A DNA stretch of 64,000 bases, from positions 62,001-126,000 of the forward strand of contig NZ_JACJQA010000028.1 of NCBI RefSeq assembly GCF_014696355.1, in the 5' to 3' direction. Positions 1-64,000 of the stretch are shown here, in pieces (within the stretch, counting starts at the first letter, position 1; each line of letters begins with the position of its first letter). The notes under the pieces were generated by a model, which worked only from the letters and a program-made list of their open reading frames with translations, did no database searches and was not told where the DNA came from. This stretch comes from Pseudanabaena sp. FACHB-1998. Lineage in GTDB: Bacteria; Cyanobacteriota; Cyanobacteriia; Pseudanabaenales; Pseudanabaenaceae. A program made the position numbers and the translations under genes.

Positions 1-580
1 CTATTTCCGAGACAGATTCTGTTGCTTCTGCACAGATCACATTGGCAATCATGATCTCTTTTGCTTTTCGCACTTGCAACATATCAATGGGATGGAGCAA
101 TTGCCTTAAGCTTTCATGGGTGACCAGTCCAGATACCTCTCCGCGATCGTTGACTAGGGGTAAATGACGAATTTTGTGTCGCTGAAAGCGATTAAGGGGA
201 ACTAATAGATCGGTAAATTCCCATTCTAATAACGAATGCACAGGATAAACCATTACTTCCGCGATCGCGGTTTGGGCTAAATTTTGATTTGGGTAATTGG
301 GATTATCTAAACTGCCAGATTCACTTTGACCACAAAAACTCACTAGATCTCTTTCTGTTAAAATTCCAATTAGTTTTTTATCCTCAGTGACCAGCACGCA
401 GCTAGTTTGAGCATGAGCGAGTTGTAAAGCGATTTCTGAGTTAATATCACAACTAAAATCGCACTGATTGCCAGTACTCATCAACGCGATCGCATCGGCA
501 ACTGTCGCGGTTGGCGCAATAGTTAAAGGATTACGAACAATTGCCTGTTCGATAGTTACTTCTGGACTGGTTACAGACAT
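1..580 (-). CDS. CBS-domain signalling protein, N-terminal part (truncated by window edge)
   Basis: The reading frame opens with ATG at 580 (MSVTSPEVTIEQAIV...) and runs open to the window edge, so only about 193 N-terminal residues are visible. They look like tandem CBS modules: residues about 10-85 with TSCVLVTEDKKLIGILTERD, and about 108-185 with IRHLPLVNDRGEVSGLVTHE. CBS pairs bind adenine nucleotides and gate an attached effector. In cyanobacteria this layout commonly precedes PAS/GAF and a kinase or cyclase, but the effector lies outside the window, so the output is unknown. Not operonic with the next gene, which is divergent. Confidence 0.8.
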   Translation of the reverse strand, partial: MSVTSPEVTIEQAIVRNPLTIAPTATVADAIALMSTGNQCDFSCDINSEIALQLAHAQTSCVLVTEDKKLIGILTERDLVSFCGQSESGSLDNPNYPNQNLAQTAIAEVMVYPVHSLLEWEFTDLLVPLNRFQRHKIRHLPLVNDRGEVSGLVTHESLRQLLHPIDMLQVRKAKEIMIANVICAEATESVSEI

Positions 581-710
581 AAATCCTAATTTTAAGTTTG
601 TATAAAAGTGCTGTCAGCTTTTACCCCTTGGGTATAAATTCTACTTTAATTTATTATCTTTTTATCAGATTTTTTATGTATGGCTTTTCCTACGATCTTC
701 TTAGTAACTG

Positions 711-844
711 ATGTTACGTGGAAGTTTCCAAGACCCTCACCCCTAGCCCCTCTCCCAAAAGGGGAGAGGGGAACAAGAAATTGTCTTACTCCCCTTCTCC
801 CTTAATGGGAGAGGGGGCTGGGGGGTGAGGGTTCCACGTAACAT
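711..844. repeat. MITE-like GC-rich element with 13-bp perfect terminal inverted repeats
   Basis: The 13-mer at 711-723 (ATGTTACGTGGAA) is repeated perfectly inverted at 832-844. Inside are facing CCCTCACCCC-AGCCCC-TCTCCC and GGGAGAGGGGGCTGGGGGGTGAGGG blocks, each containing a smaller hairpin. There is no ORF. The inner module recurs inside cobN (3389-3490 and partly 5229-5270) and cobB (10627-10708). It looks like a non-autonomous mobile palindrome; no transposase is in the window. It sits between the divergent CBS and MEKHLA genes. Confidence 0.75.
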
Positions 845-886
845 AAGCTAGTAAATAAATCTCGCTTAAATAATTTATGAAAACCT

Positions 887-1369
887 ATGAATGCAGATAA
901 ACTTCAGCCTTGGCTGCAAACAGAACTATTACAACATATTCAACTACTGCTTTATAGTTTTCATCACTGGACAGGAACCGAGCTAATCTCCACCAGCGAT
1001 CGCCAAACGCCTCTAGAAATCGCGAAGTTGTTATTTAATGCAGACTTTGTATTAGTCTCTCACGGAACCCAAGCCGATCCCGTTCTCAACTATGGCAATC
1101 AACGCGCTTTGAATCTCTGGAAAATGGATTGGCAAACCTTTATCTCTACTCCCTCACGCTATACTGCCGAACCTATCGAGCGAAGCGATCGCGAAAAACT
1201 ATTAGCACAAGCAAAAACTCAGGGCTATATCAGCGATTATCGAGGGATTCGGATTGCTAGCAATGGCGATCGCTTTTATATCAACCAAGCAATTATCTGG
1301 AATGTTGTAGATCCAGAAGGCAAACTTTGTGGGCAAGCCGCAACTTTTCGCGATTGGGAAACGATCTAA
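887..1369 (+). CDS. MEKHLA domain-containing protein
   Basis: 160-residue soluble protein matching the MEKHLA family, a PAS-like fold found in plant HD-ZIP III factors and as stand-alone proteins in cyanobacteria. Visible family features are the FVLVSHGTQADPVLNYGN segment (about residues 54-71), the TPSRYTAEPIERSDREKLL segment, and the C-terminal GQAATFRDW. The PAS-like core suggests small-molecule or redox sensing, but no output domain is present and the ligand is unknown. ATG start; the repeat at 711-844 lies just upstream. Confidence 0.8.
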   Translation: MNADKLQPWLQTELLQHIQLLLYSFHHWTGTELISTSDRQTPLEIAKLLFNADFVLVSHGTQADPVLNYGNQRALNLWKMDWQTFISTPSRYTAEPIERSDREKLLAQAKTQGYISDYRGIRIASNGDRFYINQAIIWNVVDPEGKLCGQAATFRDWETI

Positions 1370-1461
1370 AAGACAGTGGCATATTAAAATTATTAAAGAT
1401 TAGATAAGATTTACTACAAAAATCTTGACGCAAATCATCACTCAAAAACGACATTAAATCT

Positions 1462-1944
1462 ATGATTATCCAGCTTTCTGAACCATTAAAAACCACAGTA
1501 GACTTTATTCATCCCGTTCTCATGCTCCTAACCTTGATTTTGGCATTTTACGCAGGTTATGTAGGTTGGCAATATCGTAGAATTCGGAGTACCGACGGCG
1601 AAGAGAAAAAAGCCTTAATTGCTAAGCGCTATAACCTTTTGCATCACAACCTTGGCTCGATATTTTTGGTGTTAATGATTGGCGGCGCGATCGGCGGCAT
1701 GGCAGTTACCTATAACGCCAGTGGCAAGCTGTTTGTAGGGGCGCACTTGCTTGCAGGTTTGGGTCTAATATTTTTAGCAGCAATATCTGCGGCTCTAGCG
1801 CCATTGCTACAAAAGGGAAAAGAATGGGCGCGATCGACTCACATTGCGGTGAATACGGTTTTGATAGGTGTTTTCGTTTGGCAGACCTTAACAGGTTTCC
1901 AAATTGTGCAAAGACTTCTAGAGCAATTATCTAAAGCTTCATAG
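1462..1944 (+). CDS. DUF4079 family integral membrane protein
   Basis: 160 residues with four predicted membrane helices (about residues 15-35, 65-85, 92-115 and 128-148) and a short basic loop (YRRIRSTDGEEKKALIAKRY) after the first helix. HHNLGSIFLVLMIGGAIGGM and the HLLAG and HIAVNT histidines agree with the cyanobacterial DUF4079 family, which resembles a cytochrome b561-like four-helix bundle; heme binding is only an inference. It follows the MEKHLA gene by 92 bp on the same strand. The stop is immediately followed by a hairpin shared with cobN. Confidence 0.75.
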   Translation: MIIQLSEPLKTTVDFIHPVLMLLTLILAFYAGYVGWQYRRIRSTDGEEKKALIAKRYNLLHHNLGSIFLVLMIGGAIGGMAVTYNASGKLFVGAHLLAGLGLIFLAAISAALAPLLQKGKEWARSTHIAVNTVLIGVFVWQTLTGFQIVQRLLEQLSKAS

Positions 1945-1995
1945 GAATTTTGAGACTTCATTTTGCATCCCTCCAAATGAAGTCTCAAAATTTCC
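1944..1995. terminator. Bidirectional hairpin between DUF4079 and cobN
   Basis: Near-perfect inverted repeat: AATTTTGAGACTTCATTT at 1946-1963 pairs with 1975-1992 around a loop rich in C. It lies between convergent genes and abuts the DUF4079 stop. A/T runs on both outer flanks fit intrinsic termination in both directions. Confidence 0.75.
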
Positions 1996-2015
1996 ACTCT
2001 TATTGACGAGGACAG

Positions 2016-5000
2016 TTATGTTTGGGATTCGATCGCACCTTCAGCATCATTAGCGATCGCCTTTAAGCGATCCAACATATCCGCAGTCACATCTTGCCAC
2101 ATCCCACGCTGATTCGCTTCTAGCAAGCGTTCTGACATATCACGCAACGCCCAAGGATTGCTAGATTTAATAAAATTCTGGACTTCAGGATTAAAGATAT
2201 AAGCTTCCGCAACTCCCTCATACATAAAATCCGAAACGCAGTTAGTCGTAGCATCATAGGCAAACAGATAATCAAGCGTCGCCGACATCTCAAAAGCACC
2301 TTTATAACCGTGACGCATCGCTCCTGCGATCCATTTGGGATTGACCACACGCGATCGATAAACTCGTGCAATCTCTTCACTCAATTTGCGAACCTTTGGC
2401 TGCGCCATTCGTGAATTATCGCCAAAGTATACCTCTGGAGCATTACCAGATATGGATTTGACAGCCGTTGTCATGCCACCCTGAAACTGATAATAATCAT
2501 CGGAATCGAGAATGTCATGTTCGCGATTGTCTTGGTTTTGCAACACAATTTGCATATTGCCAAGGCGTTGATTAAATGCTTCAGGAGCAGATTTTCCTTC
2601 GGATTTGCTGGTATAGGCGTAAGCGCTCCAATTGATATAGGCACGGGCTAGATCCTGCTCGCTTTCCCAGTTTTGCGACTCGATTAAGCCTTGTAAACCC
2701 GCACCATAGGTGCTTGGCTTAGAGCCAAATACCCGATAACGCGATCGCTCTTCCGCTTGTTCTAAAGTTAATCCTTCTCTTTGCCATTGTGCAGATTCTG
2801 CTTGGACTTTCGCCGCTAAGGGATTTTGATCAGCAGGTTCATCAAGATTCGCCACAGCATTTACCGCGCTATCAAATAAGTCGATTAGATTTGGGAACGC
2901 ATCTCGAAAGAATCCTGAAATCCTCAAGGTCACATCGATACGGGGACGACCGAGGATTGATAAGGGCAAAATCTCAAAATCTACCACCCGCCGCGATACA
3001 CCATCCCAAACTGGTTGCACTCCCAATAAAGCTAGTGCTTCTGCAAGGTCATCGCCCCCCGTTCGCATTGTCGAAGTTCCCCAAATCGATAGCCCCAAAG
3101 TTTGCGGATATTCACCATGTTCTTGAGTGTAAGTTTCGATCAATACATCGGCAGCCTTGCGACCAATATCCCAAGCGGTTTCCGTCGGCACTGCGCGAAT
3201 ATCTACAGAATAGAAGTTCCGTCCTGTGGGTAATACTTCAGGTCTACCCCTTGTTGGCGCACCTGATGCGCCACTGGCAATATATTCACCATTGAGTCCG
3301 CGCAGGAGATTGGTAATTTCTTGATTAGTTTTGTAGAGAGATGGTAGGAGGCGATCGCGAATCCATGTTAGTTCTTTGGGGATAGCAAGACCCTCATCCC
3401 CCAGCCCCTTCTCCCATGAGGGGAGAAGGGGAGCAAGATTAATTTTCTTGTCCCCCTCTCCCCCCTTGGGAGAGGGGCTAGGGGTGAGGGCATCCACTAA
3501 CTCCGCCGCATATTCCTCGATCACTTCCACCGCATCGCCAATAATTCGACAATCAGCTAAACGTGGGTGTGAACTTGACTCAATTAACTCACCTAAATCC
3601 GCAGTCAAAGGATCAAAATCTAGCTGCCAATCTTCTGCGATCGCCCGCGTCAGCCCCATCCGATTAGCCGTAGGATTACGGGCGATCGCTACTACTAAAT
3701 CCCTTAACTGTCGTCCTTCTGGACATTGCCCAAAAATATGCAGACCATCACGAATTTGCGCTTCTTTGATTTCACAGAGATAGCCATCGGCTGTCGTGAG
3801 AATGGTATTGAGAGAATCTTCTAAACGATCTAAAGAAATTCCTAAATCTTGATGCAGATTCTCCTGTTTGATCAGCTCAGTTAGTCGAGATCGCACCATT
3901 GGTAATCTCGAAGGATCAAGAGTTTCCGCTTCGTAATATTCATCGATTAAGCCTTCTAATTGCTGCAAGCCGCCGTATAGCTCAGCGCGAGTCATTGGTG
4001 GTGTGAGGTGATCGAGAATTACTGCTTGCGATCGCCTTTTTGCTTGAGAGCCTTCCCCAGGGTCGTTGACGATAAAGGGATAGAAATGAGGCATCGCACC
4101 AAAAGCGGCTTCAGGATAGCAATTTTCGGAAAGCGCCACACTTTTCCCCGGGAGCCATTCGAGGTTGCCATGTTTACCGATATGGGCAATCGCATTAGCG
4201 TTAAATTTGTCGCGCACCCAATGATAGAAAGCCATGTAGTCATGGGTCGGTTCTAAATCTGGCGCGTGATAATTGAGCGTAGGATCGAGGTCATAGCCGC
4301 GAGAGGGTTGGATACCGACAAAGATATTGCCAAATTGCATACCAGCGATCGCAAATTCTTGTTCTTGTTTTGGCTCATTCCATCGGCTAGTAATTCCAGT
4401 TTGCACAGGTTCAGGCAAATTCTGGAAATAGTTTTGATAATCAGCTAATGCTAAAGATTGATAGACCTGACGTACTCCAAATGATTCTCGATCATTAGTT
4501 ACACCAGTCGTTAACAGCATCATCAATGCATCGCTGGTTTCAGGGATTTCACCAACACTATATCCTGCACTTCGCAAAGATTTGAGAATCTCTAAACAAC
4601 TGGCAGGGGTATCTAAACCGACTCCATTCGCTAATCTGCCATCACGATTAGGATAGTTAGCGAGAATCAACGCAATTTTGCGATCGCACACCTCCGTGTG
4701 CTTTAGCTGTATCCATTTCGCCGCCAGATCCGCCACAAAATTAATGCGCGATCGCACAGGTTCATAGGTCAATACTTCTGTTTGCAGAGCCATATTCTGT
4801 CCCTGCATCGCTTTAAAAGAAACCGCCCTAGTGATAATCCTGCCATCGACTTCAGGCAACACCACATTCATCGCCATATCGCGAGGATTTAGTCCCTGTG
4901 TACCATTTGCCCAAGTTTTCTTCAGCCCACCACTAAAAATCACCTGAAATACTGGCACATTTAAAGCTTCCCAAAGATCAACCTGTGGCGTATCGGTTTT

Positions 5001-5816
5001 GAGACTCGCTAAAGAAAAGCTAGTCGTATTCAAGATTACATCTACTTTCTGACCAGATTGGGGCAAGCAATAGCGAATTAATTCTGCTTGCACATCGGGT
5101 TCTTTGAGAGAGGAGACGTAGATTGGTAGAGGTTGTAAATTTCGTTCTCGCAATGCTTCACATAAAGAGGCGATCGCCCCAGTATTTCCCGACAAATAAT
5201 GAGCGCGATAAAAAAGAATCGCTACTCGCCCCCCCTCTCCCTGTGGGAGAGGATGCTGGGGGGTGAGGGTTTCATAAATTCCAATCCGAGGCACTGATTG
5301 CGGTAGTTCATATTTTGCTGCAATATCTAAAAATTCTTTGGCAACAAACTTCAATAAATTCTGATAATTACTAACCCCTGCTTCAATGAAATATTGCCAA
5401 GCCTGATTAACCAAAGTTAGCGTTGTAGTGGAATGGCTAGTTAAACTCGGATCAGGACGCTCATCCCCCGGCAATACAATTAACACTGCGCCCGTATTTA
5501 GCACCGTTTCCTTAACAACTTCTAATCCATAGCTCCAGTAAGACTGTCCCCCAATCAATCTGACAATAATTACCTTTGCTTGCGATAGCACCTCTTCTGC
5601 ATAGGTATCGATCGCGATTTGTTGCTGCAATTGCAATACATTCACCACCCGAATCTGTGGAAAATCTTCAGGCAATCTCGCTGTGGCTGCCGCAAGGGTT
5701 TGGATATCCGTATCGGCAGAGGTAATGATAATGATCGGAGCAGGTTGCTGATCAACAAAAACAACGCTGTCGGTGGACTGGTTCCAGTTTCCTGAGATTG
5801 TGGCGATACGGTGCAT
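2016..5816 (-). CDS. cobN: Cobaltochelatase subunit CobN
   Basis: 1266-residue large subunit of cobalt chelatase, which inserts Co into hydrogenobyrinate a,c-diamide (aerobic B12 route); homologous to the magnesium chelatase H subunit. Visible signature: HIGKHGNLEWLPGKSVALS at about residues 543-561, then family-typical GLSIWGTSTMRTGGDD and GYKGAFEMSATLDYLFAYDA. I chose ATG 5816 (MHRIATISGNWN), the usual CobN start, over an in-frame TTG at 5846. Two stretches are repeat-derived and in frame: about residues 183-196 (HPLPQGEGG) and 776-810 (TPSPSPKGGEGDKKI...). An AraC-type gene lies 44 bp upstream on the same strand. I saw no cobalamin riboswitch upstream. ChlD/ChlI-type partners are not in the window. 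Confidence 0.93.
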   Translation of the reverse strand: MHRIATISGNWNQSTDSVVFVDQQPAPIIIITSADTDIQTLAAATARLPEDFPQIRVVNVLQLQQQIAIDTYAEEVLSQAKVIIVRLIGGQSYWSYGLEVVKETVLNTGAVLIVLPGDERPDPSLTSHSTTTLTLVNQAWQYFIEAGVSNYQNLLKFVAKEFLDIAAKYELPQSVPRIGIYETLTPQHPLPQGEGGRVAILFYRAHYLSGNTGAIASLCEALRERNLQPLPIYVSSLKEPDVQAELIRYCLPQSGQKVDVILNTTSFSLASLKTDTPQVDLWEALNVPVFQVIFSGGLKKTWANGTQGLNPRDMAMNVVLPEVDGRIITRAVSFKAMQGQNMALQTEVLTYEPVRSRINFVADLAAKWIQLKHTEVCDRKIALILANYPNRDGRLANGVGLDTPASCLEILKSLRSAGYSVGEIPETSDALMMLLTTGVTNDRESFGVRQVYQSLALADYQNYFQNLPEPVQTGITSRWNEPKQEQEFAIAGMQFGNIFVGIQPSRGYDLDPTLNYHAPDLEPTHDYMAFYHWVRDKFNANAIAHIGKHGNLEWLPGKSVALSENCYPEAAFGAMPHFYPFIVNDPGEGSQAKRRSQAVILDHLTPPMTRAELYGGLQQLEGLIDEYYEAETLDPSRLPMVRSRLTELIKQENLHQDLGISLDRLEDSLNTILTTADGYLCEIKEAQIRDGLHIFGQCPEGRQLRDLVVAIARNPTANRMGLTRAIAEDWQLDFDPLTADLGELIESSSHPRLADCRIIGDAVEVIEEYAAELVDALTPSPSPKGGEGDKKINLAPLLPSWEKGLGDEGLAIPKELTWIRDRLLPSLYKTNQEITNLLRGLNGEYIASGASGAPTRGRPEVLPTGRNFYSVDIRAVPTETAWDIGRKAADVLIETYTQEHGEYPQTLGLSIWGTSTMRTGGDDLAEALALLGVQPVWDGVSRRVVDFEILPLSILGRPRIDVTLRISGFFRDAFPNLIDLFDSAVNAVANLDEPADQNPLAAKVQAESAQWQREGLTLEQAEERSRYRVFGSKPSTYGAGLQGLIESQNWESEQDLARAYINWSAYAYTSKSEGKSAPEAFNQRLGNMQIVLQNQDNREHDILDSDDYYQFQGGMTTAVKSISGNAPEVYFGDNSRMAQPKVRKLSEEIARVYRSRVVNPKWIAGAMRHGYKGAFEMSATLDYLFAYDATTNCVSDFMYEGVAEAYIFNPEVQNFIKSSNPWALRDMSERLLEANQRGMWQDVTADMLDRLKAIANDAEGAIESQT
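3389..3490. repeat. GC-rich repeat module inserted in frame in cobN
   Basis: Both arms of the 711-844 element are here: ACCCTCATCCCCCAGCCCC with an inner hairpin, an AT-rich centre, then CCCTCTCCC and GGGGCTAGGGGTGAGGG. The 13-bp terminal repeats are absent. The stretch is translated into about 34 low-complexity P/S/G/K/E residues without breaking the cobN frame. Confidence 0.8.
5229..5270. repeat. Partial GC-rich repeat module in cobN
   Basis: One half of the same repeat: CCCCCTCTCCCTGTGGGAGAG followed by GCTGGGGGGTGAGGG. It is in frame near cobN residues 183-196 (TPQHPLPQGEGG). Probably a truncated or decayed second insertion. Confidence 0.7.
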
Positions 5817-5860
5817 TAATGATCCAAATAGCAGTTGTCGGCTCAATCATTATAGTCGAT

Positions 5861-6910
5861 TTAAGCAGAGCGATAATTGCGGGGAGTTTGCCCTGTCCAT
5901 CTTTTGAAGGCACGGTAAAAGGCACTTGGCTCGGAAAATCCTAATAAAAAAGCCAAATCGTGGATTGAAGTTTGCTTGTTTTGAATGTGTTTTAACGCTA
6001 TTTCCTTGCGAGTATCATCAAGAATTTGTTGATAGGATGTATTCTCGATTTGCAGTTCTCTCTGAAGCTGACGCACACTAAGCATCAAAGTACGCGCGAT
6101 CGCCTCAATTGGCGGAGCTTCTCCATGCAAATTTTGAGCAATTATTTTGATCACTTGATGGCTGCATTTGGGTGTCTGCGTTAGATTTGTGAGCATATCA
6201 CTCGCATGACTTTCAAACATTGATAACAAGTTTGCATTTGCCGATCGCACTTCCCAATTAAGGACATCTGCTGCAAAGATCATGCGATTAACTGATTGCG
6301 AAAATTTCACTTGAGTTTGAAAGATGCGCTCATGTTCAGAACAATCTGAGGGGGCAATATGCTGAAACCAAACTTCATGGATTAGTAAGCTTTTTCCTGT
6401 GAGTTTTTGAGTTGCCTTAAGTAAGGCGGAAAATGTGCTTTCAATGGGATGTCTCGGCTCATCTAGGAGATAATTTTTGACCCCGCCCACAATTTTGCAG
6501 TCGCAACATACGAAACTATCCAAAATATGATGATGAATGGCTACGCCTTGACTAAAAAGGCGAGTATATTGAGATAGTTTTTCGAGTGACTGTCCGTAGT
6601 TTTTACAATTCAGCAAAACATAGCCAAGAAGCCCGATCGCTGGCAAGTCAAAAGTTTCTCCAATATGCAAGCCAAGATCGCGATCGCCTGTTTTGATAAC
6701 CGCTTCTCGCCACAAATGTTTGAGTAATTCTCCTGAGATTTGGCGATCGGGATCTTCAAGCCAAGCAGATTCAATTTTGGTTGAACGGTAAATATCTTGC
6801 AAATCAATTCCTTGTGCGGCGACATACTGCAAGATGTCCCGAGCGATCGCTACTGAAAATTTCGCCTCTTGATAGTCGTCATGAATCGGATCTGAGATTG
6901 CATTTTCCAT
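5861..6910 (-). CDS. AraC-family transcriptional regulator
   Basis: 349 residues. The N-terminal half (about 20-210) resembles the arabinose-binding-like ligand domain of OruR/ArgR-type AraC proteins (LLGYVLLNCKNYGQSLEKLSQY). The C-terminal AraC DNA-binding domain with two helix-turn-helices lies at about 250-345: IARTLMLSVRQLQREL, then HDLAFLLGFSEPSAFYRAFK and the GQTPRNYRS ending. It is followed 44 bp later by cobN on the same strand and is divergent from a secreted protein gene at 7053. Control of either neighbour is plausible but not shown; the ligand is unknown. Confidence 0.88.
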   Translation of the reverse strand: MENAISDPIHDDYQEAKFSVAIARDILQYVAAQGIDLQDIYRSTKIESAWLEDPDRQISGELLKHLWREAVIKTGDRDLGLHIGETFDLPAIGLLGYVLLNCKNYGQSLEKLSQYTRLFSQGVAIHHHILDSFVCCDCKIVGGVKNYLLDEPRHPIESTFSALLKATQKLTGKSLLIHEVWFQHIAPSDCSEHERIFQTQVKFSQSVNRMIFAADVLNWEVRSANANLLSMFESHASDMLTNLTQTPKCSHQVIKIIAQNLHGEAPPIEAIARTLMLSVRQLQRELQIENTSYQQILDDTRKEIALKHIQNKQTSIHDLAFLLGFSEPSAFYRAFKRWTGQTPRNYRSA

Positions 6911-7052
6911 GATTAGCAGAATTTCAAATTGGCATCAAAAATTTGGCATCAAAAGTCAACTTTCTGGCGCGTTTTGTCATGTTGGATTTTAGCAAAAAGC
7001 CTTAACTTTAATTCATCAGCAATAGCAATCGCGCCTCACCTTACATAAACCC

Positions 7053-7646
7053 ATGATTTACAAATCTATCCAACCAAGAAGAATTTCGGTATTGATCGTT
7101 TCTACGATTTTGACAGGTAGCATTCTTATTGTTCAAGAATCCCAATCTCAAACACTTTCCCAATCACCAGCAAATAAAATTTCACAATCTGAGTCAAAAG
7201 AATCGGAATCGCAAAAGCCTATAACGGAAGCTATTCGCCAGCGCGGTTATATCGGTGTTGGTGGTTCAATTGGGCTAAGTGGCAATACCTCAGCATTAGG
7301 CACTGGTGGCTTTTCACTATTCTCTAAAACAGTTTTTACTGACAACTTGTCTATGCACAATAACACAGTAATTTTTGGAACTGGAATTTCATCTTCCTCC
7401 TCGAATCTTACCGTTGACTTTCCCATTCGCGATGCAAGTTCTCAGCAGATTATTGTTTCACCTTTTATCGGTGGTGGGGTGATGTTTAGAAATGAGAATG
7501 GGCTGAAAATTGCTCCCCACGTCACAGGCGGAGTAGATGTACCGATATCGAGAAACATCATGGGAACTGTGCAGTTGAATGTCGGTTTGCCAAGCGATCG
7601 CAAAGCGGACATGGGACTTTTGTTGGGCGTTGGTTATAGCTTTTAA
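7053..7646 (+). CDS. Secreted, outer-membrane-beta-barrel-like hypothetical protein
   Basis: 197 residues. A basic start (MIYKSIQPRR) and hydrophobic helix (about 11-28) form a signal peptide, followed by a Gln/Ser-rich linker to about residue 58. The rest is Gly-rich with alternating polar/hydrophobic strands (YIGVGGSIGLSG, IIVSPFIGGGVMF, GTVQLNVGLP) and ends in Phe (GVGYSF), as outer-membrane barrels usually do. No named family recognised. Divergent from the AraC-type gene across 142 bp, so it is a candidate target of that regulator. Confidence 0.6.
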   Translation: MIYKSIQPRRISVLIVSTILTGSILIVQESQSQTLSQSPANKISQSESKESESQKPITEAIRQRGYIGVGGSIGLSGNTSALGTGGFSLFSKTVFTDNLSMHNNTVIFGTGISSSSSNLTVDFPIRDASSQQIIVSPFIGGGVMFRNENGLKIAPHVTGGVDVPISRNIMGTVQLNVGLPSDRKADMGLLLGVGYSF

Positions 7647-7683
7647 CTTTTTTGAATACAAATAGAATTAATAGGGATTTACA

Positions 7684-8418
7684 ATGAATCGTTTACAATT
7701 TGTGCGTACCACAGGAATCTTCTTGGTTCTATTGGTTATATTTTTAAATATTCCTTACATTCGCTTAACACAGATTTTTGAATATGACGACATTCTGCGT
7801 GAACCCATCAGTGATGTGCTGACTAAGTTTCACGCAGGTGGAACGCAACTGATTTTGACTTGGTTTGCCTTTGGGCTGTCAGCTCTATTATTTATCCCCG
7901 CTAGTATTTTGCTCCATCGGATTGTTGATCGCCAAGGCTCATCTTATTTAGCGATCGCCACAGCGATGGGAGTTCTTTCTGGTGTACTTCAGGCAGTGGG
8001 CTTAATGCGTTGGGTGTTTGTAGTTCCACTGCTGGCAAATTTGTATGTCGATCCAGCCTCAAGTGTAGCTACTCGCGAAGCGGTAAAAGTGGTCTATCAA
8101 GCAGTACATCAGTATGGCGGGGTTGTGATTGGCGAACATTTAGGGCAAACTCTTCTAATTGGCTGGACAATCGGAGTGGGTATTGCCATGTTGCGATCGC
8201 CAATCTTTAAACGTTGGGTTGCTTGGTACGGACTAATGACAACACCAATGTTGTTGATTGGACAAAGCGAACTTCTATCAACAGCGATGCTATCTATTCC
8301 TGTAATTGAATCAACTCCCATCGGCTTTATCCTTTGGGAAATCTGGCTGTTGATCGTAGGTTTCTCCTTATTGTCTGTATCTCCCAAAAAGCTTGAACAT
8401 CATGTTAAGCAGACGTAA
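7684..8418 (+). CDS. DUF4386 family membrane protein
   Basis: 244 residues with about six membrane helices: 9-27, 54-77, 90-112, 145-168, 180-205 and 213-234. The layout matches the DUF4386 family, whose function is unknown: an early helix, then an F-x-A-G-G loop, then paired helices with LGQTLLIGWTIGVG. It starts 38 bp after the beta-barrel-like gene and may share its transcript. A strong hairpin follows the stop. Confidence 0.7.
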   Translation: MNRLQFVRTTGIFLVLLVIFLNIPYIRLTQIFEYDDILREPISDVLTKFHAGGTQLILTWFAFGLSALLFIPASILLHRIVDRQGSSYLAIATAMGVLSGVLQAVGLMRWVFVVPLLANLYVDPASSVATREAVKVVYQAVHQYGGVVIGEHLGQTLLIGWTIGVGIAMLRSPIFKRWVAWYGLMTTPMLLIGQSELLSTAMLSIPVIESTPIGFILWEIWLLIVGFSLLSVSPKKLEHHVKQT

Positions 8419-8422
8419 AACC

Positions 8423-8471
8423 CAGAGAATTTTCAAAAGGGTTGCTCCGCACCCCTTTTGAAAATTCTCTG
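8423..8471. terminator. Hairpin after the DUF4386 gene
   Basis: CAGAGAATTTTCAAAAGGG at 8423-8441 pairs with 8453-8471 around a loop containing TTGCTCCGCA. Stem of about 19 bp; intrinsic-terminator position 5 bp after the stop. Confidence 0.7.
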
Positions 8472-8528
8472 TACTACTCAAAGTTTCACTAGGCTGTAAT
8501 CTCGCAAATTTCAAACAACCCCAAATTA

Positions 8529-9188
8529 ATGATCACAAATAAATTTCGTGCTTTTTTGGCTAATCAACTTGGCTTTCCCAAGGGCTGGTTTGGCAAATTA
8601 TTGATCAGATTTCTCAATCGCAATAATGCCATGATGAACAATATAGTGTTACAAAATCTGGATTTACAAGCAGGCGATCGCATTCTAGAAATTGGCTTTG
8701 GCGGCGGCTACTTAATCGAGCAAATTGCCAATACCGCTCTGCCACAGATAATTGTGGGAGTTGAACAATCGCAGGATGCTATAGATCTCTGTAAGCAGAA
8801 ATTTCGTACTCAAATCAATAAAAGTGAAATAGAACTCCATTTAGCTGATGCGATTGAATTACCATTACCAGATCGATCATTTGACAAAATCTGCACAGTC
8901 AACACCATTTATTTTTGGGCAGATTTGAGTAAGGTCTTTGCAGAGTGCTTTAGGGTTTTAGCTGACGATGGGAAACTACTAATCAGCTATAATTCCAAAG
9001 ATTTTTTAAGCAAACAAAAGTTTGCTAAGCATGGCTTTATTGGTTATGAAGTATCAGAGATAGAATCAATCCTAAAAATGGCTGGATTTGTAAATGTCAC
9101 TACTATTACAAGGCATAGCGATCGACATCAAGAGTTTTTCTGCACCTCTGCAACTGTCCCCCTGAGGCATTGGTTAAAAATTTCATAA
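8529..9188 (+). CDS. Class I SAM-dependent methyltransferase
   Basis: 219 residues with a Rossmann-fold methyltransferase core. Motif I is ILEIGFGGGYLIEQI (about 53-67), the acidic end of strand 2 is GVEQSQ, motif II is ELHLADAIELPLPDRSFDKI (about 102-121), and post-II is VFAECFRVLADDGKLLISY. This resembles UbiE/MenG-like type 11 methyltransferases, but the substrate cannot be told from sequence. Likely its own transcript, since it stands downstream of a terminator hairpin and 3' to 3' with the Uma2 gene. Confidence 0.85.
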   Translation: MITNKFRAFLANQLGFPKGWFGKLLIRFLNRNNAMMNNIVLQNLDLQAGDRILEIGFGGGYLIEQIANTALPQIIVGVEQSQDAIDLCKQKFRTQINKSEIELHLADAIELPLPDRSFDKICTVNTIYFWADLSKVFAECFRVLADDGKLLISYNSKDFLSKQKFAKHGFIGYEVSEIESILKMAGFVNVTTITRHSDRHQEFFCTSATVPLRHWLKIS

Positions 9189-9231
9189 CATTAGCGATCC
9201 AAATAGCAAGGTTTAGAAATTACCGTTATGC

Positions 9232-9804
9232 CTAAAAAGCTACATCCTCATACAGATCAGCAAATTTACCCTCAAAGTTAATACTCGTTAATTGGAAGTT
9301 GTCCTCTTCTCCCGCATAGGACTTTAAGACCCAAAGCCCCTCCGCATTACGGCGAAAGCAGTCAAGACGATAGCGACTGGTATTGATCAAAACATATTCT
9401 TCGAGGGTTTCTATTTGTTGATAATCCGCAAATTTATCACCACGGTCAAAGGCTTCCGTTGATTTTGACAGAACTTCAATAATCAGCTTTGGAAAACTTT
9501 TGTGATTTGGTGTTTGAGTATCTCTAGGATCGCAAGTCACCATCACATCGGGATAGTAAAATCGCCGCAGGGAGTCAATTTTTGCCTTCATATCAGACAT
9601 ATAAATACGACACTTGGAGCCGCGCAAGTGGTTACGAATCAAAAAAGCCATGTTTAAAGATATCGTCACATGGGGATCGTTTGCGCCAGCCATCGCATAT
9701 ACATATCCATCAAGATATTCATGCTTGATATCACTTTGTTCTTCCATCTCCAGATATTCGTCTGGGGTTAGATATACAAAGTCAACTTGAGGATTAGCAA
9801 TCAT
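9232..9804 (-). CDS. Uma2 family endonuclease-like protein (DUF820)
   Basis: 190 residues of the Uma2/DUF820 family, a PD-(D/E)XK nuclease-fold family strongly expanded in cyanobacteria. Visible: LTPDEYLEMEEQSDIKHEYLDGYVYAMAG near the N-terminus, then YYPDVMVTCDPRD and KLIIEVLSKSTEAFDRGDK (the core D...E-x-L signature), then YQQIETLEEYVLI. I used ATG 9804 rather than an in-frame TTG at 9813. The role is unknown; it has no toxin partner or mobile neighbours here. Confidence 0.88.
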   Translation of the reverse strand: MIANPQVDFVYLTPDEYLEMEEQSDIKHEYLDGYVYAMAGANDPHVTISLNMAFLIRNHLRGSKCRIYMSDMKAKIDSLRRFYYPDVMVTCDPRDTQTPNHKSFPKLIIEVLSKSTEAFDRGDKFADYQQIETLEEYVLINTSRYRLDCFRRNAEGLWVLKSYAGEEDNFQLTSINFEGKFADLYEDVAF

Positions 9805-9911
9805 TTTGTTCAAGTTTGGGATTTACAAAATTTGTGGTTGTTGGGGGCGAGATTTAGAGATTTATGCCATGCGATCGCAAAATTATCTTAAGTTGCGCTG
9901 CGCTCCACATT

Positions 9912-9929
9912 TATACTGTTTTTAGTATA
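9912..9929. promoter_or_regulatory. Small inverted repeat in the cobB upstream region
   Basis: TATACT-GTTTTT-AGTATA lies 13-30 bp before the cobB ATG (9942). It could be an operator or simply overlap the -10 element; the sequence alone does not decide. No conserved cobalamin-riboswitch box is visible in 9814-9941. Confidence 0.3.
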
Positions 9930-9941
9930 GGACTTTAATAC

Positions 9942-11354
9942 ATGGCAATTGTGATCGCTGGCGAACGTAGTGGTGTCGGCAAAACCACGGTAACTTTGGC
10001 ACTACTTGCCGCCTTAAAAGCGCGATCGCCATCTCCTAATTCTTTGGTGCAATCCTTTAAGGTTGGTCCCGATTACATCGATCCGATGTTCCATTCCTAC
10101 ATCACGGGGCTACCCTGCCGCAATCTCGATCCTGTGTTGACTTCTGAAGACTATGTGCGATCGTGCTTTGCTAAACATTCTCAAAATGTAGATTACTCTC
10201 TAGTTGAAGGAGTAATGGGACTATTTGACGGCGCAACAGGTAAAGATGACACCGCCAGCACTGCCCATGTCGCCAGATTGCTTGATGTGCCAGTAGTTTT
10301 AATCCTAAATTGTGCCAGCACTTCTCGCTCGATTGCCGCGATCGCCCATGGATATCGCACCTTCGATCCGCGTATTCAGATGGCAGGGGTAATTCTCAAT
10401 CGAGTAGGTAGCGATCGCCATTTAGAACTCTTAACTCAAGCTCTAGAGCCATTAAATCTACCAATTCTCGGCGTTCTCCGTCGTCAAGACAATATCGCTA
10501 TTCCCGATCGCCATTTAGGACTTATCCCCACCGCCGAAATGTCTGATCTCGATGGCATTATTCAGCGATTGGCGCATTTAGGGGAAACTTGCTTTGATTG
10601 GGAGAAGTTGTTGCCATTAATGAGAAGCCCTCACCCCCTCTCCCATGAGGAAAAGGACACGACTCTTACTCCCCCTCTCCTGCGGGAGAGGGGGCTGGGG
10701 GGTGAGGGCAAAATTCGCATTGCGATCGCCCAAGATCGTGCCTTTAGTTTTTACTACGCCGATAATCTGGATTTATTTGCCGAATTGGGAGCCGAATTAG
10801 TTCCTTGGAGTCCGATTAGCGATCACCAATTACCAGAAAATATTCAAGGTTTATACTTTGGTGGTGGCTTTCCTGAAGTATTTGCAGCAGAATTAGCCGA
10901 GAATAAAACCGCAAGAGAATCAGTTTATAAGGCGATCACTTCAGGAATGCCCACCTATGCCGAATGTGGCGGCTTAATGTATTTATGCGATCGCATAGTT
11001 AACTTTGAAGATCAATCTTTCCCAATGGTAAATATTTTTCCGACTGCGGCGAAAATGGGTAAGCGGCTAACTTTAGGCTATCGACAGGCGATCTCTTTAC
11101 AAGACAGCCCTTTAGTTAATAAAGGCGATCGGGTTTGGGGACATGAGTTTCATCGCTCATCTTTAGAACAAATAGGCGATCGCCCCTTATATTCGCTGCA
11201 AGGTTATGAATCCCATTTGCAATATCCGACTGAAGGCTGGCAAAGATATCAAGTTCATGCTTCCTATATGCACCTGCACTTTGGCGCACAAAGACATCTA
11301 TTAGAGAAGTTTTTAGGTAACGCCAAGCAAAATACTTTCGCCTTATGTAGTTAA
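9942..11354 (+). CDS. cobB: Cobyrinate a,c-diamide synthase
   Basis: 470 residues. ATP-dependent glutamine amidotransferase that amidates the a and c side chains of the corrin ring in B12 synthesis. The N-terminal P-loop/dethiobiotin-synthetase-like domain carries IAGERSGVGKTTVTLALLAA (residues 4-23) and KVGPDYIDPMFH. The C-terminal class I GATase domain carries GLYFGGGFPEVFA and the Cys loop YAECGGLMYL (about 342-351), with HEFHRS and HASYMHLHF near the end. About residues 229-256 between the two domains come from a repeat inserted in frame. It converges on the CHASE2 gene with a 12-bp 3' overlap. Confidence 0.93.
   Translation: MAIVIAGERSGVGKTTVTLALLAALKARSPSPNSLVQSFKVGPDYIDPMFHSYITGLPCRNLDPVLTSEDYVRSCFAKHSQNVDYSLVEGVMGLFDGATGKDDTASTAHVARLLDVPVVLILNCASTSRSIAAIAHGYRTFDPRIQMAGVILNRVGSDRHLELLTQALEPLNLPILGVLRRQDNIAIPDRHLGLIPTAEMSDLDGIIQRLAHLGETCFDWEKLLPLMRSPHPLSHEEKDTTLTPPLLRERGLGGEGKIRIAIAQDRAFSFYYADNLDLFAELGAELVPWSPISDHQLPENIQGLYFGGGFPEVFAAELAENKTARESVYKAITSGMPTYAECGGLMYLCDRIVNFEDQSFPMVNIFPTAAKMGKRLTLGYRQAISLQDSPLVNKGDRVWGHEFHRSSLEQIGDRPLYSLQGYESHLQYPTEGWQRYQVHASYMHLHFGAQRHLLEKFLGNAKQNTFALCS
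10627..10708. repeat. GC-rich repeat module inserted in frame in cobB
   Basis: CCCTCACCCCCTCTCCCATG ... CTCCTGCGGGAGAGG ... CTGGGGGGTGAGGG is the same module as at 711-844 and in cobN. It adds about 27 residues (SPHPLSHEEKD...RGLGGEG) at the linker between the ATPase and glutaminase domains, a tolerant site. Confidence 0.8.
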
Positions 11355-13877
11355 AAAAATTGACTCGATCGCTTTGGCATCGATAGGTCGAAACAGGTAA
11401 AAGCCTTGACCGTCGCCTTCATTGTTGAGGATATCTTGCAAATAATTGAGTTGATCGAGACTTTCAATGCCCTCAGCGACGATATGGGCATTCACACTTT
11501 GAGCTAAAGTTATGATTGCTTGCAAAATTTCCATACCATTAGCACTGGAATGAATATTATTAATAAAGGAACGGTCTATTTTTAAACCATCAAAAGAGAA
11601 TTTGTGCAAATAAGCCAGCGATGAATAGCCTGTCCCAAAGTCGTCAATATAGATTTTGATTCCTGCTTGCTGTATTTTTTTGAGGACATGCATCGCGAGA
11701 CTCGGATTCTCCATAATGGAACTTTCGGTTAGTTCAATTTTGAGATATTTAGGATCGAGACAGGTTTCCTTTAAAATACTTAGACATTTTTGGAGTACGT
11801 CATCCTGTGCTAATTGCTTCGGTGATAAATTAACACTAATGGTGATATCTTTAGCTTTTTCAAAGCGTTGTTGCCAGTCATAAAGTTGAGCGCAGGCATT
11901 TCGCATGATCCAATCACCGATGGGAATAATCAGCCCCGTTTCTTCCGCTAGGGGAATGAAGTGAATGGGAGAGATTAATCCTCTCTTAGGATGTCGCCAC
12001 CGAATCAGAGCTTCTAGTCCTACTATTTGCATATTGTGAAGCGAAACAATGGGCTGATAGTAGACTAAGAATTCTTGATAATCTTGAGATATCGAGGCTT
12101 GAGCGATCGCCGTGGCTTTGCGAAGATCTTCCTCCATTTGCAGTCTTTCGATGACATGTTTACGCATGGAGTCTTCAAACACTTTGTTGTAGGAATTGCC
12201 CAGTTTTTTGGCGTAAAACATAGCTGTATCGGCATCCCTCAACAGAATTTCTGGAGAAACCATATAGGGAAAGTCCCGATCGCCTAGCTGATGAAATTTG
12301 ATGCCAATATTAGCGACGATCATAACTTCGTGATTGGCTATATGAAAAGGAGTTTTCAGTTTTTGTTGAATAACATCAGCAATCTCCATAACGGATTGCT
12401 CGTTGATCATATTCTCTAAAATCACCACAAATTCTGCTCCATCAAAACGAGCAATGGTGGAACAAGGCGGCACAATCTTCTTCAATAATTGACCAAATTC
12501 AACTAATAGCTGGTTACCAGTCTGATACCCCACGGTATCATTGATATTTTTAAACCGATCTAAGCTAATACATAAGATCGCAATTATTTTTCCTTGAGAT
12601 TCAATTTCTAGATTGGCTAAATTCAAAGAAGCACGATCCTCATTCAGCAGTTTATTTAAGCGATTTTCCACCCACACTCGATTAAATAAGCCCGTCAAAC
12701 TATCATGAACTGCCTCATATTGAAGCTGAAATTCTGCTTGCCGTAGCGATCGCATTACTTGCCAACGCTCTTGTATAGTAACGCCAAAGCCTGTGAACAA
12801 ATACATCAATACAGGCATCCCGATCGCGATCCAATAGTTAAAAGTAAAGGCAATAAAAGCGATCGCCATGCAGATACTCGACAAAATTCCCGCGCTAATA
12901 CAACCTAACCAAAAGCTCTGTCTCGGTAAGATAAGACTAATTAATAAACTCCCTAGTAAGGCAAAACTCCAAATATCCTGTTCCTTGGCGATAGTTAGGG
13001 AACTCTTTTGGAGCAGGTTTTGCAAAATCATGGCATGAAGGTGTACACCACTGGCTGGGGGATTGCGGTCTAGAGGAGTCGATAAATTATCAATTCCTAA
13101 AGCCGTTACTCCCACTAATAAAATTTTGTTCTTAAAAGCTGATGGGGTAATCTTGCCCTCAATCACATCGCTAAAAGACCAATGGGGAATATTTTTAACT
13201 CTTCTTGTCCAATTAAGCGATAACGGTTTAGTTAAATCTGGTAATGGAGTTAAAGATTGAGTAGTGAGATCGTAGGTTTGTAATAGAGCCACGCTCAGAG
13301 TGGGGATATCGACTATCTGTAAATCAACCTGCCGCACAATCCCATCGGGATCTTCTCTTTTGAGGATATGCCCTACAGACACACTCGCATCATTGAGTGC
13401 AGAAACGGGGCTTAAGGGCTGTCCCGTTGCATCCCAAGCCATCGCCAATACTACTCTTTGGTATCTTTCGATCGCCTGTACTAATTGAGTATCTTCGGGG
13501 CTAGCTTCCGACCATAAAATATCAAAACCAATCACACTGGCTTCGGTTTCACTGATTTTTTGTAAAAGCTGGACATAGCGATCGCGCGACCAAGGAAATC
13601 TGCCTAACTTTTTTAAACTGGCATCGTCGATGGCAATAATGGCGATCCTTTCATCCCAAGGTAGCTCGCCTCGCCAGTTCGTAAACCCATTATAAGCAGC
13701 AAAATCGAGGGGCTGTAAAGCACCCACATAGATGAGGAAAGCAACAAATAATGTGGCAAATAATGTCGGTAAAAAATGCCAAAGTAAAACTATTAAACGC
13801 GATCGCTTATTTTTAGGGCGATTATTTCCCACAAATCTAGACAAGACCTGTGCAAACTCAGAGAATCGGAATCTCAT
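11343..13877 (-). CDS. CHASE2-GGDEF-EAL membrane protein, likely c-di-GMP phosphodiesterase
   Basis: 844 residues. A first membrane helix at about 27-52 is followed by an extracytoplasmic CHASE2 sensor domain (about 55-290, RIAIIAIDDASLKKLGRFPW), three helices (about 305-375), GGDEF (about 385-550) and EAL (about 575-835). The GGDEF site reads RFDGAEF (about 473-479), so the metal-binding Asp is Ala and cyclase activity is unlikely. The EAL site looks intact: EALIRW, KIELTES, DDFGTGYSS, KIDRSF and AEGIES. It overlaps the FecR-domain gene by 20 bp upstream, so the two are probably translationally coupled; FecR/CHASE2 pairing is common in cyanobacterial sensors. Confidence 0.92.
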   Translation of the reverse strand: MRFRFSEFAQVLSRFVGNNRPKNKRSRLIVLLWHFLPTLFATLFVAFLIYVGALQPLDFAAYNGFTNWRGELPWDERIAIIAIDDASLKKLGRFPWSRDRYVQLLQKISETEASVIGFDILWSEASPEDTQLVQAIERYQRVVLAMAWDATGQPLSPVSALNDASVSVGHILKREDPDGIVRQVDLQIVDIPTLSVALLQTYDLTTQSLTPLPDLTKPLSLNWTRRVKNIPHWSFSDVIEGKITPSAFKNKILLVGVTALGIDNLSTPLDRNPPASGVHLHAMILQNLLQKSSLTIAKEQDIWSFALLGSLLISLILPRQSFWLGCISAGILSSICMAIAFIAFTFNYWIAIGMPVLMYLFTGFGVTIQERWQVMRSLRQAEFQLQYEAVHDSLTGLFNRVWVENRLNKLLNEDRASLNLANLEIESQGKIIAILCISLDRFKNINDTVGYQTGNQLLVEFGQLLKKIVPPCSTIARFDGAEFVVILENMINEQSVMEIADVIQQKLKTPFHIANHEVMIVANIGIKFHQLGDRDFPYMVSPEILLRDADTAMFYAKKLGNSYNKVFEDSMRKHVIERLQMEEDLRKATAIAQASISQDYQEFLVYYQPIVSLHNMQIVGLEALIRWRHPKRGLISPIHFIPLAEETGLIIPIGDWIMRNACAQLYDWQQRFEKAKDITISVNLSPKQLAQDDVLQKCLSILKETCLDPKYLKIELTESSIMENPSLAMHVLKKIQQAGIKIYIDDFGTGYSSLAYLHKFSFDGLKIDRSFINNIHSSANGMEILQAIITLAQSVNAHIVAEGIESLDQLNYLQDILNNEGDGQGFYLFRPIDAKAIESIFLTT

Positions 13878-14751
13878 AGACTTGTACTTTTCCCTGAGGG
13901 GTTTCCACCTTTACTTTCACAGATAGACTGGAGGGGGCTGGTAATTGCAAGGAAAACTTTCCATTACTATCTAAATCTCTCTCTATACCATCTATCTTAA
14001 TCAGATTAAAAGGATTGGTATATCCCACTAAGACAATTGATCTTCCCGTTCCCGTCGCTTGGCGGTCAATTACATAGCTGAGGCTAGCATCTTCAACAAT
14101 CGGCACTGGACGAGAGGGCGGTTTTCCTAGAACTGTGAGGTTTTGAAATCCTCCATTAACTAACTCAGTCAGATTTTGAGCGGTCGTAGCCACACTACCT
14201 TTAAGGGTGGTTACGGTCATATTCCCATTGGGCTTAGTAATTACAATATACTCTGTACCTCTTACCCCACTAATTCCCGAAGGTGTTTGAATATTAAGTT
14301 GGGAACCTCGATTAGTAAACTTACGAATCTGTAATCTCGCTTTACCTCGCGGCACAAATAAATTGGTAATCCTCCCATTGTCAGGAGCTATTTGAAAAGA
14401 ACGAATTTTAATCGTCGTATTTTCGGCAATGTAGATGGAGCCGATGGCGGTATCTACACTCAAAACGGCTGAACTATTGCTACCTGTAGAAATTTCATCA
14501 CTGACGGTTTGCACCAAATCCCCCACTCTTGCCGCCCGATTGGTGTAGTTATATAAATTCCGATAGGTGACATTCCCTGATACTTGATCAACCCTTAGCC
14601 ATTGGTTTGTCCGCACCTGCAAACTACCCTGAGCTTCCGCCCTTGAGAAATCTTGAGTTAGCGGAGGATTGCAGGACATAGCCCATAAAATCCCGAAGAG
14701 AGTCGCGGAAACAAGCGGAAAAATTTTTAGCTTTTTGCGGGTATGAAACAT
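13858..14751 (-). CDS. FecR domain-containing secreted protein
   Basis: 297 residues. An N-terminal signal segment (LKIFPLVSATLFGILWAMSC, ending in a possible lipobox Cys) precedes a FecR-like beta domain at about 55-195: DEISTGSNSSAVLSVDTAIGS, IYIAENTTIKI, and GISGVRGTEYIV, the hallmark GVRGT motif. It presumably sits in the periplasm. Its 3' end overlaps the CHASE2-GGDEF-EAL gene by 20 bp, and it may present a signal to that CHASE2 domain; that partnership is inferred from the overlap. It does not resemble a sigma-factor-linked FecR, as no sigma factor is nearby. Confidence 0.85.
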   Translation of the reverse strand: MFHTRKKLKIFPLVSATLFGILWAMSCNPPLTQDFSRAEAQGSLQVRTNQWLRVDQVSGNVTYRNLYNYTNRAARVGDLVQTVSDEISTGSNSSAVLSVDTAIGSIYIAENTTIKIRSFQIAPDNGRITNLFVPRGKARLQIRKFTNRGSQLNIQTPSGISGVRGTEYIVITKPNGNMTVTTLKGSVATTAQNLTELVNGGFQNLTVLGKPPSRPVPIVEDASLSYVIDRQATGTGRSIVLVGYTNPFNLIKIDGIERDLDSNGKFSLQLPAPSSLSVKVKVETPQGKVQVYEIPIL

Positions 14752-14798
14752 TTGGAGGTTACTTTGACAGAATTGCGAACCGAGTTTGTTGTTTTTTC

Positions 14799-15884
14799 TT
14801 ACTCTAAGCTTTCATAGGCTGAGTTGGCTAAAAATTCCCGTAAGCGACGAGAAATCAATTCACGACTTCCCATTCTCCGCCCCAATTCTTTTTCTAAGGC
14901 TCCAACGGGGGTCAAATTTTGAGGCGCTCGCGGATCGCGGGTGGGATGAGAAGCATAGTTAGGGATTAGATAGGTACTTTGATCGGCGATCGCTTTTGCC
15001 CTTTCTAAGGATACTCCGCCATCTAAATCAATCCGAATAATGCCATGTAAATCGTGATAGCCCAATTTCTTATAGTTTAAATCACCACTGCCCGATCGCA
15101 AATACCAACTCAGATTTGACCCATGCGTATTCGAAATGCGGAAAATAGGGGTGCGTTCGCCCACCTTTAGCGATCGCATGACTTGGGCATTGTCACCTTT
15201 GAGATATGCCTTACCCATAGTTTTCACATAGCCAATTGTGTCGTAGGGCGTTTGATAAACTCGATATAGTAGGGGTCCATCACGGACAATCAAGGTATTT
15301 TCTTGGATGATTTCCTTATTTAAGGAAAGTTCGTTAGCAATGCGAAGTTCTTCGTCAAGCATTGCGCTTTGGACAATTTGAGAGGGTGTATCGGGTTCAT
15401 TATTGCTACTGGTCAGGCAATAATCATATTTCAAATCCCCTCGACCACTGATCGGGCAAGGAATGACGGTGGGGGGTGCGGTTAAGTTACCGCCGAGGGC
15501 AATAATTCTTTTGATATCTGTGGCAATACATTTAGCTCGACTAATGCGGCGATCAACTAACACAGCACCTACCGCGATCGTCGCAAAGGCTCCATACAAA
15601 ATCTCATCGTCACTGCGCCCCAAGAACCTTGCATCGAGGCGCAATCTGCCATCAATAAATAAAATCTGGTTAGGTAATTCAGGGGCGATCGCGGTACGGA
15701 TGGGTTGCCATTCCCCATGCCCAAATTCCACCTCCGTATTCACCTTGTCGCTCGTGGGGATCTCTTCGGGATTGATGCTCACAGGGGCATCATAACCAAT
15801 GCTCCAAGGTTCTAAGCGGATGTTATATTCACTCCAAAAGTTTTCCGCTAAAGGTTTAACAAAGTTAGCGATCATAGCGAGCAT
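14799..15884 (-). CDS. NurA-domain nuclease-like protein
   Basis: 361 residues with the pattern of the NurA 5'-3' nuclease domain: ILFIDGRLRLDARFL (about 73-87), with the conserved D-G-R, LIVRDGPLLY (about 198-207), GYVKTMGKAYL, RISNTHGSNLSWYLR and a final IRIDLDGG. Archaeal NurA acts with the HerA ATPase in DNA end resection; cyanobacterial homologues are uncharacterised and no HerA gene is in this window. First gene of a same-strand run with the FecR and CHASE2 genes (47-bp gap), so co-transcription is possible although the functions look unrelated. Confidence 0.7.
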   Translation of the reverse strand: MLAMIANFVKPLAENFWSEYNIRLEPWSIGYDAPVSINPEEIPTSDKVNTEVEFGHGEWQPIRTAIAPELPNQILFIDGRLRLDARFLGRSDDEILYGAFATIAVGAVLVDRRISRAKCIATDIKRIIALGGNLTAPPTVIPCPISGRGDLKYDYCLTSSNNEPDTPSQIVQSAMLDEELRIANELSLNKEIIQENTLIVRDGPLLYRVYQTPYDTIGYVKTMGKAYLKGDNAQVMRSLKVGERTPIFRISNTHGSNLSWYLRSGSGDLNYKKLGYHDLHGIIRIDLDGGVSLERAKAIADQSTYLIPNYASHPTRDPRAPQNLTPVGALEKELGRRMGSRELISRRLREFLANSAYESLE

Positions 15885-15945
15885 ACCTACGGCTCTACGT
15901 TTGCGTAATTAATATCACAGAAATATTACAAACAGCAATTCTCGC

Positions 15946-16002
15946 AAAACCGAATTTGTGGTTGCCATCGCCTTTGGTGATGGCAACCACAAATTCGGTT
16001 TT
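15946..16002. repeat. 24-bp perfect hairpin between divergent genes
   Basis: AAAACCGAATTTGTGGTTGC... at 15946-15969 pairs perfectly with 15979-16002, loop GCCTTTGGT. It lies between the divergent NurA and murD starts, so it cannot be a 3' terminator of either gene. Confidence 0.85.
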
Positions 16003-16004
16003 TA

Positions 16005-16033
16005 GAAAGCGCACCCCAATGGGGTGCGCTTTC
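16005..16033. repeat. 13-bp perfect hairpin upstream of murD
   Basis: GAAAGCGCACCCC pairs with GGGGTGCGCTTTC around AAT, two bases after the previous hairpin and 66 bp before the murD ATG. It may attenuate or insulate transcription; the role is not known. Confidence 0.8.
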
Positions 16034-16098
16034 ACATATTATCTAATGTGTGATGATGTGATAACCTAATACGCCAAACAGGTTGCCTAAGCATCATC

Positions 16099-17529
16099 AT
16101 GCAACTTGTGAATAAACCTATATATCAAGCGATCGCGATGCCTCAAGCGTATGTACTAGGACTGGGTCAGTCAGGAATTTCTGCCGCAAAATTGCTTAAA
16201 GCCGACGGTTGGCAGGTAACAGTTTGTGATACCAGTGCTAGTCCTAGTCTAGAAAAGCGTAAACAAGCTTTAGCATCTGAGGACATCAAGGTTGAATTAG
16301 GGGGATTTCCTGATTTCGCAAACTTACTGAAAATTGGTCAACCCGTTGATCTTGTAACCGTTAGCCCCGGAGTCCCTTGGGATCGTCCAGAAGTCCAAGA
16401 GGCACGATCGCTTCACATTACCACCCTTGGCGAGATTGAACTGGCTTGGCGCTATCTCAAGCATATTCCTTGGGTGGGCATCACGGGAACTAATGGCAAA
16501 ACTACGACCACGGCCCTGACAACGGCTATTTTTCAAGCAGCAGGCTTAAAGGCGATCGCCTGTGGCAATATTGGCTTACCAGCCTGCGAAATTGCCATTC
16601 AAGTTTTGCAAAAGCAACTGCAACCTGACTGGATTATTGCCGAACTCAGTAGCTATCAAATTGAGTCCGCCCATACTGTCAAGCCCAAAATTGGCATCTG
16701 GACAACCCTTACCCCCGATCACCTTAATCGTCATTACACCCTTGATGCATATCGCGATATCAAAGCGAGTTTGATTGATCGCTCAGCCCACATCATTCTC
16801 AATGGCAACGATCCCTACTTGCTGGGTTTTGGAGCCGCCATGTGGCCAAAAGCTGTGTGGACAGCTATTGAAGATCAAGTTGTGGAAGCTGTTACGGACG
16901 GTGCTTGTGTCCATGATGGCTGGGTTAAGTTTCGCGGTGAGCCAGTTTTTCCCATTTCCCATTGGCATCTCTTAGGCAAACATAATCGCCAAAATCTGTT
17001 AATGGCAGTTGCCGCCGCCAAACTAGCAGGACTAGAATCCGCCCATATCGATCACGCCATTTCCGAATTTCAAGGCGTACCCCATCGCCTTGAGCATATT
17101 CGCTTTTATGAAGGCATTGCCTTTATTAATGACAGTAAGGCAACAAATTATGACGCTGCGGAAGTCGGCTTACTGGCAGTCCGACCACCTGTAGTTTTAA
17201 TTGCGGGTGGTCAGCCTAAGCAAGGGGATGCTAAGGCTTGGTTAGAGCAAATTCGCCAAAGGGCGATCGCCGTACTATTGATTGGAGAAGCAGCTCCTCT
17301 ATTTGCGGAAATGCTCAACGATGAAGGCTTCAAAAACTATGAAATTGTGGACACCCTCGAAAGAGCGGTCAAACAAGCGGCTCACATTGCCCATAATCGC
17401 GCCCACAATCACCCTAGTCAGCCTTTACCAACTGTGCTATTCTCGCCTGCATGTGCCAGCTTTGACCAATTTGCCAACTTCGAGCAACGGGGCGATCGCT
17501 TCCGCCAACTTTGTCAAGAACTTTCATGA
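16099..17529 (+). CDS. murD: UDP-N-acetylmuramoylalanine--D-glutamate ligase
   Basis: 476-residue Mur ligase that adds D-Glu to UDP-MurNAc-L-Ala in the cytoplasm. An N-terminal Rossmann domain (YVLGLGQSGISAAKLL, about 18-33) is followed by the ATP P-loop GITGTNGKTTTTAL (about 129-142), the central-domain IAELSSYQIE, and the C-terminal domain with HRLEHI and FINDSKATNYDA, where Lys and Asn-Tyr are conserved in MurD. The stop TGA overlaps the next gene's ATG (ATGA), so translation is coupled to ftsI. Confidence 0.97.
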   Translation: MQLVNKPIYQAIAMPQAYVLGLGQSGISAAKLLKADGWQVTVCDTSASPSLEKRKQALASEDIKVELGGFPDFANLLKIGQPVDLVTVSPGVPWDRPEVQEARSLHITTLGEIELAWRYLKHIPWVGITGTNGKTTTTALTTAIFQAAGLKAIACGNIGLPACEIAIQVLQKQLQPDWIIAELSSYQIESAHTVKPKIGIWTTLTPDHLNRHYTLDAYRDIKASLIDRSAHIILNGNDPYLLGFGAAMWPKAVWTAIEDQVVEAVTDGACVHDGWVKFRGEPVFPISHWHLLGKHNRQNLLMAVAAAKLAGLESAHIDHAISEFQGVPHRLEHIRFYEGIAFINDSKATNYDAAEVGLLAVRPPVVLIAGGQPKQGDAKAWLEQIRQRAIAVLLIGEAAPLFAEMLNDEGFKNYEIVDTLERAVKQAAHIAHNRAHNHPSQPLPTVLFSPACASFDQFANFEQRGDRFRQLCQELS

Positions 17530-19382
17530 CTTCATCCTTTCCTCCCAGAGACCTTACCACCATTAACCTCTTCAAGCGCCGTACTGTCCTGATTTGGGCG
17601 ATTCTGGCGCTATCTATGGTTGGTCTAATCGTGCGCCTAGTTTACTTGCAAGTTGTCACATCACCAGACTTGCTCGAAAAGGCTCGCCGACAACAAATGT
17701 TTACCCTGCGTCCCTTTATTCCCAGACGCACCATTACCGATCGCAAAGGAGCTGTACTAGCCCTTGATCGCCCTGTTTATACATTATTTGCCCATCCCCA
17801 TCTCTACAAAGAGAAGCCCGAAGATATCGCCGCCAAACTTGCGCCCATCCTCGGAAGACCTGCCGACAAACTTTTAAGTGTGCTTACTCGTGACACCACA
17901 TCGATCCAAGTAGAATATTGGCTATCGGAAGAAAATGCTGATCGCATTTACAATTTGCGCTTTGATGGTTTAGATCTGATTCAGCAACGCCATCGCCTTT
18001 ATCCCCAGCAGGATTTAGCGGCGGAATTGCTGGGCTATGTCAATGTGGATCATCGCGGTCAGGCGGGGATTGAACTTAGCCAAGAAAAATTATTAGAACG
18101 CACCGATCAAACCCCTGCGGTGGCTCAAGATGGTAGCGGCAAGTTAATTCCTACTCGGATTCCTGCGGGCATGATTCGCACCGATCAGACCAGCTTGCAA
18201 ATGACCATTGACTCGCGGATTCAGCGCACGGCTCGGCAAGTCCTTAAGCAGCAAATGGTCAAGTTTAATGCCAAGCGTGGCTCGGTAATCGTAATGGATG
18301 CCAAGGATGGCGGCTTGCTTACCCTCGTCACCGAGCCAACCTATGATCCCAATCGCTACTACGAAGCCGATGTCAAACTCTTTAAAAATTGGGCTGTATC
18401 CGATCTCTATGAGCCGGGTTCTACCTTTAAACCGATTAACGTAGCGATCGCCCTCGAAGCAGGTGCAATCCAACCCGATACCGTCTTTAACGATGAAGGC
18501 GCTTTGACCATTGGCGGCTGGCCAGTTGCCAACTTTGACTATGAGCAAGCAGGGGCAATTGGACCTCTTAGCATTTCCCAGATTCTAGAGCGATCGAGCA
18601 ATGTGGGGATGGTACATATCATCCAACGCATGAAGCCCTCAGTATATTACGGCTGGCTCGAGCGCATCGGACTAGGCGATATATCAGGAATCGATCTACC
18701 TTCAGAAACACCCAGCACCCTTAAACCGCAAGATCAGTTCATCGAATACGTTATCGAACCTGCAACGGCGGCCTTTGGTCAGGGCTTTTCCCTTACGCCG
18801 ATTCAAATGGTGCAACTGCACGGCATTCTGGCTAGTGGCGGTAAGTTGTTAACTCCCCATGTAGTCAAAGGTTTAATCAATGAAGAAGGGGAAGAGTACT
18901 ATCAACCCAAATTGCCTACCCCTAGACAAATTATTTCTCCAGCCACCGCTCAACGGGTAGTAGAAATGATGACAGGCGTAGTCGAAAAGGGAACAGGTTT
19001 ACCTGCAAGGATTCCGGGTTATCGCATCGCTGGTAAAACAGGAACTGCTCAAAAAGCCTCCACTACAGGCGGCGGTTACGCTAATGCCAAAATCACTAGC
19101 TTTGTTGGTATTTTCCCTGCTAAAACTCCCCGTTATGTAGTGATCGCGGTAATTGACGAACCCATTGGCTCTGATGCTTTCGGCTCCACTGTAGCGGCTC
19201 CCATCGTCAAAGCCGTAATCGAAGATATCATCGTCACCGAAGGGATTCCGCCTAGCCATCCCGAAGAAGTTACTTCCAAAATCCCCACTCTTCCCGAACC
19301 CCAACCCACTCCTTCTCCTGCTGCTGGTAATTCCACACCTCAGCCAACTCCCACAAGTTCACCCAATAATACCCAACCGTAA
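17526..19382 (+). CDS. ftsI: Class B penicillin-binding protein, FtsI/PBP2-type septal transpeptidase
   Basis: 618 residues. A single N-terminal membrane anchor (about 20-40) precedes a PBP dimerisation domain (RRTITDRKGAVLALDRPVYT) and the transpeptidase domain with all three motifs: S-x-x-K in PGSTFKPI (Ser about 299), SSN (about 357) and KTGTA (about 503). The tail is Pro/Thr/Ser-rich (about 580-618). I placed the start at ATG 17526, overlapping the murD stop, rather than an upstream in-frame TTG at 17511. Acts in septal peptidoglycan cross-linking; the murD-ftsI pairing supports this. Confidence 0.94.
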   Translation: MTSSFPPRDLTTINLFKRRTVLIWAILALSMVGLIVRLVYLQVVTSPDLLEKARRQQMFTLRPFIPRRTITDRKGAVLALDRPVYTLFAHPHLYKEKPEDIAAKLAPILGRPADKLLSVLTRDTTSIQVEYWLSEENADRIYNLRFDGLDLIQQRHRLYPQQDLAAELLGYVNVDHRGQAGIELSQEKLLERTDQTPAVAQDGSGKLIPTRIPAGMIRTDQTSLQMTIDSRIQRTARQVLKQQMVKFNAKRGSVIVMDAKDGGLLTLVTEPTYDPNRYYEADVKLFKNWAVSDLYEPGSTFKPINVAIALEAGAIQPDTVFNDEGALTIGGWPVANFDYEQAGAIGPLSISQILERSSNVGMVHIIQRMKPSVYYGWLERIGLGDISGIDLPSETPSTLKPQDQFIEYVIEPATAAFGQGFSLTPIQMVQLHGILASGGKLLTPHVVKGLINEEGEEYYQPKLPTPRQIISPATAQRVVEMMTGVVEKGTGLPARIPGYRIAGKTGTAQKASTTGGGYANAKITSFVGIFPAKTPRYVVIAVIDEPIGSDAFGSTVAAPIVKAVIEDIIVTEGIPPSHPEEVTSKIPTLPEPQPTPSPAAGNSTPQPTPTSSPNNTQP

Positions 19383-19391
19383 GGATCAAAA

Positions 19392-19444
19392 AAAACCAAG
19401 AAGCGAGTGGCGGCGCGAAGCGCCGCCACTCGCTTCTTGGTTTT
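19392..19444. terminator. 24-bp perfect hairpin after ftsI
   Basis: AAAACCAAGAAGCGAGTGGC... at 19392-19415 pairs perfectly with 19421-19444, loop CGAAG. A-rich before and T-rich after. Convergent position between ftsI and accC. Confidence 0.85.
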
Positions 19445-19476
19445 GGTTTTGCTTCGGTATAAAACTTTGCGTTAAC

Positions 19477-19509
19477 AAATAAAAGCACCTCAGGGAGGTG
19501 CTTTTATTT
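19477..19509. terminator. 15-bp hairpin at the accC 3' end
   Basis: AAATAAAAGCACCTC pairs with GAGGTGCTTTTATTT around AGG. The right arm overlaps two bases of the accC stop codon. Likely intrinsic terminator for accC. Confidence 0.8.
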
Positions 19510-20872
19510 ATTCTTGTTCCGCTAATCGCGCTTGCAGCAGTGGCACATAATTGGTATACACATGACCCTGCCTAAATTCCTCATCATCTAAAACCTTCTG
19601 ATGGAAAGGAATCGTTGTCGGTACACCCGTAATCGCACATTCACGTAAAGCTCGTTTCATCCGTAAAATCGCTGATGGGCGATCGCTTGCCCAGACAATT
19701 AACTTCGCAATTAGGGAATCGTAATAGGGCGGAATCACATAATCAGTGTAAACATGGGAATCCATGCGCACACCAGGTCCTCCCGGAGGCAAATAGCCAC
19801 TAATCCGACCAGGATTCGGACGGAAATTGTGATCGGGGTCTTCGGCATTGATCCGACATTCGATCGCATGACCGCGAATCTCAATTTCCTTTTGATGAAA
19901 TCGCAGCTTATCGCCTTGGGCAACTCGCAACTGCTCGGCAATCAAATCAATACCTGTAATCATCTCCGTTACAGGATGCTCAACTTGGATACGAGTATTC
20001 ATTTCCATGAAATAAAACTTGCCGTACTTGTCCAGCAAAAACTCAACCGTACCCACACCCACGTAATTAATCGCTTTAGCCGCCTTCACAGCCGCTTCGC
20101 CCATTTTTTCGCGCAATTTGGGATTTACCGCACTACTAGGTGCTTCTTCTAATAACTTCTGGTGACGACGTTGAATCGAACAATCCCTTTCCCCTAAGTG
20201 GACGACATTCCCATGCATATCCGCCAGAATTTGAATTTCGATATGGCGCGGGTCTTCGATTACTTTTTCAATATAAACTCCCCCATTGCCAAAAGCAGCT
20301 TCCGCTTCACCTTGAGCCGCCCGTAGTAGACGTAATAAATCATCAGGATTATTAACCAAACGCATACCACGCCCACCCCCACCTGCGGTTGCCTTAATCA
20401 TCACAGGAAAGCCGATCTCGTGGGCAATTTTTATCGCTTGTTCCTCCGACTCAATTAAGCCTTCGCTTCCGGGAATAGTGGGTACACCAGCCTTTTGCAT
20501 GGTCTTTTTAGCGGTAGACTTATCACCCATGGAGCGAATCGAGTTAGGGCTGGGGCCCACAAACATCAAATTATGGTCGGCACAAATTTCGGCAAATCTC
20601 GCATTCTCTGACAAAAAGCCATAGCCTGGGTGAATGGCTGTAGCGTTGTGAGTAATAGCGGCGGAAATGATATTAGGAATATTTAAATAACTTTTGCTGC
20701 TGGGAGAATCACCAATGCAGACAGCTTCATGGGCTAGCTGCACATGCAATGAGTTGCGATCAACGTCAGAATAAACCGCAACTGTCGGAATTCCTAGTTC
20801 CTCGCAAGTCCGAATAATTCGGAGAGCAATTTCACCTCGATTGGCAATCAGTAGTTTGGCGATTGGAGCCAT
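19508..20872 (-). CDS. accC: Acetyl-CoA carboxylase, biotin carboxylase subunit
   Basis: 454 residues, typical length. Carboxylates biotin on the carrier protein with ATP and bicarbonate, the first step of fatty-acid synthesis. N-terminal [20 protein letters not shown], the [11 protein letters not shown] loop, the ATP-grasp Gly loop [26 protein letters not shown] and the catalytic [14 protein letters not shown] are all visible. Monocistronic here: convergent with ftsI, and its upstream region (20873-21201) has no gene. The biotin carrier gene is not in the window. Confidence 0.97.
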
Positions 20873-21201
20873 GTTTCAGAAGGGTAGTTTGGTAATTGGG
20901 GCTTGGATATCGGTAACTGCTTAATATTTGGGGCGCTGCTATTGGGGGGCTGGCGCTATAGATGCCGATGATAATTTTTAGCTATGGGTCACCACTGGAA
21001 GTCTTTGTTAATAGACGATGACCTAAGGCTTTTGAATTTTAACTTTTTTTGGGTTGCTTATTGCAGAAGAATCGCAACCCTCAGCAAAATTTTGGCTCTC
21101 CTAGATCTGATTCTCAGGGGAATCAATCTAGAAGAGCCTTTGGCTGTGGTACTTATTAGCATCTAAGTTTCGATTTCTCTAAGACGTTATTTAATCGTTA
21201 T
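20873..21201. other. Gene-free stretch with two stem-loops
   Basis: No convincing gene. GGGTTGC (21051-21057) pairs with GCAACCC (21074-21080), and an imperfect 18-bp hairpin spans 21094-21138 (GGCTCT...AGAGCC). The second could terminate the Zn-ribbon gene reading leftward. A 60-codon open frame at 20984-21166 has no family resemblance. Confidence 0.5.
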
Positions 21202-21462
21202 TTAAATGCTCAAGGTAGCAATATCTCTAATTCGAGAATTAGAGTTATGGGAGGAAGAGAGGGGAGAGATGCGGACAGACATGGGTTTGGCTTTGGGAGT
21301 GGGCAGTCCGGGAGCGTAGGACTCAAGCACATGACCACTACGGGTACACATAACTAATAGATAATCACAGATTTCACACTGAGTCTTGATTTGGGCGAGA
21401 TAGGAGAGGTGGTGACGTTCTGCGATCGAGCCACAGTTAGGGCAGCGTATTGATTCAATCAT
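21202..21462 (-). CDS. Small zinc-ribbon protein
   Basis: 86 residues with two Cys pairs forming a likely zinc ribbon: IRCPNCGS (Cys 7 and 10) and TQCEICDYLLV (Cys 33 and 36). A Ser/Arg-rich tail follows. Similar short proteins are common in cyanobacteria and are sometimes labelled PriA-related, although they lack any helicase domain. The function is unknown; nucleic-acid binding is only a guess from the fold. ATG start at 21462. Confidence 0.65.
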   Translation of the reverse strand: MIESIRCPNCGSIAERHHLSYLAQIKTQCEICDYLLVMCTRSGHVLESYAPGLPTPKAKPMSVRISPLSSSHNSNSRIRDIATLSI

Positions 21463-22438
21463 TTTGAGATCCTCTTTATTAAACAGAAATTTAAGTGGTT
21501 AAATATAAAATTGAAAATTAGACTTTTAAACGGATTCTAATAGCTTTGATGCATTACATTATTTTGTCTAATTATTGTTGTGATTGTTGTGAAATCACTA
21601 CAATAATCAACTTAATTTATTGGTCTATAAAAACTTTATGAGGATTATTGAGAATATTCTTGAAGAAGATATTTGCAAAAAATATAATTTGCCAGATATT
21701 TTTTTATAAATAAGCTCAAATAAACCAAACTTTTAAAATCCAGATAAACTATGCAACGATTATAATCATAAAAATTGGGGATCATTGCTATAAAAGCGAT
21801 CCCCGCCTCATAAAAAACACTAATTAAATCCTCAATCCTGTTTCTAGATAAGGCAATACTAGATAGTTAAAAAATACTTAAAGATCGCTTAAAGGTCAAA
21901 AACATCATTGAGTCGCTTATAAATCTTTACAGATTTTTGATTGTTAAGTCATAATAAATTTTCTTAACGGCGCAAATCCCTAGAATATTTCTTTACATTT
22001 AGAAGAACTCTAAGTGGATTTCTCAACCTCATACTTTGTATCTAAATATCGTTAATTTGAATTTTTTATAAATAGAGAGAACAGTTAGCGATGTGAGTCA
22101 AAGCCTTAATGTGTCCTCCCAAGACTGACGACAGAAGTTGTTTTTCGTGAAAAAAAGATAATAAACAGTACCTTGCACTGCTTATTATCTTTAACAACGC
22201 AAAGCGTTGAAGGTGTTTATCTTTTAGTTGGTCTAAGGTGTCGCTATTAATAGGGTTACACATTGTACTTGACTATAGACAAGTAGTTAAGACAACTTTT
22301 TGATTAAGAATAATCTGGCGACTCGCTCCAAACCCAAAAGATAATAGCCGTGCATAGCACTGCAACTATCTTTTGAGCTTTATGTCCTGATAAACTTGGC
22401 AAAAGCTATATATAAATCAAAATTTTTTTGTAGAAATT
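21463..22438. other. 976-bp AT-rich gene-free region
   Basis: No supported gene. It holds several stem-loops: GGGGATC...GATCCCC (21778-21807), an AAGATAATAA...TTATTATCTT hairpin near 22155-22193, and an imperfect CAAAAGATA...TATCTTTTG hairpin at about 22330-22376. A 22-nt block at 22379-22400 recurs upstream of thyX. A 65-codon frame at 22066-22263 lies across one of the hairpins and looks non-coding. The region could host a small RNA or a long 5' leader for the lyase gene. Confidence 0.5.
22379..22400 (+). repeat. 22-nt block shared with the thyX leader (copy 1)
   Basis: The block reads TTTATGTCCTGATAAACTTG plus GC and is identical to 51191-51212. It ends 38 nt before the cpcS/cpeS ATG. At both places an imperfect hairpin lies just upstream. 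Confidence 0.7.
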
Positions 22439-23044
22439 ATGAACGCTTTGGAATTTTTTCAAAAAAGTGCGGGTCGTTGGCGATCGCAACGGACTACGCA
22501 TCACCTAGCCTTTCGTCGTGCGGAAAGAGGGGGATCAGAAATTTATGTAAATCCCCTGAATGCTGATGATCCTAAAGTAATTGAAATTTGTGAAATGCAT
22601 GAGATTGCGCCTACGGGGGCGATCGGTGGAGCCTATGTGAAATGGGATGGCACAATGGCTTGGGATAAAGATGATGGGGAGACGCATTCTGGGGAAACAG
22701 TTTTTGCGCTAGTTCCCGATGATGCCACAGGGCGCACAGGCCAGCTATTAAGGGAGCGGGGCTATGCGGAAGTAATGCCCGTAATTGGTCGCTATGAGAT
22801 CGATGAAGAAGATGCGCTGGTATTAATTACAGAGTATCCCTCAATGAGTTCCTATGAGCGTTTCTGGTTTCCAGCGCCCAATGTGCGTGTACGTGCTAGC
22901 ACTGTGAAGCGTTTTGGTGGCTTTAGTCAGGCAACTTTTTGTACTGAAGAACTTATTAAGGAGGTTGATGAAGCGGCAAATGTGGAAAATGTTGCTGATA
23001 GCAATACAGCCCCACAGGCGATCGCCTCAATTTTGGGCTGGTAA
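22439..23044 (+). CDS. Phycobiliprotein lyase, CpcS/CpeS family
   Basis: 201 residues. Lipocalin-like chromophore lyase that attaches phycobilins to Cys in the phycobilisome beta/alpha subunits (commonly Cys-84-type sites). Family hallmarks: FFQKSAGRWRSQRTTHHLAF (about 6-25), GGAYVKWDGTMAWD, GRYEIDEEDALVLITEYPSMSSYERFWF and LKRFGGFS-like VKRFGGFSQATFC. The C-terminus is about 20 residues longer than the core. I cannot decide between CpcS and CpeS subgroups, so no symbol is given. No phycobiliprotein genes are adjacent. Confidence 0.9.
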   Translation: MNALEFFQKSAGRWRSQRTTHHLAFRRAERGGSEIYVNPLNADDPKVIEICEMHEIAPTGAIGGAYVKWDGTMAWDKDDGETHSGETVFALVPDDATGRTGQLLRERGYAEVMPVIGRYEIDEEDALVLITEYPSMSSYERFWFPAPNVRVRASTVKRFGGFSQATFCTEELIKEVDEAANVENVADSNTAPQAIASILGW

Positions 23045-23056
23045 ATTCTCTTCGAC

Positions 23057-23083
23057 AAAAAAGAGCGCTAAGCGCTCTTTTTT
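23057..23083. terminator. Bidirectional terminator hairpin
   Basis: AAAAAAGAGCGCT pairs with AGCGCTCTTTTTT between the convergent lyase and binding-protein genes. A textbook short intrinsic terminator in both directions. Confidence 0.85.
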
Positions 23084-23088
23084 GGGGT

Positions 23089-24216
23089 TTATCGGAAAGG
23101 TGGGGCATACATTAAGCCGCCATTTTTCCAAAGTTCATTTTGTCCTCTGGCAAGCTTAAAGGAACTATCTTTACCCAGATTGCGATCGTAAATTTCGGCA
23201 TAGTTACCCACATGCTTAATTACTCTCGCCGTAAAATCATTACTAACTCCCATATCCTTGCCGAGGCTACCATCAACGCCTAAAAAGCGACGAATATCCG
23301 CATTTTTACTTTGAAGCTGAGTGGCAAGGTTAGTCGATGAAATATCCAGATCTTCAGCCTCGATCGCAGTAAAAATGATCCATTTCACAATATCCGCCCA
23401 CTTGGAGTCGCCATCACTTACCGCAGGGGCTAATGGCTCCTTCGATAAGACCCCATCAATGACGACGTGATTTTCGGGATCAGCGAGACGAGTACGACGA
23501 ACCACTAGCGCTGAGCGATCGGCAGTAATTGCAGCGCAGCGCCCTGACTGATAGGCAGCGAAAGTGGCATTGACATCTTCGTAAACGACGGGTTTGTAGG
23601 CAAGATTTCGCTTACGCATTTGATCGGCGAGGTTCTGCTCGGTGGTTGTACCTGTTTGGGCGCAAATATCCGCATCCTTGAGATCATTGATCACCTTAAT
23701 ATTGCTATCTTTACGAACCATTACGCCCTGTCCGTCATAAAACACCACAGGCATAAAAGCAAGGCGGGAAGACGTATCACGGCTAATCGTCCATGTGGTA
23801 TTGCGGCTAAGAATGTCGATTTCCCCTGACTGCAAAGCGGTGAAGCGTTCCTTAGCGTTGAGATTGCGAAATTGGACAGCATTGGGATCGTCAAAGAGGG
23901 CGGCTGCGATCGCCCGACAAATATCCACATCTAGCCCCGAATATTTACCGTCTTTATTGACAAAGCTAAACCCCGGTAATTCGCCACTGACACCACAGAT
24001 CAATTTGCCTCGACTAATTACTGTTTTGAGGCGATTGGCAGTACCGACGGCAACTTGATTTGGCTCTGGAATTGGTTCACAGGCGGCTAGGGCAAACAAA
24101 CATAAACCGACTAATAGCAAGGCGATCGCCTTTAGCCAACCGCTACGCAATTGCCCAAACAGTCTGTGCCGAAAATTCGCAAATCCTTTGCGACGCGATC
24201 GAAGCTGATGATGCAT
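23089..24216 (-). CDS. Amino-acid ABC transporter substrate-binding protein (family 3)
   Basis: 375 residues. Membrane segment/lipoprotein-type signal at about 30-46 (LLLVGLCLFALAAC, candidate acylated Cys), then an SBP family 3 domain: RGKLICGVSGELPGFSFVN, GLDVDICRAIAAALF, SGEIDILSRNTTWTISRD, DADICAQTGTTTEQNL and GRCAAITADRSALV. Closest in type to AapJ/BztA/NatF-like binding proteins for acidic and other amino acids. The permease and ATPase genes are not adjacent, so it is an orphan component here. ATG start. Confidence 0.88.
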   Translation of the reverse strand: MHHQLRSRRKGFANFRHRLFGQLRSGWLKAIALLLVGLCLFALAACEPIPEPNQVAVGTANRLKTVISRGKLICGVSGELPGFSFVNKDGKYSGLDVDICRAIAAALFDDPNAVQFRNLNAKERFTALQSGEIDILSRNTTWTISRDTSSRLAFMPVVFYDGQGVMVRKDSNIKVINDLKDADICAQTGTTTEQNLADQMRKRNLAYKPVVYEDVNATFAAYQSGRCAAITADRSALVVRRTRLADPENHVVIDGVLSKEPLAPAVSDGDSKWADIVKWIIFTAIEAEDLDISSTNLATQLQSKNADIRRFLGVDGSLGKDMGVSNDFTARVIKHVGNYAEIYDRNLGKDSSFKLARGQNELWKNGGLMYAPPFR

Positions 24217-24249
24217 GAATATTTTTTGAATGCCATTTTGAGTGCATTA

Positions 24250-24287
24250 TATAGCTGCCGCCAGTCTTGTTATACCAAAACCCAAAA
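24250..24287. repeat. Dispersed repeat fragment, copy 1
   Basis: TATAGCTGCCGCCA at 24250-24263 recurs at 41675-41688, and both continue with N-TCTTG-N-TA. ATACCAAAACCCAAAA at 24272-24287 recurs inverted at 41707-41722. Decayed dispersed repeat upstream of the binding-protein gene. Confidence 0.6.
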
Positions 24288-24305
24288 GTGTTACTCCTTT
24301 CCAAT

Positions 24306-24352
24306 CCCAGAATTAGTGGTGCGGCGCGAAGCGTCGCACCACTAATTCTGGG
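24306..24352. repeat. 18-bp hairpin between binding-protein gene and cysE
   Basis: CCCAGAATTAGTGGTGCG pairs perfectly with CGCACCACTAATTCTGGG, centre GCGCGAAGCGT. It overlaps by one base the next hairpin, which begins at 24352. Confidence 0.8.
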
Positions 24353-24398
24353 CATCTAAATAAAAAGGCTCGCTTTGCGAGCCTTTTTATTTAGATGC
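24352..24398. terminator. 22-bp perfect hairpin whose arm contains the cysE stop
   Basis: The stem 24352-24373/24377-24398 is perfect with loop TTT. The right arm includes the cysE TAA (24391-24393) and the preceding codons, so an inverted copy of the cysE end (GGCATCTAAATAAAAAGGCT) lies downstream of the gene. T tract present: a terminator for cysE. Confidence 0.85.
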
Positions 24399-25158
24399 CG
24401 CCGCCTTCCGAAAAGCCTTCGTATTCTTCGGGACGTTCAAAATAGTCAGTCGGTGTGAGATGGCGAGGGCGCACATTTTTCAACAATTCTGAATCAATGA
24501 GATAGCTGTGAATCGGATGCAAAGTATGCGTTTCTGCACTTCTTTCCAACTGCTCGACTCGACCTATTAGCGATCGAATGACATCGCCTTCAGGATCAGG
24601 GACTTGACAATGATCGAGGGCTGAAACCTTTGTCCCATGTCGATGCACAATTCGTCCGGGAATACCCACAACAGTACAGTCAGGAGGAACGCACTTCAAA
24701 ACAACCGAACCAGCGCCAATCCTTGAATTGCTGCCGATTTCAATGTTTCCTAAAACCTTTGCGCCTGCCCCAATAACCACGTTATCGCCAAGAGTGGGGT
24801 GACGCTTGCCAGACTCTTTGCCAGTACCGCCAATGGTGACACCTTGGTAGATCAAGACATATTCACCAATAATTGCCGTCTCGCCAATCACAACGCCCAT
24901 GCCGTGATCGATGAATGAGCCTTTACCAATTTTTGCGCCTGGATGGATTTCAATGCCCGTTAAAAATCTCGCAAACTGAGAAATCATGCGAGGAATTACA
25001 GGTAACTTGAGGGAATGTAGCCAATGGGCGAAGCGATACAGCCAAATGGCATGAAGTCCTGGATAGCATAACAGCACTTCCAGCCAATTACGCGCAGCAG
25101 GGTCGCGATCAAAAATGATTGCGAAATCGGCTCGCAGTGTTTTGATGATATTTTTCAA
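24391..25158 (-). CDS. cysE: Serine O-acetyltransferase
   Basis: 255 residues. Makes O-acetylserine from serine and acetyl-CoA for cysteine synthesis. The N-terminal helical domain ([27 protein letters not shown]) precedes a left-handed beta-helix of hexapeptide repeats with [29 protein letters not shown] (His/Asp catalytic pair) and [20 protein letters not shown]. The only plausible start is TTG 25158, since an in-frame TAA lies 9 nt upstream. The tail after residue 200 is longer than in E. coli. Confidence 0.95.
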
Positions 25159-25349
25159 CGGTTTTTAAACCTTTATATTAAATTCAACTGCTTATCTGAG
25201 ATCCTATCTGATATTTTGTATCAGAAGAAACTACCCTTTGGAATGACTATTTGTAAATATCAAAAATATATTCCTTGGTGAAGGAATAATTAATGTTGCC
25301 TGACTAGATTTCGCAGTATTAATTATTCACTAGCAAGAATATTTAAAGA

Positions 25350-26012
25350 TTATCCTTTAATAGGCAAAAATTGCTTGATTTCATGCCACATGCTCTCTAA
25401 GTCTTTGCCTAGGGCATGATCGTCATCTAATAATTTTAAAGTAACTTGCGATCGCCCTTCCACAAATTCTTCACTGAGGCGACAAGGCACAACTTCATCG
25501 TGAAGCCCGTGAAAGATCAAGATTGGTAGCGATCGCTTAAGTTCTGAGCCTGCGTAGGTTTGAGCATCAGCCAGAAAACGATAATGTAAATTTACGTTAC
25601 GCTTTAAGCCATAGTGAAAAAACTCGCGAGTACCATCCTGTTGCCATTTGGCGATATTTTCCACCCCTAATGTTTGAGATATGCGATCGCCAAACCCAAA
25701 GGCTGGGGCAAAAAGAACTAATTTCTGGACTGATTGGCTACGCATCGCTAACTGCACAGCCAAAAAACCTCCCAGACTAGAACCAATTACCGCAATTGGT
25801 TCGTCATTACCTAAAAAATTATCTAAAGAGTTAGTTAGATAATTGCGCTCCAGATAATCAAGTTGCTCGGAAAGAGTCACCTGTGAGAAATCAGTAAGAT
25901 TAAGATCGGGTACATGCAATGTTAGCCCCACTTCCTGAAACTTTTCCTTCATGTAATTAGCTTTATAGGAATTAGGGCTAGAGGCAAAGCCATGCAAATA
26001 GAGATATTTCAT
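25350..26012 (-). CDS. YqiA/YcfP-type alpha/beta hydrolase
   Basis: 220 residues. Small esterase-like fold: MKYLYLHGFASSPNSYKANY at the start (oxyanion-hole HGF), nucleophile elbow GSSLGGFLAV (about 77-86), acid/His region LIFHGLHDEVVPCRLSEEF and DDDHALGKDLESM. Similar to the YqiA/YcfP family, for which only generic esterase activity is known. A stand-alone gene, divergent from the DUF305 lipoprotein gene. Confidence 0.85.
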   Translation of the reverse strand: MKYLYLHGFASSPNSYKANYMKEKFQEVGLTLHVPDLNLTDFSQVTLSEQLDYLERNYLTNSLDNFLGNDEPIAVIGSSLGGFLAVQLAMRSQSVQKLVLFAPAFGFGDRISQTLGVENIAKWQQDGTREFFHYGLKRNVNLHYRFLADAQTYAGSELKRSLPILIFHGLHDEVVPCRLSEEFVEGRSQVTLKLLDDDHALGKDLESMWHEIKQFLPIKG

Positions 26013-26133
26013 CGAATATTTTTACTTTTTAGCTAAATTCATCTTGACTTCATTTTCTTGCTTTAAGTTATGCATGGCTATAGTCCGCAACACATCCAAA
26101 ATCCGAATGATACCAAAACACCTCAGGCTATTT

Positions 26134-26892
26134 ATGAAAATCCTTAATTCTTTCCATCCTTACTTATATTCTCGTAAAGCTTTGCGCCGATCGCTAATGG
26201 TGGCGATCGCGATCGGTGTACTTAGCACTGCTTGTAGTGGTGTCAATACAGCCACTAGTCCCACAAACGAAGAAGCAAAAGCCCAAATCCAAACAAAAAC
26301 TCAACCAAATCAGTCAATGACTCCAGCTATGACTGACAAGGCAAAGCCTGCTCAACATGGCATGAATCATGGAATGAATCACAGTGAAATGAGTTTAGGG
26401 ATTGCGGATGAGAATTACGATTTACGGTTTGTCGATGCCATGATTCCCCACCATGAAGGCGCGGTCATCATGGCAAAGGCGGTATTAGAGAAGTCCCAAC
26501 GTCCTGAGCTAAAAAAAATGGCTCAGGAAATTATTCAGGCTCAAAAGCAAGAAATCGCCCAAATGAAACAATGGCGCAAGGATTGGTATCCCAAAGCTAG
26601 CGATAAACCGATGGCTTGGCATAAGGAAATGAATCACATGATGGAAATGCTTCCTGAACAAATGTCGGCAATGCGAATGGAAGTGGATTTGGGTGCAGCA
26701 GATGCCGATTTTGAGCTTCGCTTTATTGAGGCGATGATTCCCCACCATGAGGGAGCCGTGGTTATGGCAAAGGATGCTCTAGAAAAATCTAAGCGATCGG
26801 AAATCACTAAATTATCAAAAGAGATTATTTCTTCCCAGCAAGCTGAAATTGAACAAATGAAACAATGGCGTAAGGCTTGGTATTCTAAGTAA
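26134..26892 (+). CDS. Lipoprotein with two DUF305 domains
   Basis: 252 residues from ATG 26134 (an AGG lies upstream); longer in-frame TTG/ATG starts reach 26044. A signal peptide ends at a lipobox-like LSTAC. The linker is rich in Gln, Thr, Met and His (QHGMNHGMNHSEM), suggesting metal binding. Two DUF305 repeats follow at about 93-152 and 190-250, each with RF-x-(D/E)-AMIPHHEGAV-x-MAK and QMKQWRK. The H-H-x-E residues are conserved in both, and the family is a ferritin-like helical metal-binding fold. Copper or other metal handling is plausible but unproven. Confidence 0.87.
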   Translation: MKILNSFHPYLYSRKALRRSLMVAIAIGVLSTACSGVNTATSPTNEEAKAQIQTKTQPNQSMTPAMTDKAKPAQHGMNHGMNHSEMSLGIADENYDLRFVDAMIPHHEGAVIMAKAVLEKSQRPELKKMAQEIIQAQKQEIAQMKQWRKDWYPKASDKPMAWHKEMNHMMEMLPEQMSAMRMEVDLGAADADFELRFIEAMIPHHEGAVVMAKDALEKSKRSEITKLSKEIISSQQAEIEQMKQWRKAWYSK

Positions 26893-26936
26893 TCAAAAAG
26901 CATAAAATGGCTGCGCCATTTTATGCTTTTTGATTA
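26890..26936. terminator. 22-bp perfect hairpin including the DUF305 stop codon
   Basis: TAATCAAAAAGCATAAAATG... at 26890-26911 pairs perfectly with 26915-26936, loop TGC. The left arm begins with the stop codon TAA. Located between convergent genes. Confidence 0.85.
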
Positions 26937-26953
26937 GCGAGCAAAACTGAAGT

Positions 26954-28213
26954 TCAATTAAACCAAATGACAAAGCCAAATAGATTACTGCCCAAAGTGT
27001 CCAGTAGTCTATTCCAGATTCGCATATCAGTCATAGCCACTCCTTTCTCTAAATAAGGGGTAGCCGCCGTACCTTGAACCCAAGATATGAAATCAAAATT
27101 GCGTGGCTCCATAAAAATGCGCGGAAAATCCATGCCAAATCTGGGATCTCGCCAGAAAGGAACATTCTTCTTCCCACTTAGAATCATATCCATTTCATCC
27201 AGAGTACTTAGCCAAGTATCCACAATTTCTTGCCTAATCCGAAAGTTATTCACGACAAATACCTGTTTAGGATTGGGAAGCCATTCGCGATCGTTATCAG
27301 TTTCTGCCAAAATTGACTTCCACGATTCACGGCTAAGTTGGATTACGGACTTCATGTGATTGAGAATTGTCGTCATCCGTTGTGGCTCCGCAAGAGGAAA
27401 TTTAGCAAGATGAACGGCTGCCACAAAATCAAAGAAATCTGGAAAGCCAGAATTATTTGTACGAGATGTTAGCCATGCTTTGTGTGGAGTATCGACATTT
27501 TGGAAAAATAGATGGGCGCAGGCAGCAAAAAGTTCGCGACTATCATAGGCCCGCAGAAATTCGGTGATGCCTCCTAGTACATGGGTATAGCCCTGTAACC
27601 AAAGAGCATCTCCGCGATCGAAGGCAATCAGAAATTCTTGGGCTTGGGCTGCGGTAACCGTTGAGCGGGTGGTGGCATTAAAGACTTGCCAGAGCATTTC
27701 ATCGTCGTCTGTTTTTCCATCACCATCAAAGTCCAAGCGGATTAAGCCTAGTCTTAGGGAAAGCTTGACCTTTTCATCCTGAATCGGAGCGAGTGTATTG
27801 CGTACTGTCGTCAAATCATCAAGCCAAGTCTGGAAAACCTGTTGCAGTCCGTCATAGGTTAAAACTTGGGGTTTGGGATTTAGGGGAACTGGTAAGCGCA
27901 AAAATGGTAAGTTGTCCGCAAAAGAATTCTGAACCATTCCATAGCGATAGAGAGATTGAATTAATCTTTCTGTGCCTCTCATAAACTGAATTACCCCTAA
28001 CCCAAAGCGCGTTTTGTCATCCTTGGGTGTAGTTTGTAAATATTCACTGAGGACTTTTTCTCCTTCCGCTAGCCGCCCAGAGGTGAGATAGGGATCTGGT
28101 AAGGGCGCGATCGCCGCATTACTCGGCTGTAAAGAGATCGTCGTTACCATAATCAAACCAGCAATAAAAAAAGCGATCAGCGATCGCCATACCCACTGCA
28201 ATTTTTTTTGCAT
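26954..28213 (-). CDS. Secreted hypothetical protein with EF-hand-like loop
   Basis: 419 residues from ATG 28213 (an in-frame GTG lies at 28225). Signal peptide: a basic start, then SLIAFFIAGLIMVTTISL and an AxA-like cleavage near SNAAIA. The N-terminal part has a TPR-like helix pair (TSGRLAEGEKVLSEYLQTTP). DFDGDGKTDDDE (about residue 165) has the spacing of a calcium-binding EF-hand/dockerin-type loop. The rest is helical with no named domain that I recognise. Likely periplasmic; function unknown. Confidence 0.6.
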   Translation of the reverse strand: MQKKLQWVWRSLIAFFIAGLIMVTTISLQPSNAAIAPLPDPYLTSGRLAEGEKVLSEYLQTTPKDDKTRFGLGVIQFMRGTERLIQSLYRYGMVQNSFADNLPFLRLPVPLNPKPQVLTYDGLQQVFQTWLDDLTTVRNTLAPIQDEKVKLSLRLGLIRLDFDGDGKTDDDEMLWQVFNATTRSTVTAAQAQEFLIAFDRGDALWLQGYTHVLGGITEFLRAYDSRELFAACAHLFFQNVDTPHKAWLTSRTNNSGFPDFFDFVAAVHLAKFPLAEPQRMTTILNHMKSVIQLSRESWKSILAETDNDREWLPNPKQVFVVNNFRIRQEIVDTWLSTLDEMDMILSGKKNVPFWRDPRFGMDFPRIFMEPRNFDFISWVQGTAATPYLEKGVAMTDMRIWNRLLDTLGSNLFGFVIWFN

Positions 28214-28247
28214 ATCCACTTTCACATTTCATCACATGACAGGGTTA

Positions 28248-28288
28248 AAAAATAAGAGATGCAAGCTGAGCTTGCATCTCTTATTTTT
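28248..28288. repeat. 18-bp hairpin upstream of the secreted protein gene
   Basis: AAAAATAAGAGATGCAAG pairs perfectly with CTTGCATCTCTTATTTTT, loop CTGAG. It lies 35 bp before the ATG of the preceding gene and downstream of the Mo-nitrogenase-like gene. Confidence 0.8.
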
Positions 28289-28340
28289 CTTATTTTAAAC
28301 CCAAAAAATTACTGAATGCGGCTTTGCTTTTCAATAATTT

Positions 28341-28383
28341 ATATCAAATGAAGAAGTGGCATAGCCACTTCTTCATTTGATAT
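28341..28383. terminator. 20-bp perfect hairpin
   Basis: ATATCAAATGAAGAAGTGGC pairs perfectly with 28364-28383, loop ATA. It is 48 bp beyond the stop of the Mo-nitrogenase-like gene, so it is a possible terminator for it. Confidence 0.8.
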
Positions 28384-28430
28384 ATGGTTTCTAAACTACA
28401 AAAGTGTGCAACCTTTATTTGGGGGAGATA

Positions 28431-28760
28431 TTAGCAATAGGAAGTAATATCTTCGCCGCAAGTGTCTACTAGAAAGCACAAAGCGCGGAACCGTAGACCG
28501 ACAAATTCATCGTATAGAGGATTAAGTTTACAAAGGGGTGGAATATGGATGATCGCATGACCAAATAATTTAATGGTGCGCTCGAAGGGACATTGAGCAG
28601 GAATCAGTTTTGCAATGAGATGGGCGGTCTGAGATTTCCGAATTACAAAGTTGTCGAGTTTGTTACGCAGTGGCTTTAATAGATCGAGACTTGGTTTAGA
28701 TTGAGGACTGCCGAAATAAGGTTTTTCCCCACCGAATCCAGTGCTGTTAGTACTTGACAT
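28431..28760 (-). CDS. Mo-dependent nitrogenase C-terminal-like small protein
   Basis: 109 residues from ATG 28760 (an upstream in-frame TTG also exists). It matches the short cyanobacterial family named after a nitrogenase C-terminal region: LLKPLRNKLDNFVIR, AHLIAKLIPAQCPFERTIKLFG, IHIPPLCKLNPLYDEFVGLRFRALCFL and the CGEDITSYC ending. Four conserved Cys suggest a metal site. Despite the family name it occurs in non-fixing cyanobacteria and no nif gene is in this window, so a role in nitrogen fixation should not be assumed. Confidence 0.85.
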   Translation of the reverse strand: MSSTNSTGFGGEKPYFGSPQSKPSLDLLKPLRNKLDNFVIRKSQTAHLIAKLIPAQCPFERTIKLFGHAIIHIPPLCKLNPLYDEFVGLRFRALCFLVDTCGEDITSYC

Positions 28761-29085
28761 GTTCACCAAACGCTCTTTTGATTCAGAGAATGTACGTTTA
28801 AAGCATTTACTTTATTAATCTTAACATAAATGCCTTAAATAGAAATCGCTGCACCTATTATTCATCCTTATGTATGAAATTACACAGACACAGAACAATA
28901 GTGCTTTTTCTATAACCTTCATAGAATAGATCGTACCCATTTGTATGTATAAGCGATCGCCAAAACCTGAAAAAAGAGATACAACGTTATGAAGATTTAA
29001 CAAAATAAAGAACCATATTTTTGATGACGCGGCGGAGCCGCGTCATCAAAAATATGGTTCTTTATTTCACGGCATAGCCGTAAGT
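28761..29085. other. Gene-free stretch ending in a 31-bp hairpin
   Basis: 325 bp without a supported gene. A 60-codon frame on the minus strand (28821-29003) shows no family features. The main structure is the long hairpin at 29003-29067. Confidence 0.5.
29003..29067. terminator. 31-bp perfect hairpin downstream of lpxA
   Basis: 29003-29033 pairs perfectly with 29037-29067, loop GGA within GGC-GGA-GCC. It is the longest perfect stem in the window. A/T flanks lie on both sides, 19 bp past the lpxA stop. Confidence 0.88.
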
Positions 29086-29904
29086 TTAAAGTCGGCTAGG
29101 AATTGGTCCCCTTCGATGAGCGCTGGTAATCGAATCTTGGAGGAATTGGCGCAAATGCTGCACATGATTATCATCAGAAAAAGTTTCTAGCTTCTCAAGA
29201 GCTTCGACTAAAGTAAGATCTTGGTGATAAAGCAATCGAAAAGCGCCCTTGAGTAGCTGTTGGGTTTCCGCGTCTATTCCTGCGCGATCCATACCCACTC
29301 GATTGAGGGTACGCACACGGGAGGGATTGCCCTCAACTAACGTGTAAGGAGGCACATCGCGCTCGATGCGGCTCATCCCCCCCACCATCGCAAGGCGACC
29401 AATCCGCACAAATTGATGTACACCCAAAACCCCACTAATACGCGCAAGGGACTCAATGTAAACATGTCCTGCTAGGGCGACCCCATTGGCAATAATTACG
29501 CGGTCTTCGATTTCGCAGTTATGCCCGACATGGACATACGCCATCAGGAGATTGCCGTGACCAATCGCTGTAACTTCATCGGCTTCATTGGCGCGATTAA
29601 TCGTTACATACTCGCGAATGCGATTGTCATTACCAATGCGAACAAGGCTCTCTGCTCCCACATATTTCAAATCTTGAGAATCTAAACCGATCGCTGCTCC
29701 CGCATAAATTTGGTTGCGTTCGCCGATTTCGGTACGCCCTTCGACAATGGCATGATGTCCAATGACAGTATGAGCGCCAATTTTCACCTGTTCACCGATG
29801 ACAGCATAAGCTCCAACTTTGACGGTCGGATGTAGTTGGGCATCAGGATGCACTATGGCTGTCGGGTGAATAAATTCAGACACAGGCGCATGAGACACAG
29901 GCAT
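29086..29904 (-). CDS. lpxA: UDP-N-acetylglucosamine acyltransferase
   Basis: 272 residues. First acyl transfer of lipid A synthesis. Hexapeptide beta-helix from about residue 10 (IHPTAIVHPDAQLHPTVKVG) with IGHHAIVEGRTEIGERNQIYAGAAIG, the DNRIREYVTINRA segment, and VHVGHNCEIEDRVIIANGVALAGHV containing the catalytic His. The C-terminal helical domain ends with LRQFLQDS. Last gene of bamA-lpxC-fabZ-lpxA here; lpxB is not adjacent, because the next gene downstream is unrelated. Confidence 0.96.
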   Translation of the reverse strand: MPVSHAPVSEFIHPTAIVHPDAQLHPTVKVGAYAVIGEQVKIGAHTVIGHHAIVEGRTEIGERNQIYAGAAIGLDSQDLKYVGAESLVRIGNDNRIREYVTINRANEADEVTAIGHGNLLMAYVHVGHNCEIEDRVIIANGVALAGHVYIESLARISGVLGVHQFVRIGRLAMVGGMSRIERDVPPYTLVEGNPSRVRTLNRVGMDRAGIDAETQQLLKGAFRLLYHQDLTLVEALEKLETFSDDNHVQHLRQFLQDSITSAHRRGPIPSRL

Positions 29905-30063
29905 AAAAAGTTTGGCTCGCTTGATACTAAGATAGATCGCTCGGTTTGCGATCGCTTGGATCGCCAGTAGAAAAGTAGAACAGTGAAAATATCGTAAAAA
30001 TAGGGGCTATTTTTTGATGGCTGTTTTTTAGAGGAGAACTCACCCTAAAAAAAATAGAAAATA

Positions 30064-30582
30064 CTAAAGAGTAACCAAAGAAAACATCAATTCACCTTCA
30101 CAGGCTAATTGACCATCCACCTCAGCCCGTCCATGCATCTTACCAAAGCGTTTGCGTGAAACTAACAACTCGGTGGTAATGGTTAAGCGATCGCCAGGAA
30201 CTACAGGACGACGAAAACGGACTTTATCAATTCCTGCAAATAACGATAGTTGATCTTCCATGCCAGGTAAATGTCGGAGGACAATGCCGCCAACTTGAGC
30301 CATCGCTTCTACAATTAGTACCCCCGGCATGATCGGACGATTGGGGAAATGTCCTTGAAAGAAAGGTTCGTTAAAAGTGACATTTTTAATGCCTGTTGCC
30401 GATTTGTTCGGCACAAAGTCAATAATGCGATCAACTAACAGAAAAGGATAACGGTGAGGTAACAATTTCTGAATATCTTCGATCATCAAAATTTTGCTAG
30501 CCTCACTCTCAGCAGTGGCGACAGCAGGCTCAGAGTTGAGATTACTAGTGTTTATCGTAGTTTCTTCGGTCAAGGTGGACAT
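30064..30582 (-). CDS. fabZ: 3-hydroxyacyl-ACP dehydratase
   Basis: 172 residues. Hot-dog-fold dehydratase of fatty-acid elongation. After a roughly 30-residue variable N-terminus come [17 protein letters not shown] and the active-site region [26 protein letters not shown] (His and Glu), then [19 protein letters not shown]. It sits 54 bp downstream of lpxC and 159 bp before lpxA on the same strand, as in many Gram-negative envelope operons that balance lipid A and phospholipid. Confidence 0.96.
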
Positions 30583-30636
30583 ATTTAAGTGTTAAGTTGG
30601 CGGTATGTAAGATCTAGAAGCACCGCAGAGATGTCT

Positions 30637-31476
30637 CTAAATTGCGAGTAATTGCTGTTTAGCAATAGCTAGAGCAAATTCAGCATGAAGGTTATGGCTG
30701 GCTTTGTAGGCAAGAATATGTGCCTTAGGTAAAAATCCTAGCAAGCTTAGGTCACCAATGAGATCTAAAAGTTTATGACGACAGGGTTCATTATCAAAAC
30801 GTAGGGGTGGATTCATCCAGCGATCGCCATCACAAACGATCGCATTTTCTAAGCTACCACCTTTGATTAGCCCCGCCGCACGGGCTTGCTCAATATAGGC
30901 AGCTAGGGTAAAAGTCCGCGCAGGGGCAATTTCTGAGGCAAATCTTGTACTAAAGTCCATGACTGCGGGCGACCAGCTAAACCACTGCTCACCGATCGCC
31001 TTAGTCGGAAAGTCAATGCCATAGGTAAAGCGCAGGGTATCCGCAGGAATTGCGGTTACAAAACTATCGCCTTTGCGGACAGTCACCACTTCTGCTAAAG
31101 GCAACAAGCGATCGCCATCTAACTGGGTTTCGATGCCAACCTTAGCGATCGCCTCTACCCAAGGCAAAGCCGAACCATCAAGAATTGGCAATTCCGCACT
31201 ACTAAGCTCGATACAGGCATTATGCACACCCATGCCAAACAAAGCCGAGAGTAAATGCTCCACCGTCCGCACCGCCTTACCGTTTTGTCTTAACTCCGTC
31301 GATAGGGGAGAACCTGCCGCCACCTGAGTATTGGCAGGGATTTTTTCGTCACCATAGACAAAATAACGCCCAGAGTTAACTGGTGCAGGGCTGACTTTGA
31401 CATCTACCTGTTCACCGCTATGCAGACCTATACCCGATAGCTCAAAGGGAGCCGCGATCGTCTGTTGATAGAGCAT
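30637..31476 (-). CDS. lpxC: UDP-3-O-acyl-N-acetylglucosamine deacetylase
   Basis: 279 residues. Zinc amidase that commits precursors to lipid A. Visible: SGIGLHSGEQVDVKVSPAP, VRTVEHLLSALFGMGVHNA (zinc His), ELPILDGSALPWVEAI, ARTFTL and the second zinc site RHKLLDLIGDLSLLG, ending with SHNLHAEFA. Starts 2 bp after the bamA stop, so the two are translationally linked. Confidence 0.96.
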   Translation of the reverse strand: MLYQQTIAAPFELSGIGLHSGEQVDVKVSPAPVNSGRYFVYGDEKIPANTQVAAGSPLSTELRQNGKAVRTVEHLLSALFGMGVHNACIELSSAELPILDGSALPWVEAIAKVGIETQLDGDRLLPLAEVVTVRKGDSFVTAIPADTLRFTYGIDFPTKAIGEQWFSWSPAVMDFSTRFASEIAPARTFTLAAYIEQARAAGLIKGGSLENAIVCDGDRWMNPPLRFDNEPCRHKLLDLIGDLSLLGFLPKAHILAYKASHNLHAEFALAIAKQQLLAI

Positions 31477-31478
31477 GA

Positions 31479-33473
31479 CTAGAATTTTTCTCCTAGACCA
31501 AAGCTGAACTGTGTGCCGCCATTAGACGCTAAGCCATAGTCCACGCGGATTGAACCCAAAGGCGACTGCACCCGCACACCTAGCCCGTAACCTGCACCAC
31601 TGCCTGGTTTATTTCTTGCGCCTGCGGGATTGCCGGGGACACCTGAAGCCGAGCCTAGATCAGTACCATAGTCAAAGAACAGGACTCCGCCAACGATATT
31701 AAAGACGGGGAAGCGATATTCGGCGGAAAAGATCCCAAAACTTCGTCCACTACCAATCTTGCCTTCATCCCAACCACGGACAGAGTTGCTACCACCTAAT
31801 TGGAAAGCTTCGTAGGGTGGTAAAGTTCCTAACACGGTTCCTGCTTGAATATTAAAGGCTAGAGCCTGTGTACCTTCTGAGAAGTTCAAGAAGCTCACAG
31901 GCATAAAATAGCTGTAGCTAGCCCTAACGCGGTTAAGGAAAATAGAGCCTAAGCCCACAGGGATCGATTGCTCAGTGGCAATCCGAAATACTGAACCTGT
32001 CGATGGCTTAATGGGGTTATCGCGTTGATCGTTAGCGTAGGCAAATTGGAGGAGTAATAAATCGTCCTGACCAGTGCCACTAGAAGTTAAAGGATTGCCC
32101 TTGGAGTCAATGGTAGCGATCGCATTATTACTATCGGTAATACTTACCCGTTCATAGCGTAGACCCAGTGAGGCGGTTGTCCCGACTCCTAAAGGACGGG
32201 AGAAGCTAAAGCCTGTCCCCAAGCGATTAATCCGAGGGGTGTCATTGTTTATGCCAATTCCCACAGGACTATCGAAAACGTAGCTAAACAAGCGACGGTT
32301 GAAAAGGTTTGCCGTAAAGGAGGTGCGATTGGGGTCACCCGCTAACCAAGGATCGGTGAAGTTTAGGTCAAATAGTAGTTCCCGTTCACCGACTTGGACA
32401 TCTAGCCCTAGCTTTTGGTTATTGCCACCAAGGTTTTGTTGTTGGAAGCTCACTGTTCCAAAGAGTCCCGTTGAGGAGCTAAGTCCCGCACCTGCGGCGA
32501 TCGAGCCAGTGTTACGCTCTTTCACGTTGACGGTCACAACTACTTTGCGGGGATCACTGCCCGGGGCAAGCCCAATGTTTAAATCCTCAAACAAGCCCAA
32601 AGCAAAGACTTTTTGCAAATCACTTTGCACGGAATTTTTATTAAAGATTTCACCTTCTTTAATGGTGAGTTCGCGAGTAATGATGAAGTCGCGGGTAGTG
32701 CCTGTAACTGGCTTACCTTCTTTGTCTACGGTTTTGCCATCTTCGTTAATAAAGGCAACTTTGATGCCTTCGATGACTCCTTCAGATACCAATAGGTTGA
32801 TATTGCCTTCGGGGGTAGCTTTGATATCAACGATCTGAGCTAATACATAACCTTTATCTTGGTAGTACTTTTCGAGTTCTTTGACCCCTGCTTGGATATC
32901 CTTGAGGTTGGTGATTTTGCCAATTTGTGAGCCGAAGATGCGATCGACTACACCTTTTTCTAATACCTGTGTGCCTTCAGTGTTGACGGCTTTTAAAACG
33001 GGGTTGGGCAGTACAAAAAATGTGACCCGTACACCAATATCCGTATCTTCTGGCTCTGCTTGCACATTAGAAAAGAACCCAGTCGCAAATACAGCGTTAA
33101 TATCAGATTGGAGTTGGGTTCTCGTTACAGTGCGTCCGGGTTTGGTCGAGATTGCGTCATAAATTTTTTGCTCAAGTTCTGGCGGTAAAGGAGGTTGCCC
33201 CTCTGGGGTTTTAATGGAAACCTCACCGACTAGTACTTGTAGCTCGTTTGCAGGTGGGGGCGTGGGTGTGGAGGAAGGAAGCCCCAAATTTGGCAATGTG
33301 TTGGACGGAGGTGGGGGAGTTGGCTCTGTGGGGGGAGCAGAAGGGGTAATGGGCTGAGTGGTGGGCGCTTGAGCAATCTCTTGCCGTGCGGGAGCAGCCT
33401 TTGCCATCAGGGGATTAGACAGTAATGTGCTGGATGCGGCAAGGGCTGTGAATACGAGCAAGTTTATACGCAT
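31479..33473 (-). CDS. bamA: Outer-membrane assembly factor BamA (Omp85)
   Basis: 664 residues from ATG 33473, preceded by GGAAGA; an upstream TTG at 33485 is less likely. The signal peptide (LLVFTALAASSTLLSNPLMAKA) is followed by a Pro/Thr-rich stretch (about 35-75) typical of cyanobacterial Omp85, three POTRA domains (about 80-330: LVGEVSIKTPEG, VLEKGVVDRIFGSQIG, VDKEGK...) and a C-terminal barrel with the VRGWDEGKIGSGRSF motif and terminal Phe (FGLGEKF). Inserts beta-barrels into the outer membrane. Leads the lipid A cluster, with purC 207 bp upstream. Confidence 0.95.
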   Translation of the reverse strand: MRINLLVFTALAASSTLLSNPLMAKAAPARQEIAQAPTTQPITPSAPPTEPTPPPPSNTLPNLGLPSSTPTPPPANELQVLVGEVSIKTPEGQPPLPPELEQKIYDAISTKPGRTVTRTQLQSDINAVFATGFFSNVQAEPEDTDIGVRVTFFVLPNPVLKAVNTEGTQVLEKGVVDRIFGSQIGKITNLKDIQAGVKELEKYYQDKGYVLAQIVDIKATPEGNINLLVSEGVIEGIKVAFINEDGKTVDKEGKPVTGTTRDFIITRELTIKEGEIFNKNSVQSDLQKVFALGLFEDLNIGLAPGSDPRKVVVTVNVKERNTGSIAAGAGLSSSTGLFGTVSFQQQNLGGNNQKLGLDVQVGERELLFDLNFTDPWLAGDPNRTSFTANLFNRRLFSYVFDSPVGIGINNDTPRINRLGTGFSFSRPLGVGTTASLGLRYERVSITDSNNAIATIDSKGNPLTSSGTGQDDLLLLQFAYANDQRDNPIKPSTGSVFRIATEQSIPVGLGSIFLNRVRASYSYFMPVSFLNFSEGTQALAFNIQAGTVLGTLPPYEAFQLGGSNSVRGWDEGKIGSGRSFGIFSAEYRFPVFNIVGGVLFFDYGTDLGSASGVPGNPAGARNKPGSGAGYGLGVRVQSPLGSIRVDYGLASNGGTQFSFGLGEKF

Positions 33474-33588
33474 AAAGTCTTCCAAACACCTACAGATTTT
33501 TTTAACAGGTAACTATTGACGAGCAAATGTAAACGAAAAGTTTCTGGAACTAGTAATAAGTTACTATAACTTTCAAGATCCCCATATA

Positions 33589-33611
33589 GCAATCCTATGG
33601 GCAATCCTATG
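33589..33611. repeat. 11-bp tandem direct repeat
   Basis: GCAATCCTATG occurs at 33589-33599 and 33601-33611 in the bamA upstream region. It may be only slippage; no regulator is known to me for it. Confidence 0.5.
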
Positions 33612-33626
33612 ACAATTTTCATTACT

Positions 33627-33675
33627 CAGAAATTTTTTGAGAGTGTTGCAAATCAATACTCTCAAAAAATTTCTG
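33627..33675. terminator. 18-bp hairpin downstream of purC
   Basis: CAGAAATTTTTTGAGAGT pairs perfectly with ACTCTCAAAAAATTTCTG around GTTGCAAATCAAT. It is 4 bp past the purC stop, so it probably separates purC from bamA transcription. Confidence 0.8.
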
Positions 33676-33679
33676 GTGG

Positions 33680-34399
33680 TTAAACAGCCAAAACTCGCTT
33701 CATTACTTCTTGATAGGCTTCAGCAATATTTCCAAGATCTTGGCGAAAACGATCCTTGTCCATAATCCGATCGCTGGGATCGGCGATCGCTTTATCCCAG
33801 AGACGACAAGTATCAGGGCTAATTTCATCGGCGAGTAACAGGCGACCACTTGCATCCGTGCCGATTTCCACTTTAAAGTCCACCAAAATCAAGCTACAGC
33901 GATCAAAAAATGCTTGTAGGTGGTGATTAATATCTAAGGCAAGTTTTTTTAGTTGAACTACTTGCTCAGGTGTGGCAAGCTCCAGCATCGCCACATGGGC
34001 ATCGGTAATTAAGGGATCGCCAAGGTCATCATTTTTGTAGAAAAATTCTACAAGGGGCTGTTTTAGCTCTTGACCTTGGGGCAAGCCCAGTCTTTTGCAA
34101 ATACTTCCTGCGGCTATATTGCGTACCACCACTTCAATGGGCAGAATTTGAACTGCGGAAACTTGCATCTCGTTCGGTGAAACTTGCTGGATGAAGTGGG
34201 TAGCGAGTCCTTGTTTTTCTAAATATTGAAAGATATGGGAGGCGATCGCGCAGTTCATTTCCCCTTTATTGGCGATCGTCCCTTTTTTAAGAGCGTTGAA
34301 GGCAGTTGCGTCATCCTTGTAGCGAGACAGCAAAATATTGGGATCATCTGTAGTAAACAGAATTTTGGCTTTGCCTTCGTAGAGCTTGGTTCCACTCAT
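33680..34399 (-). CDS. purC: Phosphoribosylaminoimidazole-succinocarboxamide synthase
   Basis: 239 residues. SAICAR synthase of purine synthesis. YEGKAKILFTTDDPNILLSRYKDDATAF at the start, then KRLGLPQGQ, LVDFKVEIGTDASGRLLLADEISPDTCRLW and the MDKDRFRQDLG ending are typical. Upstream of bamA as in many cyanobacteria, but a hairpin lies between, so they may be transcribed separately. Confidence 0.97.
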   Translation of the reverse strand: MSGTKLYEGKAKILFTTDDPNILLSRYKDDATAFNALKKGTIANKGEMNCAIASHIFQYLEKQGLATHFIQQVSPNEMQVSAVQILPIEVVVRNIAAGSICKRLGLPQGQELKQPLVEFFYKNDDLGDPLITDAHVAMLELATPEQVVQLKKLALDINHHLQAFFDRCSLILVDFKVEIGTDASGRLLLADEISPDTCRLWDKAIADPSDRIMDKDRFRQDLGNIAEAYQEVMKRVLAV

Positions 34400-34459
34400 G
34401 GATATGTTGAAATATTAGTTGCAATCGTATTTTATCGCTTAGAGTTCCGCAATTTAATA

Positions 34460-34510
34460 AAGAACTGATTTTGATGGGGGGCAAAGCCATGCCATCAAAA
34501 ATCAGTTCTT
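34460..34510. terminator. Hairpin extending into the IMPase-family coding end
   Basis: 34460-34477 (AAGAACTGATTTTGATGG) pairs with 34492-34510 with a one-base bulge. The right arm from 34495 covers the stop TGA and about five last codons of the inositol-phosphatase gene, so the gene end has an inverted copy outside it. Confidence 0.75.
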
Positions 34511-35382
34511 GCCTTTACAGCAAAGCTTTTATGCAACTCCTTAGCGATCGCATCGAGATAAGTTTCGATAAATTTCGACCAGCCGATGACAATTAATTGG
34601 TTATGGGTGAGGGTTTCGGAATTAATATCATCGTAGCCAAAGCTAATTTCCCGACCTTCAAGATCGCAACATACTAAGCCCGCCGCCTTAGCGATCGCTA
34701 GAGGTCCTACGGTATCCCAGAGCTTGACCCGTCGATTGAGATAAATATAGGCGCTAGCCCTTCCTTGGACAACTTCCATTACCTTTAAGCCGAAGCTACC
34801 GAGGCTATAAAATTCCACATTGGGAACGGCGGCGCGAATAGCATTACCATAGGCTAAATCATCTTTTTTGCTGACGATTACGCGATCGCTATGGGGGAAT
34901 ATGGGTGCATAGGAATGTAGTATTTCAGGAACATTACCGTTCGTGGAAAAGAACAATCCATTTACTGCGGAACCACCAAAGTAGAGACGATCAATTTTAG
35001 GGGCATAAATCCAACCCAGAACAGGTTGGGAATCCTCTAACGCGCCTACCATGACCGAATAGAATTCGCGACCATGAATAAAATCATCGGTTCCATCAAT
35101 GGGATCGATAAACCAAAATTTTTGGGGCTGATTATTTGAGATTATGGCGGATTGCTGCCACAGTTCTGGCGATCGCGCATTCTCTTCACTAATCACAATA
35201 TCTTTGGGAAACCAAGCCTGAAAGCGTTGGCTTAAGAGATGATCAAGTTCACGATCTACGTTAGTTACATAATCATCAAAGCCCTTTTCATCTATTTGAA
35301 AACCTAAAGTTCTTAAATGGATTGCTTTTTGACCGATATCACGAATGAATTGACTAATTTCGTTTCTGAGTGAGGGATTCAT
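34495..35382 (-). CDS. Inositol monophosphatase family protein
   Basis: 295 residues of the Li-sensitive phosphatase superfamily (inositol phosphatase, CysQ, FBPase-like). Metal-site motifs: SEENARS (about 60), WFIDPIDGTDDFIHG (about 90-104) and KLWDTVGPLAIAKAAG (about 225-240, W-D-x-x). The substrate could be an inositol phosphate, PAP (CysQ) or another sugar phosphate; sequence alone does not choose. Monocistronic, bounded by hairpins on both sides. Confidence 0.88.
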   Translation of the reverse strand: MNPSLRNEISQFIRDIGQKAIHLRTLGFQIDEKGFDDYVTNVDRELDHLLSQRFQAWFPKDIVISEENARSPELWQQSAIISNNQPQKFWFIDPIDGTDDFIHGREFYSVMVGALEDSQPVLGWIYAPKIDRLYFGGSAVNGLFFSTNGNVPEILHSYAPIFPHSDRVIVSKKDDLAYGNAIRAAVPNVEFYSLGSFGLKVMEVVQGRASAYIYLNRRVKLWDTVGPLAIAKAAGLVCCDLEGREISFGYDDINSETLTHNQLIVIGWSKFIETYLDAIAKELHKSFAVKARTDF

Positions 35383-35425
35383 GGGAATGGATATTACAGT
35401 CTGTGAAGGTTTAGAGTGGTACGAA

Positions 35426-35468
35426 AAAAATTTGAAAAGTGTTGCTTCGCAACACTTTTCAAATTTTT
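35426..35468. terminator. 20-bp perfect hairpin after the SDR gene
   Basis: AAAAATTTGAAAAGTGTTGC pairs perfectly with 35449-35468, loop TTC. It is just past the SDR stop at 35476, with T/A tracts on both sides. Confidence 0.85.
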
Positions 35469-35475
35469 CTACGTT

Positions 35476-36180
35476 TTAAGTAGGACGGGAAAAAATACGG
35501 AAGTACAGCGATCGGCTTAATTCTTTGATGGGATAGGCAATGAAGGTAATGGGATTGATCGTCACGATGATATCGCGAAAACCGATTTCCGCTAATATGG
35601 CGATCGCCCAAGCCACAAAACTCGCCGACATAACCCCGTATGGATTGAGTTCGCTTTTAAAAGGGCCCAAAATAAGTTTGCGAATTATACAAAGATGATC
35701 AAGACGACGTAAAGTCACTAAGTCACCGATCGCTCTTTTAGAAAGTTCGTATAAAGGACTCAAGGCGGGATTAACTTCTGCTTCGGAAGTGTTTACCCAA
35801 ATCTCTTTACTAGCGACATCTTTAGCCTCAGTTAATGTTTCTAGAAATAAATCTATCCAACGAAACACAGAAAAGGTATTGACTTCGTAGGATTTGTAGA
35901 TGGATGCGGAATCTCTAGATCCCAGTACATTCACGCCATGATTGAGAATGAGAATATCAATATTTTGTAAGCGATCGCGCAGATCAGCCTCTTTACCCAG
36001 TTGCCATGGGAGAACTTCTATATTTTGATCACTAAGCGCAAAACTAGCATCGGGGGAAGTAGTTAAGGCGATTAGCTTGGCTCCACGCTTACTTAGTTCT
36101 GTAACTAAAGCCCTACCCATCGAGCCTGAAGCCCCTGTAATTGCGATGGTTTTATCCTTAAGTGCCAATGCCGTATCCAA
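35476..36180 (-). CDS. Short-chain dehydrogenase/reductase family protein
   Basis: 234 residues. Rossmann-fold cofactor motif TGASGSMGRALV (about residues 15-26), IDILILNHGVN (N-x-G, about 73-83) and a Y-x-x-x-K motif in PLYELSKRAIG. The region after the core contains two hydrophobic stretches (ASFVAWAIAILA, IIVTINPITFIAY), resembling cyanobacterial SDR proteins with a membrane-associated tail. Starts at TTG (36180). Substrate unknown. Confidence 0.82.
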   Translation of the reverse strand: MDTALALKDKTIAITGASGSMGRALVTELSKRGAKLIALTTSPDASFALSDQNIEVLPWQLGKEADLRDRLQNIDILILNHGVNVLGSRDSASIYKSYEVNTFSVFRWIDLFLETLTEAKDVASKEIWVNTSEAEVNPALSPLYELSKRAIGDLVTLRRLDHLCIIRKLILGPFKSELNPYGVMSASFVAWAIAILAEIGFRDIIVTINPITFIAYPIKELSRSLYFRIFSRPT

Positions 36181-36242
36181 CTGATTATCAATAATCTAAA
36201 GGTACTACAAAAATTACGGCGCTTTGCGCCAATATAAAACTC

Positions 36243-36283
36243 AAAATAAAAGTGGGAGTGCTTGGCACTCCCACTTTTATTTT
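36243..36283. terminator. 19-bp perfect hairpin (second copy after the PPC gene)
   Basis: AAAATAAAAGTGGGAGTGC pairs perfectly with 36265-36283, loop TTG. Directly next to it (36284-36295) is a copy of the PPC gene's last codons (GTTAATGGGACG as read on the plus strand). Confidence 0.85.
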
Positions 36284-36308
36284 GTTAATGGGACGCATCA
36301 AACCCAAT

Positions 36309-36349
36309 AAAAAAGGTGAGGGGTGTGAAGCGCCCCTCACCTTTTTTTA
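36309..36349. terminator. Terminator hairpin of the PPC gene
   Basis: AAAAAAGGTGAGGGG pairs with CCCCTCACCTTTTTT around a GTGAAGCG-type centre. The right flank is the PPC gene stop. Confidence 0.85.
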
Positions 36350-36790
36350 GTTAATGGGACGAAGTTTAGTGACTTTCAGGGTAAATTTGCCGCCACTACT
36401 ACCACCAAAAGAGGAAACTCGCACAATATAGCTGCCTGATTGTCGCACCTTAAAAAAGATCAATGAATTGGTAGTATCGCCAATTGCATCATCATTTTCA
36501 GAAATTACTTCACCCTTGCTATCAATCAAACTTAAAACTGTATCAAAGCTTCCCGCATTAACTGTAATTTCTAGGCGTTCGTCTTTCTGGGCTGAAATCA
36601 AATAATCTCTAGCAAAACCCTTTTGCCCCGTGGGAATATCTTTGTCCGTGAGAATATCATTAACCTCTACCCCACTCCCGATCGCCGTGGGCTTATAAAC
36701 CGAGGCTCGACTTTGGGCGAAGACTTCCGCCCCTTCCGAATTTAAGCCCATAGTTATGCAGATAGCGATCGCCCCCAATTTAGCAATCAT
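36347..36790 (-). CDS. Secreted PPC-domain protein (bacterial pre-peptidase C-terminal)
   Basis: 147 residues from ATG 36790. Signal peptide (MIAKLGAIAICITMGLNSEG), then a PPC beta-sandwich: FARDYLISAQKDERLEITVN, AGSFDTVLSLIDSKGEVISENDDAIGDT and GSYIVRVSSFGGSSGGKFTLKV. The frame is open upstream to a GTG at 36904 overlapping the scpA stop. I reject that start because the extra region contains a 20-bp perfect hairpin of the same intergenic type, and the signal peptide begins only at 36790. Probably periplasmic or exported; PPC domains usually accompany a protease, but none is fused here. Confidence 0.78.
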   Translation of the reverse strand: MIAKLGAIAICITMGLNSEGAEVFAQSRASVYKPTAIGSGVEVNDILTDKDIPTGQKGFARDYLISAQKDERLEITVNAGSFDTVLSLIDSKGEVISENDDAIGDTTNSLIFFKVRQSGSYIVRVSSFGGSSGGKFTLKVTKLRPIN

Positions 36791-36800
36791 CGAAGTAAAC

Positions 36801-36857
36801 CAAGACAGAGATTTTAAATGGTGTGGCAAAGTCGCATCATTTAAAATCTCTGTCTTG
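36801..36857. repeat. 20-bp perfect hairpin between scpA and the PPC gene
   Basis: CAAGACAGAGATTTTAAATG pairs perfectly with 36838-36857 across a 17-nt centre. Same-strand genes flank it; it may terminate scpA. Confidence 0.82.
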
Positions 36858-36900
36858 ATTAAATTGCGGAACCCTAACGAGAGAAACAAAGGTAAATAAT

Positions 36901-37725
36901 TCACGAAACTTCTTTTAATTCAGGGAATTTTAATTGTAGTTGAGTTGAGTCTAACGTAGCATTTGAACCAACAACAAAGGCTATATCTGGGCTAGGTGCA
37001 GCTTTAACCGTTGGCACTATCTGGATCTTGCCATAAAATTCTGACTGATATAGCTCTACTTTGGATTGCGAAGACATCAGCAGTAACCCCCAAAATACGC
37101 CCACCCGATCATTAAATACTTCAGCCAAGGCAGTTATTTCAATCTCCTCATCGGGATGTAGCAAAAAATATCGTTCAATTTCCTCCACCATCTCCGATAG
37201 ATTCTCTTTGTGAGCAAGCTGGGCGATCGCTTTCATCGCAGCTTTACGCGCCATCTTCGTTTGAGTCGGGCGCTTAGCGGGCTTACTTATTTTGCGATCT
37301 ACTATTTCGGAGATTGCCTCTATCTGAGCAATTAATTCTTCGAGAGTGATGCGCCTTGCTTTTGGCGGTAGCGCCACAGGAAGGCGGCGTAACCTTTTAT
37401 CAAAGTCTGTCGGTAGTCTCAAGGTATGGGTAAGCATTTCCGCATCTAGTTCATCCTCTTCTGCGGTTACTTCCTCAGCTTGCTCGTAGGCAGCTTGGAT
37501 ATCAGATAAGGAGTTAGCCTTAAGCAATACCAACATGGCGGCATAGAGCATCGCCTGCCCCGAATCATATAAATCACGGCGATCGCTAACGATTAATCTT
37601 GATAAAAAACGATCTACCACATCAATCACCTGAACATCCCAAGGATCGATCTCACCTCTTTCCGCAAGGTCGATCAATAGGGCAATGGCATCTTTAGTAA
37701 CTGATTCGGCGATCGATATGGTCAT
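36901..37725 (-). CDS. scpA: Segregation and condensation protein A
   Basis: 274 residues from ATG 37725 (MTISIAESVTKDAIALLI). The longer frame from 37797 adds 24 residues unlike the family. Kleisin subunit linking SMC heads: N-terminal LLIDLAERGEIDPWDVQVIDVVDRFL, central acidic stretch (EQAEEVTAEEDELDAEM) and C-terminal winged-helix region with DRVGVFWGLLLMSSQSKVELYQSEFYG. Acts in chromosome compaction with Smc and ScpB, neither of which is in the window. Confidence 0.92.
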   Translation of the reverse strand: MTISIAESVTKDAIALLIDLAERGEIDPWDVQVIDVVDRFLSRLIVSDRRDLYDSGQAMLYAAMLVLLKANSLSDIQAAYEQAEEVTAEEDELDAEMLTHTLRLPTDFDKRLRRLPVALPPKARRITLEELIAQIEAISEIVDRKISKPAKRPTQTKMARKAAMKAIAQLAHKENLSEMVEEIERYFLLHPDEEIEITALAEVFNDRVGVFWGLLLMSSQSKVELYQSEFYGKIQIVPTVKAAPSPDIAFVVGSNATLDSTQLQLKFPELKEVS

Positions 37726-37859
37726 GGAGCTTACGGGAAGCGGATGTTTAAAAATATCACCGATTGCGGTGAAATAGCCAGTAATCTCAATTTTCAAATA
37801 TAAAACACCGAACCCAGTGACGCACGCTACGACTACGCCACTGGTATTGGCTCTGGTTT

Positions 37860-38207
37860 TTAATTTTTAGACTTATCTTCATCAATTTCAACATCGATCG
37901 CCGATGCCGAAACTAAACGTTTGCGCTCCTCAATTTCAGAACTCAGATTCTGGACTGTTTCTTGCAGATTTTGAATCTTCATATTTTGATTGCGTAATTC
38001 AATAGTCTTTTGCAGACCAGACCAGACGCTAAAAAACCAAGCTAATACCGCCCCTAAACCCATTGCTAAAATCAGTTCTACAGAGATCGGTGCAGCAACT
38101 TTAAGTTGAGGAATAATTTGGATAGATGCGGGGGAAGTATTCTCTAAGGCAAAGAGGACTAGGGCAAGAACTATGATAAAAATAAAGACGAAATTAAGCT
38201 GGCGCAC
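37860..38207 (-). CDS. LapA-domain (DUF1049) membrane protein
   Basis: 115 residues from a GTG start. Two membrane helices (about 5-23 and 42-64) are separated by ENTSPASIQIIPQLKVAAPISVEL, typical of the LapA/DUF1049 family, followed by a cytoplasmic coiled coil (about 68-100, LRNQNMKIQNLQETVQNLSSEIEERK). E. coli LapA helps regulate LPS synthesis; whether the cyanobacterial homologue does is not known. Lies 134 bp upstream of scpA on the same strand. Confidence 0.8.
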   Translation of the reverse strand: MRQLNFVFIFIIVLALVLFALENTSPASIQIIPQLKVAAPISVELILAMGLGAVLAWFFSVWSGLQKTIELRNQNMKIQNLQETVQNLSSEIEERKRLVSASAIDVEIDEDKSKN

Positions 38208-38324
38208 TGCGAGTAAACCTCTCTTCTAAAATCTTAGCTAATGGTTTATCAAACAATGCTCCTAATGTCTACCTCTAAATCAATAGCTCCAGCTTGACGC
38301 TTTTTTAAAATTTATCTGTAATAC

Positions 38325-38379
38325 AATCCAAAAAAGATAAGTGGCGGCGCAAAGCGCCGCCACTTATCTTTTTTGGATT
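38325..38379. terminator. 26-bp perfect hairpin
   Basis: AATCCAAAAAAGATAAGTGG... at 38325-38350 pairs perfectly with 38354-38379, loop AAA inside GCGC-AAA-GCGC. It lies between same-strand genes, just past the stop of the small membrane protein. Confidence 0.87.
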
Positions 38380-38389
38380 TTTTGATTGA

Positions 38390-38695
38390 CTAAGCTTTTA
38401 CGGCAGTTTTCCGAACTCCAGATATTTTAGAATTATTAATCTTAATTTCTTCTTCGGTTAAAGGCACAATATCAATGTGATTGAATAAAGTGGTGACAAA
38501 GGTAAACAATAAGAAAGGCAAAGATGTGACCACTATTAAGCCAACGGCTCCAAAGGAATAGATGGGTTTACTCATTAAAGACAAAGCCGAAGCAAGCGCA
38601 GCAAAAATTACGCCTAACCAGACAATTACCTGTCCTAAGATGTCGCTTAGGGTGAGGGTACAAACAAAGCGATATTTGCCAATGTTATTCATCAT
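38390..38695 (-). CDS. Small two-helix membrane protein, function unknown
   Basis: 101 residues. A cytosolic N-terminus (MNNIGKYRFVCTLTLSD) precedes two or three hydrophobic helices (about 19-41, 46-75) and a basic tail (KISGVRKTAVKA). I do not recognise the family. It reads as a genuine gene by codon use, an ATG start and a terminator hairpin placed right after its stop. Monocistronic; 267 bp of AT-rich DNA separates it from the divergent kinase gene. Confidence 0.55.
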   Translation of the reverse strand: MMNNIGKYRFVCTLTLSDILGQVIVWLGVIFAALASALSLMSKPIYSFGAVGLIVVTSLPFLLFTFVTTLFNHIDIVPLTEEEIKINNSKISGVRKTAVKA

Positions 38696-38962
38696 ATTTC
38701 ACCTGTTAGAGTACTTTTAAAGCTTTATTAATAAATCTAAATTTGGACTTTATTCTTGATTTACCCACATCTGCGTATTAAACAAATGAGGTTTCTTTAA
38801 AATCAAAAGTCCAATCAAATCACAATTAAAAGATATACAAATAGATTTTTAAAAGGCTTGCTTTGCTATCTTTTTAAAAAACTATTTGGGTTTATGGTCT
38901 TAACTCAACAGTATACGAAGAGTATTTAAATTTTAGGGTTACGTTTTATTGAGAGGATAGAT

Positions 38963-39817
38963 ATGTGGAAAGAAATCGCGATCGCCATTTCGCAAGCAAC
39001 AGGAGAAAAATTCACCATTGATCGCCGCCAAGGACAATCGGGTGGTTGTATTAATCAGACCACCAAAGTTTGTGATGATCAGCGTCAATTTTTTGTCAAA
39101 ACCAATAATATTAATTGCTTGGAAATGTTTGAAGCTGAAGCGATCGCCCTTAAACAAATCTATGCCACCCAAAAAATTCGTGTACCACAGCCCATCTGCT
39201 GGGGAAGCGCTGGCGATAGTGCATACTTAGTGATGGAGTGTCTGGAGTTGGGCGGTCGACAAGATTGGGAAGCAATGGGACATCATTTGGCAGCAATGCA
39301 TCAAGTGAAAAGCGATCGCTTTGGTTGGGATCGCGCCAATACTATCGGTGCAACACCTCAAATCAACCATTGGACAAATAATTGGATCGACTTTTGGCGA
39401 GAATATCGCCTTGGTTTTCAGATCCATTTAGCCAAGCGTAAGGGTTGGACTTGTCCGATCGCTGAGGAAAAAATCTATGCTACTTTGCCAAGATTCTTTG
39501 ACAATTATCAACCGCAACCTTCGATGGTGCATGGAGACTTGTGGGGCGGAAATGCTGCCTTTGTGGATGGCGAACCCGTAATTTTTGATCCCGCCTTATA
39601 TTTTGGCGATCGCGAAGTGGATTTGGCGATGACCGAATTATTCGGCGGTTTTCCTGCCCAATTTTATCGCGCCTACCAAGCGGCTTATCCTCTAGATGCT
39701 GGCTATGCACAACGTAAAACTTTGTATAACCTCTATCACATCCTCAATCATTACAATCTTTTTGGTGGCGGCTACGGCTCCCAAGCAAGTCGCATGATTG
39801 AGTCAATATTCAAATAA
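38963..39817 (+). CDS. Fructosamine/ketosamine kinase family protein
   Basis: 284 residues, full length for the FN3K family, which phosphorylates protein-bound ketosamines (deglycation). Visible: GQSGGCINQTTKV (P-loop-like), FFVKTNNINCLEMFEAEA (ATP Lys), the catalytic loop MVHGDLWGGNAAF (about 189-201) and FDPALYFGDREVDLAMTELFGG (metal Asp). The last codons form one arm of the terminator hairpin. The final stretch plus terminator is duplicated downstream at 39852-39935. Confidence 0.92.
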   Translation: MWKEIAIAISQATGEKFTIDRRQGQSGGCINQTTKVCDDQRQFFVKTNNINCLEMFEAEAIALKQIYATQKIRVPQPICWGSAGDSAYLVMECLELGGRQDWEAMGHHLAAMHQVKSDRFGWDRANTIGATPQINHWTNNWIDFWREYRLGFQIHLAKRKGWTCPIAEEKIYATLPRFFDNYQPQPSMVHGDLWGGNAAFVDGEPVIFDPALYFGDREVDLAMTELFGGFPAQFYRAYQAAYPLDAGYAQRKTLYNLYHILNHYNLFGGGYGSQASRMIESIFK

Positions 39818-39854
39818 AAAAGGGCGCTTCGCGCCCTTTTTTATTTGAATATTG
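39804..39854. terminator. 24-bp perfect hairpin spanning the kinase stop codon
   Basis: 39804-39827 pairs perfectly with 39831-39854, loop TTC in GCGC-TTC-GCGC. The left arm includes the codons for Ile-Phe-Lys and the stop. Confidence 0.88.
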
Positions 39855-39902
39855 GTGGTGGCTATGGCTCCCAAGCAAGTCGCATGATTTAAGCAATTTG
39901 CC

Positions 39903-39935
39903 AATAAAAAATGGCGCTATGCGCCCTTTTTTATT
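39903..39935. terminator. Second-copy terminator hairpin
   Basis: AATAAAAAATGGCGC pairs with GCGCCCTTTTTTATT with one mismatch, loop TAT. The right arm overlaps the stop of the minus-strand gene ending at 39931. Confidence 0.8.
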
Positions 39936-40572
39936 CAGTCTCAACTACAGGCGATCGCAAACATAAATAAATCAAAGCACCCACTAAAGGCACGAGGGCA
40001 ATAAATGTAAAAAAGCGATCATCAGTCATGCCCCGTCTTTCCATGTCATCGCTTAGTAACCAAGGAAATAGTAACGAAAGCATACAAAAATCCAAGCTCA
40101 TCACATGGATAAATCGGCTAGTTTGCCATTGCTGAATAAAATCTGCCCAATTTCCTGAATAAAATCCATAGACCAAAAAGTACAAAGCGATCGCCGAAAT
40201 CGCGATCGCCGTTAACCTTGAATCTAAAATCTTCGTTCCCCACCCCTTCTTACCCGTAAAAGTGGGGTTTGGTTCGCGTAAGCCAAAGTAAGGCAAGAGG
40301 GCAAAGGCTCCGACTGCAAAAGATAGGGTCGCAAATAGCCAAGCGGGTACTTTTTGCCCACGTCCATCCGTTGCCAGCATACAAGCGAAAACTAAAGGAA
40401 AAACTCCCATCAAATTAAACAAAGCCACAATGTAAGCATTAGTACTTTGCCAATCCCCAGCGATAAGTTTTTGGATTAATGTAAATGTCTCAGGTCGATC
40501 AGGTGGCGCAAAAATAAAAGCATAGACCGAGAATAAAATCCAAACTAACCAAAATCCCAATTTTTCAGACAT
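39931..40572 (-). CDS. Cyanobacterial six-helix membrane protein, function unknown
   Basis: 213 residues with about six membrane helices: 5-23, 46-66, 78-98, 120-140, 153-171 and 190-208. FAPPDRPETFTLIQKL and the NLMGVFPLVFACMLATDGRGQKVPAW segment look like a conserved cyanobacterial/plastid membrane family, but no function is known to me. Located downstream of cdsA on the same strand with a hairpin between. Confidence 0.65.
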   Translation of the reverse strand: MSEKLGFWLVWILFSVYAFIFAPPDRPETFTLIQKLIAGDWQSTNAYIVALFNLMGVFPLVFACMLATDGRGQKVPAWLFATLSFAVGAFALLPYFGLREPNPTFTGKKGWGTKILDSRLTAIAISAIALYFLVYGFYSGNWADFIQQWQTSRFIHVMSLDFCMLSLLFPWLLSDDMERRGMTDDRFFTFIALVPLVGALIYLCLRSPVVETE

Positions 40573-40585
40573 AAATTTTTCTTAG

Positions 40586-40642
40586 TTTAAACTTATTGTA
40601 GAAAAGCGTCCCGATGGGACGCTTTTCTACAATAAGTTTAAA
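40586..40642. terminator. 27-bp perfect hairpin after cdsA
   Basis: TTTAAACTTATTGTAGAAAA... at 40586-40612 pairs perfectly with 40616-40642, loop GAT. It begins 2 bp from the cdsA stop codon and probably terminates it. Confidence 0.87.
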
Positions 40643-40643
40643 T

Positions 40644-41552
40644 CTACACCCGATTCACCAATGGCAAAATCAGGGTCACAAAGTAATAAACCAAGGGAGC
40701 CGTAAATACATAGCTATCGGCACGATCTAAAATACCGCCATGTCCGGGCATGATCTGCCCTGAATCCTTAACCCCAGCATCTCTTTTCATCATTGATTCT
40801 GTCAGATCTCCTAACAGCCCCGCAATCCCGATTAATAAGCCCAAAATTGCGCCCAAGAGCCACCACTCATGCCAACCTAAGCTAAAAGCCCAAATTACCG
40901 CAGTCGCGCAGCAACAAATTAATCCTGCGATCGCCCCTTCTACGGTTTTTTTAGGACTGATATCTGATAAACGAGTACGTCCAAACACCTTGCCAAATAT
41001 ATAAGCTCCCACATCTGAAGCCCAAATACAGCAAAAGCCCATCAGCACATAAATACAGCCATTAGAAACAGGAAAAGTAATCCGCAACCAACTAAGCTGT
41101 TCTAGACTGCGTAACTGATTAAAAAAATCAAACTGTTGTAGGCGATCGCTAACTTCAAACAATGCCCCATCGCCAATACCGCGAATCCTTACCCAGAAGC
41201 TCGGCAAATAACCGCCATAAAACAAGCCCAGAATAGATGCAGAAATATCGGAAATAGTGGCAATCCTTCGTTGAAAAAGTAGATAAAAACAAATAAAAGT
41301 ACCCGCGATCGGAATTACCGCATCCGCAAGCTCTACCTTTAATTGCGAAACAATTAGCAGTGCTAGACTCACAAAAATTGTGATTTTGCTGGCTGGGACA
41401 ATTTCCTTGGCACGCACAAGGGCAAAATATTCCCTCTCACCAAAAACCACCAACAGCGCAAAGGCTGCGGTAAACGCCCAACCACCTAGCGCGATCGCCG
41501 CCAACGCCAGCGGAATGACTAACAAGGCACTAATAATGCGAGTCCAAGGCAT
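40644..41552 (-). CDS. cdsA: Phosphatidate cytidylyltransferase
   Basis: 302 residues from ATG 41552 (MPWTRIISALLVIPLALA); an upstream TTG at 41570 is less likely. Makes CDP-diacylglycerol from phosphatidate and CTP in the cytoplasmic membrane. About eight membrane helices. The C-terminal family signature is visible: SDVGAYIFGKVFGRTRLSDISPKKTVEG, then the GDLTESMMKRDAGVKDSG region and IMPGHGGILDRADS. Confidence 0.95.
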   Translation of the reverse strand: MPWTRIISALLVIPLALAAIALGGWAFTAAFALLVVFGEREYFALVRAKEIVPASKITIFVSLALLIVSQLKVELADAVIPIAGTFICFYLLFQRRIATISDISASILGLFYGGYLPSFWVRIRGIGDGALFEVSDRLQQFDFFNQLRSLEQLSWLRITFPVSNGCIYVLMGFCCIWASDVGAYIFGKVFGRTRLSDISPKKTVEGAIAGLICCCATAVIWAFSLGWHEWWLLGAILGLLIGIAGLLGDLTESMMKRDAGVKDSGQIMPGHGGILDRADSYVFTAPLVYYFVTLILPLVNRV

Positions 41553-41989
41553 GAAAATAGCACAACTCAAAAAGTGGACAGGTTCAATATAATAATCACT
41601 AATCTGATGTCATACGCATTCACTCAAGTGTCGTTATACTTTTGTGAATTAAAAATCAAACCCAATTAGGGTTTTATAGCTGCCGCCATTCTTGGTAGCG
41701 TAGCCATTTTGGGTTTTGGTATCAATTAATGGGAATGTCTATAAAGACTTATAAACATTCCCATGCATAATACTCCGATCAATAGTTGAAGCAACTAAAT
41801 CGTTATGCAAATTTGCGAATTCAATCAAGTTGAGACAATGCGTGCCTCAGCTTGATCTTGATTTAACCAAATATGCGTTATAAAGTGAATAATTAATGAA
41901 GTAAGGCTTTGTCCTACCTTGATAATTATTCACTGGCAAGGAATTAACATTGATCGACTTGATCGACTATAGCTATAAGTCAAAACTTT
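41553..41989. other. Gene-free stretch between cdsA and the J-domain gene
   Basis: Divergent promoter region, 437 bp. It contains the second dispersed-repeat copy (41675-41722), a 10-bp inverted repeat ATGGGAATGT/ACATTCCCAT (41729-41764), and GTGAATAATTA/TAATTATTCAC (41885-41933). No ORF is supported. Confidence 0.55.
41675..41722. repeat. Dispersed repeat fragment, copy 2
   Basis: TATAGCTGCCGCCA as at 24250, followed by an inverted copy (41707-41722) of the 16-mer found at 24272-24287. Confidence 0.6.
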
Positions 41990-42490
41990 ATGACTAAAAC
42001 CTATTACGCAATTCTTGGCGTGCCCCCTTGGGCTACTGAAATTGATATTCGTCGAGCCTACCGCGATCTAAGTAAGCTTTACCACCCTGACACAACCCAA
42101 CTCCCGAAGGATGAAGCTGTTGATAATTTTCGCCAAATCAACGAGGCTTACGCCACCCTTAGCAATCCTGAGCGTCGTAGCGCCTACGATCGCCGAATTC
42201 AATTTTCGCGCTTTCAATATAGCAACTCAAGTTCTAGCCGTGATGTCAATAACAATAGTGTAGAATTACAAAACCGAGCACCCAAAAATTTGCAAACCGT
42301 TGATGATGATGGGCTACCCACCGAACGACCATTATCTGGGGCAGAGCTATTTGCGCTCCTGTTAATTGGTGCTACTCTAGTAGCCTGTTTAGCTCTCGCG
42401 ATCATTGTTGCATGGTTGCGTGGCGATCGCCTTTTTCCCGAAGCGATCGCGCCCTTATCCAGCATTGTAATTAATGCCATTAACTTGTAA
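41990..42490 (+). CDS. J-domain protein with C-terminal membrane helix
   Basis: 166 residues. J domain at residues 3-65 (YYAILGVPPWATEIDIRRAY, YHPDTTQ with the HPD tripeptide, FRQINEAYATLSNPERRSAYD), a linker rich in Ser/Asn, and one C-terminal membrane helix (about 120-145, LFALLLIGATLVACLALAIIVAWL). No Gly/Phe or zinc-finger region, so it is a type III J protein that would recruit Hsp70 to a membrane. Followed 34 bp later by the DUF3143 gene, an arrangement I associate with cyanobacteria. Confidence 0.88.
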   Translation: MTKTYYAILGVPPWATEIDIRRAYRDLSKLYHPDTTQLPKDEAVDNFRQINEAYATLSNPERRSAYDRRIQFSRFQYSNSSSSRDVNNNSVELQNRAPKNLQTVDDDGLPTERPLSGAELFALLLIGATLVACLALAIIVAWLRGDRLFPEAIAPLSSIVINAINL

Positions 42491-42524
42491 TAATTGTAAT
42501 AAAATTTCCGTACAATCGTCACCT

Positions 42525-42797
42525 ATGGCGCTTCCCTCACCCACCACCCCCCTTTACAACCATCCCCTACCAGCCCTAGAAGCATGGTTAGATGATCAAG
42601 GATGTTCTCAAGACAAGTCAAACCCCAATGTCTGGCGCGTTACGCGTCCCTCTTGGCAAGCAGAAATCATCATGGATGTTGAAGATATCCGTGTACGTTA
42701 CATCCGAGACGGATTTGGTAGTAAAGAAATTCAAAGAGCTTTCCCTTATTCTTTGAGTCGTCAGGATGTAGAGGACGCAATTTTTACTGGGCCCTAA
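42525..42797 (+). CDS. DUF3143 domain-containing protein
   Basis: 90 residues from ATG 42525 (an upstream in-frame TTG/ATG frame opens at 42474 but covers the intergenic gap). Matches DUF3143: PLYNHPLPALEAWLDDQGC, WRVTRPSWQAEIIMDVEDIRVRYI and the FPYSLSRQDVEDAIFTGP ending. Soluble, function unknown; probably co-transcribed with the J-domain gene. Confidence 0.85.
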   Translation: MALPSPTTPLYNHPLPALEAWLDDQGCSQDKSNPNVWRVTRPSWQAEIIMDVEDIRVRYIRDGFGSKEIQRAFPYSLSRQDVEDAIFTGP

Positions 42798-43024
42798 TCA
42801 AAAAAATTATCAACACTCCGAAAGTTTGCTAGTATGTAGCTAGAACTAGAAAAAGTAAAGATTTCAACTGGTTGTTAATAGAGCCAGTTACTAAATTAAT
42901 TTGATTAATCAGCTTTGGTAATTTATCAATAGTTGTTTTTAATTATCACCATTGATGACGAAGCTACACATAAGTCATTCTATGGTTTTACAAAAGTTTC
43001 CCACCCTAATTTGATGTTTTTAAT

Positions 43025-43039
43025 ATGGAGGTTCATTGA
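43025..43039 (+). promoter_or_regulatory. Strong Shine-Dalgarno and minimal overlapping ORF at the asd start
   Basis: TATGGAGGTTCATTGAG: GGAGG lies 5 nt before the TTG start of asd (43036). An ATG at 43025 opens a four-codon frame (Met-Glu-Val-His) whose TGA stop overlaps that TTG. Confidence 0.5.
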
Positions 43040-44052
43040 GTAGGAAATATAACGTTGCCATTCTCGGAGCAACAGGTGCGGTTGGTACGGAACTTCTAGC
43101 ATTGCTGGAAGAAAGAAATTTTCCTGTTGGGAGTTTAAAGGTTTTAGCCTCAGAGCGATCGGCTGGGAAGACGATTAGCTTTGCAGGTAAATCCCTAATT
43201 ATTGAAGCTGTTACAGAATCATCCTTTGATAGTGTGGATATCGTTCTTGCCTCTGCGGGTGGTAGTATTTCCAAAAAATGGCTACCGATCGCCGCCAAAG
43301 CGGGAGCAGTATCTATCGATAACTCCAGTGCTTTTCGGATGCATCCCGATGTTCCCCTAATTGTGCCAGAAGTCAATCCTGAAGCTGCGGCTCACCACAA
43401 GGGCATCATCGCTAATCCCAACTGCACGACGATTTTATTAAATGTTGCAGTATATCCTCTGCATTTAGTGCAACCAATTAAGCGTATTGTTGCCTCTACT
43501 TACCAATCTGCTAGCGGCGCAGGCGCAATGGCAATGGAAGAGGTTAAAATCCAAGCTCAAGCTATTCTCAATGGGGAACCTGCTGTACCAGAGATTTTGC
43601 CCTATCCTCTTGCATTTAATCTTTTCCCTCATAACTCGCCGATGACGGATAACGCCTATTGCGAAGAAGAGATGAAAATGGTGAATGAAACTCGCAAGAT
43701 TTTTGGCGATCCTGATATTCGGGTCACTGCAACCTGTGTACGGGTTCCCGTATTGCGAGCGCATTCTGAAGCAATTAACCTAGAGTTTCAGCATCCCTTT
43801 AATCCCGATAAAGCGAGAGAGATTTTGGCAACCGCCCCTGGGGTAAAGCTAGTCGAAGACTTCAGCAAAAATTATTTTCCGATGCCCATTGATGCTAGCG
43901 GCAAAGATGATGTGTTAGTCGGAAGAATTCGTCAGGATATTTCCCATCCTAATTGTCTGGAGTTATGGCTATGTGGTGATCAAATTCGTAAAGGCGCTGC
44001 TCTTAATGCTGTCCAGATCGCCGAATTACTTATTGCTAAGTCCCTTATCTAA
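43036..44052 (+). CDS. asd: Aspartate-semialdehyde dehydrogenase
   Basis: 338 residues starting at TTG with a strong GGAGG. NADPH-dependent reduction of aspartyl phosphate, feeding lysine/DAP, threonine and methionine. VAILGATGAVGTELLALLEE (cofactor loop), NPNCTTILLN (catalytic Cys about 134), SGAGAMAMEE, CVRVPVLRAHSEAINLEF and the DVLVGRIRQD ending are typical. First gene of asd-dapA-rnj, 75 bp before dapA. Confidence 0.96.
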   Translation: MSRKYNVAILGATGAVGTELLALLEERNFPVGSLKVLASERSAGKTISFAGKSLIIEAVTESSFDSVDIVLASAGGSISKKWLPIAAKAGAVSIDNSSAFRMHPDVPLIVPEVNPEAAAHHKGIIANPNCTTILLNVAVYPLHLVQPIKRIVASTYQSASGAGAMAMEEVKIQAQAILNGEPAVPEILPYPLAFNLFPHNSPMTDNAYCEEEMKMVNETRKIFGDPDIRVTATCVRVPVLRAHSEAINLEFQHPFNPDKAREILATAPGVKLVEDFSKNYFPMPIDASGKDDVLVGRIRQDISHPNCLELWLCGDQIRKGAALNAVQIAELLIAKSLI

Positions 44053-44127
44053 TAAGTTTTTTACCTAATCCAATAAGCAGCACGCTGCATTACTTATTGG
44101 TCAGCAAGCTTCTACTTAAGAGTATCT

Positions 44128-45021
44128 ATGAGTGAAATTGATTTCGGGCGTTTACTAACAGCAATGATTACTCCCTTTGATATAGAAGGGAAAGTAGATT
44201 ATGCAAAAGCCGAACAGGTTGCCAATCATCTAATTGAGACGGGGACAAATACAATTGTCGTATGCGGTACGACAGGTGAATCTCCAACCCTCAGTTGGGA
44301 TGAGGAATATCAGTTGTTTATAGCACTGAAGAGTGTGGTTGCTGGTAAAGCAAAAATCATGGCAGGTACTGGATCGAATTCCACTTCGGAAGCGATCGCT
44401 GCCACTCAAAAAGCAGAACATCTGGGCTTAGATGGTACACTGCAAGTAGTTCCCTACTATAACAAGCCACCTCAAGATGGTTTGTATGCTCATTTCCGAG
44501 CGATCGCTGAAGCGTCTCCAGACATTCCGATGCTTTTGTATAATGTACCTAGCCGTACAGGCTGTAAGCTAGAGCCAACCACTATAGCCAAACTAGCGGA
44601 AATACCCAGTATTATTGGTGTTAAAGAGGCTACAGGCGATCTCGATCAGGCGAGTCAAATTCGCGCTCTCACTCCTGCTGAATTTGCCATTTATTCAGGA
44701 GATGACTCTCTAACATTGCCTTTAATGGCAGTGGGTGCAAAGGGAGTTGTGAGTGTCGCTTCTCACCTCGTGGGCAAACAATTACAAGCCATGATGGAAG
44801 CCTTTGCTACAGGCAAAGTACAAGAGGCGATCGCCATTCATCTCAAATTATTTCCATTGTTCAAGGCTTTATTCTTAACTACCAATCCCATTCCTCTAAA
44901 GTTAGCTTTGAAACTTATGGGATTAGATACAGGTTTAGTACGATTGCCTTTGGTTGCGGGTGATGCAGAACTTGAAGCCAAACTAATCTCAGTGCTAAAA
45001 GAAGTGGGAATTATTGAGTAA
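44128..45021 (+). CDS. dapA: 4-hydroxy-tetrahydrodipicolinate synthase
   Basis: 297 residues. Condenses pyruvate with aspartate semialdehyde, the first committed step to lysine and peptidoglycan DAP. TIM-barrel motifs: VCGTTGESPTLSWDEE, AGTGSNSTSEAI, YYNKPPQDGLYAHF, LYNVPSRTGCKL (Tyr) and GVKEATGDLDQ (Schiff-base Lys about 166). It follows asd directly and is 238 bp before rnj. Confidence 0.97.
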   Translation: MSEIDFGRLLTAMITPFDIEGKVDYAKAEQVANHLIETGTNTIVVCGTTGESPTLSWDEEYQLFIALKSVVAGKAKIMAGTGSNSTSEAIAATQKAEHLGLDGTLQVVPYYNKPPQDGLYAHFRAIAEASPDIPMLLYNVPSRTGCKLEPTTIAKLAEIPSIIGVKEATGDLDQASQIRALTPAEFAIYSGDDSLTLPLMAVGAKGVVSVASHLVGKQLQAMMEAFATGKVQEAIAIHLKLFPLFKALFLTTNPIPLKLALKLMGLDTGLVRLPLVAGDAELEAKLISVLKEVGIIE

Positions 45022-45259
45022 CAACAAATATGTAATTTGCCGCTTAAGTTGCAAATTAAGTTGTAAACACTTCTATAGAGACATTATTTAGGGTAAACGT
45101 AGCCCTAAGGGGGGATTTCACCTTTCTAATCCGTCCTATAGAAACATCTACAAGCCTAAAGTTTTCCATTATTCAAGTCAAACTTAATCGTCCCAATGAT
45201 TAATTGATTCTTTCTTGATTATTCTTTTTTCCTTTTACCTTATTTCTTGAAAAATAATT
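45022..45259 (+). promoter_or_regulatory. rnj leader region with small stem-loop
   Basis: 238 bp between dapA and rnj. TTAGGG pairs with CCCTAA near 45087-45111, followed by a G run, and CTATAGA-type repeats flank it. It could be a 5' leader or a separate promoter for rnj. No known riboswitch recognised. Confidence 0.35.
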
Positions 45260-47155
45260 ATGACTACATCTAACGCTCCTACCCTTAAAATTATTGCCCT
45301 TGGCGGACTCCATGAAATTGGGAAAAACACATGGGTATTTGAATATAATGACGAGATTATGCTGCTCGATGGCGGTTTGTCGTTTCCTGACAATATGATG
45401 CCCGGAGTAAACGTGGTCTTGCCTGACATGACCTATTTGCGTGAAAACAAGCATAAGATCAAAGGCATGATCGTTACCCACGGTCACGAAGATCATATTG
45501 GTGCGATTTCTTTCCATTTAAAACAGTTTGAAATTCCTGTGATTTATGGTCCTCGCCTAGCCATGGCATTGCTCGAAGATAAACTTCGCGAGGCAGGTGT
45601 ATTAAATCGTACCGAACTTCGTCGAGTTATGCCCCGTGATGTAGTGCGTGTCGGCACTAATTTCTTTGTAGAATTCATTCGCAATACTCACTCCATCGCC
45701 GATAGTTTCTCGATCGCGATTAACACTCCTGCGGGCGTAGTCATCCATTCTGGCGATTTCAAAATTGACCATACTCCTGTAGATGGAGAATTCTTTGATT
45801 TACATCGTTTGGCTGAGCATGGCGAAAAAGGAGTATTGGCTTTAATTAGCGACTCGACGAATGCGGAACTTCCCGGGATCACACCTTCGGAAAGAGCAGT
45901 CTATCCAAATTTAGAACGCTACATCCGTTCAGCTACTGGTCGGGTCATTATCACTACCTTTGCTTCTTCAGTCCATCGGGTGAATATGATTTTGGATATT
46001 GCGGATAAGCAAGGTCGTGTAGTCGGCGTAGTCGGGCGATCGATGCTAAACGTAATCGCCCATGCGCGTAACTTGGGTTACATCAAGTGCCGTGATGACC
46101 TCTTCCAACCTCTCCAAAACTTGCGTCATTACCGCGATGACCAAATTCTCATTTTGACCACTGGCTCTCAAGGGGAACCAATGTCAGCGCTAACCCGTAT
46201 GTCCAATTGTAGTCATAAGCAATTAGAAATTCGTCAAGGTGATACGGTAATTTTCTCGGCTAATCCAATCCCCGGAAATACAATTCCTGTAGTGCGGACT
46301 ATTGATAAACTCATGGCTCTCGGCGCGAGTGTCATTTATGGCAAAGATAAGGGGATTCACGTTTCAGGTCATGGTTCTCAAGAGGAACATAAGATGATGT
46401 TGGCTCTGGTTCGTCCGAAGTTCTTCTTCCCTGCTCACGGTGAGTTGAGAATGCTGAAGCAGCACGCGAAGATGGCTGAGAATATGGGTATTCCTAGCGA
46501 AAACATTGTCATTGCGGAAAACGGTGATGTAGTTGAAGTTTGCCAAGACTACATGAAGATTGTAGATAAGGTTCCTTCAGGTGTAGAGTTGGTTGATTCT
46601 TCTCGTGATGGCATGGTCAAGGGTGATGTATTGCGCGATCGCCAACAAATTGCGGGCGATGGTATCTTCACGATCGCTGTATCGGTTGGGCTAGACGGTA
46701 AGCTATCTACAAATCCTGATATCCAACTCAGTGGTGTGGTCTTACCAATGGAACGTTCTCAAATTATTGCTTCGGTAGCTAGAGCGATTGATAATTCCCT
46801 AGCTAATTGCTGGGGCAATTTTGCACGGAATGTTGGTTCTCTGGAAGTTGATTGGATTGGTCTGCGTGGTCAACTAGAGCGAGACCTCACCCGTGTACTG
46901 CGCCAACAAATGCAAAGCAAACCCATGATCGTGTTTCTATTGCAGACTCCTCCAGATTCCACCCAATCGGCTCCTGCACCTGTGGCTAAGCCTAATGCTC
47001 TCGGTGTTACCCTCAAATCAGGTGCTGTCAAGGTAATTAATAATACCGATACTGCGGCAAGTAGTAATGGAGCGAGTGCTACCACTACCTCGGTAACTAC
47101 GGGTGCAGCGACAGCCAGCACAGGTAGACGCAAGCGCACTGCTGCCACAGTTTAA
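45260..47155 (+). CDS. rnj: Ribonuclease J
   Basis: 631 residues. Metallo-beta-lactamase/beta-CASP ribonuclease of RNA maturation and decay. LKIIALGGLHEIGKNTWVFEY at the start, zinc motif VTHGHEDHIGAI (about 73-84), HSGDFKIDH, SDSTNAELPG, the beta-CASP STFASSVHR-like segment, HVSGHGSQEEHKMML and FFPAHGELRML, then a C-terminal RNase J domain. The last 50 residues are Ala/Thr/Ser-rich, a cyanobacterial extension. Third gene of asd-dapA-rnj. Confidence 0.95.
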   Translation: MTTSNAPTLKIIALGGLHEIGKNTWVFEYNDEIMLLDGGLSFPDNMMPGVNVVLPDMTYLRENKHKIKGMIVTHGHEDHIGAISFHLKQFEIPVIYGPRLAMALLEDKLREAGVLNRTELRRVMPRDVVRVGTNFFVEFIRNTHSIADSFSIAINTPAGVVIHSGDFKIDHTPVDGEFFDLHRLAEHGEKGVLALISDSTNAELPGITPSERAVYPNLERYIRSATGRVIITTFASSVHRVNMILDIADKQGRVVGVVGRSMLNVIAHARNLGYIKCRDDLFQPLQNLRHYRDDQILILTTGSQGEPMSALTRMSNCSHKQLEIRQGDTVIFSANPIPGNTIPVVRTIDKLMALGASVIYGKDKGIHVSGHGSQEEHKMMLALVRPKFFFPAHGELRMLKQHAKMAENMGIPSENIVIAENGDVVEVCQDYMKIVDKVPSGVELVDSSRDGMVKGDVLRDRQQIAGDGIFTIAVSVGLDGKLSTNPDIQLSGVVLPMERSQIIASVARAIDNSLANCWGNFARNVGSLEVDWIGLRGQLERDLTRVLRQQMQSKPMIVFLLQTPPDSTQSAPAPVAKPNALGVTLKSGAVKVINNTDTAASSNGASATTTSVTTGAATASTGRRKRTAATV

Positions 47156-47188
47156 ATAGTTTTAAGATTTAGAAATCTAGATCTTACT

Positions 47189-47253
47189 CCTTTGCAATCA
47201 AAGATTAGTGGTGCGGCGCTTTGCTTCGCACCACTAATCTTTGATTGCAAAGG
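47189..47253. terminator. 27-bp perfect hairpin after rnj
   Basis: CCTTTGCAATCAAAGATTAG... at 47189-47215 pairs perfectly with 47227-47253; the centre contains GCGCTTTGCTT. It lies 34 bp past the rnj stop and 75 bp before the DUF167 gene. Confidence 0.85.
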
Positions 47254-47295
47254 GAATAAAACTTTACTGGATAATATAGCAACGTACAAAACGAT

Positions 47296-47316
47296 TGGTG
47301 GGGCTTCGTGCCACCA
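47296..47316. repeat. Small hairpin in the DUF167 leader
   Basis: TGGTGG (47296-47301) pairs with CCACCA (47311-47316) around GGCTTCGTG, ending 11 bp before the DUF167 ATG and close to its weak Shine-Dalgarno. It could affect initiation. Confidence 0.45.
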
Positions 47317-47327
47317 GTCGGAATAAT

Positions 47328-47555
47328 ATGAAAAAGTCAGTTAAGGTTAAACCTAATTCTAAAAAGCAAGCAATTATTGAAGAATCTGATGGTAGCCTAA
47401 CAGTGCATTTAAAATCCCCACCTGTTGATGGCAAAGCCAATAAAGAATTAATTGAATTATTAGCAAAAAAGTTTGACGTACCAAAATCTCATATTACGAT
47501 TCTGGTCGGTTTCACAGGACGAAATAAGTTAGTTAATGTTGACGATTATGATTAA
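47328..47555 (+). CDS. DUF167 (YggU-like) family protein
   Basis: 75 residues from ATG 47328. Matches the small DUF167 fold: [68 protein letters not shown]. Widely conserved from bacteria to eukaryotes with no established function. A longer frame from 47295 runs through the leader hairpin and is unlikely. Confidence 0.85.
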
Positions 47556-47587
47556 TTAACGACCTTATATAATTCAAAAAAGTGACG

Positions 47588-47630
47588 AATAATAAGCGAT
47601 GGATGGCTTTGCCACCCATCGCTTATTATT
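47588..47630. terminator. Hairpin after the DUF167 gene
   Basis: AATAATAAGCGATGG-A-TGGC pairs with GCCA-CCCATCGCTTATTATT around a TTT loop; one mismatch. Confidence 0.75.
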
Positions 47631-47690
47631 TCAAAGAAAAAATGGCATAGCCATTCCTTCATTTAAAAAATCTTACTAGATTTGTTTTTT

Positions 47691-47724
47691 AAATCACAAA
47701 AGTGTTGGCACACTTTCGTGATTT
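47691..47724. repeat. 15-bp hairpin upstream of the REC-kinase gene
   Basis: AAATCACAAAAGTGT pairs with ACACTTTCGTGATTT with one mismatch, loop TGGC. Confidence 0.7.
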
Positions 47725-47856
47725 GGTCTTATTCACGGGGGAGAGAGTAAGATAGTTTCAACAAATTTCTTTTTATATCTTAAATTAATATCGAGCTAAT
47801 CTGAATTAACATAAAGATGAAGAAGTTTAGATCTCCGAATAATTAAGATAAAAACC

Positions 47857-49017
47857 ATGAATTCGCCAGTCCATAACATCTTGGTCGTTGATGATGAACC
47901 TAATAACTTTGATGTTATTGAAACTTTTTTGTCCGATCAAGACTATGAGCTTTATTATGCTTCCAATGGAGAATCAGCCCTCGCTTCTATTGAAGCAATC
48001 AATCCGAGTATTATTTTGTTAGACGTAATGATGCCCGGCATGGATGGAATAGAACTATGTCGGAAAATTAAAGCGATGCCTCAATGGCTAAGTGTACCCA
48101 TAATCATGGTGACTGCTCTTAATAGTAAGGAAGACTTAGCGAGATGTCTTAATTCTGGGGCAGATGACTTTGTGACCAAGCCTGTCAATAGTACGGAACT
48201 GAGAGCAAGAGTGCGATCGATGATACGCCTTAAGCAACAGTACGACAGTATTAAAAATCTCTCTAAGATGCAAAATCACACCATTGAGATATTGCAAAAT
48301 AGCCTTGGTGAATTAAGCGGAAACCTAGTTTCGACCCTTCCCCATGAACTTAATACACCTCTAAATGGAATTATCGGTTCTATTGATATTCTCCTTGAGG
48401 AATGTGAAACAATGACAAGAGAGGAACTTAAGGAATTTCTTTGGCTTGCTAAAGAATCTGCTAAAAGGTTAGAAAAATTAACTCGTAAATTTTTAAATTA
48501 TGCCTATTTAGAAATATCTCCTCATCAAGTTTCTTATAATAAACCGCAATATCCACTAGAGCCAATATGCGATCGCCTATTTATTCTGAGCATTGCTCAG
48601 GAACAGGCTAAAAAAGATGGTCGTATCGAAGATTTGATTTGTGAACTAACGCAGGAAAAGGTCGCCGTAAGTGAGCATGATATGAAGCTGATTCTTTGCG
48701 AACTCTTAGAAAATGCTTTTAAGGTCTCAAAATTAGGTACTCCTGTTAAATTAACTAGTCATAGGGTGGATGGGAAAATACATTTTGCGATCGCTGATCA
48801 AGGGTGGGGAATGACAGAGGAACAGATTTCTAAAGTTGGTGCATTCGTGCAATTTGAGCGTAAGCAACATGAGCAGCAGGGGGCAGAACTAGGACTAAAA
48901 ATTGTGACTAAGCTTGTGGAGAAATATGGTGGTGAGTTCTCAATTGCAAGTATTTATAAACAAGAAACTACGGTTAGTTGGAAGTTACCCTGCAAAGACT
49001 CTCATTTACCGTGCTAA
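47857..49017 (+). CDS. Response-regulator/histidine kinase fusion (REC-HisKA-HATPase)
   Basis: 386 residues. N-terminal REC domain (residues 5-125): VDDEPNN, phospho-Asp in ILLDVMMPGMDG (about 55), MVTALNS and the Lys of FVTKPV. After a helical linker comes a kinase core: H-box TLPHELNTPLNGIIG (His about 163), N-box LCELLENAFKVS, G1 IADQGWGMT and G2 GAELGLKIV. Soluble, no sensor domain: the kinase is probably gated by phosphorylation of its own REC domain by an upstream kinase. Monocistronic. Confidence 0.9.
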   Translation: MNSPVHNILVVDDEPNNFDVIETFLSDQDYELYYASNGESALASIEAINPSIILLDVMMPGMDGIELCRKIKAMPQWLSVPIIMVTALNSKEDLARCLNSGADDFVTKPVNSTELRARVRSMIRLKQQYDSIKNLSKMQNHTIEILQNSLGELSGNLVSTLPHELNTPLNGIIGSIDILLEECETMTREELKEFLWLAKESAKRLEKLTRKFLNYAYLEISPHQVSYNKPQYPLEPICDRLFILSIAQEQAKKDGRIEDLICELTQEKVAVSEHDMKLILCELLENAFKVSKLGTPVKLTSHRVDGKIHFAIADQGWGMTEEQISKVGAFVQFERKQHEQQGAELGLKIVTKLVEKYGGEFSIASIYKQETTVSWKLPCKDSHLPC

Positions 49018-49036
49018 CGAATCATCCTCCCTTCCC

Positions 49037-49087
49037 ACCCAAGAATTAGCTATGCGGCGCTTCGCGCCGCATAGCTAATTCTTGGGT
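49037..49087. terminator. 24-bp perfect hairpin after the REC-kinase gene
   Basis: ACCCAAGAATTAGCTATGCG... at 49037-49060 pairs perfectly with 49064-49087, loop TTC within GGCGC-TTC-GCGCC. Confidence 0.87.
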
Positions 49088-49118
49088 TTTAATGTCTATT
49101 TTTAGACTGGGAAGAGAG

Positions 49119-49169
49119 CAAGAAATTTTTTGAAAGACTTACTTTGCAAGCCTTTTAAAAAATTTCTTG
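49119..49169. repeat. 18-bp hairpin upstream of rdgB
   Basis: CAAGAAATTTTTTGAAAG pairs with CTTTTAAAAAATTTCTTG with one mismatch. Its arms resemble the hairpin at 51036-51086, upstream of thyX. Confidence 0.75.
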
Positions 49170-49240
49170 ATTTTGGTTTGAGCGCAAAGCGTTGTAAGAT
49201 GCCAGATGAGTTTTATAAATAAAAAATAATGGTATAAACA

Positions 49241-49852
49241 ATGTCTGATAGCTCGACCCAATTGAAAAGACTGGTAATTGCTAGCGGTAATGCTGGGAAA
49301 ATAAAAGAATTCCGATCCTATCTAGCAGATTTAGGCGTAGATCTGATCGCCAAACCAGATGATATTGATGTAGAAGAAACTGGCTCAACCTTTATAGAAA
49401 ATGCTCATTTGAAAGCTTCTCAAGTAGCGATCGCTACTCAAGAATGGTCGATCGCCGACGACTCGGGCTTAGAGATAATGGCGCTCAATGGCGCACCGGG
49501 AGTAATGTCCGCCCGATATGCTGAGACAGATCAAACTCGTATCAATCGAGTTTTGCAAGAATTGACGGATGCGGATAATCGCGAAGCTCAATTTGTCTGT
49601 GCGATCGCGATCGCTTCCCCCGATGGGGCGATCGCTGCCGATGCGATCGGAATTTGCAAAGGCGAAATTTGCGAATCTCCAAGGGGTGAGGGTGGCTTTG
49701 GCTACGATCCCATTTTTTTAGTAACCGAACTTCAGCAAACCTTTGGCGAAATTTTGCCAGAAGTGAAAGCTAAAATTAGCCATCGAGCCAAGGCTCTAGC
49801 AATTCTCCGCTCTAAGCTAGAAACATTGGTTGAATCACATTATTCCGCGTAA
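49241..49852 (+). CDS. rdgB: XTP/dITP diphosphatase (RdgB/HAM1)
   Basis: 203 residues. Hydrolyses ITP/XTP and their deoxy forms to keep non-canonical purines out of nucleic acids. LVIASGNAGKIKEFRSYL at the start, EETGSTFIENAHLKA, WSIADDSGLEIMALNGAPGVMSARYA, EGGFGYDPIF and KAKISHRAKAL are family hallmarks. Its 3' end overlaps the convergent DHH gene by 41 bp. Confidence 0.96.
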   Translation: MSDSSTQLKRLVIASGNAGKIKEFRSYLADLGVDLIAKPDDIDVEETGSTFIENAHLKASQVAIATQEWSIADDSGLEIMALNGAPGVMSARYAETDQTRINRVLQELTDADNREAQFVCAIAIASPDGAIAADAIGICKGEICESPRGEGGFGYDPIFLVTELQQTFGEILPEVKAKISHRAKALAILRSKLETLVESHYSA

Positions 49853-50774
49853 TGATATCAATCAATTCCTGCTTGACTTCTTCCATTTCATCATTGGCAA
49901 TTTGACAAGTACCCGCATTAACATGTCCCCCTCCTTCGTACCTCAACATCAATTCCCCCACATTGACAGGACAGGTACGATTGAGAACGGATTTGCCCAC
50001 CGCAAATACCGTGTTTTGTTTCTGCCTTCCCCACATAATATGCATGGAGATATTACATTCAGGATATAAGGCATAGACCATAAACCGATTTCCTGCGTAA
50101 ATGGTTGACTCATTTTGCAAATTCACGATAACCAGTTTGTCATGCACTTCCGCGCAGTTTTGGATTTGTCGCTTAAAGATTTCCTGTTGCATCAAATAAA
50201 GTTCTACCCGTTCTTTAACATTGGGAAGTTCCATAATTTCCTCAATGGAATTAGTACGGCAAGCCTCTACTAACTCCATCATTAAAGCGTAATTAGAGAT
50301 AGTAAATTCTCGAAATCTGCCTAATCCTGTGCGAGAATCCATTAAGAAACTCAACAATACCCAATCTTTGGGATGCAGAACATCATCAATATCAAATTGG
50401 GCTGAGTCGCATTTGTCCACCGCTTGCATCATTGCTTGCGAAATATGCGGAAACTTTAATTTGCCACCATAGTAGTTATAGACAACTCTGGCAGCGGAAG
50501 GGGCTTCCCCTTCAATAATATGATTTTCGGGAGTGTCATAAACCCGCATCGTTTCACTCATATGGTGATCGAAAACGAGGTAGGCTCCTTCGGTATAAGG
50601 CAAGTTGGTCAAAATATCGCGATCGCAGACCTCTACCTTGCCATCCTGCACATCTTTGGGATGGACAAATAGGATTTCGTCGATCATGTCTAATTCTTTA
50701 AGCAATACTGCGCTGACAACACCATCAAAATCGCTACGGGTGATCAATCGATATTTTTTTGTTGCGGCTGACAT
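49812..50774 (-). CDS. DHH-family phosphoesterase (exopolyphosphatase-like)
   Basis: 320 residues from ATG 50774 (an in-frame TTG at 50813 is less likely). DHH superfamily: N-terminal RLITRSDFDGVVSAVLLKE (metal Asp pair), YLVFDHHMSETM (DHH), VDKCDSAQFD, and the C-terminal DHHA1 RYEGGGHVNAGTC (GGGH) motif. Cyanobacterial members are usually called exopolyphosphatase-like, but related proteins degrade oligonucleotides, so the substrate is uncertain. Last 41 bp overlap rdgB. Confidence 0.85.
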   Translation of the reverse strand: MSAATKKYRLITRSDFDGVVSAVLLKELDMIDEILFVHPKDVQDGKVEVCDRDILTNLPYTEGAYLVFDHHMSETMRVYDTPENHIIEGEAPSAARVVYNYYGGKLKFPHISQAMMQAVDKCDSAQFDIDDVLHPKDWVLLSFLMDSRTGLGRFREFTISNYALMMELVEACRTNSIEEIMELPNVKERVELYLMQQEIFKRQIQNCAEVHDKLVIVNLQNESTIYAGNRFMVYALYPECNISMHIMWGRQKQNTVFAVGKSVLNRTCPVNVGELMLRYEGGGHVNAGTCQIANDEMEEVKQELIDIITRNNVIQPMFLA

Positions 50775-51035
50775 AAAATGATGCCCTTTATTGCAGATAT
50801 TACATTCTGCCAATAACTATAGCGGTTTTCAGTAAATTTCCAACAGAGATATACGCCTTTGGGGCAATTTATCGTAGCTCAAAACTCAAAAGCTAAGTGC
50901 CAACACTTCGCGCTGTCACTTGGCTTTTGGGCTTTATAGGTTCATCAAAGTTGACGTTACTTAAAAGCTAATTTTTTATTAAAATCAATAACGCCCTTTC
51001 CTGAAGCCTACAGCAATTACCGAGCAATCGAATCA

Positions 51036-51086
51036 CAAGATATTTTTTGAAAGTGTTGCAAAGCAACACTTTCAAAAAATATCTTG
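51036..51086. repeat. 24-bp perfect hairpin
   Basis: CAAGATATTTTTTGAAAGTG... at 51036-51059 pairs perfectly with 51063-51086, loop AAA in TTGC-AAA-GCAA. It lies between divergent genes. Confidence 0.85.
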
Positions 51087-51115
51087 GTTTGGATTTGAGC
51101 GCAAAGCACTGTAAG

Positions 51116-51168
51116 TCAAGAAAACTGATGAAAGTCTGGCAAATCTATGCTTTCATCGGTTTTCTTGA
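51116..51168. repeat. 19-bp hairpin with one mismatch
   Basis: TCAAGAAAACTGATGAAAG pairs with 51150-51168. It sits directly upstream of the 22-nt shared block. Confidence 0.75.
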
Positions 51169-51190
51169 TTTGGGTTTCCAGAGAAAGTGT

Positions 51191-51212
51191 TTTATGTCCT
51201 GATAAACTTGGC
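51191..51212 (+). repeat. 22-nt block shared with the cpcS/cpeS leader (copy 2)
   Basis: Identical to 22379-22400. It ends 41 nt before the thyX ATG. Confidence 0.7.
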
Positions 51213-51253
51213 GATAGAGATATCCTCAATCACCAGCAATAAAAATTTAGATT

Positions 51254-52069
51254 ATGTTCCAGCCCCAAGCAGAAATCATCGCTGATAGCGTCAATTTAGC
51301 GGGCGATCGCTTGACAACTTTTGTCTTGACCTATCACCGCATGATTCACTCAGAATTTATGACGCATCGAATGCTTAGCAAAAACAGCAGCAGCAGTCGC
51401 GCTATTCCTGTCGAAAAAATGATCAAACTTGTCGAAAGTCAGGAAGTTTATCCATTACATTGGGGCAAAAATCAAAAGGGCATGTCCGCCCAAGCGGAAG
51501 TTAGTGAAGCGGATATGCAAGCTGCATCTGAAGTCTGGCAACAAGCCAAAAACGATGCCATCCGTCATGCAAGGCGACTAGTAGAAATTGGAATTCATAA
51601 GCAGGTGGTCAATCGTTTGCTTGAACCATTTTCCACAATTACCGTAATTTGTTCAGGAACAGAGTTTCAAAACTTTTTCAATCAGCGCTGTCATCCAGAC
51701 GCGCAGCCAGAAATTCAAGCCCTCGCCAATAAAATGAAGTCTGCCTATGATAGGAGTAAGCCCCAGCAGTTAGCCAATGGAAAATGGCATTTGCCCCTAA
51801 TTAAGCAAGATGACATGGATGAAATCAGTGATATTAATGAATTAATTAAAGTTGCGGTGGGTCGCTGTGCGCGAGTTAGTTATCTCAATCATGATGGGGT
51901 CAGGAGTTTGGCGGATGATGTAAAATTGCACGATCGCCTCTTAACTTCTAAGCCTGCTCATCTCTCTCCCTTTGAGCATGTAGCGATCGCTCTTGCAGAT
52001 TCTGAAAAACGCGCCAATTTCACAGGTTTTCAGTCCTATCGTTTTGATATAGAACGAAATATTCAATAA
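51254..52069 (+). CDS. thyX: Flavin-dependent thymidylate synthase
   Basis: 271 residues. Makes dTMP from dUMP with FAD and methylene-tetrahydrofolate. The usual RHR-X7-S signature appears as THR-x7-S (THRMLSKNSSSSR, His 38, Arg 39, Ser 47), so the first Arg is Thr. NRLLEPFSTITVICSGTEFQNFFNQRCHPDAQPEIQAL and HLSPFEHVA match the family. This long variant with the degenerate first position is more phage-like than the short ThyX. ATG start; hairpin terminator follows. Confidence 0.9.
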   Translation: MFQPQAEIIADSVNLAGDRLTTFVLTYHRMIHSEFMTHRMLSKNSSSSRAIPVEKMIKLVESQEVYPLHWGKNQKGMSAQAEVSEADMQAASEVWQQAKNDAIRHARRLVEIGIHKQVVNRLLEPFSTITVICSGTEFQNFFNQRCHPDAQPEIQALANKMKSAYDRSKPQQLANGKWHLPLIKQDDMDEISDINELIKVAVGRCARVSYLNHDGVRSLADDVKLHDRLLTSKPAHLSPFEHVAIALADSEKRANFTGFQSYRFDIERNIQ

Positions 52070-52097
52070 AAAAAGCGGTGCAATGCACCGCTTTTTT
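52069..52097. terminator. Bidirectional terminator between thyX and sufD
   Basis: AAAAAAGCGGTGC pairs perfectly with GCACCGCTTTTTT, loop AAT. Convergent position. It begins on the last base of the thyX stop. Confidence 0.87.
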
Positions 52098-52106
52098 GTC
52101 AGTCAT

Positions 52107-53507
52107 TTAAGATTTGGTTTTCTCAAGTACAAAGTTACTAAGCGATCGCTGGATTGATACAATCGGAATTTGGGAAATTGCTTCCGTTGCAAAGGCATAG
52201 GTAAGCAGATTCGCCGCACTTTCAGCGTCAATCGCCCGACTTTGGAGATAGAAGATTTCTTCAGCATCCAATTGGCTAACCGTTGCACCGTGAGCACATT
52301 TGACATTATCCGCAAAAATCTCTAACTGCGGTTTAGTATCCACTCGCGCCTTACCCGATAGCAACAGATTGCGGCTTAGCTGTGCGGAATCTGTTTGTTG
52401 AGCCAGCTTCGCAACTTGAATTTTGCCATTAAAAACCGCATGGGAACGTCCATCGGCAATGCATTTATGCAGTTGCTTGCTCGATCCGTGCGGATAGTTG
52501 TGAGAGATTACAGAATGAGTATCGGCAAGCTGTTCTCCATCAAGAAAGGCTAGCCCTGTGAGCGAAGTCTCCGTTTGTGCTGCCATCTGTTGCACAATCA
52601 AGTTCTGACGCGAAATTTTTGCGCCAAAGCTAATTGATTGATTTTTATAGACGCTATTCTTGGCTTGAGCGATCGCGGTGGTATTGATATGAATTGATTC
52701 ATTGCCTTGTCTTTGCACCTTCGTATGATTGACCTGAGCGCCTTCCGCTAGCCAAACTTCTGTCACCGAATTAGTGAAATAGACTTGTTGATTCTCACCA
52801 ACAAAGGTTTGCACAAAGGTCAAATCACTGTGGGATTCAGCGATTACCAAACAACGAGGCTGGGTAATTAAAGTTGATTCTCCTAATTGGGGAGCAGAAA
52901 TAAAGATCAATTGCACAGGATTATCAACCACCAGATTTTTAGGGGCGAGAATAATGGCGACATCTTCCATACAAGCCGTGTTGAGACTCGCAAAATAATC
53001 ATTAGCATCGGGATGCTGTGCGAGGTGCGAGCGCAACTTCGGCAAAATGCGATCACCAAGGGTGGTTAGTGTACCAATAACCAAGCCTTCAGTTACATCG
53101 CTAGCATCTGATAAATCTTTGCGATACTTTCCATTGACAAATACCAGACAATTCCCTAAAGATTCTGGGGCGATATTATTGGCAATTAAGGCTTCAAGAT
53201 TAGCACTACGGGAAGCGATCGCTTGTTGATTAGCAAAAGTCAAACTCCCCAAAGCTGAAACATCAGTATATTTCCATTCTTCATCTTTTGTGGTGGGAAA
53301 AGCAAGGGTTTCTAGGCGATCGCTAGCCAATTGACGCAGTTTGCCCACAAAATCACTAGTCTCCTTGTCAGGACTAGCAATATCGGAACTTAGCTCCACA
53401 ACTTGACTTGTAAATTGTTCGCTATTTACAGCCAACTTACTGCGCGTACTTAACGCACCCTTAAATTCTGCTTGATCTTCCAATTGTTCAGAAACTTGTA
53501 TAGCCAT
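52107..53507 (-). CDS. sufD: Fe-S cluster assembly protein SufD
   Basis: 466 residues. Scaffold component of the SufBCD complex. LAFPTTKDEEWKYTDVSAL at the N-terminus and the C-terminal beta-helix with FNGKIQVAKLAQQTDSAQLSRNLLLS, DTKPQLEIFADNVKCAHGATV (Cys/His of the scaffold) and FYLQSRAIDAESA are visible. The start ATG overlaps the sufC stop by one base (TAATG), so translation is coupled. Confidence 0.96.
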   Translation of the reverse strand: MAIQVSEQLEDQAEFKGALSTRSKLAVNSEQFTSQVVELSSDIASPDKETSDFVGKLRQLASDRLETLAFPTTKDEEWKYTDVSALGSLTFANQQAIASRSANLEALIANNIAPESLGNCLVFVNGKYRKDLSDASDVTEGLVIGTLTTLGDRILPKLRSHLAQHPDANDYFASLNTACMEDVAIILAPKNLVVDNPVQLIFISAPQLGESTLITQPRCLVIAESHSDLTFVQTFVGENQQVYFTNSVTEVWLAEGAQVNHTKVQRQGNESIHINTTAIAQAKNSVYKNQSISFGAKISRQNLIVQQMAAQTETSLTGLAFLDGEQLADTHSVISHNYPHGSSKQLHKCIADGRSHAVFNGKIQVAKLAQQTDSAQLSRNLLLSGKARVDTKPQLEIFADNVKCAHGATVSQLDAEEIFYLQSRAIDAESAANLLTYAFATEAISQIPIVSIQRSLSNFVLEKTKS

Positions 53508-54289
53508 TATGCCAACACCGCCTCTTCTTCTTTGAGCCAGTCATAGCCCTTCTCTTCTAGCTCTAGCGCTAAGTCTTTATCACCAGTCAAGATGATCTTG
53601 CCATTTTCCATAACATGAATGAAGTCAGGAATAATATAATTGAGCAAGCGCTGATAGTGGGTAATTACTAGTGAAGAATTATGAGGTGTGGAAAGCTTAT
53701 TTACACCACCCGCCACAATCCGCAATGCATCAATATCTAGCCCTGAATCAGTCTCATCCAGAATCGCTAAAGTGGGGTCAAGAATTGCCATTTGCAAAAT
53801 TTCATTGCGTTTCTTTTCGCCACCCGAAAATCCTTCGTTGACACTACGACTCAAAAAGCTAGGATTCATTTCTACGATTTCCAACTTTTCTTGAATAAAG
53901 TCATCAAAATCAATAATATCTAACTCTTCTAAGCCCTTATGCTTTCGCAAATTGTTATAGGACAAACGTAAGAAATCAGAATTAGTTACCCCTGGAATTT
54001 CCAGTGGATATTGAAAAGCTAAAAATATTCCTTCTCTAGATCTAATTTCAGGTTCTAAATCTAAGAGATTTTTGCCCTTATACCAAATCTCACCACCTGT
54101 GACGGTATAGGAAGGATGTCCCGCTAATACTTTGGAGAAGGTGCTTTTACCCGAGCCATTTGGTCCCATAATCGCATGAACTTCACCAGCTTTAATTTCG
54201 AGATTTAGTCCTTTAAGAATCTCAACTCCACCAACTTCCGCAGTCAAATCCTTGACCGATAAAATCACTTCACTATTTTCAACAATCAT
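53507..54289 (-). CDS. sufC: Fe-S cluster assembly ATPase SufC
   Basis: 260 residues. ABC-type ATPase of SufBCD. Walker [13 protein letters not shown] (about 42-53), Q-loop [10 protein letters not shown], signature [16 protein letters not shown], Walker [18 protein letters not shown] and H-loop VITHYQRLL. Separated from sufB by about 1.05 kb holding three unrelated genes. Confidence 0.97.
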
Positions 54290-54357
54290 CTATGTTTCTC
54301 TTAACAGTTAACTTCAATTGTAATGCTTTTCGTTCCAGATAAATACGTTAGAACACT

Positions 54358-54591
54358 TTAATTCAAGTTATTCCACTCATCAATCGTGATTTCTCTACCT
54401 AAGATATTTTCAATTTCCTTTATCATCATTTTTAGCTGTGGAACGGAATATTCTAAATTTGAGGGGATTGTGAGCCGACATTGTTTATAAATCATAAATT
54501 GATGTCTTGTACCAGAAAATACGCCTTCAAATTCAAGTTTTTGTAGCTTTCGGATAAATTCTTTACGCTTACATGGCGCTAATCGACTCAC
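54358..54591 (-). CDS. HicA-like toxin
   Basis: 77 residues, HicA mRNA-interferase-like double-stranded-RNA-binding fold: KRKEFIRKLQKLEFEGVFSGTRHQFMIY, where the HicA catalytic His of GSHxxF is kept (RHQF), then LTIPSNLEYSVPQLKMMIKEI. It overlaps the upstream HicB gene by 23 bp, antitoxin first. Inserted within the suf gene cluster. Activity not shown. Confidence 0.82.
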   Translation of the reverse strand: MSRLAPCKRKEFIRKLQKLEFEGVFSGTRHQFMIYKQCRLTIPSNLEYSVPQLKMMIKEIENILGREITIDEWNNLN

Positions 54592-54841
54592 TTTTTAGCT
54601 CCTGATTTAGATCAATCCCACTAATGATCGGTAAATGATGACCTAGCTTTAAACCTAAAAATAACCAGTCTTCAAATACAGATTGCACTTCATATTCGCA
54701 TTCTCGTAAGGTTTCGCCAAAAGCAATTACACCATGACAATTTGGAATACGTCCAACAAACGAGTTATCCTCTAGCTTATCGTATGTTGCTTGTCTGAGA
54801 GCTTGCTCTACATAATCACTAAGAATAAATTTAACCGCCAT
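54569..54841 (-). CDS. HicB-like antitoxin
   Basis: 90 residues from ATG 54841 (an in-frame GTG lies at 54850). HicB-type pseudo-RNase H fold: VKFILSDYVEQALRQATYDK, FVGRIPNCHGVIAFGETLRECEYEVQSVFEDWLFLGLKLGHHLPII. No obvious DNA-binding tail, as in the short cyanobacterial HicB proteins. Translationally coupled to the HicA gene. Confidence 0.82.
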   Translation of the reverse strand: MAVKFILSDYVEQALRQATYDKLEDNSFVGRIPNCHGVIAFGETLRECEYEVQSVFEDWLFLGLKLGHHLPIISGIDLNQELKSESISAM

Positions 54842-54864
54842 ATCAAACACCTGTATATTCTCGT

Positions 54865-55290
54865 TTAAATTGTTGTTAATAAATGCATAGCGCGTTTCAA
54901 GATCTCCGATTGATTCACCATTTTACCAAGGGCGATCGCATCATAAGCACCGCCAAAAGTTTCTAGTCGAGCATTGTCTAAAGCGCGATCATATGCTTCT
55001 TCGAGAATTTCTTGCAATTCGCGATCACTTAAATAATTACCGCCAGCCTTCCGTCGTTTGTTTGTGCGTTGGATTGAGAATATAGAATTACGGATTGATA
55101 CATCCCAAGAACTGGTAGAACGCTTTTCAGCAGACTGCTTGATAAGATGTAGTAAAAGAATCACAGCATAACTTTGGATTTTATTAATCTTGTCGTCTTT
55201 GCTCATCTCTTCTAGCTCATCGATCAGCATCAGAGCAGATTGGGTATCTCCTCTCTGAATTAGCGATCGCAGTTCTATGAGTTCTTCCAT
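54865..55290 (-). CDS. DUF29-like protein
   Basis: 141 residues from ATG 55290 (a GTG at 55305 overlaps the sufB terminator). Resembles cyanobacterial DUF29: IDELEEMSKDDKINKIQSYAVILLLHLIKQ, SWDVSIRNSIFSIQ, LSDRELQEILEEAYDRALDNARLET. The usual N-terminal LYEEDFYLW segment is missing, so it is a short or divergent member. Function unknown. Lies 24 bp upstream of the HicB-like gene and likely arrived with it. Confidence 0.65.
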   Translation of the reverse strand: MEELIELRSLIQRGDTQSALMLIDELEEMSKDDKINKIQSYAVILLLHLIKQSAEKRSTSSWDVSIRNSIFSIQRTNKRRKAGGNYLSDRELQEILEEAYDRALDNARLETFGGAYDAIALGKMVNQSEILKRAMHLLTTI

Positions 55291-55305
55291 AATTCTGTAA
55301 TTCAC

Positions 55306-55339
55306 AAATAGAGTTGACGCAAAGCGTCAACTCTATTTT
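55306..55339. terminator. 14-bp hairpin after sufB
   Basis: AAATAGAGTTGACG pairs perfectly with CGTCAACTCTATTT around CAAAGC. The right arm overlaps two bases of the sufB stop. If it terminates, it would cut sufB off from sufC/D. Confidence 0.85.
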
Positions 55340-56774
55340 AACCCACACTATTCTCTAACTTCAAAGCCAAGAGCTTGTCTGCTTCAACTGCAAATTCCAT
55401 CGGCAAAGCGTTGAATACTTCCTTACAGAAGCCGCTAATAATCATTGAAACCGCATCTTCTACAGCGATACCGCGTTGTTGGAAATAGAAGAGTTGTTCT
55501 TCGCCAATCTTAGAAGTTGAGGCTTCATGCTCAACCCTTGCCGTATTATTTTGGACTTGGATATAGGGGAAAGTATTCGCCTGTGAGCAATCACCGATTA
55601 GCATTGAGTCGCATTGAGAATAATTTCTTGCGCCTTCTGCTTTTGGTGAAATCTTCACTAAGCCGCGATAGCTATTTTGGGAACCACCAGCGGAAATACC
55701 CTTAGAAACGATCTTGCTGCGGGTGTTTTTGCCGATATGCACCATTTTTGAGCCTGTATCAGCCTGTTGCTTGTTGTTAGTCAAAGCAACCGAGTAAAAC
55801 TCACCAACGGAATTTTCACCGACTAATACACAACTAGGATATTTCCAAGTAATTGCCGAACCAGTTTCTACTTGCGTCCAAGAGATTTTCGAGTTTTTGC
55901 CTTGGCATAAACCACGCTTAGTTACAAAGTTATAAATACCGCCTTTGCCATTCTTATCGCCAGCGTACCAGTTCTGCACAGTGGAATATTTTACTTCCGC
56001 GTCATCGAGGGTGACGATTTCGACAACTGCGGCGTGAAGTTGATTAGTATCAAACATCGGCGCAGTACAGCCTTCAAGATAGCTAACATAAGCTCCTTCT
56101 TCGGCAACGATCAGGGTGCGCTCAAACTGTCCAGAGTCACCATTGTTAATGCGGAAATAGGTGGACAAATCCATTGGACATTTCACGCCTTTGGGGATGT
56201 AGACGAAGGAACCATCGCTAAATACGGCGGCGTTTAGTGCTGAGAAGTAGTTGTCAGCGATCGGGACAACGCTACCCAAATATTTTTTGATTAGTTCGGG
56301 ATACTCATGCATCGCTTCCGAGATCGAGCAGAAAATTACGCCGACTTTGGCTAAATCTTTTTTAAAGGTAGTGGCGACAGAAACGCTGTCAAAAATTGCG
56401 TCAACGGCAACATTAGCGAGACGTTTTTGTTCATTTAGAGAAATACCTAACTTCTCGAAGGTGTCCAGCAATTCGGGATCGACCTCATCGAGGCTTGCTT
56501 TTTTCTTGGACTGCTTAGGTGCAGAATAGTAAACGATATCTTGATAATTGATCGCAGGATAATCCACATGCGCCCAAGTCGGTTCTTGCATCTTTAACCA
56601 TTGTCGATACGCTTTGAGACGAAATTCCAGCATGTATTCTGGCTCATTTTTCTTAGCCGAAATCATGCGGACGACATCTTCGCTAAGCCCGCGAGGAATC
56701 GTGTCCGACTCAATGGACGTAACAAATCCGTATTTGTATGGTTGGTTGACAAGTGCTTGAACCGTTGCAGTCAT
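55338..56774 (-). CDS. sufB: Fe-S cluster assembly protein SufB
   Basis: 478 residues. Core scaffold of SufBCD. Typical segments: [31 protein letters not shown] at the N-terminus, [77 protein letters not shown] and [22 protein letters not shown]. The start faces sufR across 285 bp containing SufR-type operators. Confidence 0.97.
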
Positions 56775-56846
56775 GTCAGTTAAGGCTCCTAGTGATTAAC
56801 TTTTGAATATTTTTTATGCAAAGCATAAGAAATGTTCTTACTAAAA

Positions 56847-56860
56847 CAACTTGCTTGTTT
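56847..56860. promoter_or_regulatory. Imperfect SufR-type operator
   Basis: CAAC-TTGCTT-GTTT, one mismatch from CAAC-N6-GTTG. It is 73 bp upstream of the sufB ATG. Confidence 0.6.
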
Positions 56861-56885
56861 CTTTACTCATTGTACGGTACATTAG

Positions 56886-56899
56886 CAACATACAAGTTG
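56886..56899. promoter_or_regulatory. Perfect SufR operator CAAC-N6-GTTG
   Basis: CAACATACAAGTTG lies between the divergent sufB and sufR genes. The CAAC-N6-GTTG motif is the site described for cyanobacterial SufR, which represses sufBCDS and itself. Two sites 39 bp apart fit dimer binding at both promoters. Confidence 0.8.
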
Positions 56900-56958
56900 T
56901 CAAAGTCAATTTTTTTATAAACTTACAACTTCGGCACATAACCATGGTCATTAACATC

Positions 56959-57019
56959 AAGCAAAACCCAAGAGAAAATTGCGATGCGAAGCATCGCAAT
57001 TTTCTCTTGGGTTTTGCTT
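56959..57019. repeat. 29-bp perfect hairpin in the sufR leader
   Basis: AAGCAAAACCCAAGAGAAAA... at 56959-56987 pairs perfectly with 56991-57019, loop GAA in ATGC-GAA-GCAT. It ends 40 bp before the sufR ATG, downstream of the operators, so it may form in the sufR mRNA leader. Confidence 0.87.
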
Positions 57020-57059
57020 ATATGACCAACTGCTCGAATTGCCATCAGGAGCTTATTTC

Positions 57060-57802
57060 ATGAAAACTCCCATCGGCGTTGCTGAGATGATTACGCCAAA
57101 CTTAAAGCTAGATCCTGAAGATCATCAGTTAGACAAAAGCGTAGATAAAAGCGATGCCAAGCCTGAAACTAAACATGACACTAAGCAAGATATTTTGCAG
57201 CATTTGCTAAAGCGCGGCGAAGTGACCGCCCAAGATTTGGCAGATCGGCTAGATATTAGTCCCCAAGCAATTCGGAAGCATTTAAAAGATTTAGAAGCTG
57301 AGGGGCTGATTTACCACACTGCTGAGCAAATGGGCATGGGTCGTCCTCAATTTATTTATGCTCTAACGGTGGCGGGACGCGATCGCTTTCCTGATAGTTA
57401 TAATCAATTTGCCGTAAATTTCTTAGATACGCTGATCGATACCTTAGGCAAAGAGCAAGTATCTGAGGTGTTGCAAAAGCAATGGCAACGCAAAGCCCAA
57501 AATTATAAATCGCAACTTGGAAGAGGTTCGCTAAAACAAAGACTAGAGAAATTAGCTGAGCTCCGCCGTTCCGAAGGTTATGTAACGGAATGGTTTCCTG
57601 TAGAAGGAAAAAATCAAAGCTTTATTTTTACAGAATATAATTGCGCGATCGCCCATGTGGCGGAATCTTTTCCTAGTGTTTGTGGGCATGAATTAGAAAT
57701 GTTTGCGACGGTACTAGATTGTCCAGTGGAGCGAACTCACTGGATGGTTGATGGCGAACATCGTTGTGGATATTTAATTCGAGAGCAAGGTGTTAGCTGT
57801 TA
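57060..57802 (+). CDS. sufR: Fe-S-responsive repressor SufR
   Basis: 247 residues from ATG 57060, preceded by AGGAG at 8 nt; a longer frame from 56979 runs through the leader hairpin and is rejected. DeoR/ArsR-like winged helix at about 40-100: RGEVTAQDLADRLDISPQAIRKHLKDLEAEGLI. C-terminal Cys residues CAIAHVAESFPSVCGHE...LDCPVE...HRCGYLI are the cluster ligands expected in SufR. Represses the suf operon when its 4Fe-4S cluster is present; regulation is probably autogenous through the sites at 56847-56899. Confidence 0.93.
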
Positions 57803-57931
57803 GCGGATAACTTCACAAATAGAGATGATTTCGATTAGCATAGATATTAGTAGTTATGGTTTACAGAGAATGTGACATTTTGCGTCATATTCTTTAACCC
57901 TAGTAGTTTTGAGATAAATCAAGGAAAAAAT

Positions 57932-58168
57932 ATGAGTTTAACTTTAACCAGAGATAATGTTGAGAATGTTCTCGATGAATTGCGTCCCTATTTGATGTCT
58001 GATGGAGGCAATGTGGAACTTGTGGAAATCGAAGGACCAATTGTGAGATTACGTTTGCAAGGTGCTTGTGGTTCTTGTCCTAGTTCAGCAATGACTCTCA
58101 GAATGGGTATTGAGCGCAAGTTAAAAGAAGAGATTCCTGAAATTGATGAAATCGAACAGGTTTTCTAA
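57932..58168 (+). CDS. nfu: NFU-type Fe-S carrier protein
   Basis: 78 residues from ATG 57932, preceded by AAGGA. Short NifU C-terminal domain protein: [26 protein letters not shown] and the cluster-binding C-x-x-C in [20 protein letters not shown]. Carries Fe-S clusters to target proteins such as PSI components. It lies 129 bp downstream of sufR on the same strand, forming a compact Fe-S locus. Confidence 0.93.
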
Positions 58169-58182
58169 AAATCGCCATTGGG

Positions 58183-58215
58183 ATAAAAAAGCTGGGCTTT
58201 GCCCAGCTTTTTTAT
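58183..58215. terminator. Bidirectional terminator, nfu / hybrid kinase
   Basis: ATAAAAAAGCTGGGC pairs perfectly with GCCCAGCTTTTTTAT, loop TTT. The right arm contains the kinase stop codon. Confidence 0.87.
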
Positions 58216-61200
58216 GGATATTTTTTTTGAATCATCGCAAATAGTTCTTGTATTTTTCTAAATTGATCCTCTACATCATCCCATTTGTGATTTATCTCGC
58301 TATTCTCTAAGTCATTGGCGATCGCTGCCATAGAAAGGATACCTAAGTTGCTAGCCGAACCTTTAATGAAATGAGCGACACGTTTAATCTCTACCCAGTT
58401 TTGAGAGGCGATCGCTTGTTGGAGTTGTTCTAAACTCTCGACAGTTGCGCTACAAAAAGTTTGGAGAAGTTCAGTTTTAAATTCTTCACTACCATCAGCA
58501 ATTTCATCTATATATGTCCAGTCGATGAGGGGCACATCTATTTCTAGACATTTGTTATCAGCATTATCTTGACCTACTGACTCATGGGACATATCCGCAG
58601 TAACTACAGCTTCACTAGTATCAATGAGTTCTCTCTCAATTTGAAGTTTTAGCTCCCATTCTAATAACTTTTGGGCAAGATCGTCTTTGCGAATTGGTTT
58701 ACTAAGGTAATCATCCATACCACAATTGATACAGCGATCGCGATCCTCTTTCATCGCATTGGCAGTCATGGCAATGATAGTGATTTTCGACTTATCCGAA
58801 GGTTGATTGCGTATGGCAATAGTCGTCTCATAGCCATCTAGCTCTGGCATCTGACAATCCATCAAAATAATGTCGTAATCAATGCACTCTAGTAACTGGA
58901 GAACTTCTTTCCCATTGCCCGCCACATCCGCCTCATAACCAATGCTGCGTAATTGATGCAGAGCTACTTTTTGATTAATCGGACTATCTTCCGCAATTAA
59001 AATTTTGAGTTTAGAAGTTTTAATTCCTTGAATAGCAGTTCCCCTAGCCTTTTTATTTCTATCATTGTTAAAGGTTTCATATTCTAGATCTCCACGGGCA
59101 TTGGCAATTACAGACATCAAGGTGTCTAGTAATCGAGACTGTTTGATCGGCTTGACTAGATATTCATCAAAGCCTATCTCCTTAATTTTATTTACTCCAT
59201 TGCTTTGATTGAGGGATGTTAACATGATCAACTTAGTGGAACTCAATCTCACATCCGCCTTAATTTGAATACCTAAATTTTCTCCATCCAAATCTGGCAT
59301 TTGCATATCCAAGATGGCTAACTCATAGGCATCACCCTCATCGACTGCTTTTTGCATTACCGAAAGAGCGTCAGACGAATGTTGGATTGCATCCACGCGC
59401 ATCTGCCAAGCTGTCAATTGATAGGTCAAAATTTTGCAATTAGTTTCGTTGTCATCAACAACTAATACGCGAATATCTTTGAGATTAATTTCACGGCGAG
59501 GTCGGAGATTGGCGATCGCGCTAAGAGATGGCTTAGTAAAAGGAATTAGGAACCAAAAATGCGATCCCTTCCCTACTTCGCTATCAATACCAAACTTGCC
59601 CCCCATTAAATCAATAATTTGTTTGCAAATAGCTAAACCTAAGCCCGTACCGCCATATTTGCGTGTAGTTGAAGCATCCACCTGTGTAAATGGCTGAAAC
59701 AGCTTACTTTGGGATTCTATCGGAATCCCGATGCCTGTATCAATAACCCTAAATTCAAGGTTTACACTGGAGTCAGTTTCTGATTTCAAAGAAACCTTCA
59801 CGACTACTTCTCCCTTCTCAGTAAATTTAATGGCATTACTTACTAGATTGGTCAATATTTGTCTTAATCGCGACACATCTCCACATAGGTAGTTAGGAAC
59901 ATCATGATGAACTAGGGAAGCGAGTTCTAATCCTTTAGATTGAGCAAGCATCGCTAGCAGATCTATAACTTCCTCAACGCAGGTATTTAGCTCAAAGTTA
60001 ATTTCTTCTAATTCCATTTCATTCGCTTCAAGCTTAGAGAAATCAAGAATTTCGTTAATTAAAGTCAGTAAATTCTCGCCACTAATCCGAATCGTCTCTA
60101 CAAAGTCTCTCTGTACTGGCGAAAGCTGAGTATCCGCGAGTAACCCTGTCATGCCTAAAACTGCATTCATTGGCGTGCGGATTTCATGGCTCATGGTTGC
60201 CAAGAATGAGCTTTTCATCTTCGTCGCAGTTTCCGCTTCACGGCGTGCTTCTTCTAGTTCAATGTTTTGTAATGAAAGCTGCTTGCGTTGATAGGTTTCT
60301 TGCTCTAAGAGTGAGGCTTGATAGAGGGCAATTCCAAATTGTGAAGCTAATTCACTCAGAAAATCTATTTCAAAATTTCGCCAATGCCGAACATCACTGC
60401 ATTGATGAGCTATGAGTAAGCCCCAGAGGCGATCGCTTTCGAGAATAGGAACTACTAAATTGGCTTTGACCTGAAGATCTGCCATCAGTTCTTTATAACA
60501 TACTGGAGAATTAGAGTTAGCAATATCATCATTAATAATCTTTTTACCTTGACGATAGGCTTGCCACAAACCATTACGGAAACAGAGGTCTTTAACATTC
60601 GCATCTAATAGGGATAGCCAAGGAGAAGTAACGGATTCAGCGACCACTTTACCCTCCCATTCTCCATTAAATTGATAAAAAACAACCCGATCGGCTTTTA
60701 AAAATTTACTTACTTCCGATACGGTTGTATTTAATATTTCATTAATATTAAGAGATTGCCGAATACGGAGGGTAACTTGAGAAGCTACGAGCGATCGCCA
60801 GTTTTGGAGGCGAACTTCTTCCTCAACTTGCCTGCGATCGGTAATATCAGAGCCAGTAATAATGATAAATTCCGCTTTTTTATCTGCATTTAATAAGGTT
60901 GTACTAGACCACGAAATTAAATGTTTTTGACCATTTTTGCTTAGCCAATAGTTTTCTTGATGATTAGATAGGGTTTTATTTGCGGATTCCTCTAATATCT
61001 GACAAACAGATTGAATGTCGTCAGGCAGTAAAAAAATCTTCCAGAAAATTTGATCTATTACTTCTTCATAGGAATAGCCCGTTATCTGTTCGCACTCACG
61101 ATTTAAACGTACGATCTTTCCCTGTGGATTAATTACAACTACTAATGCGCCTACCGTATCCAAAACAGCGATCGTAAAATCTCTTTCTTTTTTGAGGACA

Positions 61201-62408
61201 TGTTCTAGTTGGCGACGGGTATCAATTTCACGATAGACATAATAAAACACTAGCCCTAACACTCCTAAGGCAAGAGCTAGAGTGATGATCGAATATTCTA
61301 TGGATTGATTGATTAAAGCTTGTCTTCTATTAAGCCAATTTATTAGATTGTTTTTTTCAATTTCAATTAATTCTTCAGAACGTAGTTCTGAAATATTTAA
61401 TAATCTGGCACTATCATCTTGAATTTTTTTCTGAGTTGCTTTAATACCAGCAGCTTTATATAGCGCCACAAGTTGTAGAGAATTGTCTGTTTCTTTGGCT
61501 ATGTATTTAATTAAAAATTTCTTGGCTTCAATATATTGACCAAATTCTTTTTTGGCATCAACCTTTAAGTTATTGGGTGTTTCCGTCTGTTTTAATGTTT
61601 GGATATCCTGATCCAGTTGCAACATTAATATTTCAAATTTTTCGAGCTTTTCTTCACTATTGGTGAAGATATATTCCATCACCGTAGCTTTTAAATCACG
61701 AAGATGATTAAGAGGACGATTAATTTTTTCTAGGATTTCCTGTTGACGCAAAAAAGCAACATTAGTCTCTTGTAATTTAGTTAAATTTAGGTAAGAAATA
61801 CCACCTAACGCAACAATCATGGTGGCAGTAATCCCTGTCCATAAAGCAATTTTTGTTAAAAACCTACTCCTTTTTTCTCTAGAACTTGATAATAGTGATA
61901 AACGCCCAATTTTAGTGATACTTCTTCTTGTTGCCAGAATATATCGAACCTGACCAGCTAAAGATTTCAAGGCAACAATCTGCTCTTGGCTAAGCTCTCT
62001 GGGCTTATGATCAATTACACATAGAGTGCCGATGGGAAACCCTTCAGAAGTTTTAATGGGAACTCCTGCATAAAAGCGAATGTGCGGTGCGCCTGTAACT
62101 AATGGATTATCGCTAAATCTCTCATCGGTTAAGGTATCAGGGATTATAAAAATACCGTCTTGAAGAATTGCATGGGCGCAAAAAGCTATTTTCTTAGGAG
62201 TTTCTAACGCCGTGATTCCCACCTTTGATTTAAACCATTGCCGTTCTTTGTCTATTAAGCTCACTAATGCGATCGGGGTCTGACAAATTTGAGCAGCCAA
62301 TTGAGTAATATCATCAAAACCTTTCTCTGGCTTAGTATCGAGAATATTGCACTGATGTAGAGCGGCGACTCTTTCCAGTTCGTTTATAGGCTCTTTTGCA
62401 GGAATCAT
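58212..62408 (-). CDS. Hybrid sensor histidine kinase (GAF-TM-PAS-GAF-HisKA-HATPase-REC-REC-Hpt)
   Basis: 1398 residues. Order: N-terminal GAF (about 10-165, [17 protein letters not shown]...[24 protein letters not shown]), two membrane helices (about 194-216 and 371-391) around a helical extracytoplasmic segment, PAS (about 415-535), GAF (about 545-700), HisKA ([18 protein letters not shown], His about 740), HATPase ([34 protein letters not shown]), two REC domains (phospho-Asp about 1032 and 1182, CQMPELDG) and Hpt ([11 protein letters not shown], His about 1343). A full four-step phosphorelay in one chain. The ligand is unknown. Monocistronic. Confidence 0.92.
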
Positions 62409-62804
62409 TTAAATAAATTAAGAGTTAATCAATCATTGGTTGAATAGAAGTCTAAAACTAAATCCGTCAGTATTTTAACGTATGTCTATTTTGAAAATTT
62501 CTAGTAAATATTCATAACAGAAAGAGATCAAAAATTCCACCTAAAGCCCCTTTTCCCCGTTAAGTTGATTTAATTGTTACGAAAACAGAAAATTTTATCA
62601 AAAAGACTTATTAACTTTAGAGGACTAATAATCAACTATAACTTGTTTAAATAATTCCTATCGTTTATAGCTACCTCTAATATAGCAATTGATTAACTTT
62701 TCATCGATCTTTTTTGAAGAAGTGTTGCGATCGCCGCCTCAATCGGTATTCCTTAGCAGTACAATGACGATCGCTCTTTCTATGTTTTAAGCATAAATAC
62801 TCTC
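62409..62804. other. Divergent promoter region, kinase / bioB
   Basis: 396 bp, AT-rich. No ORF, tRNA or long hairpin recognised. It presumably holds promoters for both genes. Confidence 0.4.
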
Positions 62805-63743
62805 TTGATTTCACTCGAAGCCGTCACCAAGATTTACCATCAACCTTTGCTATCTCTTATATTTGAGGCGCAATCTGTCCATCGTCATCATCATCAAACC
62901 GATGCCGTCCAGATGTGTACCCTCTCTAATATTAAGTCAGGTCGTTGTCCCGAAGATTGCAAGTACTGCCCCCAAAGTGCGCGTTATCCCACGGAGGTGG
63001 AGTCCTATCCTCTATTGCCTTTAGAGGAAGTAATTAGTCAAGCTCAGGATGCAAAAGAACATGGGGCAACTCGTTTTTGTATGGGTGCGGCTTGGCGTAA
63101 TGCGCCAGATGGGGAAGACTTTGAGCGAGTATTGCAGATGGTAGAAGCGGTCGCGGGCATGGGTATGGAAGCCTGTGTGACTATGGGAATGTTGCGCCCC
63201 GATCAGGCTCAACGCTTAGCAAAGGCAGGCTTAACTGCTTATAATCATAATCTTGATACTTCTGAAAAGTTTTATCCTGAGATTATTACGACCCGCACCT
63301 ATCGCGATCGCCTTGAGACAATTCAGCATGTTGCCAATGCGGGGATTCAGGTTTGCTGTGGTGGCATTGTCGGCATGGGGGAAACTGATAGCGATCGCCT
63401 TGAGCTTTTGCATACCCTCGCGAATCTTTCGCCCCAGCCTGAGTCAGTGCCGATCAATGCGTTGTCCCCTGTGCAAGGAACGCCCTTGGGGGATGTGGAG
63501 CCAATTGATCCTTTAGTGCTAGTGCGAATGGTAGCAACTGCTCGGATTTTGATGCCCAAGGCGATCGTCAGGCTTTCCGCAGGACGCGATCGCCTCAGTG
63601 TATCTGATCAAGCGCTTTGTTTCCTTGCAGGCGCAAATTCGATCTTCTCCAGCGAGAAGTTATTAACTACGGCAAATCCCGATTGGCAAGATGATGCAAA
63701 AATGTTTCATCAGTTAGGGATTAAACCTAAAGAATTTGCCTAA
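62805..63743 (+). CDS. bioB: Biotin synthase
   Basis: 312 residues. Radical-SAM enzyme converting dethiobiotin to biotin. Radical-SAM Cys motif C-x3-C-x2-C in GRCPEDCKYCPQSARY (Cys 48, 52, 55), MGAAWRNAPDG, YNHNLDTSEKFYPEI, CCGGIVGMGET, PINALSPVQGTPL and RLSAGRDRLS are typical. No in-frame ATG exists between an upstream TAG (62754) and the conserved region, so TTG 62805 is the most likely start; no clear Shine-Dalgarno is visible. Confidence 0.94.
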   Translation: MISLEAVTKIYHQPLLSLIFEAQSVHRHHHQTDAVQMCTLSNIKSGRCPEDCKYCPQSARYPTEVESYPLLPLEEVISQAQDAKEHGATRFCMGAAWRNAPDGEDFERVLQMVEAVAGMGMEACVTMGMLRPDQAQRLAKAGLTAYNHNLDTSEKFYPEIITTRTYRDRLETIQHVANAGIQVCCGGIVGMGETDSDRLELLHTLANLSPQPESVPINALSPVQGTPLGDVEPIDPLVLVRMVATARILMPKAIVRLSAGRDRLSVSDQALCFLAGANSIFSSEKLLTTANPDWQDDAKMFHQLGIKPKEFA

Positions 63744-63749
63744 AAACAA

Positions 63750-63784
63750 AAATAGGGTGCGGCGCGAAGCGCTGCACCCTATTT
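63750..63784. terminator. 16-bp hairpin after bioB
   Basis: AAATAGGGTGCGGCGC pairs with GCGCTGCACCCTATTT with one mismatch, loop GAA. Its last bases overlap the next hairpin. Confidence 0.8.
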
Positions 63785-63830
63785 GCATAAAAAAGAAAGA
63801 GCGCTTAGCGCTCTTTCTTTTTTATGCAAA
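63782..63830. terminator. Palindrome extending into the ppk1 end
   Basis: TTTGCATAAAAAAGAAAGAG... at 63782-63805 pairs with 63807-63830. The right arm contains the ppk1 stop TAA and the two codons before it, so an inverted copy of the gene end lies downstream. Confidence 0.85.
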
Positions 63831-64000
63831 TTCAGGTCTACCCTGTGACATGAAATGCTTTTGTGAACTCATTTCAGGTTCATCATCTTTGGGAATCCTT
63901 TGAATGTAGGTTCCATCTGCTTTGAGATCCCAAGCTTGGCGATTATCCGCAAGGACAATTTCGAGAATTTGTTTAAGTTCTTGAATGAGAATTGTATCTT
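63822..64000 (-). CDS. ppk1: Polyphosphate kinase 1, C-terminal fragment
   Basis: Open to the window edge; the last 58 residues are visible: TILIQELKQILEIVLADNRQ, AWDLKADGTYIQRIPKDDEP and the SSQKHFMSQG tail. The LADNRQAWDL-x-x-DGTY-x-QR block is the characteristic C-terminus of Ppk1, which makes polyphosphate from ATP. The catalytic regions lie outside the window, so activity cannot be judged. The stop codon is inside a terminator palindrome. Confidence 0.85.
   Translation of the reverse strand, partial: DTILIQELKQILEIVLADNRQAWDLKADGTYIQRIPKDDEPEMSSQKHFMSQGRPEFA

Follow-up and report, generated by a model that had tools for sequence, protein, structure and literature searches.

An Eroding Accessory Island With a Predicted HicBA Pair Appears to Lie Between sufB and sufC in Pseudanabaena

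Introduction

The closest described counterpart of the locus treated here is the sufR-sufBCDS cluster of Synechocystis PCC 6803. According to the available portions of two papers, it has a divergent sufR, a SufR operator before sufB and the gene order sufB, sufC, sufD, all of which are shared by the Pseudanabaena locus (PMC7058544; PMC13421787). The SufR motif is given as CAAC-N6-GTTG (PMC13421787, in its available part). The second point of reference is the class 2 hicBA operon. In the part available of "Diverse genetic contexts of HicA toxin domains" (mBio 2024, PMC10865869), classes 1 and 2 are described as untested and the regulation of class 2 hicBA operons is posed as a question, and a review, in its accessible text, mentions the testing of one HicAB pair, from Anabaena PCC 7120 (PMC11594946). 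No literature on genes between sufB and sufC was found, judged by titles and abstract openings. Here, we describe the sufB-sufC gap of Pseudanabaena sp. FACHB-1998 and compare it within the genus and with other cyanobacteria.

Layout of the Locus in Pseudanabaena sp. FACHB-1998

The window, the whole stretch of DNA that was analyzed, comprises 64,000 nt of contig NZ_JACJQA010000028.1 (positions 62,001 to 126,000). Open reading frames and profile matches give the minus-strand order sufB, DUF29, hicB, hicA, sufC, sufD, with sufR divergent from sufB; all genes from sufB to sufD are co-directional and separated by short intergenic spaces. A first-pass annotation from the letters alone had placed a HicBA pair and a DUF29-like gene on the same strand within about 1.05 kb between sufB and sufC, with a hairpin behind sufB. 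Both statements hold: sufB and sufC are not directly contiguous, the spacing being 1,051 nt with three genes inside, and the stop codon of sufB opens a 15-bp hairpin. The features are as follows.

52069..52097, no strand assigned, palindrome 3' of sufD, probable terminator for sufCD and the convergent gene (palindrome survey)
52107..53507, minus, sufD, TAATG junction with sufC (TIGR01981, 1.2e-79)
53507..54289, minus, sufC (TIGR01978, 2.3e-106)
54317..54322, minus, TACAAT, candidate -10 box of an internal sufCD promoter (kept in relatives)
54358..54591, minus, hicA, predicted toxin, GTG start, His30 of active-site type (open reading frame, alignment, model)
54569..54850, minus, hicB, predicted small antitoxin with the UPF0150 domain only (PF21748, 5.5e-26)
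54865..55290, minus, DUF29a gene (PF01724, 1.2e-9)
55306..55338, minus, 15-bp hairpin beginning at the sufB stop, probable (bidirectional) terminator of sufB (fold, covariation)
55338..56774, minus, sufB (NF008773, 1.2e-272; TIGR01980)
56869..56874, minus, TACAAT, candidate -10 box of sufB (TACAAT upstream of sufB in 21/24 genus genomes)
56886..56899, minus, putative SufR operator CAAC-N6-GTTG upstream of sufB (fixed place in relatives)
57081..57803, plus, sufR, SufR repressor, putative start, frame open from 56979 (TIGR02702, 4.7e-93)

The sufB, sufC, sufD and SufR assignments are matches to NCBIfam equivalogs, and no NCBIfam cut-off is reached by DUF29, HicB or HicA. sufS is not adjacent to sufD; its single above-cut-off match lies on contig 15 of the assembly. 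Within the window, no known RNA family was found at gathering scores.

The HicBA Pair and the DUF29 Gene

The hicB gene precedes hicA and overlaps it by 23 nt. The HicB protein is small, with UPF0150 as its sole Pfam match at E 1 and no DNA-binding domain recognized at that threshold, and it matches a solved structure, 2dsy (Thermus TTHA0281), at 7e-11. By gene order and size, the pair is predicted to be a class 2 hicBA. The window HicA scores 15.5 bits against PF07927 (E 0.018), below the curated 27, and the family also matches all but one of the 18 HicA proteins in an alignment (17 at E 0.05 or better), the best reaching 5e-11. This alignment was drawn from 30 loci fetched with hicB, after omission of near-identical copies, a truncated copy (genome G009), shortened copies and seven loci in which no complete hicA adjoins hicB; His30 is invariant in all 18. 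The AF2 model of HicA (pLDDT 91.7) has the order alpha-beta-beta-beta-alpha. A Foldseek comparison with the PDB ranks 1whz first and also returns the HicAB-complex chains 6hpb, 6g26 and 5yrz, all at E 0.12 or worse. Sequence and model together point to a dsRBD-like fold with a catalytic-type histidine.

Both genes are under purifying selection, omega being 0.02-0.13 in 15 hicB pairs and 0-0.09 in 10 hicA pairs (the truncated G009 copy excluded); the hicA of G009 is cut short by a stop at codon 58, next to an intact hicB. The pair is predicted to act as toxin and antitoxin in the cell. This type of hicB occurs in six of the 26 genus genomes, the present one included, always in the sufB-sufC gap. 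A plasmid source for hicB was considered and discarded, the two plasmid records matched being both below 60% identity.

The DUF29a start at ATG 55290 is common to the orthologues, with an in-frame GTG at 55305. The protein matches PF01724 with 39 bits, above the gathering score of 22.5, and DUF29a is likewise under purifying selection (omega 0.03-0.20; 36 pairs from nine genomes, leaving aside G012, in which DUF29a holds Ns, and G005, G010 and G013). Its structure model is nearly all-helical and had no PDB match at E 0.001 or better. A role as HEPN toxin was rejected, since the name DUF29 is absent from the HEPN paper and the other literature examined and the fold search was empty.

The sufB-sufC Gap Across Pseudanabaena

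Of the 26 genomes in the genus sample (own included), 24 yielded sufC and 25 yielded sufB. The two genes are linked in 18, with gaps of 346-4,914 nt that differ in content. In six genomes, sufB lies apart from sufCD or on another contig: the genes are about 80 and about 850 kb apart on one contig in G023 and G024, and on separate contigs with at least 3 kb of other DNA around them in G001, G010 and G025; in G006, linkage is limited by a contig end. G005, an incomplete assembly, has no sufC match. Two other joints served as controls: sufC-sufD is TAATG in 24/24 genomes, and sufR adjoins sufB in all 24 loci with a full sufB; the variability of the gap is therefore set against these joints and not against the genome average.

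The gap cargo includes DUF29a, DUF29b, hicBA, a reverse-strand PD-(D/E)XK gene, Uma2 and a papain-fold toxin 2, as well as DUF433, a DDE transposase and an AAA plus DUF4276 pair resembling defense ATPase-TOPRIM pairs. This last pair, on the reverse strand in G017 (locus L050), recalls the PADLOC systems AbiLi, AriA and HEC-01. The family scans of gap proteins covered ten proteins, plus G016_1 and three outgroup gap proteins. Reverse-strand open reading frames of at least 200 aa lie in the gaps of seven genomes (G002, G003, G012, G017, G020, G021, G022).

At least two of DUF29a, DUF29b, hicBA and PD-(D/E)XK are kept in 12 genomes (G000, the window genome, with G003, G005, G008, G011, G012, G014, G017 and G019-G022; remnants of at least 79 nt counted), and always in a single order, that of G003; admitting remnants of about 20 nt brings in G004, G009 and G018 as well. 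The full order is DUF29a, DUF29b, hicBA and then the reverse-strand PD-(D/E)XK gene next to sufC. Most of these parts are missing from many gaps; hicB is absent from 12 of the 18 linked ones, and the exact DUF29a-hicBA content is found, among these 18, in the window genome alone; G014 carries this cassette with DUF29b in addition. Partial losses are visible as well. In G013, with the shortest gap (346 nt), DUF29a is left as two pieces; about 20 nt of DUF29b remain before hicB in G009, G018 and the window genome; and the ends of the PD-(D/E)XK gene remain before sufC in G007 and G016. Among the unlinked genomes, G010 has an island remnant behind sufB, and G023/G025 carry DUF29a remnants behind sufB and PD-(D/E)XK remnants before sufC, so that in the lineage of G023/G025 the break would have fallen inside the island. 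From these comparisons, the cassette in the window looks like the remainder of an old, eroding and larger accessory island and not like a lone recent insertion, and the sufB-sufC gap in Pseudanabaena is, as judged from the genus sample, a long-lived slot for small accessory genes.

A recent insertion of a mobile HicBA pair into a contiguous sufBCD would account for the presence of this hicB in just six of 26 genomes and for the low divergence between the G003 and G014 copies. Toxin-antitoxin pairs move. Against such an event, distant species share site and order, the DUF29b piece before hicB recurs in three genomes, no plasmid record exceeds 60% identity, and the family scan of ten gap proteins turned up a transposase in a single gap (G020). 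Divergence at fourfold sites points the same way: 62 of 82 pairs show no difference between island genes and sufBC (nominal p 0.05), deep pairs resemble sufBC, and hicBA of the window genome and G018 differ by 0.39 versus 0.42 for sufBC. We consider a recent insertion extremely improbable, and its transposon-borne form was rejected on island order, remnants and divergence. The word "inserted" used by the first-pass annotation thus misleads, since the cassette appears to be what is left of an older island; the refuting condition it named, an arrangement universal in the clade, does not hold. In the remaining 20 of the 82 pairs, the island genes diverge less than sufBC (nominal p 0.05). Two of these survive correction, hicBA of G003-G014 (2/52 vs 94/312) and PD-(D/E)XK of G012-G022 (7/73 vs 118/289), and such pairs suggest exchange within the genus in addition to descent. 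The deep nodes of the sufBC tree (support 33-54) are too weak for a count of gains and losses. A stabilizing effect of embedding in an essential operon, proposed from the window alone, finds no support in a hicB so often lacking or in the stop within hicA of G009.

Transcription Signals Around sufB and sufC

Of 24 genus genomes, 23 carry an exact copy of the putative SufR operator before sufB, and G024 carries one with a single mismatch. Taken by itself, the window shows no excess of the pattern over chance (2 occurrences vs a mean of 0.72 in shuffles), so the evidence for the operator is its fixed position in relatives. Within 200 nt before sufC, no such operator was found in any of 24 genomes, even allowing one mismatch, and SufR control of sufCD from a site near sufC was ruled out on this absence.

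An internal promoter for sufCD, one of several possibilities raised by the first-pass annotation, is favored by the comparison. TACAAT stands 24-27 nt before the sufC ATG in 24/24 genomes, including the six without a linked sufB, and this near-fixed box is the candidate promoter of sufCD. The sequences were aligned on the box, which forces an identity of 1.00 on the box itself. Downstream, the first 18 nt have a mean pairwise identity of 0.72; upstream, the value falls to 0.55 over the adjacent 8 nt and to 0.31-0.38 over the stretch 9-60 nt away, where the DNA can no longer be aligned. The block after the box includes the ribosome-binding leader, which is conserved regardless. There is no clear -35 box before sufC, and a promoter scan gave no excess (7 sites vs 8.9 in shuffles).

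The hairpin at the sufB stop has, as RNA, a folding energy of -21.6 kcal/mol (z -6.0). Over eight genomes, 97.5% of cells are paired and three pairs show two-sided changes, a covariation equaled by 1 of 500 shuffles. These features suggest that the hairpin terminates sufB transcription. A stem of at least 12 bp within 120 nt of the sufB stop is present in 12 of the 24 assessable genomes. Ten stretches behind sufB were folded: in seven, the structure exceeds that of shuffles (z -3.0 or lower), and the stretches from G001, G009 and G021 gave nothing significant. Termination behind sufB would therefore not be universal in the genus. Membership of the hairpin in a repeat family was also considered and dropped, its 25-nt core (up to three mismatches) occurring at one place in its own genome.

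If the window held a single sufBCD operon with passengers, SufR-controlled transcription would pass the hairpin, yield joint expression of DUF29, hicBA and sufCD, and tie the toxin-antitoxin pair to Fe-S stress. The co-directional genes and small spaces agree with this, as does the need for some other control of a class 2 HicB that has no recognized DNA-binding domain, and half of the assessable genomes have no long stem behind sufB. The compensatory changes in the hairpin argue against it, however, as do the TACAAT box conserved before sufC, the long reverse-strand frames in seven gaps and the six genomes in which sufC lies apart from sufB or on another contig. On balance, we find a single operon unlikely. 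A hypothetical coupling of the toxin to Fe-S stress through SufR, another suggestion of the first-pass annotation, would need read-through, given an operator only before sufB and a hairpin before the cassette.

Palindromes are frequent in the window. Perfect ones with arms of at least 14 bp number 21, versus none in three first-order Markov controls; seven lie in convergent gaps, ten in co-directional and three in divergent ones, with one unclassified, and none of the 21 falls inside an open reading frame of at least 75 aa. The three in divergent gaps, of the 20 classified, count against a terminator role. The palindromes, for example those at 29003-29067, 40586-40642 and 56959-57019, combine arms of 14-31 bp with a loop of 1 or 3 nt, and a GC-NNN-GC core is common among them. 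The loop of the sufB hairpin is TTT, AAA, TTC or GAA depending on the species, as if flipped. Both sufR and sufB have the palindrome at 56959-57019 (29-bp arms) on their 5' side, where a terminator would be unexpected; a similar element was seen by eye in G002, G011, G020 and G021 and is absent from the other upstream sequences shown.

The sufB-sufC Joint in Other Cyanobacteria

Among the genomes listed outside the family in which both places were found (n = 106, a biased subset, with G043 and G054 omitted), sufB and sufC are linked in 92 and far apart or on separate contigs in 14. The claim that cyanobacterial sufBCD genes are normally contiguous calls for qualification: the median gap in the 92 is 160 nt, with 70 below 600 nt, but 22 gaps measure at least 600 nt, in addition to the 14 unlinked cases. 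The contents of 18 of these 22 large gaps were compared (G107, G109, G260 and G262 not included). A 206-aa PD-(D/E)XK-like family, on the sufB strand, is present in 13, in six of them accompanied by an aspartyl-protease-like gene; Uma2 occurs in three, and an MscL-like gene in two, plus other unrelated genes noted by eye. The 206-aa gene recurs in several cyanobacterial families (loci L191, L192, L195-L197, L201-L203 and others). The window hicA, hicB and DUF29 have no match in the 18 gaps, and among 80 named loci they match in Pseudanabaena only. As far as these comparisons reach, the joint is thus widely tolerant of accessory genes, with the hicBA form seen only in Pseudanabaena. A separate observation concerns SufB of a sister genus (G033, L070:1940-3007; also G026, by a split match), which has a 356-aa in-frame insert; LAGLIDADG matches it above cut-off, Hint/intein profiles reach but do not exceed their cut-offs, and the insert is probably an intein.

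The recurrence of the 206-aa family, the aspartyl-protease-like gene and Uma2 could mean that the gap is selected in cyanobacteria for accessory or defense-type genes profiting from steady suf expression, and the reverse-strand PD-(D/E)XK gene of Pseudanabaena is distantly similar to the 206-aa family (BLASTP E 0.001). Yet the gap stays below 600 nt in most of the linked outside genomes listed, many Pseudanabaena gaps lack most island parts, the MscL-like and other genes are unrelated, and the name PD-(D/E)XK rests for the 206-aa family on a weak profile match (PADLOC E 0.005, no Pfam match). Selection for such recurrent use appears doubtful to us.

Interpretation and Comparison With Known Systems

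We regard it as probable, from comparative sequence evidence, that the cassette is an old-island remnant in a near-neutral slot, flanked by sufB under SufR control on one side and by sufCD with its own promoter on the other. sufB would form one unit under SufR, closed in the window by the hairpin terminator, and sufCD a second one, transcribed from a promoter immediately upstream of sufC. Since each flanking unit would carry its own signals, the intervening DNA could be gained, swapped, lost or left to decay with little penalty, and in at least one lineage sufB would have been parted from sufCD by a rearrangement within the gap. HicBA would be a working pair of class 2 type, passed on by descent, exchanged to some extent among members of the genus and frequently lost. 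The classic suf operon thus seems to be coming apart, with sufC having its own promoter. An elaboration that we hold to be quite improbable takes HicBA as having neither its own promoter nor a DNA-binding antitoxin: sufB alone would answer to SufR, HicBA would depend entirely on transcription reading past the sufB terminator, and Fe-S status would set the supply of a growth-arresting RNase. If true, the SufBC2D scaffold would be under split control, with sufCD driven apart from a SufR-responsive sufB.

In "The life-cycle of operons" (Price 2006), operons reportedly take up inserted genes and are later broken by rearrangement. Compared with that account, Pseudanabaena has gapped and broken states coexisting in one genus, and in one lineage island remnants are left on either side of the break. 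A nearly closed gap, an island, eroded islands and full separation are all found here in an essential pathway with a known repressor, and because these states coexist, the order of operon break-up (own promoter first, break later) becomes testable. The two-unit reading further predicts unequal regulation of subunits within one complex.

Relative to the class 2 HicBA operons in the accessible part of PMC10865869, the window pair encodes a predicted toxin below the Pfam cut-off and sits between sufB and sufC. The locus thereby offers a natural setting for pairs whose HicB lacks a DNA-binding domain, a control question posed in that part of the paper. Unlike Synechocystis PCC 6803, as described in the available text of PMC7058544 and PMC13421787, the window has an island between sufB and sufC, no SufR operator at sufC and a candidate -10 box before sufC, and, unlike in the sufBCDS cluster, the sufS gene of this genome lies on another contig.
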